From positions 1 through 46,666 of IMG/VR virus record IMGVR_UViG_3300045049_000126: a stretch of DNA of 46,666 nucleotides, one strand, 5' to 3'. Below the pieces are notes generated by a model. The model made no database searches. It had not been told where the DNA came from and saw only the letters and a program-made list of their open reading frames with translations. Each line of letters begins with the position of its first letter. The first letter of the stretch is position 1. The position numbers were made by a program, and so were the translations under genes. Shown here piece after piece: positions 1 to 46,666 of this stretch. The DNA is from a virus.

Positions 1-34
1 TCGTCCTCTCATCTGTAGTGAAGAAAGGATTTAA

Positions 35-44
35 TGTCATGACA
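35..44. promoter_or_regulatory. TGTCATGACA palindrome on a start codon
   Basis: Exact copy of the window-wide 10-bp palindrome. The central ATG is the start codon of the Rad52-like gene. Confidence 0.6.
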
Positions 45-836
45 GAATTAAAAGAAATCACTTCTCAATTGGAAAAACCGTTTGATATATCTGATATCAA
101 ACTCCTACCAAAAGCCCCTACGAAAGACGGTACGAAATGTTTAGCACTTCCCTATGCAGATCCGCGCGTTTATCAGGATCGACTAAACAAAGTCTGTCCT
201 GGCGAATGGAGCACTCCGGCCCCTGTCTCCCTGTCGGTAGGCAATAAAATCATTGTTTATGTAACTGTTGTGGTATGCGGAGTTGAACATACGGACGTAG
301 GAGAGGCACTAGCATCTAGCGAAAACGCTGGAACAGAATCACACGCACAAGCGTTTAAACGTGCGTGTAGTCAATTCGGATTAGGTAGGTACCTCTACGA
401 CCTTGAAAAAGAGTATGTGCCTTACAATCGAGAGCGTAAAGTAATCGCGCTTAAACCGGAGGAGATACAAGGAGTAGTCAGGAAGATGTACGCTAAGGCT
501 GGAATACCTGTAGCGCAGCCACAAGCGGATAAGCAGGAGCGCAGAGGAGAGCGCATCGACAGCAAGCAACAAAATACGAATCCTCCTCCTGCGGGTGCTG
601 AAAAGAAAGATCCGCCGAGCGAGAGCGCGTTAAAAGCAGAATTTACAAAATTAGGTATCCGACATAAAGACGCGGATACACTTGTAACGTGGAATGAATT
701 TTTAAAAGCAAAATTGAACGTATCACGAGAGGAACTAAGAGAGATTATCAATCGAGAGTTGACGCTTGACGAATGCAATCGTTTAAATATGGCACTCCAG
801 CCATATCGAGATATGCTAGCAACTGTTAGCGCTTAA
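39..836 (+). CDS. Rad52/Rad22-like single-strand annealing protein
   Basis: Predicted 265-residue recombination protein of the Rad52/22 family, which coats single-stranded DNA and anneals complementary strands during phage recombination. The N-terminal 160 residues carry the family pattern: an early LPYADPRVYQDRLN segment and, near residue 120, AFKRACSQFGLGRYLYDL, very close to the conserved core of Rad52-type annealing proteins. The region after residue 165 is charged and low in complexity (K, E, Q, P), as expected for a flexible tail. I chose the ATG at 39 because AAAGGA at 24-29 is well spaced; a GTG at 18 would add seven residues. The start codon lies inside a TGTCATGACA palindrome, so the product begins Met-Thr. 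It is the last gene of a rightward transcript entering from the left edge. The family assignment is by motif and not tested by search. Confidence 0.8.
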   Translation: MTELKEITSQLEKPFDISDIKLLPKAPTKDGTKCLALPYADPRVYQDRLNKVCPGEWSTPAPVSLSVGNKIIVYVTVVVCGVEHTDVGEALASSENAGTESHAQAFKRACSQFGLGRYLYDLEKEYVPYNRERKVIALKPEEIQGVVRKMYAKAGIPVAQPQADKQERRGERIDSKQQNTNPPPAGAEKKDPPSESALKAEFTKLGIRHKDADTLVTWNEFLKAKLNVSREELREIINRELTLDECNRLNMALQPYRDMLATVSA

Positions 837-849
837 CTCGTACGTCTGA

Positions 850-878
850 AAGAGGAAGATATAATCTATCTTCCTCTT
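850..878 (+). terminator. Hairpin after the Rad52-like gene
   Basis: A perfect 12-bp stem (AAGAGGAAGATA with its complement, 5-nt loop) lies 14 bases past the stop codon. It is followed by GTCTAGACTTTCC rather than a clean T-run, so it may be a weak terminator or an mRNA end-stabilising hairpin. Confidence 0.5.
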
Positions 879-912
879 GTCTAGACTTTCCTGAAATTAA
901 TCTATATGACAC

Positions 913-941
913 TTGACCATATAGATATTGAATGATATACT
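913..941 (+). promoter_or_regulatory. Sigma-70 promoter for the small HTH gene
   Basis: TTGACC (913-918), a 17-nt spacer, and TATACT (936-941). Transcription would start near 948 and read the HTH gene at 1022. The spacer is AT-rich and does not carry the CTTTAAAG word of the leftward promoter family. Confidence 0.7.
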
Positions 942-1021
942 GTGCGTATAGAAAATAATGCTTGCTCGTAGTATTTAGGATACGGAGCTTTTATCAAGTC
1001 ATGCAGGTAGAAGGAGTTATC

Positions 1022-1252
1022 ATGTCTCAAGTTGAAGTTTTTGCAGAAGAGGGCCAAATTACAGAAACGACAGAAGAATCAACTAAGGATCTGTATACCG
1101 TTTCTGAAATCGCGCGGAGACTGCGCGTTGACGATACGACCGTCCGCAGATGGATCAAAAACGGAGCGTTGGAAGCGGTAACCTTGCCTCATATTGGCAA
1201 GAGGACGACCTATCGTGTTCGTGAACGCACATTGAACACCATTCTAGGCTAA
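1022..1252 (+). CDS. Small excisionase-like helix-turn-helix DNA-binding protein
   Basis: 76-residue protein whose second half, YTVSEIARRLRVDDTTVRRW followed by IKNGALEA, is the classic MerR/excisionase-type (HTH_17) winged helix: a scaffold helix, recognition helix and short wing. Such proteins act as excisionases or small transcription regulators. The first 30 residues are acidic. I start it at ATG 1022 because GAAGGAG sits just upstream and the promoter at 913-941 puts the transcript start near 948; an ATG at 962 has no ribosome site. It converges on the integrase operon, separated by a two-way terminator, which fits a directionality role. Whether it is excisionase or repressor cannot be decided from sequence. 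Confidence 0.75.
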   Translation: MSQVEVFAEEGQITETTEESTKDLYTVSEIARRLRVDDTTVRRWIKNGALEAVTLPHIGKRTTYRVRERTLNTILG

Positions 1253-1284
1253 TATATCCCCTCGTCTGACCTCTCTACGTCGCT

Positions 1285-1324
1285 AAAAAGCGCTCTGTCC
1301 ACTTTGAGACAGAGCGCTTTTTTT
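1285..1324. terminator. Bidirectional rho-independent terminator
   Basis: Stem AAAAAGCGCTCTGT (1285-1298), 10-nt loop, ACAGAGCGCTTTTT (1309-1322) and more T. The A-tract on the left gives a T-run on the minus strand, so it can end both the HTH transcript and the leftward integrase operon. Confidence 0.85.
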
Positions 1325-1331
1325 ATTGCTA

Positions 1332-1604
1332 CTACTCCAGTACAAACACGTCTCCGTGTCTTGTACCTAGATCAACATATCTGATGTGTTGATCTGTACA
1401 TCGTTTGTGCTGTAGATTATACGCGTCAATCTCAGGTTGATATGTTTCTACTCTTGCGCGTATCTCCTCTATCCGCGTTTCAGGATTGTTTGATGTTGGT
1501 TGAGGAGCGTTTTCGACTGCGCGACAATATTGATTATAGCGTCTATTTAGCTCGTCAATTTCCTTTTGTTGCTCCTCCCTGGAGAGTGTGCAATGGTAAT
1601 ACAT
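1332..1604 (-). CDS. Hypothetical protein, coiled-coil-like
   Basis: 90-residue protein that I do not recognise. It is rich in charged residues with a likely helical N-terminal half (SREEQQKEIDELNRRYNQY) and no membrane segment. It is the last gene of the leftward integrase operon. Its ATG follows the previous gene's stop by three bases, with a GGGAG ribosome site lying inside the upstream gene. The terminator at 1285-1324 follows. Function unknown. Confidence 0.6.
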   Translation of the reverse strand: MYYHCTLSREEQQKEIDELNRRYNQYCRAVENAPQPTSNNPETRIEEIRARVETYQPEIDAYNLQHKRCTDQHIRYVDLGTRHGDVFVLE

Positions 1605-1607
1605 TAT

Positions 1608-1826
1608 TCATTCTCCCTCGTTCTCGAATGTAACAAAACGCTCTAAATATTGGATGATACTCTGCTCGTTGCCAACATGAAACCATCCTAGTAGGATGGT
1701 TACCGCCCGATCCTCCTGTCCATCGTCCCATAACGCAGCAATAGCACCAGCTACGGCTGCGAATAGGTCTGCATCCTTGGATAATTTCACGACTGGCTTA
1801 TGAGTTGGTTCGTTTATCTCTCTCAT
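1608..1826 (-). CDS. Hypothetical 72-residue protein
   Basis: Small acidic protein with an alanine-rich helix (FAAVAGAIAALWDDGQEDRA) and no family I can name. Its start, with GGAGGAG upstream, lies one base after the integrase stop codon, so the two are probably translationally coupled. Its position right behind an integrase makes an accessory role in recombination possible, but this is only context. Confidence 0.6.
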   Translation of the reverse strand: MREINEPTHKPVVKLSKDADLFAAVAGAIAALWDDGQEDRAVTILLGWFHVGNEQSIIQYLERFVTFENEGE

Positions 1827-1827
1827 G

Positions 1828-2877
1828 TTATCTCCTCCGTGTTGATAATCCTAGCAGCTCCGCTAGCTGCGGAGCATACGCATTTTCATCATTTTTCAGA
1901 TGAGACATGTATATGTCCGTTGTAGCAATATTGGAGTGTCCTAAGCGCTCCTTGATATCTTTTGCACTTGCGCCAGCTTTGTCCATTAAAAACGCGAAGC
2001 TATGACGTGTTACGTGTTGTTTTTTTGTGCCTAGATACCGATACACGATATTACTTAGCGCGTGATATCCGAGCGCTTCACCTCGTTTACTATCATGATA
2101 GATATGCACCCACAACGGCGCGTCTCCAGGCTGTTTCCAGAACTCTCCATGATAGAACCTGTCTAGCCATTGTGCGAGGATAATAGAGACTTCAGGAGTA
2201 AGCAAGTCGCGCATATGCTTATCTCCCTTCGCGTGTGGAAAGTCCAGTTTGATCGACTTTCCAATGATCTGTACATCTCTCCTCCTCAAATGTTGTAGTT
2301 CTGCGGCGCGTCTGCCTGTCGTGAGAGCTACAGAAAGAAACGCAAGCGCTTGCGCTCCTTCTTCCGTGTGTCGAGGAATCGCGCGCAGCCTGCGCTCTAA
2401 TTCCTCCGATGATATCGGCTGTGCTCCGGCGTATGCTTCAATTTGAGGCTTTTTGACCGTCTCTAGGGGATTGATTTCTCTCTTGAGATGCCTTTTCCGA
2501 ATGCAATATTTATAAAATGATGACAAAATGTGCAGTCTGCGCGCTTGTGTCGCTTCGCTTACAGGTCCGCTATGTCTGGATTTAGGAGAGCGCCAGCGCT
2601 GATAAAGCTGAGCAGCATCGCTAATGATGCCTACAAAGTCTATGCTCTTTCCCTCGTCAGATGGAAAGAGCAAGTCATAGCCGCCAGCTTGCAACAACGA
2701 TCTAAAATCTAGGATCGTCGCTTTGTAATCTCGCTTTGTCTTAGCGGCCCTCTGCTCATCTATCCATCCTCCGATAATCGCCTCTATCGAGTATCCGCGC
2801 TCCGTTCGCTGCGGAGGAGGAGACGGAATCAGGATTCCGCGCTCCTCTATGATCGTTACTTCTTGATTTTGTGTCAT
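1828..2877 (-). CDS. int: Tyrosine recombinase (phage integrase)
   Basis: 349-residue site-specific recombinase that would insert and excise the phage genome by covalent 3'-phosphotyrosine strand exchange. Residues ~30-140 form the SAM-like DNA-binding core (SIEAIIGGWIDEQ...). The catalytic domain holds the full set: Arg190 in TTGRRAAEL, Lys217 or Lys220 in HAKGDK, His288 and Arg291 in HVTRH, His314 in GHSN, and nucleophile Tyr323 in TTDIYMSH. It is preceded by four small unknown genes and followed by two more in one leftward operon. The ATG is the centre of a TGTCATGACA palindrome (2872-2881), so a protein bound there could block its translation start region or transcription. It looks intact. 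The att site was not identified. Confidence 0.93.
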   Translation of the reverse strand: MTQNQEVTIIEERGILIPSPPPQRTERGYSIEAIIGGWIDEQRAAKTKRDYKATILDFRSLLQAGGYDLLFPSDEGKSIDFVGIISDAAQLYQRWRSPKSRHSGPVSEATQARRLHILSSFYKYCIRKRHLKREINPLETVKKPQIEAYAGAQPISSEELERRLRAIPRHTEEGAQALAFLSVALTTGRRAAELQHLRRRDVQIIGKSIKLDFPHAKGDKHMRDLLTPEVSIILAQWLDRFYHGEFWKQPGDAPLWVHIYHDSKRGEALGYHALSNIVYRYLGTKKQHVTRHSFAFLMDKAGASAKDIKERLGHSNIATTDIYMSHLKNDENAYAPQLAELLGLSTRRR

Positions 2878-2881
2878 GACA
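2872..2881. promoter_or_regulatory. TGTCATGACA palindrome on the integrase start codon
   Basis: Exact copy; the minus-strand ATG of the integrase is its centre. Confidence 0.6.
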
Positions 2882-2883
2882 GT

Positions 2884-3369
2884 CTATCCTATAGATGAAA
2901 CTATCCATCCGTCCGCGTTTGCTGCGGAGAGCTTATTTATCATTTCATCCCATGATGTATAAGGTATTTCTGTGATCGGTTTGTATCCTCCTATTGGCTG
3001 GAATGATCCAAAATCATAAAGATATTCACCTTTATAATTCCTTACATGATGTATTTCTTGATAACTTCCATCTTGACTAGAAATAGTCAAGTAGGCATGT
3101 TCCTTGTCATCTATCGCTTCTTTTAGATCTGATAGCTTTTGTCTCGTAGCACCATGTAATACTATTTTCTCCTCAAAACGTCCAAGTTTCATTAAAAGAG
3201 CAATCAATGCGGCTTCAAGCGTTTCATATGTTTTGACCTCGTTAATGAAACTATCTAGTAAAGTAAAATTTTTACCATCACAAGACATGTTAAGGATATA
3301 GTATCCTAAATCCTCCTCTATCCTGTATTGCTGCTTTGTGAGAATCTGTTTTAGTTCGTCCAATGACAT
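2884..3369 (-). CDS. Hypothetical 161-residue protein
   Basis: Soluble, acidic-to-neutral protein of unknown family. The N-terminal half looks helical (MSLDELKQILTKQQ...), and the C-terminal half has a beta-rich, tyrosine- and glycine-rich stretch (HVRNYKGEYLYDFGSF). It ends six bases before the integrase start. A good GAGAGGAG ribosome site precedes the ATG, and a TGTCATGACA copy at 3393-3402 separates it from the next gene upstream. No function can be assigned. Confidence 0.6.
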   Translation of the reverse strand: MSLDELKQILTKQQYRIEEDLGYYILNMSCDGKNFTLLDSFINEVKTYETLEAALIALLMKLGRFEEKIVLHGATRQKLSDLKEAIDDKEHAYLTISSQDGSYQEIHHVRNYKGEYLYDFGSFQPIGGYKPITEIPYTSWDEMINKLSAANADGWIVSSIG

Positions 3370-3392
3370 GATAGTACATTCTCCTCTCTTTC

Positions 3393-3402
3393 TGTCATGA
3401 CA
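3393..3402. promoter_or_regulatory. TGTCATGACA palindrome in an operon gap
   Basis: Exact copy in the 34-base gap between two leftward genes, just upstream of the ribosome site of the 2884-3369 gene and one base past the stop codon of the 3404-3949 gene. Confidence 0.55.
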
Positions 3403-3403
3403 G

Positions 3404-3949
3404 TTAATCGCTTTCCCTAAGTGGACGCATTTGACCTTTATCGAGATGATAAGAAGTCAGAGGATTCTTTTTCTCGATAAGCTTTTTCATGAGCTTATCG
3501 TTTGTATCTAATATGCGTGCAGCAGCCTCAGCCTCTATAACGGGTTCCTCGATTATCCCTCCTTCTACGACGCTCCCTATGTGCCACTCATGACGCCGGA
3601 GGTCTAGCGCGCATTTTGCTATCTGATAATTCGTGTCATCCAGTCGCATCAATTCGACAGGATCGACATGAATGTTATGTCCGAATAAGTTCGCAGCCCA
3701 TTGCAGGAGGACCGTGTATCCTCCCGACCAATCAGCAAGCTTTAACATTTTGTCGAATCTGATACCGCTACGAGAGACGAAATAACTTGCTTTCTCCCAT
3801 GTAGAGTATTCAGCAGTTAATATATAAATTGCCGCTCCGTACTCTTGATCGATCTTTACACCGTCGTGTATCTTATCTAGCTTTTGCAGTATAGACAAGA
3901 AACGTTTCTTATGACTGTCTCCAGTGAAAAACAAGGTATCTTCTGACAT
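3404..3949 (-). CDS. Hypothetical protein resembling DUF6075
   Basis: 181-residue protein. The pattern of a phage/mobile-element family of unknown function (DUF6075) seems present: an N-terminal FFTGDSHKKRFLSILQKLD, then AAIYILTAEYSTWEKASYF, then LLQWAANLFG near residue 85. Those proteins sit next to phage and conjugative-element genes but have no known activity. Here it is mid-operon, four bases downstream of the 3954-4175 gene. The C-terminal third is charged. The DUF match is from memory of the motif order and is tentative. Confidence 0.6.
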   Translation of the reverse strand: MSEDTLFFTGDSHKKRFLSILQKLDKIHDGVKIDQEYGAAIYILTAEYSTWEKASYFVSRSGIRFDKMLKLADWSGGYTVLLQWAANLFGHNIHVDPVELMRLDDTNYQIAKCALDLRRHEWHIGSVVEGGIIEEPVIEAEAAARILDTNDKLMKKLIEKKNPLTSYHLDKGQMRPLRESD

Positions 3950-3953
3950 TGTG

Positions 3954-4175
3954 TTAGTCCTCCTGTCCTAATATTTTTTCTCCGTACTGTTCCGCTTCTT
4001 GCTCTTTTTGAGATAAAATTCTTGATTCTATCTCTCTAATATTTTTATACTCTTCACTTGTAATATTATCGTCAATAAATAAAAGTAGGGCATTCCCTGA
4101 CATGCTTCTAGCTTGTTTTTGCGTCTCTCGAATCTTTTTTAGATCGTTTTCGCTTAGTTGCTCTCGTACTCTCAT
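3954..4175 (-). CDS. Hypothetical 73-residue helical protein
   Basis: Short, strongly charged protein predicted to be almost entirely alpha-helical (LSENDLKKIRETQKQARS, then EYKNIREIESRILSQKEQEA). Family unknown. The ribosome site is AACGGAGGAC, the same ten bases used by the genes starting at 4412 and 45601. It is the second gene of the leftward integrase operon. Confidence 0.55.
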   Translation of the reverse strand: MRVREQLSENDLKKIRETQKQARSMSGNALLLFIDDNITSEEYKNIREIESRILSQKEQEAEQYGEKILGQED

Positions 4176-4195
4176 TGTGCTTTGTCCTCCGTTTC

Positions 4196-4205
4196 TGTCA
4201 TGACA
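4196..4205. promoter_or_regulatory. TGTCATGACA palindrome in an operon gap
   Basis: Exact copy abutting the stop codon of the 4206-4412 gene and upstream of the next ribosome site. Confidence 0.55.
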
Positions 4206-4412
4206 TTAATTATGTTCCATATAATCAACAAGACTGTTATTTGCTGCGTTCATCGCGTCTAGCCGGATGATACGAATAATCTCGTCTATGCGCTTTTGTG
4301 TGGGATTAATCTCCTTTTCAATAAGCTGTTGTCTAATCTGATCACGAGTGATATTTAAGCCTGCTGTGATTTCTCGCGTGTCCCTGATGAATTGAGTAAG
4401 TGTCTTTTTCAT
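4206..4412 (-). CDS. Small helix-turn-helix-like protein, first gene of integrase operon
   Basis: 68-residue protein starting MKKTLTQFIRD. The stretch ITAGLNITRDQIRQQLIEK, followed by NPTQKRIDEIIRII, could form two or three helices of a small DNA-binding domain, but no family is certain. I start it at 4412 because AACGGAGGAC lies eight to nine bases upstream; the longer reading frame to 4550 would run back through the candidate promoter at 4474-4502. As first gene of the operon that carries the integrase, a regulatory role is plausible but unproven. Confidence 0.6.
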   Translation of the reverse strand: MKKTLTQFIRDTREITAGLNITRDQIRQQLIEKEINPTQKRIDEIIRIIRLDAMNAANNSLVDYMEHN

Positions 4413-4473
4413 CGTGTCCTCCGTTGTGAATTGTTGAGTTAAGATCGTTAAAGAATATACATTAGTTAACGAT

Positions 4474-4502
4474 GTTATCGCACATCCTGACAAGTCTGTC
4501 AA
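4474..4502 (-). promoter_or_regulatory. Candidate promoter of the integrase operon with dyad
   Basis: On the minus strand TTGACA (4502-4497), 17 nt, GATAAC (4479-4474). The -35 is embedded in a dyad TGACA-N4-TGTCA, whose half-sites are those of the 10-bp palindrome in inverted order. A further CGTTAA/TTAACG pair lies downstream (4446-4471). The -10 is only a fair match. Confidence 0.4.
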
Positions 4503-4590
4503 GTCCTCAGAGCGCCAGAATCGCAGCGTCACGTATGTCAAGACTAGCATTCAAATGGCAGTGTCGTCGTACTATCATTTGATCCAACTA

Positions 4591-4619
4591 TTGACATTTT
4601 TCTGACTCTGCGATACACT
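4591..4619 (+). promoter_or_regulatory. Sigma-70-like promoter of candidate small RNA A
   Basis: TTGACA (4591-4596), 17-nt spacer, TACACT (4614-4619). No protein-coding frame of note follows before the terminator at 4725-4767. Confidence 0.55.
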
Positions 4620-4625
4620 CTCTTC

Positions 4626-4767
4626 ATCGGTAGGTTTTGAAATTTTGCTAAATGTTCGGTCGAATCGTTCTTGTCCATTTCCCGTTAGGGACTGCAAGTT
4701 TTTCTCTTTCCCGTTCGGGTAAAAAATCCTCCTCCTGACCTCAATATGCAGGAGGAGGATTTTTTTT
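4626..4767 (+). ncRNA. Candidate small RNA A
   Basis: A perfect -35 box and a fair -10 box feed about 140 nt that has no convincing open frame and ends in a strong terminator. Inside are two near-identical mini-hairpins, TTTCCCGTTAGGG (4678-4690) and TTTCCCGTTCGGG (4707-4719). It resembles no RNA family I know. It may also be an untranslated relic; RNA data are absent. Confidence 0.4.
4721..4767. terminator. Strong bidirectional terminator
   Basis: AATCCTCCTCCTG (4725-4737), 11-nt loop, CAGGAGGAGGATT (4749-4761), then eight T. The six A at 4721-4726 give a T-run on the minus strand too. Confidence 0.85.
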
Positions 4768-4768
4768 G

Positions 4769-4867
4769 TGCTATACTCCGTGTGGGCGTGTTTTTTCGGT
4801 TCGTTTTTTCCGCGTCCTCCATCCCTCTTAACTTGTAGCGTCTATGTGTTGAGCATAGACGTTTTTT
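4769..4867 (+). ncRNA. Candidate small RNA B with extended -10 promoter
   Basis: TGCTATACT (4769-4777) is an extended -10 element without a clear -35. A transcript starting near 4784 would be about 84 nt and end at hairpin CGTCTATG (4839-4846) / CATAGACG (4854-4861) plus six T. It contains GTCCTCCATCCC, complementary to GGAGGAC-type ribosome sites. There is no open frame. Confidence 0.35.
4839..4867 (+). terminator. Terminator of candidate RNA B
   Basis: 8-bp stem, 7-nt loop, followed by TTTTTT at 4862-4867. Confidence 0.75.
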
Positions 4868-4883
4868 ATGCTCACAATCGCGC

Positions 4884-4966
4884 TACAATGCGATTCTACA
4901 GGAGCATGTGAAATCCTCCGTCCCATTTCCACATAGGCAACGCTACGCCCATCGTAGCGCGTTTTT
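4884..4966 (+). ncRNA. Candidate small RNA C
   Basis: TACAAT (4884-4889) could serve as a -10 box, with no good -35. About 70 nt follow, containing AAATCCTCCGTCCC (4911-4924), again antisense to a GGAGG ribosome site. It ends in the hairpin at 4941-4959 and a T-run. It is the weakest of the three units and could be a processed part of a longer RNA. Confidence 0.28.
4941..4966 (+). terminator. Terminator CGCTACG/CGTAGCG plus T-run
   Basis: 7-bp stem with a 5-nt loop (4941-4959), then CGTTTTTATTT. Confidence 0.7.
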
Positions 4967-4968
4967 AT

Positions 4969-4997
4969 TTGACTATTGTTTAATAAAATGATATACT
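4969..4997 (+). promoter_or_regulatory. Sigma-70 promoter for the 5033 gene
   Basis: TTGACT (4969-4974), 17 nt, TATACT (4992-4997). It overlaps the end of the preceding terminator's T-tract. Confidence 0.75.
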
Positions 4998-5032
4998 AGA
5001 CAAGTAAGATTACAGGATACGGAGGAAACAGC

Positions 5033-5284
5033 ATGATAAATCAGCAAATGACATTGATTACTGTCTATCTTTCATTGGTTCCTGACGACGTGATTATAGA
5101 GAGACTGCGCAAGCTAAGAGAGTATGGAATTAGATGGTATTCTTTCCGTGTGGAAAGTGTGTCAGAGGGAGGATTCAGTTATGCAGTCTCAATAGATGTA
5201 AGAGATAGAATATGCATCTTATCCTGCTTACCTGATGTCACAATAAAGAAAGATGTAGCACTAGCGTATGATCTGAGTCACTGA
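5033..5284 (+). CDS. Hypothetical 83-residue protein
   Basis: A lone rightward gene with its own promoter (4969-4997) and the ribosome site ACGGAGGAA eight bases before ATG. The product is small, soluble and mixed alpha/beta: a helix VPDDVIIERLRKLREYGIRW followed by two strand-like segments (SFRVESVSEGGFSYAVSIDV). The family is unknown. Isolated early genes with strong signals like this in phages often make regulators or host-takeover proteins, but nothing in the sequence decides that. Confidence 0.6.
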   Translation: MINQQMTLITVYLSLVPDDVIIERLRKLREYGIRWYSFRVESVSEGGFSYAVSIDVRDRICILSCLPDVTIKKDVALAYDLSH

Positions 5285-5288
5285 GCAC

Positions 5289-5328
5289 AAAAAAGCGCTG
5301 TGTGGTGAAAGCGCGATCCACACAGCGC
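5289..5328 (-). terminator. Leftward terminator
   Basis: 11-bp stem GCGCTGTGTGG (5295-5305) / CCACACAGCGC (5318-5328); AAAAAA at 5289-5294 gives the minus-strand T-run. It also ends any read-through from the 5484-6950 gene. Confidence 0.85.
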
Positions 5329-5396
5329 AGGTTAACGGAGGACTAAACGCGAATTGTCAGTATCCTTAGCGGATCTAGGAATAGCGTTCTAGTCTA
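5289..5396 (-). ncRNA. Candidate small RNA E, complementary to phage ribosome sites
   Basis: A minus-strand promoter at 5402-5430 would give an RNA of about 105 nt ending at the terminator 5289-5328. It contains GUCCUCCGUU (from 5333-5342), the exact complement of AACGGAGGAC, the ribosome site of the genes starting at 4412, 4175 and 45601. There is no open frame. The same bases read on the plus strand are a ribosome-site-like string without a start codon, so it could instead be a relic of a lost gene. Confidence 0.4.
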
Positions 5397-5401
5397 TCGA
5401 C

Positions 5402-5430
5402 AGTATACGCGCTCCTCCTCCTAAAATCAA
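5402..5430 (-). promoter_or_regulatory. Promoter of candidate RNA E
   Basis: Minus strand TTGATT (5430-5425), 17 nt, TATACT (5407-5402). Between this promoter and the gene ending at 5484 lies a GCGCGGAG/CTCCGCGC hairpin (5449-5472) without T-run. Confidence 0.55.
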
Positions 5431-5483
5431 TACTTCCTATGTCCTCCTGCGCGGAGATGCTACACTCCGCGCGCTATGATCGA

Positions 5484-6950
5484 TCAAATTTTCAAGAGTC
5501 CACTAGGTAGGATTCCGTGTATACGTAGTTCATCTAGCAGGACAGTTATTTCATGCTTGACTTGCTTAGCTTCAAGAGAATCAGGAGAGAACTGCCCACG
5601 CTCGTCTAGCTCCTTCGTCAAGTTGCGTATGCTGTTTTTGAACTTATTCAGGAATGTAAGATCCGCTAGATCGTCTGTCCGCGTTTGCGTGTTCTCTGCA
5701 TACTTCTCTGCTAGCTCGTCTGCTCTCTTCAAGAGTGCTTCTATTTCTGCATTGTCGGAATAATCGGAGACAACATCTAAACCATTACCGTAAATCAAGA
5801 GTATCCAGCCTACTCGCTTGTTATTCTGATATAATAATAAACGATCCGTGCCCGTACTGTACATTTCTCTGAATATGCTCTCAACACTGCTACTCTTCTC
5901 TGTAACAAAGGAATCATCATTATGCACGCTGATAAAGTATCCAGCGTTGATAGCATCGCTAAGGATCGTCAACACGATTTCACGCTCTATCGTGTCCATC
6001 TCAGGATGGATAGCGTCTATTGTCGAGGTAACAGGAGCGGAGTCGTCGGCCTGCGCGCTCTCATAGTCTCCGTCCGTAGGTAACTGTATATATGTCATCC
6101 ACTCAGGAGTATACTCGTCAGAGGGAGTATCAGCTAGTAATGTGCGCGTGCCTGACCAGGATTGTAAATCCTGCGCATAATGGCAATTCTCATCAACAAA
6201 CAGCCAATCATATAGCGCTTCTTCCTCAGATGAGAGAGTAAATGGATTGATACGACGTTCTAGCTCAATAGCTTCCTTTGCCAGATCCGCAACTAGAATA
6301 GCAGCAACAATTTCACCACATCGGATAGATGATATCTTCTGATTGACTGCTATAAACTGCTGTGTTTTCTCTGTCCATATATCGCGTAGTTGTCCGTTTT
6401 TGTAGGATTGCAAAAGTGAAGCGGTCTTTTTAGGTGCGCTCTCTTGCGTCGTCTGCTCTGTAGCGCCTACCTGCGTGTGTCCACTCCCTGTATAGTGATA
6501 TTCGTAGACAGGTACTATTTCATCGTCCTGCATGACTGCTGTACCTTTTCGCGTCGTCTCCTCCTGTTGTGTAGGATTGGCAGTGAAGAGGACGCGTAGA
6601 CTATCATTCATGTGACACTGCTCAATATCGCGCTGAGTCCTGACGAGCAGTCCGCGCGCTGTCTGGATTACGAATACTTGCACTTGCTTTTCGTTTGCGC
6701 GCTCCTGGGCTTCTGCTTTCTTCGCTGCTAACTCAGTTTCGTACTTCTCCGCTTCTTGCGCGCGCTCCTGCATGCGTGTTTTCGTCGCTGCATACTTCTC
6801 TGAGCAGTTAGGACACGTTAGGTGTCGCTTACCATCACAAATTACATGAGCATTCCATAGATGCTTTTCATCTTCCATGTATCCCCATAACTCGAAGTAA
6901 TTTCGGACTGCTGAGCGAGTACTGCAGTTGTGACATTTGTAATTTGCCAT
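5484..6950 (-). CDS. Large hypothetical protein with N-terminal zinc-binding cysteines
   Basis: 488-residue protein, not recognised as a whole. The N terminus has two CxxC pairs, CHNC near residue 6 and CPNC near residue 46, suggesting one zinc ribbon. Residues ~50-90 form a charged coiled coil (MQERAQEAEKYETELAAKK...). The rest is acidic and mostly helical with no catalytic motif I can see. I place the start at 6950 (MANYKCHNC), with GGAGGA upstream. The in-frame extension to 7067 would run through the promoter at 7014-7042 and therefore cannot be translated from it. It is monocistronic, transcribed leftward from a CTTTAAAG-class promoter. A role early in infection is inferred from that promoter class only. 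Confidence 0.65.
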   Translation of the reverse strand: MANYKCHNCSTRSAVRNYFELWGYMEDEKHLWNAHVICDGKRHLTCPNCSEKYAATKTRMQERAQEAEKYETELAAKKAEAQERANEKQVQVFVIQTARGLLVRTQRDIEQCHMNDSLRVLFTANPTQQEETTRKGTAVMQDDEIVPVYEYHYTGSGHTQVGATEQTTQESAPKKTASLLQSYKNGQLRDIWTEKTQQFIAVNQKISSIRCGEIVAAILVADLAKEAIELERRINPFTLSSEEEALYDWLFVDENCHYAQDLQSWSGTRTLLADTPSDEYTPEWMTYIQLPTDGDYESAQADDSAPVTSTIDAIHPEMDTIEREIVLTILSDAINAGYFISVHNDDSFVTEKSSSVESIFREMYSTGTDRLLLYQNNKRVGWILLIYGNGLDVVSDYSDNAEIEALLKRADELAEKYAENTQTRTDDLADLTFLNKFKNSIRNLTKELDERGQFSPDSLEAKQVKHEITVLLDELRIHGILPSGLLKI

Positions 6951-7013
6951 GATGTAAAGTCCTCCGTCTTTCTCTATTATCGCGCTTTCTCGTAGCTCGT
7001 TGCTACAGTGTCT

Positions 7014-7042
7014 AGTATACACTTCCTTTAAAGCGTTGTCAA
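7014..7042 (-). promoter_or_regulatory. CTTTAAAG-class leftward promoter (copy 1)
   Basis: TTGACA (7042-7037), spacer ACGCTTTAAAGGAAGTG, TATACT (7019-7014). The spacer matches those of the promoters at 8464-8492, 10717-10745 and 45634-45662. Confidence 0.85.
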
Positions 7043-7069
7043 TAGGTTTTATGTTTAATTTAGACAAAA

Positions 7070-7098
7070 TTGTGTCATGACGAAAAATCTGTTATACT
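7070..7098 (+). promoter_or_regulatory. Candidate rightward promoter overlapped by a palindrome copy
   Basis: TTGTGT (7070-7075), 17 nt, TATACT (7093-7098). TGTCATGAC (7073-7081) overlaps its -35. The following ~55 nt can fold (GGGG with CCCC; GTGA with TCAC around GCGCTTAGCGC). No plus-strand T-run follows, so the RNA product is uncertain. Confidence 0.35.
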
Positions 7099-7166
7099 TC
7101 TCTGCGGGGTCGGCGGACAGTCTGTGAAGCGCTTAGCGCGGAGGTGTCACGAAGGCCCCACAAGAC

Positions 7167-7200
7167 AAAAATAATCCCGATGTTATCCAGCATCGGGATT
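7167..7200 (-). terminator. Leftward terminator
   Basis: 10-bp stem AATCCCGATG (7173-7182) / CATCGGGATT (7191-7200). A-run 7167-7171 is the minus-strand T-run. It ends the 8414-to-7217 transcript. Confidence 0.8.
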
Positions 7201-7216
7201 ACGGACGGATCGTTGC

Positions 7217-7429
7217 CTAGAATGGATGGTCCTCTAAGAACTTGTATTCTTGTGCTTCAGCGTCAAAGTACAGATGATAGCCTAGTTTGCACGCTTCCTC
7301 ATGTGCGCGCTTGGTTGTTGCGTTTAGCTCGTTTACTAGATCCTGTATCTCTCCGCGCTTCCATCGCTTATCTGCTGAAAGCTGTTTCTGTACTCGTATA
7401 TACAAACCAATCTCTGATCTGTACCGCAA
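7217..7429 (-). CDS. Hypothetical small helical protein
   Basis: About 70 residues, helical and charged (ADKRWKRGEIQDLVNELNATTKRAHEEACKLG as two helices), ending in an aromatic, acidic tail. Family unknown. The start is uncertain: the longest frame uses a TTG at 7429 with no clear ribosome site, and a second TTG lies 24 bases further in. It follows the 7455-8414 gene by 25 bases and is closed by the terminator at 7167-7200, which supports it as the last gene of that transcript. Confidence 0.45.
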   Translation of the reverse strand: MRYRSEIGLYIRVQKQLSADKRWKRGEIQDLVNELNATTKRAHEEACKLGYHLYFDAEAQEYKFLEDHPF

Positions 7430-7454
7430 ACTGGAAATCTGCTGTGAGCGCTGA

Positions 7455-8414
7455 TTACCAGCGCTCTATCGTGTAACTGGAGACGAGCGGATTATTTTTT
7501 AATAGATCCTCCGTTGCCTCTATCTCCGTATCGAGAATAAAAAAGCGAACTACATATTTTTTGTTTCCATAGTAGCTCGTTACTCCATCGTACGCGCTAC
7601 TCTTCAACATTTTATGAATAATCTGTATATTCTCCTGTGCTAGTAACATATGGAAGAATACATCACGATACGCGCAACTGTCACCAAAATATGCTTCTAC
7701 TGAATAAAGCTTCTTACCTGCTTTACGACGTTCTTTTATCTCCTCCTCTATCTCAGCTTGTGCTACTGTTATGTACTCGCTTGCTGTTTGCGCTTCATAG
7801 CGTTCTATATCAGGTAGGACTTGCTGTATCAAGTCCATCTGTTTCTGATGATATTCTCTATAGGCTGCGCGCTCCTCCTCTCCTTTTACCGTATACGCTC
7901 GTGAAAGATTATAAGCGATCATGCTTTCAAAGTCTCGTATAATCTCCATACAGGTAGTACGTTTAAATAAATCGTGTGATTTGTCCTTCTCAAGAGAGAG
8001 AAGGACAAACGAATATACCTTATACTCTGCATTGCTGTAACGCTGTTCCCATGTGTACTCATGTGCGTAAGGCAATATGAGATTGACGTACTTGTCAAGT
8101 ATCTGCGCTTTCGTCATTGGAGCGCACTCTTGCTCGTTGTCCTCTGTTACGTCCTGATTGCGCTCCTCTTCCTGCGCGGACTCTACAGGCATACGATACA
8201 CTAAAACAGACTCATCGAAGCTATCAAAACGATATCCGGTGATATTCCCGTTATCGTCAAGGATCATATTATCCTCGGCAAATGCCATGTACGCTTTATG
8301 ATCGACGCGGAAAACGAATCCGCCCATGTCCTGATGTACAACACGCTCAATTTTCTTGAAGTAGCGTTTACCTGTTTTCTGATTCACTCGCTCAAAAAAG
8401 ATCACTTTTGTCAT
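7455..8414 (-). CDS. Hypothetical 319-residue protein
   Basis: Soluble protein of unknown family. Residues 1-75 are beta-rich with aromatic residues (VIFFERVNQKTGKRYFKKIE). Residues ~95-240 are long charged helices (ERAAYREYHQKQMDLIQQVL, then EIEEEIKERRKAGKK). The tail has strands (KKYVVRFFILDTEIEATE). No enzymatic motif is visible. It has its own CTTTAAAG-class promoter at 8464-8492 and the ribosome site AACGGAGGAT. It is co-transcribed with the 7217-7429 gene. Confidence 0.65.
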   Translation of the reverse strand: MTKVIFFERVNQKTGKRYFKKIERVVHQDMGGFVFRVDHKAYMAFAEDNMILDDNGNITGYRFDSFDESVLVYRMPVESAQEEERNQDVTEDNEQECAPMTKAQILDKYVNLILPYAHEYTWEQRYSNAEYKVYSFVLLSLEKDKSHDLFKRTTCMEIIRDFESMIAYNLSRAYTVKGEEERAAYREYHQKQMDLIQQVLPDIERYEAQTASEYITVAQAEIEEEIKERRKAGKKLYSVEAYFGDSCAYRDVFFHMLLAQENIQIIHKMLKSSAYDGVTSYYGNKKYVVRFFILDTEIEATEDLLKNNPLVSSYTIERW

Positions 8415-8463
8415 TGTTTAATCCTCCGTTGTTTTGTGTTTGCGCTTTTCTTGATCTGTGTCT

Positions 8464-8492
8464 AGTATATACTTTCTTTAAAGCGTCGTCAA
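8464..8492 (-). promoter_or_regulatory. CTTTAAAG-class leftward promoter (copy 2)
   Basis: TTGACG (8492-8487), spacer ACGCTTTAAAGAAAGTA, TATACT (8469-8464). Confidence 0.87.
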
Positions 8493-8542
8493 GTGTTTTT
8501 TAGACGAATATTGCGGAATTTGGAGAGGGATAAAAATATTCG

Positions 8543-8552
8543 TGTCATGACA
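8543..8552. promoter_or_regulatory. TGTCATGACA palindrome behind a terminator
   Basis: Exact copy. Its first base on the minus strand is the last T of the helicase terminator's T-run. Confidence 0.55.
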
Positions 8553-8584
8553 AAAAAGACGGAGCGTAGGTTATACGCTCCGTC
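8552..8584 (-). terminator. Terminator of the helicase gene
   Basis: 11-bp stem GACGGAGCGTA (8558-8568) / TACGCTCCGTC (8574-8584), 5-nt loop; AAAAAA 8552-8557 is the minus-strand T-run. Confidence 0.88.
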
Positions 8585-8598
8585 TGCTGAATATCAAG

Positions 8599-10665
8599 TT
8601 ATTGTCTCCGTGTCCTCGTTTTTCGCGCGCTGTGGATAGGTTGTGTTATATCTATCGTCTCTGCTGAGATAGACGCTGCTACGCCCATTGTAGCGCGATT
8701 TTCAGCTAAGTTTGTTGTCCATTGCTCCGCTAACTCTGGAATATGTTTCCTGTATGCGCTCATATCCAGTACGTTAGCAGGCACAGCTACAGGAGTGTCA
8801 ACGGACTCTATAGCAGAGTCCGCGCTCTCGTTTGTCGTCTCCTGCGCAGGAGCTTCTATTCCTCCGTTTGGATCGTCATCGGGGTCCGGCTGCTCGTCTT
8901 CAACTTCTGGATTCAGCATAGACCACGCTTTGTACTCTGGAGTCGCTTGTATTGCGCTCTCGACAAATCGAGACTTGTCCATCCCCGTAACTTTGCTGAT
9001 ATCATTCAGGAAGTCAAGCGTACGCTGTTCATAGGTACCCTGCCATTTCTGACGAATACGTCCATGCTCGTCTGCTTTTCCGCTTGCTGGCCTTCCTCGC
9101 TTTCCAGTATTCTCAGTAGCAGGAGCTTTCTTTTCTTTCGGCTGCGCGCGATTCATTGCTAGGAGGAATAAGGCTTGCAAGAAGTCTTTACTGACAGTTA
9201 CCATTTCCTCTGTTTGCTCCTCCTGCGTTGTCTCGACTTGCGCAGCTTCTACGACGACAGGAGCGCTCTCGATTGTAGCAGGCAACAAAGCTTGCTCTGT
9301 CTGCTCAGATTCTACAATAGCAAGAGTGCTTTCAACTACCTGTACTTGCTCCTCTTGTGACTGTGTCGTCTCCTCCTCGACAATCGTGATTTTCTCAACA
9401 TTAGACATAAACGATTTAATTTTTGGATCAACTATGATATTTTTTGCCTGAATCGGACGTGTCAAGTACAAACCTTCTAGAGATGTAGCACGCGACAATG
9501 CTACATAGCATTGTCCATGCGCGAACGTTGGGACAGATAAGTCAATCGCTACTGATTCGTACGTTTGACCTTGTGACTTATGCATTGTCATGACCCAGGC
9601 TAAACGTACTGGATACTGCGTAAATGAGGAGGTAACACGCTCCTCGATTTCTTTCGTTTTTTCGTTGTATTGATATGTGATTTCTTCCCACGTGTACCTA
9701 TCAATTTTATGAACTTTATCACCTATTTTTACTTCAATGTGATTATCAAACAATCCCTCTATAATACCGACCGTACCGTTAATATACCTCTTGTCTGTAT
9801 CGTTGTGAAGAAAGACTACTTGTGCGTCCTTCTTCAACTGTAACACTTCCTCTGTCGGAAAGTTGTTTTCTTTGATTGATCCGCTAATAGTTGCAATATA
9901 TTCCTTCAACTCTCCAGGGAGTTGATTCAGCTTCCTCTGATTGATTTGGCTAACCTGTTTATTCGTTGCTGCTAAGGTAATCGTCCCTTCTTTCGGAGTT
10001 TCGATACCTTGTCGGGTGTTTAGCGTTGCGATATGGGCGGGTGTATGCGAACCCTCTCTAATCGCGTTCAACGCCTCTTTGAAAAGAGGATCTTTTTGAC
10101 GGAAAACCTGTTCCAATTGATAAATCTTAAAGCTTGCTTGTTTCCAGACAAGCGCGTCAAAGAAGTACGCTGATTTGTACGTGGTGTCAAAGTATCCTGT
10201 CTGTTGTAGAGACGTTGATACTACTGGCGGAAGTTGGAATACATCCCCCACCATAATTAACTGAACTCCTCCGAACGCTTCGTCATTTTCGCGCGCATCC
10301 TGCAATCTCCAGTTGATAGCATCTAACATGTCTGCTCTCAACATGCTTATTTCGTCAATGATCAAGTATTGCAGACGCACCAACACAGTACGCAGCTTAG
10401 GATCGTCGTCTTGACTCAGCTTGTGTTTTTGCTGGAGTCCGAACGCCAATCTAAACATCGAATTGATAGTTGATCCGTGTACGTTAAGCGCGGCTATCCC
10501 GGTTGGGGCAACGGTCGCGCCCCTTTTCTTCGTGTGAGATTTGAAGTACTCAACTAGAACACTTTTTCCTGCTCCGGCTTTCCCGGTGATAAACATGTGC
10601 TCGTTGGTTTCATTCATGAGGTTGAAAATAGCTTGTTGCTCGTTGCTCAGTGTAATTTCTGCCAT
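8599..10665 (-). CDS. Pif1/RecD-type SF1B DNA helicase with long C-terminal extension
   Basis: 688-residue ATP-dependent 5'-to-3' DNA helicase. It carries the Walker A motif GKAGAGKS (residues 28-35), Q-motif-like SNEQQAIF at the start, Walker B/motif II DEISML, motif III VGDVFQLPPV, motif V MTMHKSQGQTYES and motif VI YVALSRA. The helicase core ends near residue 420. About 270 further residues follow: a Glu/Gln/Val-rich linker, an AT-hook-like KRGRPAS near residue 535, and a short segment (SKVTGMDKSRFVESAI) that resembles a ribbon-helix-helix fold. Such helicases serve replication fork restart and recombination, fitting the Rad52-like gene nearby. It is monocistronic, with promoter at 10717-10745 and terminator at 8552-8584. 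Helicase assignment is firm; the role of the extension is inferred. Confidence 0.92.
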   Translation of the reverse strand: MAEITLSNEQQAIFNLMNETNEHMFITGKAGAGKSVLVEYFKSHTKKRGATVAPTGIAALNVHGSTINSMFRLAFGLQQKHKLSQDDDPKLRTVLVRLQYLIIDEISMLRADMLDAINWRLQDARENDEAFGGVQLIMVGDVFQLPPVVSTSLQQTGYFDTTYKSAYFFDALVWKQASFKIYQLEQVFRQKDPLFKEALNAIREGSHTPAHIATLNTRQGIETPKEGTITLAATNKQVSQINQRKLNQLPGELKEYIATISGSIKENNFPTEEVLQLKKDAQVVFLHNDTDKRYINGTVGIIEGLFDNHIEVKIGDKVHKIDRYTWEEITYQYNEKTKEIEERVTSSFTQYPVRLAWVMTMHKSQGQTYESVAIDLSVPTFAHGQCYVALSRATSLEGLYLTRPIQAKNIIVDPKIKSFMSNVEKITIVEEETTQSQEEQVQVVESTLAIVESEQTEQALLPATIESAPVVVEAAQVETTQEEQTEEMVTVSKDFLQALFLLAMNRAQPKEKKAPATENTGKRGRPASGKADEHGRIRQKWQGTYEQRTLDFLNDISKVTGMDKSRFVESAIQATPEYKAWSMLNPEVEDEQPDPDDDPNGGIEAPAQETTNESADSAIESVDTPVAVPANVLDMSAYRKHIPELAEQWTTNLAENRATMGVAASISAETIDITQPIHSARKTRTRRQ

Positions 10666-10716
10666 TGCTTTCCTGTCCTCTCTTTATGCGCTTTCATTTT
10701 TTTGTTCCGTATGTCA

Positions 10717-10745
10717 AGTATATACTTTCTTTAAAGTGTCGTCAA
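10717..10745 (-). promoter_or_regulatory. CTTTAAAG-class leftward promoter (copy 3)
   Basis: TTGACG (10745-10740), spacer ACACTTTAAAGAAAGTA, TATACT (10722-10717); drives the helicase. Confidence 0.87.
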
Positions 10746-10765
10746 TAGGTTTTGACACCAATTTT

Positions 10766-10775
10766 TGTCATGACA
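10766..10775. promoter_or_regulatory. TGTCATGACA palindrome between divergent promoters
   Basis: Exact copy between the leftward helicase promoter and the rightward promoter at 10826-10854. Confidence 0.6.
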
Positions 10776-10825
10776 TAAAATTCGTTGAAACTGGAATTGC
10801 TTTACATCGGAAAGTGTCTGGAGTC

Positions 10826-10854
10826 TTGACGATTGTTTAATGGGAGTGTATAGT
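10826..10854 (+). promoter_or_regulatory. Sigma-70 promoter for the 10906 gene
   Basis: TTGACG (10826-10831), 17 nt, TATAGT (10849-10854). Confidence 0.8.
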
Positions 10855-10905
10855 AGACAGAGGTTAGTGAACACATCTCAATCACATGATGGAGGACAAA
10901 CGAGG

Positions 10906-11313
10906 ATGAATACAAGTGAAACATTATCAAGTAAGGCTGTTTATTATGCTCGTGTTAAGCGCGGTGCACAGTGGCTTGACTCTCAGTCTGACAAATGGTT
11001 TAGTCATGGCCTATCAGGTAAGATTTCTCAGTATGACATTACTGGATTGAAAGTCTGTATAGAGGAGCATTGCAACATCGATTTCACTGGAATTGACCTC
11101 ATAGAATACGGCTTTGCTCCGTCTGCTCAGCGTTCACAGCAAGAGGATTTAAGCTTGTACTATACGTGGCTGCAAATTATCGGACTACGTGAGATAGAAA
11201 CAGCCGCAGCGTATGAAAAAGAACACAGTTCCTCTTCTTATGTCTATCGTATGAAGCTTGCTGAAATCCGTAAAAATCCCGAATTACGGGAATATCTGAA
11301 ACAAGGAGAGTAA
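10906..11313 (+). CDS. Hypothetical 135-residue protein
   Basis: Soluble protein without a family I can name. It has a serine-rich start, a central stretch with two cysteines (VCIEEHCNIDF) and a helical, charged C terminus (YRMKLAEIRKNPELREYL). I start it at 10906 because the transcript from 10826-10854 begins near 10861 and GGAGGAC sits ten bases upstream; an ATG at 10840 lies inside the promoter. It is the first gene of the rightward block. Confidence 0.6.
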   Translation: MNTSETLSSKAVYYARVKRGAQWLDSQSDKWFSHGLSGKISQYDITGLKVCIEEHCNIDFTGIDLIEYGFAPSAQRSQQEDLSLYYTWLQIIGLREIETAAAYEKEHSSSSYVYRMKLAEIRKNPELREYLKQGE

Positions 11314-11316
11314 AAA

Positions 11317-11436
11317 ATCAGTGATCGATTAGGGAAAGTTGCAATTGTCGGAGATGACGAATTGATCATATCAAGGGAAGAGTACAACGTGTTGGCTACA
11401 GACATAGCCTTGATAGCAATCAAATTTCTGTCATGA
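11317..11436 (+). CDS. Possible 39-residue ORF with non-canonical ATC start
   Basis: A frame free of stops encodes a compact, protein-like sequence (SDRLGKVAIVGDDELIISRE, then EYNVLATDIALIAIKFLS). It ends at a TGA inside the TGTCATGACA copy at 11429-11438. GGAG lies nine bases before an ATC codon at 11317, the right spacing for initiation, but no ATG, GTG or TTG is in place; an internal TTG is the only alternative. AUC/AUU starts are known but rare. The composition looks coding, but the call is tentative. Confidence 0.35.
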   Translation: MSDRLGKVAIVGDDELIISREEYNVLATDIALIAIKFLS

Positions 11437-11438
11437 CA
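11429..11438. promoter_or_regulatory. TGTCATGACA palindrome
   Basis: Exact copy, upstream of the terminator at 11468-11501. Confidence 0.55.
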
Positions 11439-11467
11439 CAATAACGGCAAGCAAGCGGTATTCCTGC

Positions 11468-11501
11468 GGAGGAGCTAGCGAACAATTAGCTCCTCCTTTT
11501 T
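11468..11501 (+). terminator. Rightward terminator
   Basis: 10-bp stem GGAGGAGCTA / TAGCTCCTCC (11468-11496), then TTTTT. Confidence 0.85.
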
Positions 11502-11502
11502 G

Positions 11503-11531
11503 TTGATCATAGTTTAATTGAATGCTATAAT
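11503..11531 (+). promoter_or_regulatory. Sigma-70 promoter
   Basis: TTGATC (11503-11508), 17 nt, TATAAT (11526-11531), directly after the preceding terminator. Confidence 0.7.
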
Positions 11532-11563
11532 TGACAAAGATAATTAGTCGAAAGGATACGGAG

Positions 11564-11752
11564 TTGATTACCTATTGCAGATGTAAAAATCCTGTCATTG
11601 TCGCGCCAGATCCGCCACGAATCCATTGTTTGTTGTGTGGTAAAATCTTTCTCCCTCGTTCTGATAGATCAGAGGTTAAGGAGCGCACTACAGGAGCATT
11701 GAAAGCGTATGATGCTAGGGACAGAGACGATGAAACACCTGTCCTAGTTTAA
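11564..11752 (+). CDS. Small zinc-ribbon protein
   Basis: 62-residue protein with CRC (C-x-C) and CLLC (C-x2-C) about 16 residues apart, a likely zinc knuckle, followed by a basic and polar tail. I start it at TTG 11564, with AAAGGA seven bases upstream. A TTG at 11531 overlaps the promoter's -10 box and so would precede the transcript start. Small zinc proteins of this kind are common in phage early regions and often bind nucleic acid or host polymerase, but no specific role is visible. Confidence 0.5.
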   Translation: MITYCRCKNPVIVAPDPPRIHCLLCGKIFLPRSDRSEVKERTTGALKAYDARDRDDETPVLV

Positions 11753-11805
11753 TCAAGATTGCGTGGAGTGTAGCGACTCCGCGCGTTATTCATTACGGAG
11801 GATAC

Positions 11806-12228
11806 ATGAAGACGGAGACGAGATTTTTAATGCTGTCTGCGGAGTTGTTGACACTTGCCAACTTCGCAGAGCAGACAGCGCCGGACCTGGGACATAACGA
11901 AGAGTGGAAGGAGCGCTATCATACATTACAGATGCGGGCCTATGAGTTGCATATTCAGCAATTTGTAAAGTCTTACGATAGTCTCTTGCAAGCGTTATCA
12001 GAGATGCAAATATCAGCTAATGCAGATTACGCTTGTACAGAGTATGATTATAAAGGTAATAAACATATTGCAAAGGTTATACCGACAAAAGGCAATTACA
12101 CGCTATCAGTTGCACTAGACGGTATAAAACCTCATTTCATACGATCCTTTGACGAGATTGCTGATATCATTGAATTTATGTTCTTTTCTCTCCATATTCG
12201 TCCTCTCATATGGAAAACTGGAGAATAG
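11806..12228 (+). CDS. Hypothetical 140-residue protein
   Basis: Helical soluble protein of unknown family (an N-terminal helix ETRFLMLSAELLTLANFAEQ and a central beta-rich patch around DYKGNKHIAKVIPTKGNY). The ribosome site ACGGAGGAT precedes ATG. A GC-rich hairpin (GCGTGGAGT/ACTCCGCGC, 11762-11785) separates it from the zinc protein upstream. Confidence 0.6.
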   Translation: MKTETRFLMLSAELLTLANFAEQTAPDLGHNEEWKERYHTLQMRAYELHIQQFVKSYDSLLQALSEMQISANADYACTEYDYKGNKHIAKVIPTKGNYTLSVALDGIKPHFIRSFDEIADIIEFMFFSLHIRPLIWKTGE

Positions 12229-12235
12229 TTACACA

Positions 12236-12268
12236 GGAGACGGAGCACGCATACTATGCTCCGTCTCC
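12236..12268 (+). other. Perfect 12-bp intergenic hairpin
   Basis: GGAGACGGAGCA (12236-12247) and TGCTCCGTCTCC (12257-12268) with a 9-nt loop. There is no T-run, so it is not a standard terminator. Its 5' arm contains a GGAG that the stem would hide. Confidence 0.5.
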
Positions 12269-12283
12269 AGACAGGAGTTACAC

Positions 12284-12469
12284 ATGTCACTATGGGGATA
12301 TGTCAGTATCGGGATGATGATTGCTGGTACTGGATTAGCTATCTTTGCTTTCCTTATGCGCTACTCGATAGAGATTGAAGTCAGACAAACGCCAATTCCG
12401 CCGATGCCTAGTACGTGGCTGAGAAAGGAGGACTTGAAAGAAATAGAAGAAATGATCAGTTTGTTGTAA
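12284..12469 (+). CDS. Small single-pass membrane protein
   Basis: 61-residue protein with one hydrophobic segment near residues 4-24 (WGYVSIGMMIAGTGLAIFAF), followed by a charged cytoplasmic-type tail (TWLRKEDLKEIEEMI). It starts at ATG 12284 behind ACAGGAG. It ends the small-gene block before the strong promoter at 12482. Function unknown; superinfection exclusion or holin-like roles are possible for such proteins but unsupported. Confidence 0.6.
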   Translation: MSLWGYVSIGMMIAGTGLAIFAFLMRYSIEIEVRQTPIPPMPSTWLRKEDLKEIEEMISLL

Positions 12470-12481
12470 CAGATCATACAC

Positions 12482-12509
12482 TTGACATCATGTAAGGACA
12501 TGTTATAAT
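12482..12509 (+). promoter_or_regulatory. Consensus sigma-70 promoter
   Basis: TTGACA (12482-12487), 16 nt, TATAAT (12504-12509): both boxes perfect. CTTGACA (12481-12487) and TGTCAAG (12512-12518) flank it as an inverted repeat, a candidate operator. Confidence 0.88.
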
Positions 12510-12515
12510 GGTGTC

Positions 12516-12610
12516 AAGAGGGATTGGCATACAAATAGATATCCGCTCCGATGGATAGAGGCTTTTTCCTGTCCTCCCCCTCTAGTCCGTTTCGGAGCGG
12601 ATATCATTTT
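12516..12610 (+). ncRNA. Candidate structured leader or small RNA D
   Basis: The first ~95 nt from the strongest promoter hold no gene but a perfect 14-bp inverted repeat, GATATCCGCTCCGA (12539-12552) and TCGGAGCGGATATC (12591-12604). Inside it is a second stem (TAGAGG/CCTCTA). The inner loop CCTGTCCTCCCC is complementary to a GGAGGACAGG ribosome site. A weak T-rich stretch follows. It may be a free RNA or the leader/attenuator of the 12649-19296 operon. Confidence 0.45.
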
Positions 12611-12619
12611 ACCGTTTTG

Positions 12620-12629
12620 TGTCATGACA
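12620..12629. promoter_or_regulatory. TGTCATGACA palindrome before the ParB-like gene
   Basis: Exact copy between the structured leader and the first gene of the operon. Confidence 0.6.
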
Positions 12630-12648
12630 ATAAATAGCAAGTGAGCAC

Positions 12649-13251
12649 ATGAATAGAAATACTGTTCCACTCATAGAAGACTTTGGTAATCCTCGATTTG
12701 ATAGAGTACCTATCTCTGCACTCCTCAAACATCCTCAGAATTACAAGAAACATCCTCCTGAGCAGCTTACTAAGCTAAAAGCGTCGTTACTCCGATTCGG
12801 ACAAGTCAAGCCTGTAGTAGTCCAGAAAGTAGCAGGAGCGGAGCAATACTTAATCCTGGCTGGACACGGTGTTACACAAGCTGCGATGGAATTGATTGCT
12901 GAGTATCCACATAATGAGCGTGTACAGATGTGGCGCGACTCCTTCGCTATCGTGATCGTCCCGTCTACCTGGACAGCAGAGGACGCGGCGGGATATCTTG
13001 TAGCAGACAACAAAATAGCGGAGCTGGCAGAGGATGACGAGCTTTTACTAGCTGCGTTATTGGAGGAGCAAAGGAGCAGCGGCGCGGACCTCGCAAGTGT
13101 CGGATATAGTGAGCAGGAGTTAGACGAACTGTTAGAAAGACTTGCAGAGGAAGAATTAAACTTCGCTCCTGGTAATATAGACGATCAATCCTCCATTGAT
13201 CAAAAATCCCCTGTCCATTGTCCTAAATGCGGCGCGGAGTTCGTACCATGA
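12649..13251 (+). CDS. ParB-like nuclease/CTPase-domain protein with zinc ribbon
   Basis: 200-residue protein. Residues ~17-120 match the ParB/Srx-type N-terminal fold: VPISALLKHPQNYKKH, then LKASLLRFGQVKPVVV, then ILAGHGVTQAAMEL (the G-x-R/H box area). The C terminus ends in a single CPKCG knuckle. In phages such genes lie beside DNA-modification genes, as here: the next gene's ATG overlaps this stop (ATGA). The function in those operons is not settled (DNA binding, nicking or CTP-dependent clamp). It is the first gene of the operon after promoter 12482 and leader 12516-12610. A weak GTGAG ribosome site precedes ATG. Confidence 0.8.
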   Translation: MNRNTVPLIEDFGNPRFDRVPISALLKHPQNYKKHPPEQLTKLKASLLRFGQVKPVVVQKVAGAEQYLILAGHGVTQAAMELIAEYPHNERVQMWRDSFAIVIVPSTWTAEDAAGYLVADNKIAELAEDDELLLAALLEEQRSSGADLASVGYSEQELDELLERLAEEELNFAPGNIDDQSSIDQKSPVHCPKCGAEFVP

Positions 13252-14024
13252 AATCATCTCTCAAGAATGTTAACTTAAAGATTGATTGGGCGTCCTATCA
13301 GGCCGCAGAGTACGCTTGTAAACACTGGTATTACAATCCGACTATTCCGCGCGCAGGACTGGTAAAAATTGGAGCATGGGAAGATGGGAAGCTCGTAGGA
13401 GTCCTGATATTCAGCAAGGGCGCAAACAACAATCTAGGCAAACCTTATGGATTGACACATACTGAATGCTGCGAACTAACACGACTTGCTTTTACCTCGC
13501 ACAAGTCACCGATGACGCGCATACTCCGCATAGCTATCAATAACTTCCTCTTGAAAAAATGTCCTAATATCCGTCTGATCATTACCTATAGTGATAAAGA
13601 GTATCATCATGGTGGCATCTATCAAGCTGCTAACTGGTATTTTTTAGGGGAGACAGGAGGAGACGATGATTATATTTATCGCGGGAGACGTTATCACGGA
13701 CGCGCGTTCCGCTCAACGTTCGGACACATCGGCAAATATCGAGATGAAATAGAGATTGTTAAGAGCGGATCGAAATACAGATATGCGCTACCTCTTGACG
13801 AAGAAATGAAAGAGCTTATAATGAGCATGGCGAAATCGTATCCTAAACGCGCTATTGGTGTCAACGGTAACACATCTGCTATCCAGGCAGAGGACAGCGG
13901 TTCAACTCCGACTATAGCGCTCCTCTCCTCTAATGCTCAATCCATCATCGAAACTTTTGCTATTCCTCCGCAGCTTATAGGCGCTATATCAGATAATCCT
14001 GTTACTAATGAAAAGGATCAATAG
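13248..14024 (+). CDS. Mom-like DNA modification protein (GNAT fold)
   Basis: 258-residue protein resembling phage Mu Mom and its phage relatives, GNAT-fold enzymes that alter adenine in DNA (carbamoylmethylation in Mu) and so protect against restriction. Supporting segments: AAEYACKHWYYNPTIPRAGL, VGVLIFSKGANNNLG, the characteristic CCELTRLAF near residue 70, SRIL-type SPMTRILRIAI, then YHHGGIYQAANWYFLGETGG and a basic YHGRAF. The last 60 residues are low-complexity and extra. I start at 13248, where ATGA overlaps the ParB-like stop. The tight coupling to a ParB-like and a methyltransferase-like gene supports a modification operon. The exact base modification cannot be read from sequence. Confidence 0.78.
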   Translation: MKSSLKNVNLKIDWASYQAAEYACKHWYYNPTIPRAGLVKIGAWEDGKLVGVLIFSKGANNNLGKPYGLTHTECCELTRLAFTSHKSPMTRILRIAINNFLLKKCPNIRLIITYSDKEYHHGGIYQAANWYFLGETGGDDDYIYRGRRYHGRAFRSTFGHIGKYRDEIEIVKSGSKYRYALPLDEEMKELIMSMAKSYPKRAIGVNGNTSAIQAEDSGSTPTIALLSSNAQSIIETFAIPPQLIGAISDNPVTNEKDQ

Positions 14025-14606
14025 ATGAGTTATGTTATAAGTCGCGCTTCTCTTGAAGACTCTATTTTCTACCTAACAACCTCTTGTATGCAGGAGGATA
14101 CCGCTATTGTCGATTTGCACGCCCAGGACGGAGATAACATTCTCCCATTCATTACAGCTTGTGATGAATCACAATCATTTGTCCTTTTAAATGCGTCTGT
14201 AGAGGCACACAGGCGCTATGCAGAGGATAAACGTGTAGAGATACTGGATACCGACCTTATGACGTGCTATCCGCAGTATAAGGCGTCTGTAACGCTATCT
14301 CTATTCGGTTTCTGCAATCTGCCTATTCCAGCAAAGTATATGCTTGCTGAAAAAGCTTACAAACAGACTGAGATAGGCGGGGCGCTCATCATTGTGGATA
14401 AGATCCATAGTCCATCATCGTCGGTCAATTCAGCGATGCAACAAGCATTTTTGAGCATTCCTAATGCTGCTTCTGTCATTACACAAGTAGATCCTATAAC
14501 AGCGAAGCAGACTGAGATATTTCTAGCCTGCGCTGGATTTCGAGAGATTGACTGTTTCTACAGGAGTCTCGACGTAGCTGGATTCATAGCGATCAAAGGA
14601 GCGTAG
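14025..14606 (+). CDS. CmoA-like SAM-dependent methyltransferase-fold protein
   Basis: 193-residue protein whose second half follows the Rossmann-type methyltransferase pattern seen in CmoA-like enzymes: VTLSLFGFCNLPIPAKYML, then GGALIIVDKI, then EIFLACAGFREIDCFYRS and FIAIKG at the end. The N-terminal motif I (E/D-x-G-x-G) is weak: IVDLHAQDGDNI aligns but lacks a clean GxG, so activity is uncertain. The ATG follows the Mom-like stop immediately. Phages with Mom-like genes often carry such a partner; whether it supplies a carboxy-SAM-type donor or is a decayed enzyme is inference. Confidence 0.6.
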   Translation: MSYVISRASLEDSIFYLTTSCMQEDTAIVDLHAQDGDNILPFITACDESQSFVLLNASVEAHRRYAEDKRVEILDTDLMTCYPQYKASVTLSLFGFCNLPIPAKYMLAEKAYKQTEIGGALIIVDKIHSPSSSVNSAMQQAFLSIPNAASVITQVDPITAKQTEIFLACAGFREIDCFYRSLDVAGFIAIKGA

Positions 14607-14609
14607 TGT

Positions 14610-14858
14610 ATGGAACGTGAGTTCAAAGTACTAGGCAGTACGCTATGGTGGAAGTGTACAGGCTGCGGACGTTACGTCCACTATACGCGCCCATCAATGA
14701 GGAATGCAGGTATTGATCGTCGCTGCTCTCAAGAGTGCAATCTACGACACTGTGTTACCTGGGAGTCTAGATACTACGCAACTAACGAAGCCAGAGTTTA
14801 TACATACAATCCGCGCACGTGTGATTATAAGCAACTTCCGCTTATAGCACGTCTGTAG
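14610..14858 (+). CDS. Small cysteine-rich zinc-binding protein
   Basis: 82 residues with CTGC (C-x2-C) near residue 16 and CSQEC plus a further Cys near residues 40-48, a plausible single zinc site. Basic and aromatic (RYVHYTRPSMR). Family unknown. It starts four bases after the previous stop. Confidence 0.55.
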   Translation: MEREFKVLGSTLWWKCTGCGRYVHYTRPSMRNAGIDRRCSQECNLRHCVTWESRYYATNEARVYTYNPRTCDYKQLPLIARL

Positions 14859-14870
14859 GGAGATGAGCAC

Positions 14871-15092
14871 ATGAGGAAGGTCATAGCATTGATAGCGCTC
14901 CTGTTTGTTCTGGCTGGCTGCGCAGGCTATATTGACAAGTCCCAACCCTGGCGCGATGCTAGCGGACAATTGCATAACAAGTACACGTGTTGGATGGAAA
15001 CGTCAACCATCTACAGCACTATCAGAACAGGTAAGACATCATCAATTACTGTCCCACACATCTATACCTATAGAGCATGTGAGTACGAATAG
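14871..15092 (+). CDS. Predicted small lipoprotein
   Basis: 73 residues starting MRKVIALIALLFVLAGC: a basic n-region, hydrophobic core and the lipobox LAGC with Cys17 as the lipidation site. The mature part is short and polar with two more cysteines. Phage lipoproteins sometimes block superinfection or act as lysis partners (outer spanins); the gene is far from the lysis cassette, so surface exclusion is the better guess, unproven. The ribosome site GGGAGATGAG precedes ATG. Confidence 0.65.
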   Translation: MRKVIALIALLFVLAGCAGYIDKSQPWRDASGQLHNKYTCWMETSTIYSTIRTGKTSSITVPHIYTYRACEYE

Positions 15093-15101
15093 GAGGAAAC
15101 G

Positions 15102-15320
15102 ATGCTATATATCTGTCGAGACTGCGGCGCATGGCAATTCTTGAATCATGTCTCATTGACTCCAGTAGCAGCAGTCAACTATGTCCATGTCTGTCCTGAT
15201 TGCGCGTCTGATATGGACAGTTACAGAGCAGACGAGAAACTGAAGTTCATCACTCCGAAACGAGCGAGGAAATCAGCAGATGACGACAAACGCCAACGAT
15301 CCGAACAACGAGACGAATAA
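15102..15320 (+). CDS. Small zinc-ribbon protein
   Basis: 72 residues with CRDC near the start and CPDC about 26 residues later, a classical four-Cys zinc ribbon, then a basic, disordered tail (KSADDDKRQRSEQRDE). It overlaps the terminase small-subunit gene by 41 bases. Probably nucleic-acid binding; no specific role visible. Confidence 0.55.
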   Translation: MLYICRDCGAWQFLNHVSLTPVAAVNYVHVCPDCASDMDSYRADEKLKFITPKRARKSADDDKRQRSEQRDE

Positions 15321-15786
15321 AGCTCACGCTGCATTCGTCAAATATTGCGGACTCGGCCCGGATCGATCCTTAGCGAAGCTTGCCGCAGAGATGGGCAAGC
15401 CTGGGAGTACGCGCACTTTTGAGGAGTGGTCTAGAAAGTTCAATTGGCAAAAGCGCGCGCGCGAGTACGACGCTGAAATCTTACAGAAGGAAGCAGACGA
15501 GAAAGAGCGCAAACGGCAAAAAGAAATTGATCGTATGAATGAACGTCATGCGCTCATAGGGACAACACAACAAAATAAAGCCATCAAGCAGATAGAGAAG
15601 CTTATAGACGCTGAAAAGTTCGGTAGTCTCGCGTCTGTTCAGCTTCTTAAATTGGCTATCGAGGTTGAACGCGGAGCGCGCGAATTACCGGATCAAAAAA
15701 TAGAAATTGCTGGAAAAGACGGAGGACCGATAGTCATAAAAACTACCTGGGGTACTCCGAAAGTAGAAAGGAACAAGGACGAATGA
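15280..15786 (+). CDS. terS: Terminase small subunit (putative)
   Basis: 168-residue protein with the small-terminase DNA-recognition pattern: SLAKLAAEMGKPGSTRTFEE leading to WSRKFNWQKRAREYD, typical of the helix-turn-helix N terminus. A long charged helix (residues ~65-90, ADEKERKRQKEIDRMNERH) for oligomerisation follows, then a C-terminal segment ending near the large-subunit contact. It would bind the packaging site and load the large subunit. It starts inside the upstream zinc-ribbon gene and ends with an ATGA overlap into the next gene. Seven small genes separate it from the large subunit, which is unusual but not rare. Confidence 0.75.
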   Translation: MTTNANDPNNETNKAHAAFVKYCGLGPDRSLAKLAAEMGKPGSTRTFEEWSRKFNWQKRAREYDAEILQKEADEKERKRQKEIDRMNERHALIGTTQQNKAIKQIEKLIDAEKFGSLASVQLLKLAIEVERGARELPDQKIEIAGKDGGPIVIKTTWGTPKVERNKDE

Positions 15787-16157
15787 GTTATTCAGCAGCA
15801 TGGAATGTAATAGTAGGAAAGCCTAGTAAGATCACTTACAACGTCAATGGTTCTCAATATGAGGTTGAACTAGACGACGTTGAGGTTACTGTAGGATTCG
15901 GCGGACCTACAAAGATCGTCGCGCGGACCTACAACAATCTCAAGTTAGTACAGCCAGAGGAGAAGAAAAAAGAATCCTATCCGAATAACTGTAGCGTATG
16001 CAGACGCAACGCGAGTCTAGGCACGAAGTCCGTTGAAATGCATCCTATGGGCTGTTTTGAAGACAATAGCAAGCTCTGTCTACAGCATTATGCAGAGTTC
16101 GCAGCCTACTTGAAGAAGATCGGTGTACTTCCACCATGCGAGACGGACAAGAAATAA
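15783..16157 (+). CDS. Hypothetical protein with CxxC motif
   Basis: 124 residues, unknown family. The N-terminal 60 residues look beta-rich (SQYEVELDDVEVTVGFGG). CSVC near residue 70 and a further Cys/His set (GCFEDNSKLCLQH) may bind zinc. It starts by ATGA overlap with the terminase small-subunit stop. Confidence 0.55.
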   Translation: MSYSAAWNVIVGKPSKITYNVNGSQYEVELDDVEVTVGFGGPTKIVARTYNNLKLVQPEEKKKESYPNNCSVCRRNASLGTKSVEMHPMGCFEDNSKLCLQHYAEFAAYLKKIGVLPPCETDKK

Positions 16158-16396
16158 TAGGGATAAAGGTTACCTATTCCATGAGCTACAGTCTACTAGA
16201 CAACGCAAAAGTCAAAATACCTTCTAAACTGCACGAAGTATTAGCGTATCTAAAGACGTGTTTCCTGATAGGTCCGCGCGCTACGCTCAACATTATCAAG
16301 GCAGTGTACAAACTGCGTACGCAAGGTGTGAGCTTGTTCCTACTCGACACGCACAAGCTAGCAGACGAGATAGAGGAGGATGATTTATTGTCATGA
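16136..16396 (+). CDS. Hypothetical 86-residue protein
   Basis: Unknown, mostly helical with a basic centre (KLHEVLAYLKTCFLIGPRAT) and an acidic end. The frame opens at ATG 16136, overlapping the previous gene by 22 bases, but an ATG at 16181 with AAAGG upstream is an equally good start giving 71 residues. The stop overlaps the next gene (ATGA inside the palindrome at 16389-16398). Confidence 0.5.
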   Translation: MRDGQEIIGIKVTYSMSYSLLDNAKVKIPSKLHEVLAYLKTCFLIGPRATLNIIKAVYKLRTQGVSLFLLDTHKLADEIEEDDLLS

Positions 16397-16398
16397 CA
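16389..16398. promoter_or_regulatory. TGTCATGACA palindrome joining stop and start codons
   Basis: Exact copy. It supplies both the TGA stop of the upstream gene and the ATG start of the downstream gene (ATGA overlap). Confidence 0.6.
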
Positions 16399-16698
16399 GA
16401 TAATAGCAGAATGATCAGAGTCAAGATTCTCTATGACGGAGAAGGACCGGGCCATACTGCGCGCATAGTAGACGCTGAGACAGGAGAGCTAATCAGCGGA
16501 GCGTTTCGAGCGGAGATAGACGCTACAGGTGTTCCTATGGCGACGATTTACGCCTATATGCCTATCATCGATGTCACGACTAACGCGCGTCTCATTTACG
16601 TCTGCGCGGACTGTAGGAGAGCATTTCGAGAGCAGGAGATTCGAGATCTATCAGACGAGAATTTCATGCAGGAATATCTAGCAGATTTCAGAGAATAA
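16393..16698 (+). CDS. Hypothetical protein with CxxC motif
   Basis: 101 residues, unknown family. A beta-rich N-terminal part (MIRVKILYDGEGPGHTARIV) is followed by CADC near residue 70 and an acidic C-terminal helix. Its ATG lies in a TGTCATGACA palindrome, giving Met-Thr. Confidence 0.55.
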   Translation: MTDNSRMIRVKILYDGEGPGHTARIVDAETGELISGAFRAEIDATGVPMATIYAYMPIIDVTTNARLIYVCADCRRAFREQEIRDLSDENFMQEYLADFRE

Positions 16699-16699
16699 A

Positions 16700-16709
16700 T
16701 GTCATGACA
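16700..16709. promoter_or_regulatory. TGTCATGACA palindrome on a start codon
   Basis: Exact copy; its centre is the ATG of the 16704 gene. Confidence 0.6.
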
Positions 16710-16910
16710 GAAAATAAAGATAAACAAGACGAGAAACCTGTATACAAACCAAACAGAGCACAGCGACGACGCAAGAAGGAACAGCCGCGACTCCTGACCA
16801 TCATCTATAAGTGTGGACGCTGCGGACTGCGCTACCTTGCTCCTACTGAAAAGCGCTGTCAGTGTCCAGTACCGAAGCCAGGAAGAAAAGGAGATATGCA
16901 TTATGCCTAA
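16704..16910 (+). CDS. Small basic zinc-ribbon protein
   Basis: 68 residues: a lysine/arginine-rich N terminus (RAQRRRKKEQPR) followed by CGRC and CQC, a likely zinc ribbon. It starts within a palindrome copy and overlaps the next gene by eight bases. Probably nucleic-acid binding. Confidence 0.55.
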   Translation: MTENKDKQDEKPVYKPNRAQRRRKKEQPRLLTIIYKCGRCGLRYLAPTEKRCQCPVPKPGRKGDMHYA

Positions 16911-17235
16911 TCCAATGATAGAGCACATAAAAACGTCTGATAGTCCAGTTGCGCGACAGGTGCGCAACTGGCTTGCTGAGAATAGGCCAGAACTGAGCAT
17001 TGATAAAGCGCTCTCCTGTAGTCTCGCAAGAGATACGGAAGATACCGGACACACTACGAAGGATGTAGGTAACATTTTAGGAGAAGAGTGGGAAAAACAC
17101 AGAGCACTCAACACTGGTACTTGTACGCTTGTTTTCTTCAAAGGTGTATGGAAGCAGGACGAAGGTACAACGCTTGTCGCAGCACAGGGAGGGATGGAAG
17201 TTCTAGTTATCCCTATTTCCTTTCCGGGAGATTAG
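16903..17235 (+). CDS. Hypothetical protein, paralogue A of a tandem pair
   Basis: 110 residues. It shares with the next gene the pattern QxRxWLAxxRPxLxI near the N terminus and an IP-containing strand at the C terminus, so the two are probably a tandem duplication. Start 16903 has AAGGAG upstream and overlaps the previous stop by eight bases. No known family. Confidence 0.55.
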   Translation: MPNPMIEHIKTSDSPVARQVRNWLAENRPELSIDKALSCSLARDTEDTGHTTKDVGNILGEEWEKHRALNTGTCTLVFFKGVWKQDEGTTLVAAQGGMEVLVIPISFPGD

Positions 17236-17505
17236 ATGTCAGATAATCTCATCGACTTTCTACAATCGGACTATGTACAGGCTTTCCAGATTCGGGAATG
17301 GCTAGCGAAGCACAGGCCGGATCTAAACATAGAGGATGTAACACGCATAGCTCTATCTATCGAAATGGGATGTAGTAAGTGGAAAACTTCCATTTACCTT
17401 CCTGAATTTCAGGACCGAAGAATAGGCGCGGCTATCCTCGATTTCAAGATATCAGAGTACGGACATGAGCTTGTTTACATCCCACTAACAAGATTAGGAA
17501 TCTAA
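17236..17505 (+). CDS. Hypothetical protein, paralogue B of a tandem pair
   Basis: 89 residues with QIREWLAKHRPDLNIEDVTR, matching QVRNWLAENRPELSIDKALS of the preceding gene, and a matching C-terminal VYIP strand. The ATG directly follows the upstream stop. Sequence divergence is large, so the duplication is old. Unknown function. Confidence 0.55.
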   Translation: MSDNLIDFLQSDYVQAFQIREWLAKHRPDLNIEDVTRIALSIEMGCSKWKTSIYLPEFQDRRIGAAILDFKISEYGHELVYIPLTRLGI

Positions 17506-17509
17506 AATT

Positions 17510-17776
17510 ATGACAGGATCTAACGACGAATACCGAATTAAGATAACACTTGAGTTGTCAGACGAGGACCGCGCAATACTTAACTTTCTCCGCTCCGCAA
17601 AGATTCCAGCGTCCTATCTCGTCTCGTCTCCTCCTGCATTCATCACTACGAAATATCCTGCTACTCTTGAACAAATGCGCGCATGGAATGAGGAGATTAA
17701 AAAGCAGCATGCAGAATCATTTAGCAGTCAACTAGAACGCGAAACGCACGAACGCGCTACAGCAGGACAGGATTAG
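17510..17776 (+). CDS. Hypothetical 88-residue protein
   Basis: Unknown, charged: an N-terminal beta strand plus helix (YRIKITLELSDEDRAILNFL) and a helical, acidic/basic tail. It starts five bases after the previous stop and ends six bases before the large terminase. Confidence 0.5.
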   Translation: MTGSNDEYRIKITLELSDEDRAILNFLRSAKIPASYLVSSPPAFITTKYPATLEQMRAWNEEIKKQHAESFSSQLERETHERATAGQD

Positions 17777-17781
17777 CAGAT

Positions 17782-19089
17782 ATGGCTGTGTATGAAGTTG
17801 AGCTATATTGTCCGCACGAGGGACAGATAGTTTTTCACGAATGCACAGCTCGATTTATCTGTATGAACTGCGGTAGACGATTCGGAAAGACGATAGCCGC
17901 AGCCAATGAAGTATGTAAATTTGCCTGTGAACATGAAAATACACTCTCTTGGTGGGTGGCACCGACCTACAGACAGGCTAGGATAGCCTACAGGCAAATG
18001 AAAAAGGCGCTAGCAGCTCTTACAATTCGCAGTAGTGACGCTGAACTGAGAATAGAGCTTATCAACGGATCTGTAATCGAGTGTAGGAGCGCGGATAATC
18101 CCGATAACTTGCGCGGAGAAGGATTACATATGCTCGTTGTCGAGGAGGCTGCTATGCTTCCTGCTAAGACATGGTATGAAATCCTTAGACCTATGCTCAG
18201 CGATACAAACGGACGTGCGGTCTTTATCTCAACTCCTAAAGGTAGAAACTGGTTTTATGAAATATTCCAGCGTGGTCTAGATCCGCTCCGTACAGAATAC
18301 GCGTCGTTTACTTTCCCTACTTCCGTTAATCCCTATGTACCCGCAGAAGAGATAGAGAACGCGCGTCAGGACTTACCAGAAGACACATTTAGACAAGAAT
18401 ACCTTGCAGAATTTTTAGAGGAGTCCGCAGGTGTCTTTAGAGGCATCGATGCATGTATCTACGGGGAATACATAGCAGAGGAGCCACAACCAGGACATCA
18501 GTATTTCATGGGTTGGGACGTTGCAAAGTATCACGACTTTAGTGTCATGACAGTTATTGATGCATTCACAAATCGCGTCGTGTACTTCTATCGCACCAAT
18601 CAGACGAGCTATGAAGTCCAGATTAAGAAAGCAGCAGAAATAGCGAATCGTTATAACGCCTATGTGCTGCAAGATGTTACAGGCGTTGGCGATCCTATCC
18701 TTGAGAGCTTAAAAGCGCTTGTAGGGGCCGATGGTTACTTATTTACCAATGCGTCTAAGAAGATCCTTGTAGAGCATTTACAGTTAGCTTTCCAGCATCG
18801 CACTATATCCATTCCCAACATTGCTGTGCTCATTGCAGAATTACGCGTGTTTGAATATAAGTTCAATCCAGTAACACGCGTCGTCACCTATGGCGCTCCT
18901 GACAATGCACATGACGATTGTGTAATCAGTCTCGCACTCGCATACTTTGCGGCTGCGCGTCCTCATGTGCCACTGCAAGGAGACAACGGAGACGAGACAG
19001 TTATTGAAGTGCCAACAATTGAGGAGATAGCTAGCTACGATCCGTTTGAATGGGCTGACTCACATAATTCATGGAGTAATGAATACTAA
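17782..19089 (+). CDS. terL: Terminase large subunit
   Basis: 435-residue DNA-packaging motor and nuclease. ATPase domain: Walker A GRRFGKT (residues 31-37), Walker B MLVVEE (117-122) with catalytic Glu, and coupling motif STPKGRNW near residue 150. RNase H-like nuclease: GWDVAKYHD (first Asp, ~233), VLQDVTGVGDP (second acidic cluster) and HDDCVISLALA near residue 377. It cuts the concatemer and pumps DNA through the portal. A TGTCATGACA copy lies inside the gene (18543-18552), in frame as Val-Met-Thr. Length and motifs look complete. Confidence 0.95.
   Translation: MAVYEVELYCPHEGQIVFHECTARFICMNCGRRFGKTIAAANEVCKFACEHENTLSWWVAPTYRQARIAYRQMKKALAALTIRSSDAELRIELINGSVIECRSADNPDNLRGEGLHMLVVEEAAMLPAKTWYEILRPMLSDTNGRAVFISTPKGRNWFYEIFQRGLDPLRTEYASFTFPTSVNPYVPAEEIENARQDLPEDTFRQEYLAEFLEESAGVFRGIDACIYGEYIAEEPQPGHQYFMGWDVAKYHDFSVMTVIDAFTNRVVYFYRTNQTSYEVQIKKAAEIANRYNAYVLQDVTGVGDPILESLKALVGADGYLFTNASKKILVEHLQLAFQHRTISIPNIAVLIAELRVFEYKFNPVTRVVTYGAPDNAHDDCVISLALAYFAAARPHVPLQGDNGDETVIEVPTIEEIASYDPFEWADSHNSWSNEY
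18543..18552. promoter_or_regulatory. TGTCATGACA palindrome inside terL
   Basis: Exact copy within coding sequence, one of five exact copies lying inside open frames. Confidence 0.45.
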
Positions 19090-19226
19090 TGTCTCTAATT
19101 ATCTTAATTCTCATACTTGCTTGCTGGAATGCTCATCTTTTTAATGATGCATTAGGAACATTTTTGATTGTTTTATGGATGCTTATATGTATATGTTCAA
19201 ACAGGAGCATAAACAATGAAACATAA
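19089..19226 (+). CDS. Tiny two-segment membrane protein
   Basis: 45 residues with two hydrophobic stretches (SLIILILILACW and ALGTFLIVLWMLICIC) separated by a short polar turn. The start overlaps the terL stop (TAATG). A short gene like this could be dismissed, but the hydrophobic pattern and codon phasing between two real genes support it. Possible holin- or exclusion-type membrane protein; no family known. Confidence 0.5.
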   Translation: MSLIILILILACWNAHLFNDALGTFLIVLWMLICICSNRSINNET

Positions 19227-19296
19227 ACAAAAGCTTCCTAGTGCTATTATCTGCTGTTTCGCGTTGGCGATCCTGACGCTGATTATTGAGGAGTAG
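19216..19296 (+). CDS. Tiny single-pass membrane protein
   Basis: 26 residues, MKHKQKLPSA followed by a hydrophobic helix (IICCFALAILTLII) and EE. ACAGGAG lies nine bases upstream. It overlaps the preceding tiny gene by 11 bases and its stop lies one base before the methyltransferase start, whose ribosome site it contains. Function unknown. Confidence 0.45.
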   Translation: MKHKQKLPSAIICCFALAILTLIIEE

Positions 19297-19297
19297 T

Positions 19298-21340
19298 ATG
19301 GAGAGCAGACTTATACACGGAGAAGCACTAGACGAACTGCGCAAACTTGATAGCAATAGCGTTGATGCTATTATTTGCGATCCTCCTGCGGGTATTTCGT
19401 TTATGGGTAAAGAGTGGGACAATCCTAACTATTTTCCACTTAGAGAGCGCAAGAACGGACAAAATAGCACTTTCGGTAAATCAATGACAAATGGTCCTGA
19501 ATGGAGCTACAGCAAGAAAGCGCGCGATACCTTCATAGCATTCCTATCTGAAATCATGCACGAAGCATTACGCGTCCTCAAGCCAGGAGGTCACGCGCTC
19601 GTCTGGAGTATACCGCGTACATCGCATTGGACAGCAACGGCATTAGAGGATGCTGGATTTGAGATAAGAGACTCCATAGCACATGTGTTCTCACAAGGCT
19701 TTCCTAAATCTCTAGACATTTATAAAGCAGCCAGTAAAGCCGGTTTATGTTGCACTTGCCAAATATATGATGTACAATATCCCCAAACAAAGGAAGAGGT
19801 ATATCATGGCAAAGAAGACACTCCCAACGACAAAGATATGCAAGATTTGCAATCAAGAATGGACTCCGAAAACTCGCTTTCAGGCTGCGAGAAATCAGAC
19901 ATGCAGTCCAGCATGCAATCAGCAATTAGTAAGTCAAACGAAAAAGAGCAAACCGTTAACTATGCTCGTCTGCCTGAATTGCGGTCAAGAATTCAGACCG
20001 AAAAGTCATACATCATTGAAGAAAGCCAAGTTTTGCAATCAAGCATGCAACGCTCAATACAGGACGAAAGATCCGGCGTATGTGGAACATTTGAAGCAAA
20101 TAGCCCCAACTGGACGGGCGGGCTGGTCGGAAGAGACGAAGCAAGCGTACAGCCTCAAGAACATGGAAGAGAACAATCGAGCATGGAAGGGTGGTGTAAT
20201 GCTCAAGAGGACACACGGCAATTATCAGGGAGTGACGTATGTGAGATGTCCACAGGAGTATCTACTAATGGCGCGCAAGGATGGTTATGTAATGGAGCAT
20301 CGGCTAGTGATGGCTCAACACATGGGGAGATGCTTAACAAGGGAAGAAGTAGTACATCACATAGATCACAATCCGAGCAACAATCACATCAGCAACTTGC
20401 AACTATTCCCGAACAACGCAGCGCACAAACGTGCGGAAGGTGCGGAAAAGCGATTATTCAAGCAGGAATAGGTACTGCGCTCAAGCCAGCACATGAAACA
20501 TGGTGGCTTTGTCGCAAACCTATCGAGGAGGACTCGATTGCTGCGAATGTGCTTGAATGGGGCGTCGGAGCGCTCAATATCGACGCAACGAGGATAGGAA
20601 CGGACGAAGATACAACACGTCCGACAAGTAAAGATGGTATGGGATATCATAAAGGATCTTACAGAGAGAAAACAGGAGGACACGATCAAGGAAGATGGCC
20701 TTCAAATCTCCTCCTCTCTCACACGCTCCTATGCAACGAGGAGGACGGATGCGCGGAGGATTGTCCAGTTGCGGAGATGGATCGACAGAGCGGAGCTAGC
20801 AAGAGCACAGACAGGCCCAGGAATAATAATCCTCATACTCCTAACGCCTACGGTAGTTTTAATGGGCGCGTTACACATGGACACAACGATCAAGGCGGCG
20901 CGTCTCGCTACTTCCAACAATTCTACTACTGCGCAAAAGCTAGCAGGAGAGAACGTAATGCAGGATGCGAGGAATTAGCGGAGATTGAAACCTCTCAAAT
21001 TACCAATAGGAAGCCGGGAAGTATTGGACTCGTTGGCAATCCAGATAATAAAGGACAGACAGGGAATCCATATGCTAGCACGTCCGGGGCTGCTCGTAAT
21101 AACCATCATCCAACCGTAAAACCTGTAGCGTTGCTTAGATATTTCGTCAGGATGATTACACCTCCTGATGGTATTGTACTCGATTGTTTCGGAGGATCGG
21201 GCACGACTGCACTAGCATGCATTGCTGAGCACAAACGCTATATCCTCATTGAACGAGAAGAAGAGTACATAGAGATTGCACGCGCCAGGATCAACTATGC
21301 TCTAAAGTCTGCTTGTCTAGAGTCGAATCAGAATCACTAG
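19298..21340 (+). CDS. DNA (N4-cytosine or N6-adenine) methyltransferase gene interrupted by a nested HNH gene
   Basis: 680-codon frame for a beta-class DNA methyltransferase. Motif IV DPPAGISFMGKEWD near residue 30 is typical of phage enzymes; HVFSQGFPKSLDIYKA follows near residue 130. The SAM-binding motif I, LDCFGGSGTTALACI, lies near residue 625, and HHPTVKPVALL precedes it. Between GLCCTC (~150) and CGRCGK (~380) lies about 230 residues of Ser/Gln/Met-rich sequence unlike any methyltransferase. It coincides with an HNH endonuclease gene in another frame. An uninterrupted protein would be about 450 residues, with C-C-x-C and C-G-R-C-G-K brought together. The frame stays open through the insert, so a longer, possibly active protein could be made. 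The gene's 3' end overlaps a tRNA remnant. Confidence 0.82.
   Translation: MESRLIHGEALDELRKLDSNSVDAIICDPPAGISFMGKEWDNPNYFPLRERKNGQNSTFGKSMTNGPEWSYSKKARDTFIAFLSEIMHEALRVLKPGGHALVWSIPRTSHWTATALEDAGFEIRDSIAHVFSQGFPKSLDIYKAASKAGLCCTCQIYDVQYPQTKEEVYHGKEDTPNDKDMQDLQSRMDSENSLSGCEKSDMQSSMQSAISKSNEKEQTVNYARLPELRSRIQTEKSYIIEESQVLQSSMQRSIQDERSGVCGTFEANSPNWTGGLVGRDEASVQPQEHGREQSSMEGWCNAQEDTRQLSGSDVCEMSTGVSTNGAQGWLCNGASASDGSTHGEMLNKGRSSTSHRSQSEQQSHQQLATIPEQRSAQTCGRCGKAIIQAGIGTALKPAHETWWLCRKPIEEDSIAANVLEWGVGALNIDATRIGTDEDTTRPTSKDGMGYHKGSYREKTGGHDQGRWPSNLLLSHTLLCNEEDGCAEDCPVAEMDRQSGASKSTDRPRNNNPHTPNAYGSFNGRVTHGHNDQGGASRYFQQFYYCAKASRRERNAGCEELAEIETSQITNRKPGSIGLVGNPDNKGQTGNPYASTSGAARNNHHPTVKPVALLRYFVRMITPPDGIVLDCFGGSGTTALACIAEHKRYILIEREEEYIEIARARINYALKSACLESNQNH
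19750..19778 (+). promoter_or_regulatory. Internal promoter for the nested HNH gene
   Basis: TTGCAC (19750-19755), 17 nt, TACAAT (19773-19778), near the left edge of the insert, so the endonuclease may be expressed independently. Confidence 0.45.
19806..20471 (+). CDS. HNH homing endonuclease nested inside the methyltransferase gene
   Basis: 221-residue protein read in a different frame from the surrounding gene. The N terminus has two zinc-finger-like repeats (CKICNQEW...CSPAC and CLNCGQEF...CNQAC), used for DNA binding. The middle is basic. The C-terminal HNH core contains GYVMEHRLVMAQHMGR, EEVVHHIDHNPSNNH (catalytic His-His plus Asn) and ISNLQLFPNNAAHK. GGAAGAGG is seven bases before ATG 19806, and an internal promoter precedes it. 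The stop lies about 30 bases into the resumed methyltransferase sequence. Free-standing HNH genes spread by cutting the uninterrupted allele, which fits its position inside a conserved gene. Confidence 0.88.
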   Translation: MAKKTLPTTKICKICNQEWTPKTRFQAARNQTCSPACNQQLVSQTKKSKPLTMLVCLNCGQEFRPKSHTSLKKAKFCNQACNAQYRTKDPAYVEHLKQIAPTGRAGWSEETKQAYSLKNMEENNRAWKGGVMLKRTHGNYQGVTYVRCPQEYLLMARKDGYVMEHRLVMAQHMGRCLTREEVVHHIDHNPSNNHISNLQLFPNNAAHKRAEGAEKRLFKQE

Positions 21341-21383
21341 TCTTAACTTTTTATCGCGCGCTCTACCGTTGAACTACAAACAG
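21308..21383 (-). pseudogene. Degenerate tRNA remnant
   Basis: 76 nt on the minus strand. Acceptor arm CTGTTTG pairs with CAAGCAG (one G-U), and a normal D arm (GTTCAACGGTAGAGC) follows. The T arm is weak (TTCGACT loop) and no anticodon stem forms. It lies two bases after the tRNA-Lys-like gene and overlaps the methyltransferase 3' end, so it is probably a decayed third tRNA of the cluster. Confidence 0.4.
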
Positions 21384-21385
21384 AG

Positions 21386-21457
21386 TGGGGCGAAAGGAAT
21401 CGAACCATTGACCTCTCAACATAAAAGATGAGCGCTCTACCTCTGAGCTACTGCCCC
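21386..21457 (-). tRNA. tRNA-Lys (UUU)-like, partly degraded
   Basis: 72 nt, minus strand: acceptor GGGGCAG, D arm GCTCAGAGGTAGAGC, anticodon loop CTTTTAT (anticodon TTT), T loop TTCGATT, 3' end CGCCCC-A. Three defects are visible: a one-base bulge in the anticodon stem, a T-T mismatch in the T stem, and one missing base in the 3' acceptor strand. It may be non-functional. Confidence 0.55.
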
Positions 21458-21458
21458 G

Positions 21459-21534
21459 TTGCGACGGTGAGATTTGAACTCACGTTCTCAGGATCATGAG
21501 TCCTGCGGGGGAAACCTGACTCCCCTACGCCGCA
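21459..21534 (-). tRNA. tRNA with anticodon CAT (Met or Ile2)
   Basis: 76 nt, minus strand. Acceptor TGCGGCG/CGTCGCA (one G-U), D stem GGGG/CCCC, perfect anticodon stem CAGGA/TCCTG with loop CTCATGA, T stem GTGAG/CTCAC with loop TTCAAAT, discriminator A. All arms are intact. Anticodon CAT could be Met or, if lysidine-modified, Ile. It is separated from the tRNA-Lys-like gene by one base. Confidence 0.88.
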
Positions 21535-21540
21535 ATGTTG

Positions 21541-21569
21541 AGTATAACATATGTATCAATAAATGTCAT
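21541..21569 (-). promoter_or_regulatory. Candidate tRNA-cluster promoter overlapped by a palindrome copy
   Basis: Minus strand ATGACA (21569-21564), 17 nt, TATACT (21546-21541). The -35 lies within TGTCATGGCA (21564-21573), a one-mismatch copy of the palindrome. Confidence 0.5.
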
Positions 21570-21580
21570 GGCAAAAATGC

Positions 21581-21609
21581 TTGCATATCTTGCATTGCTG
21601 TGCTATAGT
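21581..21609 (+). promoter_or_regulatory. Late-operon promoter
   Basis: TTGCAT (21581-21586), 17 nt, TATAGT (21604-21609), with a TGC extended -10. It is the only clear promoter before the 21-kb structural operon. Confidence 0.65.
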
Positions 21610-21614
21610 TTATC

Positions 21615-21626
21615 TTGTACGTACAA
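21615..21626. promoter_or_regulatory. Palindrome TTGTACGTACAA at the late transcript start
   Basis: Perfect 12-bp palindrome centred a few bases after the -10 box, at the expected +1 position: a candidate operator for late genes. Confidence 0.5.
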
Positions 21627-21648
21627 CATGATGTCATGGTGAAAATAA

Positions 21649-23196
21649 GTGAGCTTAAAACAGAGGATTGACGCATTTCTACATCCTGAGCGAGTTAAAA
21701 TCAATCCAGCGTATTCTGGATTGATTCAGTATAGTGACCAACCGAAAGCGGTTACTATGCCAAAAAACTACAAAGCATACGCGAAAGAAGGATATAGAGG
21801 CAACGATACAGCATTCAAGTGTATTAGTTATATCGCTCGTAACGGCTCCGCTATCCCCCCTGTCCTCTACACTGATCATACAAAACAGAAGAAAATTGAG
21901 AAACATCCTCTGCTTGACAAGCTTGATAAGCCGAACTCCGAACAGTCTGGAGTAGCCTATAGAGAGGCTGCACTAGCCTATAAGCTCCTGAGTGGTAACT
22001 CCTATCAGTACGCAATCAGAAAAGGCAAGATAGGCGCTCCTGATGAACTATGGGTACTCCGTCCTGACCTCGTTTCAATCATGCCATCGAAAACGCGCGG
22101 TATCGTTGGCTATGAATACGAATATTTCGAGACTCCTATTCCTCCTGAGAATATTGGACACACAAAATACTGGAATCCTGACAACGATCTTTACGGCTTA
22201 TCTCCGATCGAGGTAGGCGCTGTGCTTATTGATCAACAGAAAGCCGCTAAGTTGTGGAATCTCGCTCTCCTGCAAAATAGCGCGCGTCCTCCTGGCGCGT
22301 GGACTGTTCCCACAGCCTTATCAAAAAACGATAGAGAGAGACTAGAGGGGCGATTAAAAGAGAAGTTACAAGGCTATCGTAATGCTGGTACTCCTCCGGT
22401 GTTAGACGCGGGTTTGAAGTGGGAATCTATGGGCCTTCCTCCGGCCCAACTCGACTATCTGACAGGCATGCAGTACAACGCAGCGATGATAGCCAACTTA
22501 TTTAACATTCCACCTCAGATTATAGGCGATAACTCCGCAACAACTTATAACAACATGCAGCAAGCAAAAGCAGCATCATACACTGAGGCAATATTTCCAG
22601 AATTAGACGATCTATACGCTATGTGGAATGTATGGCTTGTTCCTATGTATCCAGATTTATCAGGAGCATATTTGTACTATGATAAAGAAAGTGTAGAAGT
22701 AGTACAACAGATGATACAGGAACAAAAAGACGCACAAATACAACGCGCTACGGACCTATGGAATAGCGGACAATGCACACTTAACGAAGCGCGCGTACTG
22801 TCTGGACTGCCAGAAGTCGAGTATGGAGATCTTTACAAGTTCGGTGATGTGCTCGTACCTGCGGAAAGTATGAAGATTTACGCATTACAGAGCTTGGCAG
22901 AGCCAGCCGCGCCACCTCTACCAATTAACGAACCGCTAAGCATTCAGCAGAGTCAGGACAACAACAACGAGCAGGAGGAGCAAGCGCAAGCGGAGAAGAA
23001 AGCACTTGAAATCCTCGCGTTGGCAGCTCTCGATAATGATGATAAAGAAGCTTTCAATACTGCAATGCAAGGATTAGGACTGTTTAAGGAGTACGAGCGT
23101 CCTACCATTGTGGATAGTGTTCATGACGAGCGGACAAGTAGACAGAAGGATTACAGCGATTTCAAACGGAGATTAGAAAATGCTCTTACAGCATAA
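21649..23196 (+). CDS. HK97-family portal protein
   Basis: 515-residue portal, the dodecameric ring through which DNA enters the capsid. Typical segments: GNDTAFKCISYIARNGSAIP, HPLLDKLDKPN, GNSYQYAIRK, LWVLRPDLVSI, YWNPDNDLYGLSPIEV, and LTGMQYNAAMIANLFNIPPQII followed by GDNSATTYNNMQQ. It starts at GTG 21649, since a stop codon sits directly upstream in frame; no strong ribosome site is visible, so initiation may be weak or leader-dependent. It is the first gene of the late operon and overlaps the prohead protease gene by 17 bases. Confidence 0.93.
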   Translation: MSLKQRIDAFLHPERVKINPAYSGLIQYSDQPKAVTMPKNYKAYAKEGYRGNDTAFKCISYIARNGSAIPPVLYTDHTKQKKIEKHPLLDKLDKPNSEQSGVAYREAALAYKLLSGNSYQYAIRKGKIGAPDELWVLRPDLVSIMPSKTRGIVGYEYEYFETPIPPENIGHTKYWNPDNDLYGLSPIEVGAVLIDQQKAAKLWNLALLQNSARPPGAWTVPTALSKNDRERLEGRLKEKLQGYRNAGTPPVLDAGLKWESMGLPPAQLDYLTGMQYNAAMIANLFNIPPQIIGDNSATTYNNMQQAKAASYTEAIFPELDDLYAMWNVWLVPMYPDLSGAYLYYDKESVEVVQQMIQEQKDAQIQRATDLWNSGQCTLNEARVLSGLPEVEYGDLYKFGDVLVPAESMKIYALQSLAEPAAPPLPINEPLSIQQSQDNNNEQEEQAQAEKKALEILALAALDNDDKEAFNTAMQGLGLFKEYERPTIVDSVHDERTSRQKDYSDFKRRLENALTA

Positions 23197-24769
23197 AAAC
23201 GTTACATTCAGCGTTAAGGCTATTGACGATGAACAGGGATTAATAGAGGCATATGGAAGCGTCTTCAATGTGAATGATGAGGGAGACGACATCGTTAGGC
23301 CAGGAGCATTTAAACGCACTATCCAGAATAGCAAGGCACGTGTACAGGCCGGGAAAGCTAAATTTCTGGCTGCTATGTTATGGCAGCACGACGCTAACCA
23401 ACCTATAGGCGGCTGGTACGACTTGCGCGAAGACTCACACGGTCTACTCTGCAAGGGAAAGATCATTCTGACCACGCAGTTAGGACGCGATGTATACGAG
23501 CTAATCAAGGCTGGCGTTATCGATCAATTCAGTATTGGCTATGACATCATGAGTGGTGGAGCACACTATGATAGTAAAACAGGCTATAGAGAACTAACAG
23601 AATTACGATTATGGGAGATTAGTCCGGTTACTTTCGCTATGAATCAGGAAGCGTTACTAATAGGTGTAAAAGCGATGGAATACAAATCTGTTTGTGGGAA
23701 CACATCCGGGCCTATCGGACCTCGTGAGGAAAAATGGGACGGAGCAGCCGCTAAACGCTGGATATGGAGTCAAGCGACTGATAGCGATGGTAACGTCAAG
23801 TCAGAAGTCGCACGAAAGTATTTTATGCGGATAGACGGAGATCCTAGCGAGAAAGGATCATATAGTTATCCTTTCTGGACAAATGGTCATATCTCCGTAG
23901 GTGGCGTCAAGGCTGTCGCTAATGCACTAAGCGGAGCGAGAAACGCTGATCCGGACGGAGACTCCGCAGGTATGAGACGCAAAGTTGAACATTTATACTC
24001 ACGCATCAATTCAAAGTATCCCGATGCTACTCCGCTTACTCCTCCCTGGAAATCTGACGACGGTAAATCTGTCATGACAGAAATTCAGCATAAGGATTTC
24101 AACGATCATTACCGTCAAGAGGCTATAGAAGACTGGCTTTACTACGAATTTAATAACCTTGTCTGCGCGCTCAAATATAGCTTGATTGATGCTTTCCTCG
24201 TAGATGATCAGCCAGAAGAAGACATTATTACAACGATCCTGCATGACGGAGACACCAACAAACAAGGATTTATCAGCGCTCTCGAATCCTGGGTAGCGCG
24301 CGGTGTCCAGTTGGATGCATCTTCCTATTTGCAGGAGACATTAGAAGCGCATGGTATTACAGGCACGTCTAACGCTGGATACTATGCCATGAGCAGAGGT
24401 ATCGAAATGGAAACAAAAGCCGGACGTGCTATCAGCGCGGCAAACATGAGCAAAGTACAGGCCCACATAGACAATATGAAAGCTATGGCTCAAAAAGCTA
24501 TGGACATGTCCGCAGCTCATCATAAAGCTATGCAGGAGCATCATAAATCAATGAGCGCCGCAGCCGATGACCTTGCAACTGTTCTGCAAGGTAGTGAAGC
24601 GGCCTATGGGACCGATTCAGGTACACCGGAGGATGGACAGCAAGAGGGTAAATCAGCCACCCCGTACGCTAGTACACGTGGTTCGTCTGCGCACTCGTCT
24701 AGCGACACTGCGCCGAACGAAGAAGAAATAGCCGCAGCGTTGGCACAACTCCGGGCTTTACGTAGTTAA
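23180..24769 (+). CDS. HK97-family prohead protease with large C-terminal extension
   Basis: 529-residue protein. Residues 1-165 are the S78-type serine protease that matures the capsid: GSVFNVNDEGDDIVRPGAF, catalytic His70 in LWQHD, Ser118 in FSIGY, and LWEISPV after it. A second module (~185-285) has the pattern found behind many phage proteases: WDGAAAKRWI, then KYFMRIDGDPSEKGSYSYPF, then GHISVGGVKAVANAL. The remaining ~240 residues, including a His/Met/Ala-rich helix (MKAMAQKAMDMSAAHHKAM), may act as scaffold, replacing a separate scaffold gene, which is absent. A palindrome copy lies inside at 24070-24079. Confidence 0.9.
   Translation: MLLQHKNVTFSVKAIDDEQGLIEAYGSVFNVNDEGDDIVRPGAFKRTIQNSKARVQAGKAKFLAAMLWQHDANQPIGGWYDLREDSHGLLCKGKIILTTQLGRDVYELIKAGVIDQFSIGYDIMSGGAHYDSKTGYRELTELRLWEISPVTFAMNQEALLIGVKAMEYKSVCGNTSGPIGPREEKWDGAAAKRWIWSQATDSDGNVKSEVARKYFMRIDGDPSEKGSYSYPFWTNGHISVGGVKAVANALSGARNADPDGDSAGMRRKVEHLYSRINSKYPDATPLTPPWKSDDGKSVMTEIQHKDFNDHYRQEAIEDWLYYEFNNLVCALKYSLIDAFLVDDQPEEDIITTILHDGDTNKQGFISALESWVARGVQLDASSYLQETLEAHGITGTSNAGYYAMSRGIEMETKAGRAISAANMSKVQAHIDNMKAMAQKAMDMSAAHHKAMQEHHKSMSAAADDLATVLQGSEAAYGTDSGTPEDGQQEGKSATPYASTRGSSAHSSSDTAPNEEEIAAALAQLRALRS
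24070..24079. promoter_or_regulatory. TGTCATGACA palindrome inside the protease gene
   Basis: Exact copy in coding sequence, read as Val-Met-Thr. Confidence 0.4.
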
Positions 24770-24799
24770 TTACTTGTATTAACAAGAGGATATCAGAAC

Positions 24800-26077
24800 A
24801 TGCCAACTTTAACGGATATCATCAACGAGGTAAATACCTTGACTCATGACCTCCGTTCACGTGTCGAGGACATTGATCGTGAACAAAAACGCATGAGAGA
24901 GGATTTGACCTCGAAAACTGGCGCGATGCCTGCGGAATACAAAAGCGCGATTGACAAGCTCAACGAGCAAATCAACACGCTTACCGACCGCGTAGAGGCT
25001 GCGCGCGTAGAGGCTGCGCGTCCTCCAATGGCACAGGAGAAAAAAGACTCCGCAGCCAGGAGAGCATTCTTGAAAGCAATGCGCAAAAAAGGCGATTTGT
25101 CTCTGCTGACTTCAGAAGAGAAATCGCATATTGTCTATGATTATATGCCTCAAGAATCAAAAGCTCTCTTCGCTGGAGACGCCACTACTGGTGGCTTCTT
25201 CGCTAGTGTCGATTTCATGGATGAGCTTCTCGCCTATCGCTTGCTCATCTCTCCAATGAGAAAGATTTGCAGGATTCAGAAAACGTCAGGCGAAAAAGTC
25301 CAGATGCCTAGCTTGCAAAACGACACTAACGCTTATTGGGCGACTGAGCAAGCATCTTTCAACAACTCCAATGATCCAACGCTCGGAATGATCAACATTC
25401 CTGTCCACGAGTTGAGAGGTCTGTTGAAAATCTCTCAGCAGAACTTAGAGGACTCGCTCTTTAATCTGGAGGACTTCATTCGAGAGCGTTTGACCATGAA
25501 ATTCGCGCAGACGGAAGGGACCGCATTTATTAACGGATCGGGCAACGGACAACCGCGAGGTCTGCTTTCCTACAACATCAAAGCAAGTGCGTCCTACACA
25601 GGTGGTAGCGCTGGTAAAAACAACGTCATCGATGCTATACCGTACGTTGCGAGTGGTCAGGCTAGCACCATCACAGCCGACAGCGTGTTGAACGTCTTTA
25701 TGGATCTTAAATCTGCGTATGCACCTATGGCAACGTGGATTTTTACACGCGCGACTTTGAATCAGATCCGCTTGTTTAAGGACTCTCAGCAGCGTCCACT
25801 CTGGCAACCGTTCGCAGCCGGTAATCTTCCTGCTACCATCTACGACCGACCTTATGTTGAAATGCCTGATATGCCGGAAATCGCAGCGAACGCGTATCCT
25901 ATTGCGGTCGGTGACTTCTCCAATTACATGATTGTTGATCGAATTACGCTCAACATTCAGCAGCTCAACGAATTGTTTGCTGTTCAAGGATTGGTCGGTT
26001 ACATAGCTCGTATGCGCTTAGGTGGTGATGTACTTCTTCCTGAATCTTTCCGACTCCTGAAAGTCGCCACGAGCTAA
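24800..26077 (+). CDS. HK97-fold major capsid protein
   Basis: 425-residue capsid subunit. Residues 1-75 form a charged coiled coil, the delta (scaffold-like) domain removed by the protease (VNTLTHDLRSRVEDIDREQK...). The HK97 fold follows from about residue 120 (ATTGGFFASVDFMDELLAYR, LKISQQNLEDSLFNLEDFI, TAFINGSGNGQPRGLL, WIFTRATLNQIRLFKD, YPIAVGDFSNYMIVDR). AGAGGA precedes ATG. Two palindrome copies lie in the gap downstream. Confidence 0.95.
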   Translation: MPTLTDIINEVNTLTHDLRSRVEDIDREQKRMREDLTSKTGAMPAEYKSAIDKLNEQINTLTDRVEAARVEAARPPMAQEKKDSAARRAFLKAMRKKGDLSLLTSEEKSHIVYDYMPQESKALFAGDATTGGFFASVDFMDELLAYRLLISPMRKICRIQKTSGEKVQMPSLQNDTNAYWATEQASFNNSNDPTLGMINIPVHELRGLLKISQQNLEDSLFNLEDFIRERLTMKFAQTEGTAFINGSGNGQPRGLLSYNIKASASYTGGSAGKNNVIDAIPYVASGQASTITADSVLNVFMDLKSAYAPMATWIFTRATLNQIRLFKDSQQRPLWQPFAAGNLPATIYDRPYVEMPDMPEIAANAYPIAVGDFSNYMIVDRITLNIQQLNELFAVQGLVGYIARMRLGGDVLLPESFRLLKVATS

Positions 26078-26095
26078 AAACATCTAACACATTTC

Positions 26096-26128
26096 TGTCA
26101 TGACATAAATTTAATTATTGTCATGACA
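26096..26128. repeat. Paired TGTCATGACA palindromes, 23 bp apart
   Basis: Two exact copies (26096-26105, 26119-26128) with a 13-bp AT-rich spacer, between capsid and the next gene. As RNA the pair can form a 10-bp hairpin. The same spacing recurs at 37001-37033. Confidence 0.7.
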
Positions 26129-26148
26129 ATAAAGGAGATAGATAGACT

Positions 26149-26598
26149 ATGAGGGACAATGTATCAAAGCTCGGAACCTGCTACACAGGTTTGGGAGCTT
26201 TGCCAGTGTTCAAGACTACGCAGACAAGCGCTAGTGTTGATTTAGCGCCTTATAACGCTGCTACTGTTTATATTGTTGCTGGCACGTGGACGGACGGAAC
26301 GCACACTTTTCAGATCCAGGAATCCAGTGATAACAGCACCTTTACCGCTGTCAATTCTACCGACCTTGTCGCGTGGTCTGCTACGAGTGCAACAAATTTC
26401 TATCCAGCGAAACAAGGTAACGCGCAGCCTACCGCGATTTCTAGCGCAGCAACCGCTGTTAATCAGCGTATCGGCTATATTGGCGGCATGCGATACTTAC
26501 GCGTGGTAACGACCGTTACAGGCTCTCCTGTCACTGGCGCGGCCTATGATGTGTTTATCATTACTGGCGAACCTCGCGTACTGCCAGCTAGTGTATAA
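26149..26598 (+). CDS. Putative capsid decoration or head protein
   Basis: 149-residue, beta-rich, Thr/Ala/Val-rich protein with GTWTDGTHTFQIQESSDNST and RIGYIGGMRYLRVVTTVTG, a pattern common in small virion proteins encoded right after the major capsid gene. The position supports decoration protein, and the sequence is consistent with a beta sandwich. The ribosome site AAGGAGATAG follows the palindrome pair. Confidence 0.6.
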   Translation: MRDNVSKLGTCYTGLGALPVFKTTQTSASVDLAPYNAATVYIVAGTWTDGTHTFQIQESSDNSTFTAVNSTDLVAWSATSATNFYPAKQGNAQPTAISSAATAVNQRIGYIGGMRYLRVVTTVTGSPVTGAAYDVFIITGEPRVLPASV

Positions 26599-26618
26599 GG
26601 ACAACGAGAGGATAGTAC

Positions 26619-27257
26619 ATGAGTAGCGCGTTTAAAGTGATCACTCCAGTCTCGACAGAGCCAATAGCGTTAGCAGACGCTAAAGCTTACTTGCGTGTGG
26701 ACTTCACCGACGAAGACACGCTAATAAGCGAGATAATCACGCGTGCGCGCTCCTATATCGAGACAGTGACTCATAGAGCGTTAGCTACTCAGACTATCCA
26801 ATGTATATACACTATTGAGCGTCCTACAGGTGGCGAACTTTCTGGACCTGTTAACGAAGGTCCTAACTGGTATCAATATCAGGAGCAGCTAGGCGCTAAT
26901 CCTTTTGGTGCAGCTCAATTCTACTTCGATCTACCAATGCCGCCATATCAGGATGGTCAGACTCCGACAGTAGAAACACGTACAACAGTATTCGACGCAT
27001 GGACAACCTTTACAAACGGATTGTACACAATAGACGACGTGCAAGAACCTGCGCGAATCTACTTTCAAGATCCTGTTACCGCGAATCAATGGCGATTTAC
27101 TTATGTAGCAGGATATAACGTTTCATATCCCATTCCACCTGATTTATTACAACCAATGTATGAGCTTATTAGCTATTGGTACAACTATCGAGAAGCGCCA
27201 GCGTTACCACATGCTTTAATGGATAAGTTGCTAGCGAAGAAAGTTGATTGGATATGA
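26619..27257 (+). CDS. Head-tail connector (gp6-like adaptor)
   Basis: 212-residue protein starting with the typical connector pattern: EPIALADAKAYLRVDFTDED, then LISEIITRARSYIETVTHRA. A beta-rich central insertion follows, and FTYVAGYNVSYPIPPDLLQPMYELISYWYN closes the fold. It would sit below the portal. It ends by ATGA overlap with the next gene. Confidence 0.85.
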   Translation: MSSAFKVITPVSTEPIALADAKAYLRVDFTDEDTLISEIITRARSYIETVTHRALATQTIQCIYTIERPTGGELSGPVNEGPNWYQYQEQLGANPFGAAQFYFDLPMPPYQDGQTPTVETRTTVFDAWTTFTNGLYTIDDVQEPARIYFQDPVTANQWRFTYVAGYNVSYPIPPDLLQPMYELISYWYNYREAPALPHALMDKLLAKKVDWI

Positions 27258-27661
27258 GCGGAACAATTAACGTACTGAATACAGCAGGTACTATAGTTGG
27301 TTCCGGTCCTTTTAACCGACGAATTACCATTCAACAGTTAGTACATACAGGTCAAAAGGATGGTATCGGAGGAGAAAACAAGGACTATCAAGATCTAATC
27401 ACGACTTGGGCGCATATAGAGCCGTACATGCGACCTAGCTCAGCGGCAGCGATGGAAGCGTTTAGGGATGATCAGATGTACGCTACACGCTATATCCTGA
27501 TACTGATACGTTACCGTCCTACGCTCAATATCGCTCCTGGAATGCAAGTTTTGTACGGAGTGCAAAAGTATAGAATTCGTCAAGTAGACGTGCCAGCAGA
27601 AGCGCGTACCACTATTACGCTACTTTGCGAGGAATTACAAGCACAAGGATCGTTACATTAA
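27254..27661 (+). CDS. Head-closure (stopper) protein
   Basis: 135-residue protein of the SPP1 gp16/HK97 joining type: FNRRITIQQLVHTGQKDGIG, then TTWAHIEPYMR, then YATRYILILIRYRPTLNI, and VLYGVQKYRIRQVDVPAE near the end. Start 27254 overlaps the upstream stop; its own stop overlaps the next ATG (TAATG). Confidence 0.8.
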   Translation: MSGTINVLNTAGTIVGSGPFNRRITIQQLVHTGQKDGIGGENKDYQDLITTWAHIEPYMRPSSAAAMEAFRDDQMYATRYILILIRYRPTLNIAPGMQVLYGVQKYRIRQVDVPAEARTTITLLCEELQAQGSLH

Positions 27662-28086
27662 TGCCAATTACAACGCCACATACAGCGATACCGGACTTGC
27701 AAACGCAAGTGTACAACACACTTATAGCGAATAGCACATTTATGAGTCTTGTTACTGGATTATTCGATCCAGCACCAGAAGGTCAGGCATTCCCGTATGT
27801 GACATTCGGAGAGCATATAGAGCGTAATTGGTATAAGTTACAGAAAACAGATAAACAAGTACGTTTCATGTTTCATGTCTGGAGTCAACAGAATGGATAT
27901 CTGGAAGCGTACAACATTGTGGATACGATAACGGGCATTGTAGAAACTTTTACATTTACGTTAACGCATTTCGATCAAGTACCGAACGGCTTTCTATTCG
28001 AGGAAACTGTGAAGCAGCCATCACCGGATGGAGGTATTACCAGACACTTGACCGCTACGTACAACGTCTATTTGAGCGCTAAGTAA
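27661..28086 (+). CDS. Tail completion/terminator protein (DUF3168-like)
   Basis: 141-residue protein with LQTQVYNTLIANSTFMSLVT, PYVTFGEHIERNW and VRFMFHVWSQQNGYLEAYNI, matching DUF3168 tail terminator proteins that cap the tail tube and join it to the head. The start at 27661 shares an A with the previous stop codon. Confidence 0.75.
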   Translation: MPITTPHTAIPDLQTQVYNTLIANSTFMSLVTGLFDPAPEGQAFPYVTFGEHIERNWYKLQKTDKQVRFMFHVWSQQNGYLEAYNIVDTITGIVETFTFTLTHFDQVPNGFLFEETVKQPSPDGGITRHLTATYNVYLSAK

Positions 28087-28094
28087 GGATTTAC

Positions 28095-28104
28095 TGTCAT
28101 GACA
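28095..28104. promoter_or_regulatory. TGTCATGACA palindrome on a start codon
   Basis: Exact copy, supplying the ATG of the 28099 gene. Confidence 0.55.
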
Positions 28105-28299
28105 GGAGAGCAAGAACAGGATTTAACCGACAAAATGACACGGATAGGCTATCCAGCCTATGACGTGCTACCTGGAGAAGAAGACGTGTTAATGCTGCAT
28201 GTACAGGAGCATCTTATCGGCGGCGCTCTGTACGCTCTGTCTCTACCTGATGAGCAATTAAAAGCGCTCGTTGACGAGACAGTAAATCAAGGACAGTAA
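28099..28299 (+). CDS. Hypothetical 66-residue protein
   Basis: Acidic, helical, unknown (EEDVLMLHVQEHLIGGALYA). It begins Met-Thr from a palindrome copy, and its stop codon shares one base with the next gene's start (TAATG). It lies within the neck gene cluster, so it may be a small virion or assembly factor. Confidence 0.5.
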   Translation: MTGEQEQDLTDKMTRIGYPAYDVLPGEEDVLMLHVQEHLIGGALYALSLPDEQLKALVDETVNQGQ

Positions 28300-28700
28300 T
28301 GGGAGCGACGATCCGCGTAATTGTCGATGCGCAGCAAGCGCTAGAGAGTCTGGATAAAGCTAGTACGAAGATACCTGAAAATCTGAAGAGGCAACTAGGC
28401 AAGCTAGCAGACGACAGTAAAAAAGCATGGCAAGAAGGAACGCCAGAAGGGAAGACAAAACGACTACGCGGAGGAGAAGAAGCGGAAGTAACAGATTTAT
28501 CTATAAATTTTATAAATGAGGTTTATTACTATAAATTTGTGGATGACGGGCATTACACTCCGCGCGGCTGGCATACAAAACATGGATACAGACCAGCAAA
28601 AAGACGTTCTTTCGTTGAAGGTCGGGAAATGACGAAGAAAGCGACGGAGTTTATAGAAGGTCATGCAGATCCGTACCTTTCCGACATTTTAGATTTTTAG
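28299..28700 (+). CDS. HK97 gp10-like neck/tail completion protein
   Basis: 133-residue protein: a charged N-terminal helix region (ALESLDKASTKIPENLKRQL), then a compact domain with YYYKFVDDGHYTPRGWHT and RSFVEGREMTKKATEFI, the hallmark end of HK97 gp10-type proteins (aromatic-G-x-R-P near the C terminus). Gene order relative to the DUF3168-like gene is swapped compared with many phages. Confidence 0.72.
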   Translation: MGATIRVIVDAQQALESLDKASTKIPENLKRQLGKLADDSKKAWQEGTPEGKTKRLRGGEEAEVTDLSINFINEVYYYKFVDDGHYTPRGWHTKHGYRPAKRRSFVEGREMTKKATEFIEGHADPYLSDILDF

Positions 28701-28736
28701 TTGTACTGACATCAGTACATAAGGAGATTATCAATC

Positions 28737-29117
28737 ATGGCAGCTTTCGCGGGTATTGGTGCTAGTGCCAGCGCGTCGAGTGTTGTTATTAATGAAGCGT
28801 CAAAATGGACGCTTTCAATGAAAAATGCGACAAAAGACGCTACGCCATTCGGAGCTACAGGAAATTGGGCGGTGAATGTTCCGACTATTAATAGCTGGAC
28901 TGCTAAAATTACCGCTTTTATCGATAGCGCAGACACGGAGCAGGTAACACTGTTCAATGCGCTCGGTACGACTGTACCTATCACGCTCACTGTCGGTAAT
29001 ACACATGCATTTAGCGGTAGTGCGATCCTTAGCGGAATTGATCCGAACGTTGACGCACAAAATGTGGAAACTGTTGATCTGAGCTTCACAGGGACCGGCG
29101 CGGTAACGTACGCATAA
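28737..29117 (+). CDS. Tail tube-like protein 1
   Basis: 126-residue beta-rich protein (NEASKWTLSMKNATKDATPF, then NSWTAKITAFIDSADTEQVT, ending TVDLSFTGTGAVTYA). The strand pattern and SWT motif resemble siphophage major tail proteins. AAGGAG is 12 bases upstream. With the next gene it may form the tail tube and a variant. Confidence 0.6.
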   Translation: MAAFAGIGASASASSVVINEASKWTLSMKNATKDATPFGATGNWAVNVPTINSWTAKITAFIDSADTEQVTLFNALGTTVPITLTVGNTHAFSGSAILSGIDPNVDAQNVETVDLSFTGTGAVTYA

Positions 29118-29141
29118 ATCATATAGAGAGTAGGTGATGTA

Positions 29142-29840
29142 ATGAGCGCAATAGCAGGTATAAACGGTGATGTGTGGTTCTCTACATCACCTAGCACCGC
29201 TCTTTCCTCTGCGGAGACTGCCAACGATAGCGGAGATCATATTCACTACTTTATGAGCAGCCATCAAGCATGGGACTGGACACAACCTATCACGGTTCAA
29301 TGTAGTCCAAACGGATCTACAGGCTGGACTACAGTAACAGATTACGTCTTTTACTATCCAGTAGGTGAAATAGTGTTTAATACTGCTCGTGTCGTTGGTA
29401 CAAATAACTTTGTACAGATCAGTGTAGGACACTATTTCACGCTGACAGCAGCTAGCGGCGCGCATGCCTGGAAAGCTAGCGGAAAAGCTAACGTAAAGGA
29501 TTGCACACAATTTCAAAGTCCAAGCCGATACGCAACATACACAGCCACGACGAAGATGTACACCTTCTCCGTAGACTGCTATTCGCAAGACTTCCGAATC
29601 ATGCAAGAGATGATTCACGGGACAGGACAGACGAACACGAGCGGAGGAATTATCGTCTGTCAATTGTGGTGGGATGAGACAAACGGGAAACGTTGGCAAT
29701 TCTTCGCGTTACCAACACAGGTAGATACGAACGTTGTTGCAAACGATATTGACAAACAAACAATACAGATGACAAACGACGGGCCTGTGTTTGTAGTACT
29801 ATCAAACACATTTAATACTACTAATGTAAAGTTGGCATAA
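29142..29840 (+). CDS. Tail tube-like protein 2 (major tail protein candidate)
   Basis: 232-residue protein with VGTNNFVQISVGHYFTLTAA, then AWKASGKANVKDCTQFQSPS and TKMYTFSVDCYSQDF, a layout seen in larger tail tube subunits. It lies directly upstream of the tail chaperone and tape measure genes, the canonical place of the major tail protein. Which of this and the preceding gene makes the tube is not settled by sequence. Confidence 0.65.
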   Translation: MSAIAGINGDVWFSTSPSTALSSAETANDSGDHIHYFMSSHQAWDWTQPITVQCSPNGSTGWTTVTDYVFYYPVGEIVFNTARVVGTNNFVQISVGHYFTLTAASGAHAWKASGKANVKDCTQFQSPSRYATYTATTKMYTFSVDCYSQDFRIMQEMIHGTGQTNTSGGIIVCQLWWDETNGKRWQFFALPTQVDTNVVANDIDKQTIQMTNDGPVFVVLSNTFNTTNVKLA

Positions 29841-29844
29841 TAAC

Positions 29845-30258
29845 ATGGAAGAGACACAAATTATTGAAAAAGAGGCACAAGATAGCTTTTTCGAGAGTGA
29901 CGACGACGCGGCTTTCCTCAACAATATTCTGAGTAAAAAGCCTGCGGAGAAGCTTGTAGACGTGCCTGAATGGAATACAAAAATCCTGTGTAAGGCGCTC
30001 AACGCTGCGGATAGAATGAAGATTCAACTAGCAGCATTTGATGAGAAGAACAAAACGACCGATTGGCGTAACACATTCCATCTTGTAATGATGTGTGGTT
30101 GTTATAATCCAAAGACTGAGAGGCGCATTTTCAACGAGAAGCACAAGGATATCCTTATGCGACAACAGGACGGCGCGACGATTGAACTCCTCGCGTTTAC
30201 GATCCTGCGCTTGTCTCGCATGGTAGCAGCCGATAGCGATAACGCGAAAAAAAAATAG
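29845..30258 (+). CDS. Tail assembly chaperone, short form (G)
   Basis: 137-residue protein: acidic N terminus (SFFESDDDAAFLNNILS), then VDVPEWNTKILCKALNAADR and helices to KKK, then stop. It matches tail assembly chaperones that keep the tape measure protein soluble. The gene ends in nine A (30247-30255) immediately before TAG, a slippery site for the -1 frameshift that makes the long form. Confidence 0.8.
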   Translation: MEETQIIEKEAQDSFFESDDDAAFLNNILSKKPAEKLVDVPEWNTKILCKALNAADRMKIQLAAFDEKNKTTDWRNTFHLVMMCGCYNPKTERRIFNEKHKDILMRQQDGATIELLAFTILRLSRMVAADSDNAKKK

Positions 30259-30608
30259 AGTTCGGTCCTGGCTTCTACAACGTCTATCGGCTCACAGAGC
30301 GACTAGGCTATCGACACGTTGACGATCTATTGCAGGAAATGAGCGCGGCGGAGCTTACCGGATGGTTTGCCTATCTTGAACTGGATGACGAGGTACGCGC
30401 GAACTGGACAGCATACGCCATCGCTAAAGCGTTTGGAGGTGGCAAGAAGGACGGACAAGGCAAAAAGACAGAGGAAATAGAAGAAGAGATCTTTGACACA
30501 ACAGATCCAGATTTCGAGAAGTACTTTCAAGGATTCATTTACGAGAGTGAAAAGCCGAAAATGCAACAAAAGAAACAAGGATCGAATGCAGATATCATCA
30601 TTGGATAA
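29845..30608 (+). CDS. Tail assembly chaperone GT fusion by -1 frameshift
   Basis: Slipping back one base on AAAAAAAAA (30247-30255) avoids the TAG. Translation then continues as IEFGPGFYNVYRLTERLGY, and LLQEMSAAELTGWFAYLELD follows, the classic T-domain sequence, giving about 254 residues. The T part has no ribosome site of its own before IEFGPG; an internal ATG at 30330 lies inside the conserved domain and is not a credible start. Frameshifting at this gene pair just before the tape measure is widespread in siphophages. Short-to-long ratio depends on slip efficiency, unknown here. Confidence 0.82.
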
Positions 30609-30627
30609 GAAAGGAGGTGATTAACAG

Positions 30628-33600
30628 ATGCCAGATTTAGAACCAATCAAGATAAAGGTAGAAGTGGAATATGATGGAAGTGGACTAGAAAAAGCAAAGG
30701 AAGATATACAGAGCTTAAATGACGCTGGCGACGCAGGTGGTGAGCAGTTAGGAGGATTAGGGGGGGAATTAGACAATCTTGGCGAGAAAGCGCGTCAAAC
30801 CGCATCAGATACGGCTGCGCTTGCTAAGGCTATCGAGGAATCTGGTAAGCCTGTTGAGGAATTAAATAGTGCGCTGAGCGATAGTAACGAGATACTAGAC
30901 GAACATTCACAGGCTATAGAAGACACGAATAAAGCCTATGAAGAACTTCCAAAAAAGATAACAGAAACGAATGCAGCGGTACAAGAATCCTCCGATGTTT
31001 TGCCTATTGCATCTAAAAATCTAGAGGAGATGAATAATAATCTGAATCAGATGAAACAAGTTGCTTCTGATTCAGCTAACGTAATTCCTGAATTTAATAG
31101 TAACTTGCAAGACTTGACAGATTCAGCCGTAAACGCAAATAAGACATTTCAAGAGCTTAATAATCTTCCTCCTGGCACAGTTCTACAATTCGATAATCAG
31201 GGGCGTTTGATGGCTAGTAGCGCGCAATACTTTGCAGACGCTTCTGAACAAGTAGTACAAAGTACACAAGATATAACACAAAGCGTAGAAAAAGCATCTA
31301 CACCTATATCAACACTACAAAGGCAAATAGAAGAGGCTGGTAAGGCTGCGCGTGAGGGACCATTTTCTAATTTTATACCACCTCAAGCGATAGATAATAT
31401 TAATCAGGCCAATAGTGCATTAAATCAATCAAATGATGCATTAGATAAGTGGAATGGCTTTCTCGATGATGTATTTAAAGGTCCGGCTAGCGAGATACCG
31501 TCTATAGGTGAATCAATCGGTAGCGCGTGGGAAGGGATGTCTGAATTTTTTAGTGGTGGCGCTCTCATGCAAGGCATGATGATTGCACAAATGGCTGGAA
31601 TGGCGATAGATCAAGCAGGACAACAAATATACAATATGGCGGCAATAGCGGAGGGGCCCGCAGCTCATAGTATGGGGAGCTTTACCGGAACAGTTGATGC
31701 ACTTACACAGAGCGCACAGCGAGCAGGACAACAATTTTCTGAAAGCTATGGACAGCAAATTATGCCTGCGCTCAACGCCATGAATTACCAATTAAATCAA
31801 AATCAGGATTTTGGAGGTGGCGGGGTAGGCATGATAAGCGATACCGTGATGAATCTTGGCAATCTAGAAATGAGCGGAGTCGCGCTTATGATGGGTATGC
31901 CTGGACTCGCTTGGAATCTATTTGCGGCAGGTGGTGAAGGACTTATCAATCAAGGAGCGCAGACGCTTGGATTACCGCAGCCATTTCAAGGACCAGGACC
32001 ACAACAGCAATCACAGATTGATTATCAGCAACAATTCGCACAATTACCGCAAGCAATCGACAAACTAACCGAACAGACACAAATTGCCTCTGATACCTAC
32101 TTAGCAGAGGCGTCGAGTCCTGAATATCTTGCAGCACAGCAAACACTCCCTTTTGCACAGCAAGCATATCAGGAAGCGCAGATTAGATATAACTCTCAGC
32201 ATCCATTAAATGATTCGCTTGGACAGTACGGATCTATGCCGGTTCCACAAGCGCTCCTGATGAGTTATCAAGCACAACAGTACGACGCACAACAGAGTGC
32301 GCTCTACAACCAAGCAATAGCAAGTCAAGGTCCGCTTGACGGCTATTATCTTGACTTTAGCAAAGGCATACCAGGAGCGCTCGGACGACTCTTTCAAAAT
32401 AGCAGCGGTCAACAAAACTTGTACGGAGGTGGTACGCGTCCACCATCGACACCGTTTGATAATAATATTCTTGGCAGTCTAGGAGACTGGTTTCAGAATA
32501 ATGTAGCGTTTGCAGGTGGGCCGGGTGGATGGGGCGGACAAACGTACGGGCAGGCTATAGGAGGATGGTTTAGTAATCTTTTTGGCGGTCTATTTGGCGG
32601 CAATCCACAAACCCCGTCACCAGTCGGCGGCTGTTTCATCGCTGGTACGTCTATCTTGATGAGCGATGGCAGCGAACGAGCTATAGAGACGTTGCAAATT
32701 GGTGAACGCGTACTTGCTCATGACGGTACAACACGAATACATGCTGTCATTACCGATTGTCTTGTCTTTCCAGCAAAACAAACCTATGAACTTACATTCT
32801 CGAATGGCACTACGCTACACACTACCGACTCGCATCCTATCAGCACTACGCGAGGATGGCGCTCTATTGATCCTGCTAGCACAGCTCTGGAGAATCCTGA
32901 TTTATCTGTCTCTAGATTGCAAGTAGGAGACGAGATACACACTGCCAATGGTTCTACTTGTCATCTATTATCTATAAAAAAGCGCGAGATAGAGACTGTC
33001 TACAACATTACAGTTAGTACTTCTCATACCTATTACGCAAATAAAATACTGGTACACAACGCAAAAGGCGCTATGACTGCTAGCGGCACAGGAACAGAAC
33101 AGGTGACACTAGCTCATACCTTTACTGCTAGTGTCACGTGGGAAGCGCAGAATCTACAAAAAAGCTTCACAGCAGCCGCACAATGGGCCGCGCAGAATCT
33201 AGTTAAGTCTGTTGTAGCGGCAGCACAATGGGCAGAGTCCAATCTCGTACATACCGCTATAGCAGCCGCACAATGGGCCGAATCCAACCTTGTCCATATG
33301 GCTACGGCTGCGGCGCAATGGGCCGAATCGAATCTGACACATATGGCAACCGCAGCGGCGGAATGGGCGGAACAAAACTTAACACACGCTGTTACTGCAA
33401 TGGCGCAATGGGCCGATCAAAATTTAGTTCATCCTGTTACTGCAATGGCACAATGGGCGGAACAAGGATTAGAGCACACATTCAAAGGCGTTGCAAACTG
33501 GATAGGGGAAGGATTAGAGCACACATTTAACGCTGTAGCGAATTGGACAGCACAAAACTTAACACCATCGTTTACGGTAAATCCGTCAGTAACGATGCTA

Positions 33601-33951
33601 GCAGACGGTACGTCTAATTGGCCCGGAGGTCCGGCTATTGTTGGCGAGGCTGGCGCTGAATTGGTAGAGCATAACGGCAATTTTTCACTATTCGATCAAG
33701 GAGCGGCTTTCGTTAATCTTCCGGCTGGATCGAATGTTTATCCTATGCGAGATGTATCATACCAACCATCGGCTATCAAAACATTTGCAGATGGAACAGG
33801 GGGAACAATACCTATCTCTTTCGGCATGACAGGAGGAGATATAGTAGTTCACTTAACACATATTACACAGCTAGATGGGAGGACGATAGCACAACAGGTT
33901 GTACCCTACTCTGCGCCAATAATTCGGCAAATGACAGGTAGGAGGAGGTAA
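30628..33951 (+). CDS. Tape measure protein with embedded Hint (bacterial intein-like) domain
   Basis: 1107-residue tail length ruler. Residues 1-230 are charged and coiled (EPIKIKVEVEYDGSGLEKAK...). Residues ~290-460 contain hydrophobic, Gly/Met-rich segments (GGALMQGMMIAQMAGMAIDQ). Residues 669-811 are a Hint domain starting CFIAGTSILMSDG and ending in VHN. Residues ~835-985 are ten 15-residue repeats with an invariant Trp (AQWAESNLVH type). The C terminus has GGPAIVGEAGAELVEHNG, the typical tape-measure tail motif. AAGGAGGTG precedes ATG. A self-cleaving element inside a length ruler is very unusual. Position after the frameshifted chaperone makes the tape-measure call secure. Confidence 0.92.
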   Translation: MPDLEPIKIKVEVEYDGSGLEKAKEDIQSLNDAGDAGGEQLGGLGGELDNLGEKARQTASDTAALAKAIEESGKPVEELNSALSDSNEILDEHSQAIEDTNKAYEELPKKITETNAAVQESSDVLPIASKNLEEMNNNLNQMKQVASDSANVIPEFNSNLQDLTDSAVNANKTFQELNNLPPGTVLQFDNQGRLMASSAQYFADASEQVVQSTQDITQSVEKASTPISTLQRQIEEAGKAAREGPFSNFIPPQAIDNINQANSALNQSNDALDKWNGFLDDVFKGPASEIPSIGESIGSAWEGMSEFFSGGALMQGMMIAQMAGMAIDQAGQQIYNMAAIAEGPAAHSMGSFTGTVDALTQSAQRAGQQFSESYGQQIMPALNAMNYQLNQNQDFGGGGVGMISDTVMNLGNLEMSGVALMMGMPGLAWNLFAAGGEGLINQGAQTLGLPQPFQGPGPQQQSQIDYQQQFAQLPQAIDKLTEQTQIASDTYLAEASSPEYLAAQQTLPFAQQAYQEAQIRYNSQHPLNDSLGQYGSMPVPQALLMSYQAQQYDAQQSALYNQAIASQGPLDGYYLDFSKGIPGALGRLFQNSSGQQNLYGGGTRPPSTPFDNNILGSLGDWFQNNVAFAGGPGGWGGQTYGQAIGGWFSNLFGGLFGGNPQTPSPVGGCFIAGTSILMSDGSERAIETLQIGERVLAHDGTTRIHAVITDCLVFPAKQTYELTFSNGTTLHTTDSHPISTTRGWRSIDPASTALENPDLSVSRLQVGDEIHTANGSTCHLLSIKKREIETVYNITVSTSHTYYANKILVHNAKGAMTASGTGTEQVTLAHTFTASVTWEAQNLQKSFTAAAQWAAQNLVKSVVAAAQWAESNLVHTAIAAAQWAESNLVHMATAAAQWAESNLTHMATAAAEWAEQNLTHAVTAMAQWADQNLVHPVTAMAQWAEQGLEHTFKGVANWIGEGLEHTFNAVANWTAQNLTPSFTVNPSVTMLADGTSNWPGGPAIVGEAGAELVEHNGNFSLFDQGAAFVNLPAGSNVYPMRDVSYQPSAIKTFADGTGGTIPISFGMTGGDIVVHLTHITQLDGRTIAQQVVPYSAPIIRQMTGRRR
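32632..33060 (+). other. Hint / bacterial intein-like domain in the tape measure gene
   Basis: 143 codons, residues 669-811. Block A starts with Cys669 (CFIAGTSILMSDGS). Block B is THSHP-like TTDSHPISTTRGW. Block F/G ends in TYYANKILVHN with the final His-Asn. The next residue is Ala, not Cys/Ser/Thr, and no homing endonuclease is present. This suits a bacterial intein-like domain that cleaves rather than a standard splicing intein. Confidence 0.82.
33133..33582 (+). repeat. Ten 45-bp repeats encoding 15-residue Trp repeats
   Basis: Consensus A-Q-W-A-E-S-N-L-V-H-x-A-T-A-A, one Trp per unit at fixed spacing, degenerating toward the 3' end (ANWIGEGLEH, ANWTAQNL). Confidence 0.8.
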
Positions 33952-33955
33952 CAGA

Positions 33956-36900
33956 ATGGGTACACTAACCTGCTTGATTAGCGGAGTAAGCTATCCTATC
34001 AAGAACGATTCACACCTCATAATAGAAGATACATTAGAAGTACGTGCCACTTTAAAAGTTACCATTGTAGATATGAACGGTACGTACTCCTTCCAGCGTG
34101 GACAGCCTATTACCATCACTGATAGCGACTTAGGACAACTCTATAGCGGCTATGTGAGTACGGATGATCAAACGAAATACGGTCCTGCTAGCTCAGCGGT
34201 TGACCATGTAATCACGGCATTTGATCAGCAATACAAAGCAGACAAGCAAGCGAACAAAATTAATTATCTCAATTGGAAAGCTGGCGATGCTGCAGTAGAC
34301 ATGGTACAACGCACACTAGCAAGTGAAGGTGTTGTAGTGCCAGGAGCGCTACATCATGACGGTACACCTGCGGACTTCAACACAGGATTGCTTACTAATG
34401 CGGCTGGCTATACTCCTCCTACGCCAATAACGAGCGGATTAACCTTGCCAGCTCCGCAGACCTCAGCTACTACAGCAGACGGAGTACTTGAGATTCAGAA
34501 AGCAGGAGCGGACCTGACCATTACAGAGAATACACAGTCCGCTTTTTCTACTGGCACGCTCAACAATGTCCAGGCAACGAGCGCAGGAACACTAATGCCC
34601 ACGACACAAAGCGCACTTAAATTTAGCGCGACGTATCCAGTGGCGACGGGTGCATTTGGCTACATCTATATACAGTTTTGGTCAGGATCGCAGGTCATTG
34701 GCACAAATGACAGCCTTATTTTTGATGTCTGGATACCTGATAGCGCTCCGTATAAAGCTGGTGGGATTGTGCCACTGCTTTCCGATGGTACGATCCCAGG
34801 TGGGTTGTTGGATCAGAACGCGCTTCTCAATGATAGTGATACTGATCTGAGTAACTACGCAGTGAACCAATGGTATACGCGTACGGTATCGCTTTCGGCG
34901 CTCTCCGGCAAAACTATCACTGGCATGCTCGCACAAGTGGGGAGCGTGCAGACTGGGATGTACACGTGGTACATCAAGAACGCGTATCTCTCTTCTCATT
35001 CTGGCAGCAAGTTTTTTGCCCCAACGGATACCACGCCAGTCGTCAATCCGCCAACCGTCTATGGCTACTCTCAATTTGTATCACTCTCTGCGACAACAGC
35101 AGTGGTGACAGTCTGTGATCTGGTGAATTCGTCTCGAATCAGTTCGGCCTATAACATCGATCCGGTGAAATTGCTGAGAGGCTCTGTCATTTCCTGGTAT
35201 GGTAGTGCGAATGCTGCTGTCGCTGCATCCTACGATGGAGTGGCCTATCAGCCATGCACGAATAACGCTGCCCTGCCAGCGCTACCAGTAGGATCGAATC
35301 TGACCGGTCTGACCCTCACACTGAAAGAGACCTTCACCCCAACTGGCAATGATCCAGCTGTCATCCCGCTTCTGCAATTGCTGACGGTCTCTCTGCTCTC
35401 TGCTCCAAATGCGACAAAATCGGATGTGGTGAAAGCATTTGAGACGCAAACGCAATGGAATACTGGCACCTATTCAAGCACGGTATCAACCTCAAGTGGA
35501 GATTTGACCATTGGCAGTGTTTCAAGAAATTGGAATGATGGCTCAGTGGCGAATCAAGTGTTTATCTATGCCACACTTGATAATGGCAGCGGCCCACAAC
35601 AGCAGGCATTCTCAAGCGTGAGCTCAGGTGCATATCAGATTGCACTCAACGCCGATAACTCTCCCGCGATTTTCTTTGGGATGGACAGATTTGACTTTGC
35701 TGGCATTGTCCTGGACTTCACTATTGATTGCGATGTGTATTTTACGCCTGCTGGGCAGTCAGGTGGAAACGATTGGGTACAGGCTGGCGTGTTTTACCGC
35801 ACTGATCCTAATGCCATCTATGATGGTACAACAGCGGGCACAAAAAATAGCATGGCCTATCTGGTGACGCTGGGGGCTGGTCATATCGAAATAGGCTATG
35901 GATCAAATAAAAATACGACTGATAGTTACACGCTCCTGCAATCAGTATCAAGAACCTTTTCAGCGGGCTCTTTTGTGCATCTCAAGATCGTCGTGAATGG
36001 AAAACACCATCTGGTCTATGTGGCAAACGAATCTACACCGACGCTTAATGTATTTGACTCAACTTATGCCAATCCTGGCAGTGTCGGGTTTCGTGGTTGG
36101 TCTGGCTGGACAGCAGCAGCCACTACACAGATTGATAATTTCGTCATGACGCCAGCTACCTCTGGTACCTGGACAGGGCCAGGCACCTCGATTAGCACGC
36201 TTGGTACATGTGCCGCTTCCGTTATTTCCTGGACAGAAGTGAACACCTTGAACTCGACCGAGTCATTTGCTCAGGTGCAAACCAGTGTGGATGAAGGAAG
36301 CACGTACCAACCCTGCAAGAACGGCGGCCCTATTCCCAATCTGCCTGCTGGAACAAACGTCAGCGGCAAGAGCATCATCACGAAAGTCTTCTTCCAGACG
36401 GTATCACAACCGCTAGCTCCGATTGTCCGTGGACTCGTCTGGCGCGTGCTAGGTGCTTATCCTGGCGCGACTGGAGTACGTTCAACCGCGCCAATGGGCA
36501 TTGACTACGTAGTGAGAGCCAATCAATCGGGATTCGGAACAGCTAGCGATGGTCAGACCTGGACAAAAGCAGGAACCGGGACAGACGCGGTAAGCAGTGA
36601 CGAGCTTACTATCTCCAGTACGACAGGAGATGTACACGAACGTCTAGGCACACGCACATGGACAGACGAGGATGCTACTGTACGCTTTAAACTCTCTTTA
36701 AACTCCGATGTAGCAGGCTTAGAACTGCGCTACACGGACACTAACAACTACTATAGGCTTGCTGCTACCTCGACGGGAATAAGTCTCACGAAGAAGATAG
36801 CAGGAGTCTCGTCAACGCTGGCGCTCGTCTCAACAACGCTGAGTACTGGCGTGTGGTATCGTATGCGCTTTCGTATCGTTGGCAGCAATCCGGCTTTACT

Positions 36901-37000
36901 GTATGGCAATGTATGGCCCGATCAAACACTTGAGCCAACTATCGACGGGACAACCTATCGATGGAATGATAATAACTGGACTATCACAGCATCAGATTAG
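33956..37000 (+). CDS. Large tail/baseplate protein with lectin-like modules
   Basis: 1014-residue protein directly after the tape measure, where distal tail and receptor-binding proteins lie. The first ~130 residues resemble the start of phage baseplate hub proteins (EDTLEVRATLKVTIVDMNG, then QPITITDSDLGQLYSG). Two copies of a beta module follow (VISWYGSANAAVAASYDGVA... and VISWTEVNTLNSTESFAQVQ...). A concanavalin/LamG-like domain sits between them (VNGKHHLVYVANESTP, GSVGFRGWSGW) and another near the C terminus (LELRYTDTNNYYRLAA). The stretch 34560-36480 lacks the word habits of neighbouring genes and looks acquired. Likely host-surface glycan binding. Confidence 0.7.
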   Translation: MGTLTCLISGVSYPIKNDSHLIIEDTLEVRATLKVTIVDMNGTYSFQRGQPITITDSDLGQLYSGYVSTDDQTKYGPASSAVDHVITAFDQQYKADKQANKINYLNWKAGDAAVDMVQRTLASEGVVVPGALHHDGTPADFNTGLLTNAAGYTPPTPITSGLTLPAPQTSATTADGVLEIQKAGADLTITENTQSAFSTGTLNNVQATSAGTLMPTTQSALKFSATYPVATGAFGYIYIQFWSGSQVIGTNDSLIFDVWIPDSAPYKAGGIVPLLSDGTIPGGLLDQNALLNDSDTDLSNYAVNQWYTRTVSLSALSGKTITGMLAQVGSVQTGMYTWYIKNAYLSSHSGSKFFAPTDTTPVVNPPTVYGYSQFVSLSATTAVVTVCDLVNSSRISSAYNIDPVKLLRGSVISWYGSANAAVAASYDGVAYQPCTNNAALPALPVGSNLTGLTLTLKETFTPTGNDPAVIPLLQLLTVSLLSAPNATKSDVVKAFETQTQWNTGTYSSTVSTSSGDLTIGSVSRNWNDGSVANQVFIYATLDNGSGPQQQAFSSVSSGAYQIALNADNSPAIFFGMDRFDFAGIVLDFTIDCDVYFTPAGQSGGNDWVQAGVFYRTDPNAIYDGTTAGTKNSMAYLVTLGAGHIEIGYGSNKNTTDSYTLLQSVSRTFSAGSFVHLKIVVNGKHHLVYVANESTPTLNVFDSTYANPGSVGFRGWSGWTAAATTQIDNFVMTPATSGTWTGPGTSISTLGTCAASVISWTEVNTLNSTESFAQVQTSVDEGSTYQPCKNGGPIPNLPAGTNVSGKSIITKVFFQTVSQPLAPIVRGLVWRVLGAYPGATGVRSTAPMGIDYVVRANQSGFGTASDGQTWTKAGTGTDAVSSDELTISSTTGDVHERLGTRTWTDEDATVRFKLSLNSDVAGLELRYTDTNNYYRLAATSTGISLTKKIAGVSSTLALVSTTLSTGVWYRMRFRIVGSNPALLYGNVWPDQTLEPTIDGTTYRWNDNNWTITASD

Positions 37001-37033
37001 TGTCATGATAGTAAATAAATTTCTATCATGACA
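37001..37033. repeat. Paired imperfect palindromes with complementary changes, 23 bp apart
   Basis: TGTCATGATA (37001-37010) and TATCATGACA (37024-37033), 13-bp AT-rich spacer. Each has one change, and the two are exact reverse complements, so a 10-bp hairpin is kept. Confidence 0.65.
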
Positions 37034-37049
37034 GGAAAGGATAACAGCG

Positions 37050-37571
37050 ATGGGAGCGGCAACGGTACAGGGACAAATAGGGACCGGCGCTACTGTTTCA
37101 TGGGCAAACGCAGAGGGGGGTATCGTGTGGAATCTTGCAGACAGCGCGACTAGCACGACGCCTGTAGCAATCCCTACAGCTACAGGAACTAATTATAGCT
37201 GGATTAAAAACCTCGTTCTGGCTGTAACTGTCGTAGGCACGACGACAATAAGCAATCGGACTATAAAAATGGGTAGTAGTCCAACCACAGGATTAGCACT
37301 CTTCTGGAAAGCTGTAGCAGTAGCATCGTATGCACAGGCAGCAAGCGGCAATAGACCAGCTTCGTCAGGTAGTAACGGCGCGACTCCGACAGGATATACA
37401 GCCATGACCACGAGTGCCGTACAGTACGATAATACAAGCGTAGCTAGTAGTAGTACAGGTCCAAACGGTAGTATGGCTGTTTGCTGTTTCGGAGTTGATA
37501 ACACGTATACAGGCGGTGCAGGTAGCGCTATTGCTACACCTTCTGTAATTCTCTCATATGACGAGCAGTAG
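37050..37571 (+). CDS. Putative virion structural protein
   Basis: 173 residues, almost wholly Ala/Gly/Ser/Thr/Val, typical of beta-structured phage appendage proteins (GTTTISNRTIKMGSSPTTGL; SGSNGATPTGYTAMTTSAVQ). It starts shortly after the paired repeat at 37001-37033 with AAAGGA upstream. It lies between two large fibre genes; function as a tail-tip or spike part is inferred from place. Confidence 0.5.
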   Translation: MGAATVQGQIGTGATVSWANAEGGIVWNLADSATSTTPVAIPTATGTNYSWIKNLVLAVTVVGTTTISNRTIKMGSSPTTGLALFWKAVAVASYAQAASGNRPASSGSNGATPTGYTAMTTSAVQYDNTSVASSSTGPNGSMAVCCFGVDNTYTGGAGSAIATPSVILSYDEQ

Positions 37572-37583
37572 AGGATGATAGGC

Positions 37584-37922
37584 ATGGAAAAATATACATG
37601 GCGTGCTGTCTATGATCATGGTGAATCTTGCCATTGCGAGAATGAGGATAATAGTTTTACAGAGGTCGATAAATCGCGTGTAACAACATTGCTTCTCTTA
37701 CCTCTTGCGATAGGCGGTACTGTCCATTACATCGACGTACCATCCGACGCAGAACCTATCTTTTTCAGACGTAGGAGCGTTGAATGCAGTCTTACGGATG
37801 GTAGCAGGATACAACATCCTACGAAGCATTGTATAGGCTGGAAAAACGACGCTACAGCGCAATATCTCTTTGTTTTCGAGGACGACACGACTCTATTGAC
37901 GAACGATCTACAAGCAGTCTAG
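37584..37922 (+). CDS. Hypothetical 112-residue protein
   Basis: Small beta-rich protein (YTWRAVYDHGESCHCENEDN; GTVHYIDVPSDAEPIFFRRR) between fibre genes, similar in style to phage proteins of unknown function that accompany tail fibres. I start it at ATG 37584, eight bases after GAGGA; an ATG at 37575 lies within that ribosome site. Confidence 0.55.
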   Translation: MEKYTWRAVYDHGESCHCENEDNSFTEVDKSRVTTLLLLPLAIGGTVHYIDVPSDAEPIFFRRRSVECSLTDGSRIQHPTKHCIGWKNDATAQYLFVFEDDTTLLTNDLQAV

Positions 37923-37937
37923 CAGGAGCATAAAAGC

Positions 37938-40748
37938 GTGGCATCACTTACGCTGTATGGTTCTAATGTAGCAAATGGAACACTAACCACTGCCTCTACT
38001 ATGTCAAGTACGACAGGTGGTACAGAAACGGCTGTCCAGACAACCGTAACAGGTACCAACCAATGGGTAGAGGTTGTTTCGCGTGCTGCTACGCTTGCTA
38101 GCGTTACTGCAATTGGTTCACCTTCTGGAAAAGGTTGGGTTTATGCTCCTGGTAATGGCACATTCGCTACAGGCAATTGGAGCGCAACAGTTACTTTATC
38201 TGCTAGTGCACCGGGTACGACCGATGTTACAATTCGGTTTTATAAATATTCGGGCGGTACTTATACAAGTATCGGAACAATAAATAAAACTGGCATAACT
38301 GGCACTAAAACAAGTTATAGTTTTGCTGCGACATCATTTAGCAGCGTTACATTCGCGTCTTCTGATCTTTTATACTGTGATCTTTGGTGGCATGACACGT
38401 CAGGAGCAGACGACAATCCTAACGTCTATGTGTCAAATTCTGCTACGGCAGGTGTAGTAAATGATTTTGTTGTCACCACGAGCAGTCTTACATCTGTTAC
38501 CACTAGTAGCAGAACGATACCAACGTCGGCGGCGCTCCTGTCCTTGCAACTCTCCAGAACAGTACCGACAAGTGCGGCTCTGCTCTCTTCTCAGTTGGCA
38601 CGCACGATACCAACGAACGCATCTGTAGCGAACGAATTTAGTAGAGTCATACCGACTAGTGCAGCGTTAGACCAACCTAGTAGCAGAACGATACCGACCT
38701 CTGCGGCGCTGTCATCCTCTCAGTTACCGCGTACTATATCGACAAGTGCGGCTCTGCTCTCTTCTCAATTGTCGAGGAATGTACCGACCTCTGCGGCGCT
38801 CCTATCCTCGCAACTAGCACGCACGATACCAACGAGCGCATCACTGAGCTTAGAACTAAATAGCGGAGGATTCGCGCTCTTTGCCAATACTGCAAGTGGT
38901 ACAGTGTCCTTTGACTCTGTACGCTGGACACAATATCCCGATCCTGCTTTATCGCTCGGTCCGGTCCTTCCACGCTTAGGAAGCTCTCTTGTGTCGTGGA
39001 ATGATAATCTGCCAGGAAGCACGACAGACAGCGTATCGACTAGCCTAGATGGAATAAACTTCACTCCTGCTACAAACGGATCATCAATTCCAGGCTTGAC
39101 AGGACAACCAGATCCAATCATCGATCTATTCAATACAGACACACATTTGAGCTACACGACTATCGGCGGCGCTAGTTGGACGGAGGACACGGCAAATAGC
39201 AGGATTACAGCAAGCGGAGGAGTTGACAGCCTCTATCTCTATTCTGCTGTATCAGCATCAGAAATTGATGTCATGACAGTAATGGATAAATCGGATGCTG
39301 GCGGCTTAGTGTGGAATTACACGACGAATAATTACTATGAGCTTGTTTGTTTTGATGACTCGTCAAGTAGTGGAACGACGAATCAGTTAAAGCTCTATAG
39401 GATTGCTTCTGGAGTCAGAACACAAATCGGATCTAGTGTCATCTCCTGGGCTAGATCGACTCTTGGCAGCTCTCCATATAAGACGATCCGCGTAACGATG
39501 CTAAAAGGCGTGATTACAGTCTATTTTGATGGAACAGCGCTCATTACCTATACTGATGGCTCTCCTTTGAGTGCTGGCCTGTGTGGACTGCGCAACGATG
39601 GAGGTACATCACGCTACTATCAGTTGCGCATAGGTCAGCAAGGTCAATATGTCTCTGGTAATCCACAAGGCGATATTGTTACAGGCCAATTCATCTACAC
39701 ACAAACCACGCTCAACACCTCCGATCCTGCTACGAATCCGCAACAAATCGACTTGTTTACGTCTGCGCGCTCTCCTCTCGTTGGAACAGGCGGACTCGTC
39801 AAGCAATTGCACGATCCTACGAAGCCGTTTGCAACGTTTTTCAATGACGAGATGACGACGCTTGCTCAGACATCACTGATTACTGGAGAAACGAGTACGT
39901 ATTGGTGGCATATCAACTCATCTGATTCTCCTGGCACGCTTACATTTACCTCGCGTCAAACGAATCCGGCACCATTCGCGCTCTATTCGTCTGACTTTCT
40001 CTACCAGCCGTCCATTATGAGCGCTGGCGGATCGTCCGCAGGAGCTACAGGAGTCAAGGCGTCAACATCGGCGGACCTGTACAGAAACAGACAGACGATA
40101 ATAAATGTTACCGGACTCAAGACAATTAACAATGAGGAAAAGATAGCAGACGGTACTGCTACATCATGGTCATTAGCCTATCCTCTGCATTCCGCGCCAA
40201 CGATCACAGTTCAAGGCGTGACAAAGACGGTAGGAGTGTTAGGAGTAGATAGCGCGAAAGACTTTTACTATCAAGTTGGCAGTACTTCAGTATCGCAGGA
40301 CACAAGCGCGACAATTCTACAGGCTGGCTATATCCTGTCTTTCTCCTACGTCGGTGAATATCCAACAAGCGTAACAGTTGATAACACTGCTGAGCAAGCA
40401 ATTCGTAAGAGTATCGAGGGAGGTACCGGGATAGTAGAATCGGTGTTTGACGGACAAGGAATCACAGCAGACGACGCGCAGACGTACGCGCAAGGCTTGC
40501 TTGCTCAGTATGGCAACAACGACACGATAGAGATTTTAGCGGTTACCTCGCGTCCTGGCTTAAAAGTTGGTATGCTTGTTAGTATGTTCATACCTGAGCA
40601 CAACATAAATAATGTGCAACTCCTTATCGTGAAAGTCTCGACAGGAGCATATGTACAGGTAGATGGAACAGTTAAGTATGAATTTATGATTGACGCTACG
40701 AACGGCGCTAACTTGAATAACTGGAGTACAGTATTCGAGAACACATAG
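37938..40748 (+). CDS. Large tail fibre/baseplate protein with RTIPTSAAL repeats
   Basis: 936-residue protein starting at GTG 37938 (AGCAGGAG upstream). Residues 1-185 are a Thr/Ser-rich beta domain. Residues ~192-310 hold eight 14-15-residue repeats (RTIPTSAALLSSQLS type). A jelly-roll/lectin-like module follows around residues 400-570 (GGLVWNYTTNNYYELVCFDD; GLCGLRNDGGTSRYYQLRIG). The C-terminal 300 residues (IINVTGLKTINNEEKIADG... to AVTSRPGLKVGMLVSMFIPE) resemble minor tail proteins that attach to the tail tip. The C-terminal attachment and central binding modules suggest a receptor-binding fibre. A palindrome copy lies inside at 39269-39278. Confidence 0.68.
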   Translation: MASLTLYGSNVANGTLTTASTMSSTTGGTETAVQTTVTGTNQWVEVVSRAATLASVTAIGSPSGKGWVYAPGNGTFATGNWSATVTLSASAPGTTDVTIRFYKYSGGTYTSIGTINKTGITGTKTSYSFAATSFSSVTFASSDLLYCDLWWHDTSGADDNPNVYVSNSATAGVVNDFVVTTSSLTSVTTSSRTIPTSAALLSLQLSRTVPTSAALLSSQLARTIPTNASVANEFSRVIPTSAALDQPSSRTIPTSAALSSSQLPRTISTSAALLSSQLSRNVPTSAALLSSQLARTIPTSASLSLELNSGGFALFANTASGTVSFDSVRWTQYPDPALSLGPVLPRLGSSLVSWNDNLPGSTTDSVSTSLDGINFTPATNGSSIPGLTGQPDPIIDLFNTDTHLSYTTIGGASWTEDTANSRITASGGVDSLYLYSAVSASEIDVMTVMDKSDAGGLVWNYTTNNYYELVCFDDSSSSGTTNQLKLYRIASGVRTQIGSSVISWARSTLGSSPYKTIRVTMLKGVITVYFDGTALITYTDGSPLSAGLCGLRNDGGTSRYYQLRIGQQGQYVSGNPQGDIVTGQFIYTQTTLNTSDPATNPQQIDLFTSARSPLVGTGGLVKQLHDPTKPFATFFNDEMTTLAQTSLITGETSTYWWHINSSDSPGTLTFTSRQTNPAPFALYSSDFLYQPSIMSAGGSSAGATGVKASTSADLYRNRQTIINVTGLKTINNEEKIADGTATSWSLAYPLHSAPTITVQGVTKTVGVLGVDSAKDFYYQVGSTSVSQDTSATILQAGYILSFSYVGEYPTSVTVDNTAEQAIRKSIEGGTGIVESVFDGQGITADDAQTYAQGLLAQYGNNDTIEILAVTSRPGLKVGMLVSMFIPEHNINNVQLLIVKVSTGAYVQVDGTVKYEFMIDATNGANLNNWSTVFENT
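38511..38865 (+). repeat. Eight tandem 42-45-bp repeats in the fibre gene
   Basis: Encode R-T-I-P-T-S-A-A-L-L-S-S-Q-L-S/A units. DNA copies diverge but share words such as CTCTGCGGCGCT, so recombination could vary the repeat number. Confidence 0.75.
39269..39278. promoter_or_regulatory. TGTCATGACA palindrome inside the fibre gene
   Basis: Exact copy in coding sequence (Val-Met-Thr). Confidence 0.4.
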
Positions 40749-40761
40749 AAAGCAGGATATC

Positions 40762-41070
40762 ATGACATTTATTCAAATCGTCAATACCATCTTAGTGCTA
40801 TCGCTTCCTCCGCTCGTTGCACTCTGCTACGTCTTCGCGCAGTTATTTATCCAGCGTCTTCCAACTGCGCAACGGACGGCGCTAGAACAGTTTGCGCGTC
40901 AAGCGGTGCAATATGTTGAATATCAACAGATCAAGTCAGATAAGAAACCTATTGCTACAGTTTACTTAACTGATATGTTTCGTTTATCTGGCCTACCCGT
41001 ACCACATGAAGATGTTTTAGAAGTAGCTATAGGATCTGCTTTTTATGAAATAGAAAAAGAACATGAGTAG
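40762..41070 (+). CDS. Holin of the LLH-type family (putative)
   Basis: 102 residues: an N-terminal membrane helix (IVNTILVLSLPPLVALCYVF) followed by the helix LPTAQRTALEQFARQAVQYV, which matches the conserved region of LLH-family phage holins, then a polar tail. It would form membrane lesions that release the amidase. The start codon sits in TATCATGACA (40758-40767), a one-mismatch palindrome copy. It overlaps the next gene by eight bases. Confidence 0.75.
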   Translation: MTFIQIVNTILVLSLPPLVALCYVFAQLFIQRLPTAQRTALEQFARQAVQYVEYQQIKSDKKPIATVYLTDMFRLSGLPVPHEDVLEVAIGSAFYEIEKEHE

Positions 41071-41428
41071 AATTGTGGACATCTTATCCTTTTTGTCGGG
41101 TAGCGTAGGCTTTATTAGTCTAGGTATTACGCTCGTTGTCGCATTTTTCGCTGTGAAGTCCGGCAAAATGCAAAGTGCTAATCAAGCACAGGGAAGTGCA
41201 ATTAGCGCAATGAGAAGTGAAATTGAAACATTGAGGGAGAGAATGGAGGATAAGGACAAGGAAAACGAAAAGCTAAATACGAAGATTGTTCAATTAGAGC
41301 AGACAATAGAAACAATATGTGCAGCTTTAAAGATACGTGGAATGATTATATCTATTCAAGGTGAAATTATCAATATACAGGACCGAAATGGACATAGCAG
41401 TACAACAAGAATCACAAAACATCCATGA
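41063..41428 (+). CDS. Membrane-anchored coiled-coil protein of the lysis cassette
   Basis: 121 residues: one transmembrane helix (FISLGITLVVAFFAVKSGKM) then a long coiled coil (SEIETLRERMEDKDKENEKL...TKIVQLEQTIETI), then a short basic end. The topology recalls inner-membrane spanins or accessory holins, and it lies between holin and endolysin. Without a family match the spanin reading is tentative. Confidence 0.6.
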   Translation: MSRIVDILSFLSGSVGFISLGITLVVAFFAVKSGKMQSANQAQGSAISAMRSEIETLRERMEDKDKENEKLNTKIVQLEQTIETICAALKIRGMIISIQGEIINIQDRNGHSSTTRITKHP

Positions 41429-41442
41429 TGAGGTACAAGTAA

Positions 41443-42477
41443 ATGGGTAGATATCCTAGTGCGATATGGACTCCTAGTCCTAATTGCTGGAATGGACGAT
41501 CCGGGAGAAGCGCGAAATGGATCATCGTACATGGAACCGCAGGAGGATCGAACGGTAGTAGCGTGGAATGGCTGTGTAATCCTGCTAGTCAGGTAAGCGC
41601 TCATTTCGTCGTTACGCAAGATGGCAAGGTGTACCAGCTCGTTGACGAAAATTGCGCGGCCTGGGCTAATGGCATCATCACAGATGGTCATGATTCATGG
41701 TGGTCTAATGACGTGAATCCTAATCTGGAGACGATCAGCATAGAGCACGAAAAGCCGGACACGACGAACACTGTACCACTCACAGCCGCGCAGACACTTG
41801 CATCATTTCAGCTCATTTCCTGGCTGTGCTCACGTTGGAAGATTCCGGCGCGGAAAGCAGACGCGACAGGCGGTATAACAGGACATTTTTCAATTGATCC
41901 TGTTGATAGATCACACTGTCCCGGTACCTATCCCTGGAATGATCTTTTTAGCTATCTACAACAGACAAACGGAGGTGATTTAAAATTGTTAGCTCTAAGC
42001 GATCCTATGGGTAAATTCTTCGTGGATGCTGGCTCTAATCGTTGGCATTGCGTACCGAACAATGTTGACGTAGCATACGCGATATTGGACTTTTACCGCA
42101 AATTTGAGGGAGTATTCGGACTTCCTATCACTACGGAGCTATACTTAGCACAGTTTCCAGGCACATCAGTACAAGTATTCGAGCGCGCAATCATCATCTA
42201 TGATCCTAAACATGTGCAAGAGTCGAATAATCCAGCCACCGCTACCTGGGGAGGTCAGTGTTACCTTATGCGTATCGACAGAGGGACAGGAGCGCAAATT
42301 ATCGCTAAGCCTCTCCTGAGTGCGCTACAGGCACAAGTAAGCGCGTTACAATCTCAGCTAGCAAAAGCGCAACAAGCCGATCCTGCGCAGATCACAGCGC
42401 TACAAACACAACTTGCCAATTATAAGCAAGCTTGTCATAATGTGTACACGATTGTACAACAATACGAAGGGAAATAA
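41443..42477 (+). CDS. Endolysin: N-acetylmuramoyl-L-alanine amidase
   Basis: 344-residue peptidoglycan hydrolase. Residues 20-165 are an Amidase_2 (PGRP-like) zinc enzyme that cuts the bond between MurNAc and L-alanine: His30 in WIIVHGTAG, SAHFVVTQDGKVYQLVDEN, IEHEKP, then zinc ligands His148 (GHFSID) and Cys159 (SHCPG). Residues ~180-275 are a second domain with GVFGLPIT and aromatic residues, probably wall binding. Residues ~295-340 form a coiled coil (LLSALQAQVSALQSQLAKAQ). No signal peptide is present, so it depends on the holin. Confidence 0.92.
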   Translation: MGRYPSAIWTPSPNCWNGRSGRSAKWIIVHGTAGGSNGSSVEWLCNPASQVSAHFVVTQDGKVYQLVDENCAAWANGIITDGHDSWWSNDVNPNLETISIEHEKPDTTNTVPLTAAQTLASFQLISWLCSRWKIPARKADATGGITGHFSIDPVDRSHCPGTYPWNDLFSYLQQTNGGDLKLLALSDPMGKFFVDAGSNRWHCVPNNVDVAYAILDFYRKFEGVFGLPITTELYLAQFPGTSVQVFERAIIIYDPKHVQESNNPATATWGGQCYLMRIDRGTGAQIIAKPLLSALQAQVSALQSQLAKAQQADPAQITALQTQLANYKQACHNVYTIVQQYEGK

Positions 42478-42485
42478 TAATTATC

Positions 42486-43079
42486 ATGACACAAAATGCA
42501 ACGATTACGAAGGACGGGAAAGTTGTTCCATCCTCGCTTATACCAAAAGATTTGACTCCAGCACAGCGAGCGCAGCTTAAACTGATTTCTCATTTCGCTA
42601 TCATCTTCGTATTCAATGGCGTTCTGGCTGCGGTCGCTTATCTCAGCTCAGGTAAATTGATAGGTTGGCAAACAATTATTGTTGCAGCCGTAGCACAGGC
42701 AACGCTTGCGCTCCTGGACTCATTGAAAAAGTACTTTACCGCGTCTGGTCAATTGCCAATCTCAACTCTGATTGAACTGGCAAGCGCAGAGATAGCATCG
42801 AAAGCGCCAACTGTCCAGTATTCCACTAATGAGCAAGCGTTACAGTCCGCAGTCAATAATCTTTTTGCTCAGGATATCAGCGTGCAGCCTACATCTGCTA
42901 TCAAGCCTGTCACTTACTCCGTAACTCCTGCGGACCTGAAACCGAATCCTACAGGCATACAAGCTATAGCGCCCGTTACACTACCAACACAACAGCAACA
43001 AACGAATGATCCTCCTGTCGACGCTCCGCGCATTACGACACTACCAAACATTGCAGCTATCCAGAATCAGCAACAATAA
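42486..43079 (+). CDS. Membrane protein of the lysis cassette (second holin candidate)
   Basis: 197 residues. Two hydrophobic helices near residues 35-80 (HFAIIFVFNGVLAAVAYLSS and QTIIVAAVAQATLALLDSLK) form a hairpin. A long Pro/Gln/Thr-rich soluble tail follows. Position after the endolysin and the hairpin topology suggest a class II-type holin or antiholin partner. The ATG lies in TATCATGACA (42482-42491). It is the last gene of the late operon. Confidence 0.6.
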   Translation: MTQNATITKDGKVVPSSLIPKDLTPAQRAQLKLISHFAIIFVFNGVLAAVAYLSSGKLIGWQTIIVAAVAQATLALLDSLKKYFTASGQLPISTLIELASAEIASKAPTVQYSTNEQALQSAVNNLFAQDISVQPTSAIKPVTYSVTPADLKPNPTGIQAIAPVTLPTQQQQTNDPPVDAPRITTLPNIAAIQNQQQ

Positions 43080-43118
43080 AAAAAAGACTGCGCAATCTTC
43101 CCCTAAATTGCGCAGTCT
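43078..43118 (-). terminator. Strong leftward terminator
   Basis: 12-bp stem AGACTGCGCAAT (43085-43096) / ATTGCGCAGTCT (43107-43118); eight A (43078-43085) give the minus-strand T-run. No leftward protein gene feeds it. Confidence 0.85.
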
Positions 43119-43230
43119 CCGCGTAGTATACAGACCCGTACGAACGAACAAAATTAGATCGCATCGGCGATTGTGACTTTCCGTCCGACTCACGGAATAG
43201 TCATCATGACAAACGTTGCACGATTGCAAC
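43078..43230 (-). ncRNA. Candidate structured small RNA, leftward
   Basis: About 150 nt between a leftward promoter (43237-43265) and a strong leftward terminator, with no plausible protein. In order it folds as a GACT/TTCCG hairpin (43175-43202, one bulge), a 5-bp hairpin ATCGC/GCGAT (43158-43171) and the terminator stem. A perfect 9-bp dyad AACGTTGCA/TGCAACGTT (43212-43233) spans the start point, perhaps an operator. It resembles no family I know. Confidence 0.45.
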
Positions 43231-43236
43231 GTTAAT

Positions 43237-43265
43237 ATCATAACATTCTCACTATCAATGTTCAA
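43237..43265 (-). promoter_or_regulatory. Promoter of the leftward small RNA
   Basis: Minus strand TTGAAC (43265-43260), 17 nt, TGT-TATGAT extended -10 (43242-43237). Confidence 0.45.
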
Positions 43266-43328
43266 TGCATTTTATACGTTACACAAGCGCAATTAATAAC
43301 ATTTTAATACTCAAATGTGCATACAAAT

Positions 43329-43336
43329 GTTATACT
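43329..43336 (+). promoter_or_regulatory. Extended -10 promoter, rightward
   Basis: TGTTATACT (43328-43336 region) without a clear -35. It would produce a ~68-nt RNA ending at 43374-43410. Confidence 0.35.
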
Positions 43337-43373
43337 GTGTATATCCAATCTCCCTCATGACGAGGATACATCG

Positions 43374-43410
43374 AGAAGTCCTAGAAAACACCTCTCTAGG
43401 ACTTCTTTTT
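43374..43410 (+). terminator. Terminator of the late operon or of a short RNA
   Basis: 12-bp stem AGAAGTCCTAGA (43374-43385) / TCTAGGACTTCT (43395-43406), then TTTT. It is the first plus-strand terminator after the lysis genes, and a palindrome copy follows directly. Confidence 0.82.
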
Positions 43411-43411
43411 A

Positions 43412-43421
43412 TGTCATGACA
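43412..43421. promoter_or_regulatory. TGTCATGACA palindrome after a terminator and on a stop codon
   Basis: Exact copy. It contains the minus-strand TGA stop of the HTH regulator gene. Confidence 0.55.
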
Positions 43422-44052
43422 ATAATTTCTTGCGTGCGGTACGGATCATTGCTTGTTGCTCCTGCGTGAAATAACGATGAATGTCTCCTCTACTCTCTCT
43501 GTAGACGATTCCGTAATGTGGCAGCTTTTGAGTGACTATGAAGTCTCTCAGCGTTCTACGATTGATATGTTCCTCCTCCGCAAATTGACGGAGAGATATA
43601 GCGTCTTCTGGCAACTCTTCTAGGCTGGAGACAATGATTACATAGTCCTCTTGTTTGTCTATCCTTCTTGTCTCTTGTCTACCCACAATGTCCACATGAG
43701 CAGGAGCGGAGCGCGATTTTAGCTCGTTAATATGTCTATCCATCTCGTCTATACGCTGGACAATATGAGCAATGATGTCTTTTATCTCCTCATTATCCCT
43801 AGTCGTCTTGTCCCATAATTTGTATACTTCCCCCCTAATTTCCCTGACCTGTCTACTAAAATAGTCCTCTATCTGGACAGGTTGTCTAGCTAGATCCTCG
43901 ACAGAGGAGCGCAAAATATAGAGCTTACCTAGCATAATGGCTTTCAAGCGTCCATCGTGGATGTATCTTCTTACCTGCTTTGTACTCTTGCGAAGCGTTG
44001 TAGCAGCTTCGCGCAGCGTCATGTAATCCGCTAAATTGATAGGTCCGTCCAT
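43414..44052 (-). CDS. Two-HTH DNA-binding regulator (repressor candidate)
   Basis: 212-residue protein. The N terminus is an excisionase/MerR-type helix-turn-helix (MTLREAATTLRKSTKQVRRY, then IHDGRLKAIMLG). The centre is a coiled coil (RDNEEIKDIIAHIVQRIDEM) for dimerisation. The C terminus has a second HTH-like unit (ISLRQFAEEEHINRRTLRDF) and a basic end. It starts at ATG 44052 with AGGAGG nine bases upstream. An extended -10 promoter (44075-44083) lies directly before it and overlaps a divergent promoter for a short RNA, a layout typical of phage genetic switches. It is my leading candidate for the protein that reads TGTCATGACA, by inference only. Confidence 0.7.
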   Translation of the reverse strand: MDGPINLADYMTLREAATTLRKSTKQVRRYIHDGRLKAIMLGKLYILRSSVEDLARQPVQIEDYFSRQVREIRGEVYKLWDKTTRDNEEIKDIIAHIVQRIDEMDRHINELKSRSAPAHVDIVGRQETRRIDKQEDYVIIVSSLEELPEDAISLRQFAEEEHINRRTLRDFIVTQKLPHYGIVYRESRGDIHRYFTQEQQAMIRTARKKLLS

Positions 44053-44066
44053 AATGTCTATCCTCC

Positions 44067-44095
44067 TTGTCCACACTATAGCATTATGCTACAAT
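44067..44095 (+). promoter_or_regulatory. Rightward promoter overlapping the regulator promoter
   Basis: TTGTCC (44067-44072), 17 nt, TACAAT (44090-44095). The regulator's own -10 (TGC-TATAGT, minus strand 44083-44075) lies inside the spacer. An AGCATT/AATGCT dyad covers both. Confidence 0.5.
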
Positions 44096-44101
44096 GCTCG
44101 T

Positions 44102-44169
44102 GGATAGCGAGAGAGTATGATTGACGGAGCGAATACCGGGCTGCTTAGTTGTTAGCAGCCCGGTATTTT
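44102..44169 (+). ncRNA. Candidate short RNA divergent from the HTH regulator
   Basis: About 68 nt from the 44067-44095 promoter to the terminator AATACCGGGCTGC (44132-44144) / GCAGCCCGGTATT (44155-44167) plus T-run. No open frame. It ends exactly where the palindrome copy at 44170 begins. Confidence 0.42.
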
Positions 44170-44170
44170 T
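44132..44170 (+). terminator. Rightward terminator
   Basis: 13-bp GC-rich stem with 10-nt loop and five T, followed by TGTCATGACA. Confidence 0.85.
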
Positions 44171-44179
44171 GTCATGACA
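44170..44179. promoter_or_regulatory. TGTCATGACA palindrome after a terminator and on a stop codon
   Basis: Exact copy; holds the minus-strand TGA stop of the 44172-44402 gene. A one-mismatch copy (TTTCATGACA) follows at 44190-44199. Confidence 0.55.
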
Positions 44180-44402
44180 GGAAACGTCTTTTCATGACAA
44201 AGAAGAACAGGAGGAGGAGCGCAAGAGGGAGGACGTACACGAGGAGGATCATATTATCAGTGATCCTCCTAATAACGCGCACGATGATCATTTCGTAAGG
44301 CGCGTATCTGTCTCTCAAGGCTTCGCGTCTGATAATTCTCATTACGAGCAGGAGCGCAGACGCAACATACAAGCTGAGTAATGCAATAATCCATTGTATC
44401 AT
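44172..44402 (-). CDS. Small two-helix membrane protein
   Basis: 76 residues with hydrophobic helices at the N terminus (WIIALLSLYVASALLLVM) and C-terminal half (NMILLVYVLPLALLLLFFFV), joined by a basic loop, with a KRR end. The start overlaps the upstream stop (ATGA). It may act in superinfection exclusion or membrane anchoring; no family known. Confidence 0.6.
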   Translation of the reverse strand: MIQWIIALLSLYVASALLLVMRIIRREALRDRYAPYEMIIVRVIRRITDNMILLVYVLPLALLLLFFFVMKRRFLS

Positions 44403-44686
44403 GCTGCGCTTCCTCTTACTTCCTCTTCTACTATCCAGTACTCACAATCTGCCAGCGATGCATCAAAATGTCTACTGACACGATAGAGCTTATTCAGGAG
44501 TACAAATAATCCTTCCTGTGCATCTGTCATTCTGACATAGACAGTCCTTCCCTGCTCGCTTACCTTTCTTATCCCGCTTTCTTTCGTCTCATCCCGGATG
44601 TAGACAATACATCCGGGCAGCCTGACAAGCTGTTGAATCTCGTCAAAATCGGGGCGTGGTACTTGCCTCTTCTTCGTATGTTTCAT
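44399..44686 (-). CDS. Hypothetical 95-residue protein
   Basis: Soluble, basic start (MKHTKKRQVPRPDF) then a mixed alpha/beta sequence (LVRLPGCIVYIRDETKESG; GRTVYVRMTDAQEGLFVLLN). Unknown family. Start 44686 has AGAGGAG about ten bases upstream and lies downstream of the promoter at 44735-44763; a longer frame to 44722 would start at the transcription start itself. Confidence 0.55.
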   Translation of the reverse strand: MKHTKKRQVPRPDFDEIQQLVRLPGCIVYIRDETKESGIRKVSEQGRTVYVRMTDAQEGLFVLLNKLYRVSRHFDASLADCEYWIVEEEVRGSAA

Positions 44687-44734
44687 CTTTTCACAACTCC
44701 TCTGATTAATATTGACATACACTAATGATCGACT

Positions 44735-44763
44735 ATTATATCATTTCCTTAAAGCATAGGCAA
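44735..44763 (-). promoter_or_regulatory. CTTTAAAG-class-like leftward promoter (copy 5, divergent)
   Basis: TTGCCT (44763-44758), spacer ATGCTTTAAGGAAATGA, TATAAT (44740-44735). The spacer shares GCTTTAAGG with the main family. Confidence 0.7.
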
Positions 44764-44797
44764 CAAAAAAGAGACTGATCATTTTCGATCAGTCTCT
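44761..44797 (-). terminator. Leftward terminator
   Basis: Stem AGAGACTGATC / GATCAGTCTCT (44770-44797), 6-nt loop; six A at 44765-44770 give the minus-strand T-run. It ends the 45601-to-44811 transcript. Confidence 0.85.
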
Positions 44798-44810
44798 AGA
44801 ACAAACGATC

Positions 44811-45005
44811 TTATTTAATGTCTCGCATCGTGCCTATCTGTAAATCGTCGTAATCGGCGGCATTCTCTACGAGAGAAACATCAGCGTTAGCGACTTCACC
44901 GGGCCATCCTTCATTAGCACAGTAAAGCGCGTCGTCAGGATCAGAAGCGTGGACAATGATTGTATGCTCGTCATTTTCCACTTGATAAAGTTGAAGATCG
45001 TCCAT
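44811..45005 (-). CDS. Hypothetical acidic 64-residue protein
   Basis: Very acidic small protein (VENDEHTIIVHASDPDDALY), with a short beta strand then a helix, like a mini ferredoxin-type fold. Very acidic early phage proteins often mimic DNA, but this is speculation. TAGGAGAT precedes ATG. Its start lies eight bases past the upstream stop and the terminator at 44761-44797 follows its stop. Confidence 0.55.
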   Translation of the reverse strand: MDDLQLYQVENDEHTIIVHASDPDDALYCANEGWPGEVANADVSLVENAADYDDLQIGTMRDIK

Positions 45006-45013
45006 GACATCTC

Positions 45014-45601
45014 CTAATAGCGTACAAATGCGCGTACACCAATAATCTGACCTTTCTGTGGTCCTTCCGCATGCCTATACGCGGTCGGTCCTGTATCGGG
45101 CGCGACAACATCGGCGCGATAGCGCGCAGCTTGCGCAACAACCATGCTAACGATGTATGTTACTCCGTCCTGTGGCTCAGGGAGTCCTTCTACATCTCCG
45201 AACGTAGTAGCCATGACGGGGATTCCATCAACCTCATTGATACGCTCTGCAATCGTCTTAGCGCGCGCTACGCCAGCGCTCGGATACTGACGAATGATCT
45301 CGTTTTCAGCATTGACAACGGTAATAGTGTGTGGTGTTAGGTTGATAATCTGCATGCGTTTGTTCTCCTTTTTGTTGTTTACAAGTTCTATTTCATCGTC
45401 GGTATAAAGTCCTGTAAAACAGGAATCTTGTATTTGTATTTCATCAGGTAAAAGGTTTTCCCTAAATCCCCAATCTCCATAGGGAAGCAGGCATTCAACG
45501 TTGTATTTCCCCCATCTGGTTATACGCGAAATTTTTCCCGTATAACCACAGAAAGGACTTTTCTTATTTACAATTTTGACTTGATCATCTTTGTTAAACA
45601 T
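45014..45601 (-). CDS. Fusion of a KOW/SH3-like domain to an NLTPHTI-family domain, with internal start
   Basis: 195 residues. The first ~75 look like a KOW/SH3-type small barrel (DDQVKIVNKKSPFCGYTG, then KISRITRWGKYNVECLLP). From residue 83 it reads MQIINLTPHTITVVNAENEI, the start of a phage family of unknown function that normally stands alone (~110 residues, ending in VRAFVRY-like). A full ribosome site (AAGGAG, nine bases before ATG 45355) lies inside the frame, so a separate 113-residue product is likely as well. The main start is ATG 45601 behind AACGGAGGAC; the frame's longer start at 45628 falls at the transcription start. Confidence 0.65.
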   Translation of the reverse strand: MFNKDDQVKIVNKKSPFCGYTGKISRITRWGKYNVECLLPYGDWGFRENLLPDEIQIQDSCFTGLYTDDEIELVNNKKENKRMQIINLTPHTITVVNAENEIIRQYPSAGVARAKTIAERINEVDGIPVMATTFGDVEGLPEPQDGVTYIVSMVVAQAARYRADVVAPDTGPTAYRHAEGPQKGQIIGVRAFVRY

Positions 45602-45633
45602 GTCCCTGTCCTCCGTTTGTTTTTTCAATGTCT

Positions 45634-45662
45634 AGTATAGCATCTCTTTAAAGCGTCGTCAA
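45634..45662 (-). promoter_or_regulatory. CTTTAAAG-class leftward promoter (copy 4)
   Basis: TTGACG (45662-45657), spacer ACGCTTTAAAGAGATGC, TATACT (45639-45634). Confidence 0.86.
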
Positions 45663-45671
45663 GTGGTAATC

Positions 45672-46097
45672 CTACAAATTTGCGTGCAAGATCTGGCTAT
45701 TTTTTCGCGCTTGCTGTCGTCGATATCGTCTAAAATCTCCGTTGATCAATGCCCACAATCGGCCTAAAAAAGATCGCTGCATTACTGGCTTTTTCCTTCT
45801 CCGCTTTTTGGGATGGAGGAGGAGCGCGAAGAGGGAAAAATTTTTCGTCCTGGCTGGCTTGCGATGGCTTAATTTTTTGAGTCTGACAGGACCGAAAAAT
45901 AGACCTGTCAGATCGACAAAAATGTTATTCTTGGTGGCAAACTTTCCTTTATCGCGCGGTTGTTGAGCAACAATTTCACGACGCACTTTTTTCGATGGTC
46001 CTCTCCTCCGTTTGCGCGTTTTTATCGCTCTCATTGGTAAATCTTCCATCTCCGTCTTGATTGGCTGCGGAGATGGATAGTAGTAATGTCGTGGCAC
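45672..46097 (-). CDS. Highly basic hypothetical protein
   Basis: 141 residues, rich in Arg and Lys (RKRRRGPSKKVRRE; HPKKRRRKKPVM; RRYRRQQARKN), with short hydrophobic patches (FVDLTGLFFG, FSLFALLL). It likely binds nucleic acid or membranes. The start is GTG 46097, with AAGGA nine bases upstream and lying over the preceding gene's stop codon. The A/T-rich lysine/arginine tracts make it an unusual composition; no family recognised. Confidence 0.5.
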   Translation of the reverse strand: MPRHYYYPSPQPIKTEMEDLPMRAIKTRKRRRGPSKKVRREIVAQQPRDKGKFATKNNIFVDLTGLFFGPVRLKKLSHRKPARTKNFSLFALLLHPKKRRRKKPVMQRSFLGRLWALINGDFRRYRRQQARKNSQILHANL

Positions 46098-46103
46098 GAT
46101 GCA

Positions 46104-46646
46104 TCATCCTTGCTGTACAGACTGTTTTGACTGTTTACGAGTCCATGTTACAATGCCGTTTTCTCGCGCTCTACCGTCCGATTTAATAACTATGCCGTCC
46201 TTCTTTCCCCATGCCTTATCAACGGCGCGTCTGCGTGCGTCTGCACGCGGATAAATGACTTTTATTTTCGGATGGTTGTATGCGTCTTCTTTGGTGTAAC
46301 CGCGTCCTTCAGTCCGAACGCTATCCAAACCGCGCGGAGCGGAGCTAGTGAACGCGCTATTAGAGTCGCTGTAAGACGTTTTATTCTCCGATTGATCAGG
46401 ATGTGTCAATTCTCCTGTAATCCGCTCCTGCTTTTCTTCCGGTTCGTTGGGTTCGTCCGGCTTCTCTGGCGGGTTCGTGCTCTCTTTATTGTCATGACAG
46501 TATTGAACCTCTCGAACCGTAGGTATTTGCGGATCGGTGTTTTTATCCTGTGCATTTTTTGTCATGACAGTATCATCGTCCTGTGCTAAGTTTTGCTCTG
46601 TGAGAGTGAGCGCAGACTGTAAAATTTCTCGCGCCGATGAGTCCAC
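46104..46646 (-). CDS. Partial gene at the window edge; hydrophilic protein
   Basis: The frame remains open to the window's right end (no ribosome site before the first in-window GTG at 46646), so the 5' end is probably missing. An alternative start is the ATG at 46565, centred in a palindrome copy and giving Met-Thr like other genes here. The visible ~180 residues are polar and disordered (NPPEKPDEPNEPEEKQER), with a basic C-terminal segment (YPRADARRRAVDKAWGKKDG). Function unknown. Confidence 0.45.
   Translation of the reverse strand: MDSSAREILQSALTLTEQNLAQDDDTVMTKNAQDKNTDPQIPTVREVQYCHDNKESTNPPEKPDEPNEPEEKQERITGELTHPDQSENKTSYSDSNSAFTSSAPRGLDSVRTEGRGYTKEDAYNHPKIKVIYPRADARRRAVDKAWGKKDGIVIKSDGRARENGIVTWTRKQSKQSVQQG
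46490..46499. promoter_or_regulatory. TGTCATGACA palindrome inside the partial gene
   Basis: Exact copy, read here in a different frame (Cys-His-Asp). Confidence 0.45.
46560..46569. promoter_or_regulatory. TGTCATGACA palindrome on a possible start codon
   Basis: Exact copy, 70 bp from the copy at 46490; contains the alternative ATG at 46565. Confidence 0.5.
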
Positions 46647-46666
46647 ATTTTGAGGAATTTCTAGCA

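What the first reader, a model, noticed from the sequence alone, without database searches (positions are those of the whole stretch)
19298..21340. HNH endonuclease gene nested out of frame inside a methyltransferase gene that stays open throughout
The 666-bp HNH gene (19806-20471) with its own promoter splits the methyltransferase between a CC-x-C and a CGRCG zinc-like site. Yet the methyltransferase frame has no stop across ~230 codons; in random sequence that would be very unlikely. Either the host enzyme tolerates a Ser/Gln-rich insert (dual-frame coding under selection), or the interval is removed. The HNH C terminus is encoded by resumed methyltransferase sequence.
Basis: partly seen in the sequence, partly recalled or inferred. 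Interest (0 to 1): 0.78.

Follow-up and report, generated by a model that had tools for sequence, protein, structure and literature searches.

The report
Hidden HNH nuclease inside phage methyltransferase
A selfish DNA-cutting gene sits inside a phage DNA-methyltransferase gene in a different reading frame, and the shared stretch is kept free of stop codons so both proteins can be read; the kind was published in 2025, but this is a different and much wider-spread version, usually bounded by two cysteine pairs.

Summary
A 680-codon methyltransferase (MTase) frame (19298-21340) stays open across an HNH gene (19806-20471) read in the +1 frame. Synonymous shuffling predicts 10.3 stops there and 0 are seen (0 of 1000 shuffles).

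It is not an isolated case. 76 of 80 viral loci with a relative of this HNH are nested in the same MTase family, all in +1: 0 host-frame stops against about 553 expected. About 43 lie in an intein at one MTase site. The others, like the window, have no splicing domain and sit in a dispensable loop (19 residues in uninvaded homologues, 2-3 in CcrM). There, an upstream C-x(1,2)-C and a downstream C-x2-C-G usually bound the insert.

Where the MTase is instead split into two ORFs, the HNH's other frame is full of stops. In mycobacteriophages an analogous insert is 98.8-99.9% identical between phages whose flanking exons are 65-97% identical, and two phages carry in-frame deletions that remove the HNH core.

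Best reading: a homing HNH element kept translatable in its host's frame and tolerated unspliced. The general kind is published ('ShiLan domain', 2025). This is a new variant: different site, frame, flanks and nuclease family. RNA removal is not supported, nor is an HNH promoter.

The parts
19298..21340 (+). Host gene: CcrM-like (PF01555) DNA methyltransferase, one open frame of 680 codons including the insert
   Evidence: ORF and Pfam; fold match to CcrM / M.BceJIV across the insert
19298..19711 (+). MTase N-terminal part up to GFPKS; motif IV variant DPPA at 19379-19390
19712..20470 (+). Site II loop holding the insert, between GFPKS and GTALKPAHE; 19-157 residues (GFPKS to LKPA) in uninvaded homologues; exact insert edges within it not set for the window
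19748..19759 (+). Upstream Cys pair in the MTase frame (CCTC)
   Evidence: upstream C-x(1,2)-C present in all 38 evaluable loci found by the downstream pair, window included
19790..19799 (+). Plausible Shine-Dalgarno (AAGGAAGAGG) of the HNH gene
   Evidence: sequence; not a general feature of the family
19806..20471 (+). HNH endonuclease gene (221 aa), +1 relative to the MTase frame
   Evidence: HNH_3 and PHROG HNH families; weak match to a PADLOC homing endonuclease model; AF2 pLDDT 86.6
20346..20411 (+). HNH catalytic motif EVVHHIDHNPSNNHISNLQLF
   Evidence: conserved across 29 homologues
20432..20443 (+). Downstream Cys pair in the MTase frame (CGRC, then GKAIIQAG), encoded by the same DNA as the HNH C terminus
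20471..21340 (+). MTase C-terminal part from GTALKPAHE, with the SAM-binding FGGSG motif (GGSG 21191-21202)

Best explanation
The window holds a mobile homing element: an HNH endonuclease gene that has invaded a dispensable loop of a phage CcrM-like DNA methyltransferase gene. Shown by sequence: the HNH is read in the +1 frame and behaves as the constrained frame in related pairs; the MTase frame across it is held free of stops by choice of synonymous HNH codons; the MTase core is intact on both sides; and in the window's Cys-type relatives each insert is bounded in the MTase frame by a C-x(1,2)-C pair upstream and a C-x2-C-G pair downstream. Inferred: the insert is not spliced but stays in the MTase as a long disordered loop whose two Cys pairs bind one zinc and hold the loop ends together, so that the enzyme still folds and works; the HNH is translated separately from an internal start; and the HNH cuts insert-free MTase alleles so that the element is copied in by recombination. 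When the endonuclease decays, in-frame deletions leave a short Cys-bounded remnant, comparable to a mini-intein.
For: Stop avoidance: 76/80 loci with no host-frame stop; 0 against about 553 expected stops over 66 distinct HNHs, 0 T / 723 C at stop-risk boundaries against 1213 T / 855 C elsewhere, and 0 T / 274 C in a second set. Controls: non-nested relatives have 67 stops against 65 expected, and in L077 and L091 the MTase is split at this site. Dispensable loop. Cys pairs co-occur in all 38 evaluable loci, against none near GFPKS in about 69 uninvaded loops. HNH is the more conserved frame. In mycobacteriophages the analogous insert is 98.8-99.9% identical against 65-97% for the flanks. In-frame loss of the HNH core in Abrogate, Oogway and L220. 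MTase fold continues across the insert.
Against: No cutting, translation or zinc data. The insert is poorly modelled, and coordinates of the Cys pairs could not be inspected. Several site II members lack one or both Cys pairs, so the clamp is not required in all. An internal ribosome-binding site is not general. Mobility was shown on a different HNH family in mycobacteriophages, not on the window's own. The DPPA motif leaves MTase activity in doubt. No empty sister of the window phage was found.
Confidence: 0.75

Rival explanations
1. The insert is a self-splicing RNA intron (group I or II) carrying an HNH gene and is removed before MTase translation.
For: HNH genes are common in phage group I introns (established knowledge); the insert interrupts a conserved gene.
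Against: No Rfam intron match at gathering or relaxed threshold. The HNH fills nearly the whole insert. RNA removal gives no reason for zero host-frame stops in 66 HNHs. In-frame deletions keep the MTase frame.
Confidence: 0.05
2. The insert is a degenerate or unusual intein removed by protein splicing.
For: Close relatives of the HNH sit inside true inteins at a neighbouring MTase site, also out of frame.
Against: In the window no block A, B, F or G, no C-terminal HN or GN before a Cys/Ser/Thr, and no intein model match. The insert lies at another site.
Confidence: 0.05
3. The insert is a degraded invader: the MTase is dead, and the open frame is left over from an ancestor.
For: The MTase has DPPA in place of DPPY (also in L003 and L006); phage MTases of this kind can be dispensable (PMC11855218).
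Against: Zero stops in dozens of divergent copies needs continued selection. Both MTase halves keep conserved motifs. DPPA occurs also in uninvaded L003, so it does not come from the insert.
Confidence: 0.12
4. The open frame is a by-product of HNH composition and codon use, i.e. chance.
For: Some high-GC members have few expected stops (e.g. L088, mean 2.6).
Against: 0 stops against about 553 expected in the family; 0/1000 shuffles for the window; non-nested relatives have stops at the expected rate.
Confidence: 0.01

Closest known systems
ShiLan domain (Arsenault, Gosselin & Gogarten, Genes 2025, PMC11855218)
   Same: HNH gene hidden out of frame in an insert of a phage DNA methylase; methylase frame open throughout; no intron or intein signature; patchy distribution; predicted loop.
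   Different: Inserted elsewhere (after LKPSHEPVVVARKP, with that stretch repeated), HNH in the third frame (+2) with a GTG start and no RBS, another HNH sequence. No Cys pairs bounding the insert are described. L006 looks like this type.
PF01844 HNH element of mycobacteriophages (Molly gp60/61, Violet gp57, Applejack gp54/55)
   Same: Same MTase loop, +1 frame, bounded by CDC and CSWCG; an out-of-frame HNH is noted in GenBank for Violet and in PMC12613952 for Applejack.
   Different: Unrelated HNH family (PF01844 against HNH_3) and a different phage group.
Inteins with homing endonucleases; mini-inteins
   Same: Mobile endonuclease within a protein gene, host frame continuous, loss of the endonuclease by in-frame deletion. 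Relatives of this HNH lie hidden out of frame inside inteins of the same gene family.
   Different: The window has no splicing domain, and the endonuclease is in another frame rather than fused in frame.
HNH homing endonucleases of group I introns (e.g. I-HmuI)
   Same: HNH nuclease presumed to drive mobility.
   Different: No intron RNA found.
Rickettsia palindromic elements (from memory)
   Same: In-frame inserts retained in the protein product.
   Different: Those carry no endonuclease gene.

Membership tests
ShiLan-type hidden-HNH insertion (broad kind) | Out-of-frame HNH ORF inside a phage DNA methylase gene whose own frame stays open | tested here: met
ShiLan-type hidden-HNH insertion (broad kind) | No detectable intron or intein | tested here: met
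ShiLan domain proper | Site after LKPxHEP...ARKP and HNH in the third frame | tested here: not met
   window site is before GTALKPAHE and the HNH is at +1
Intein | Splicing blocks A, B, F, G and terminal residues | tested here: not met
   present in about 43 relatives at another site
Group I/II intron | Intron RNA structure | tested here: not met
HNH homing endonuclease | HNH domain with catalytic His and Asn | tested here: met
HNH homing endonuclease | Cuts the insert-free allele and drives copying | not testable with these tools
   indirect support from insert against flank identity in an analogous element only
CcrM-like (beta-class) DNA MTase | PF01555 with SAM motif FxGxG and catalytic DPPY | tested here: inconclusive
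   PF01555 and FGGSG met; the catalytic motif reads DPPA
Zinc-clamped insert (proposed here) | Paired Cys motifs at both ends of the insert in the host frame | tested here: met
Zinc-clamped insert (proposed here) | The four Cys bind one zinc | not testable with these tools
   pairs co-occur in all evaluable loci; no coordinates or metal data

The most novel reading that the evidence does not exclude
A third way for a homing element to live inside a protein gene, beside introns and inteins: an unspliced insert whose own ends encode two Cys pairs that clamp it into the host protein as a zinc-closed loop, while its endonuclease is read from another frame of the same DNA. The same HNH family also lives hidden out of frame inside inteins of the same gene family, so it appears able to change its route of host tolerance.
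Probability: 0.5. Interest if true: 0.82.

Novelty: new variant of a known kind. Interest (0 to 1): 0.63.

Why it matters
Overlapping coding in phages is usually argued one case at a time. Here dozens of distinct gene pairs show total stop avoidance, with split-gene relatives as a natural control, so dual-frame selection is directly measurable. It suggests that a selfish nuclease can be tolerated inside an enzyme without splicing, which would widen what counts as a protein-embedded mobile element. It also explains some puzzling phage annotations (long Ser/Gln-rich methylases, overlapping HNH calls). The intein-housed versions mean that inteins which seem to lack an endonuclease may hide one in another frame.

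Tried and rejected
HNH promoter: consensus hits at chance level. General Shine-Dalgarno at nested HNH starts: 17 of 78 when the best of several starts is taken, 1 of 18 (the window) at homology-defined starts, control 5.6%; the window has one, the family does not in general. RNA families: nothing beyond tRNAs; a weak DnaX frameshift match (14.2 bits, cut-off 35, E 3.7) treated as chance. Close relatives of the window region in phage records: only tRNA hits, so window-specific insert edges could not be set from an empty sister. PDB fold search with the HNH model: nothing significant; PDB sequence search: none. HNH tree: too few columns to resolve one or several site switches; L104 was mislabelled 'free' in it although it is of the intein type. 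My first host-motif scripts had wrong patterns and were replaced. Automatic intein/zinc labels miss variants (L063, L068, L078 read as inteins by eye), so class counts are approximate. The HNH regex missed the intact HNH of L233; corrected counts outside the window: 34 with +1 HNH, 2 antisense, 1 core-deleted, of 37. The 40 loci include near-duplicates (31 distinct HNH ORFs, window included).

Full report
CHECK. The MTase frame 19298-21340 (680 aa, PF01555 in both halves) and the HNH gene 19806-20471 (221 aa, HNH_3) are as described. The HNH is at +1 relative to the MTase. The third frame holds 17 stops over the HNH stretch and the MTase frame none. Permuting synonymous codons of the HNH gives on average 10.3 MTase-frame stops, and zero in none of 1000 permutations. 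A stop arises in the MTase frame only when an HNH codon ending in T precedes a codon starting AA, AG or GA. In the window, two-fold T/C codons end in T in 0 of 15 such places and in 24 of 36 others. No promoter near the HNH start exceeds chance; an SD-like AAGGAAGAGG lies at 19790-19799.

A FAMILY. Of 80 viral contigs with an HNH relative, 76 have no stop in the same relative frame and lie inside long open frames with the GFPKS and LKP motifs of the same MTase family wherever the frame is complete enough to see them. Over 66 distinct nested HNHs (the window and L001 included) there are 0 host-frame stops against about 553 expected: the printed total of 618 includes about 65 for four non-nested ones, which actually have 67. 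At stop-risk boundaries the count is 0 T / 723 C, elsewhere 1213 T / 855 C, and in the non-nested relatives 39 T / 19 C at risk. A second set, HNHs taken at Cys-bounded sites and partly overlapping the first, gives 0 T / 274 C.

NATURAL CONTROLS. In L077 and L091 the HNH lies at the same MTase site, but the MTase is split into two ORFs; there the HNH's other frame is full of stops. L060 lies after another MTase. In L020/L040 an antisense HNH also splits the gene. So the open frame goes with continuous translation of the MTase, not with the HNH as such.

TWO SITES. Site I, directly before SGFPKS, holds an intein: CLSEDTEI..., SRNHRC......VWCVTVPTGAFVARRNGKIFVTGN/SGFPKS. The HNH is hidden inside it in 40 loci by automatic label, plus at least three more read by eye; Pfam and NCBIfam see intein signal only weakly and in a few. 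The megaphage record LR756508 (L104) is another. Site II, used by the window, lies between GFPKS and GTALKPAHE. Empty homologues have there a loop of 19-157 residues counted from GFPKS to LKPA, and solved CcrM has 2-3 residues between the corresponding motifs (NPMPN-FKGTRFANAHET). The loop is therefore dispensable. HNHs of the two sites interleave in a poorly resolved tree.

THE CYS PAIRS. A search using only the downstream Cys pair and GxG[TS]ALKP, blind to the HNH, found 40 viral loci. Three are cut off upstream. All 37 others have an upstream C-x(1,2)-C 9-21 residues after the start of GFPKS, as has the window (17). 34 carry an HNH in +1 (33 by the script plus L233). Two (L210 and its near-copy L237) carry an open MTase frame with the HNH on the opposite strand (checked in L210). 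One (L220) has lost the HNH core but keeps both pairs and the frame. Of about 69 uninvaded loops none has such a pair near GFPKS. An unrelated HNH (PF01844) in mycobacteriophages is bounded in the same way at the same place (CDC ... CSWCG), and in L019 an HNH at another MTase site is bounded by CPQC ... CPHC. This pattern suggests that the element brings a zinc-ribbon-like closure. Zinc binding itself is inferred, and some site II members lack the pairs.

SELECTION. In eleven pairs of related elements, HNH-frame identity in the overlap is 70-93% and MTase-frame identity 42-79%. MTase codon position 3 (HNH position 2) is the least variable position inside the overlap, or nearly so, in all pairs; outside it is the most variable in all eleven. 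So the HNH sequence is conserved, while the MTase frame is mainly kept open. AlphaFold2 of the MTase frame gives a confident core and a largely disordered insert. Foldseek aligns it across the insert with CcrM and M.BceJIV (target TM up to 0.78). The HNH model has mean pLDDT 86.6.

MOBILITY AND DECAY. Mycobacteriophages give near-isogenic comparisons. Slagathor and HanKaySha are empty; Molly, Violet, SG4, Optimus, StellaBean, Tasp14 and Applejack carry the PF01844 element. The insert is 98.8-99.9% identical between them while 5' exons are 81-97% and 3' exons 65-90% identical, as expected from recent homing. Abrogate and Oogway carry deletions of 447 and 462 nt with different breakpoints that remove the HNH core, keep the MTase frame and keep both Cys pairs, the counterpart of mini-inteins. 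This is evidence on an analogous element, not on the window's own family.

MECHANISM. Most likely the HNH cuts insert-free MTase alleles and is copied in. The host survives because the loop is dispensable, the frame is kept open, and, probably, the insert's ends close on a zinc. Shown: frame, stop avoidance, loop dispensability, Cys co-occurrence, insert against flank identity. Inferred: cutting, internal translation, zinc, unspliced product.

KNOWN OR NEW. The general kind is published: the ShiLan domain (PMC11855218), preceded by PMC9957025, with out-of-frame HNHs also noted for Violet (GenBank note) and Applejack (PMC12613952). The ShiLan domain is at another site and in the +2 frame. In the papers read I found no mention of the Cys bounding, the family-wide stop test, HNHs hidden inside inteins, or core-deleted forms. 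The related preprint (bioRxiv 10.1101/2025.01.02.630785) could not be read. Hence: new variant of a known kind.

Noticed in passing
window 19379-19390; L003; L006: The MTase catalytic motif reads DPPA instead of DPPY/F/W; the same in uninvaded L003 and in ShiLan-like L006, so it is not caused by the insert. Activity or specificity may be altered.
   Followed up: partly
L022-L058 and others; L104:1921-4275: Inteins in the same MTase family with an HNH gene hidden in their +1 frame, the intein frame open throughout.
   Followed up: partly
L077:2155-3664; L091:1124-2704: MTase split into two ORFs by a free-standing HNH at the window's site.
   Followed up: yes
L210; L020/L040: HNH on the opposite strand inside the MTase: L210 with the MTase frame open and Cys pairs kept, L020/L040 with the MTase split.
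   Followed up: partly
L019:4962-7103: HNH nested at another MTase site (just before VVLDPFSGTGTT), bounded by CPQC and CPHC.
   Followed up: no
L107 (Mycobacterium phage Constella) 1647-3074: A C5-cytosine-type methyltransferase gene with an annotated HNH gene nested in the +2 frame.
   Followed up: no
L198, L199 (phages Abrogate, Oogway): Core-deleted inserts (447 and 462 nt lost, in frame), annotated only as DNA methyltransferase.
   Followed up: yes
L200 (phage Rutherferd) about 911-2521: MTase with nested HNH present as open frames but not annotated at all in the record.
   Followed up: no
window 13227-14024 and 12649-13251: Mom-like DNA modification protein next to a ParB-like protein, upstream of the packaging genes; the phage also has an integrase (1828-2877, - strand).
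   Followed up: no
window 21385-21534: Two tRNA genes on the - strand directly after the MTase (tRNA-Met and one with an odd four-base anticodon call).
   Followed up: no
L003:5004-7079: MTase beside a portal gene, as in the window, without the insert but with repeated Cys-containing segments (ECxxxCPIxxLNxQSG...GGAARFFQ) in its C-terminal part.
   Followed up: no
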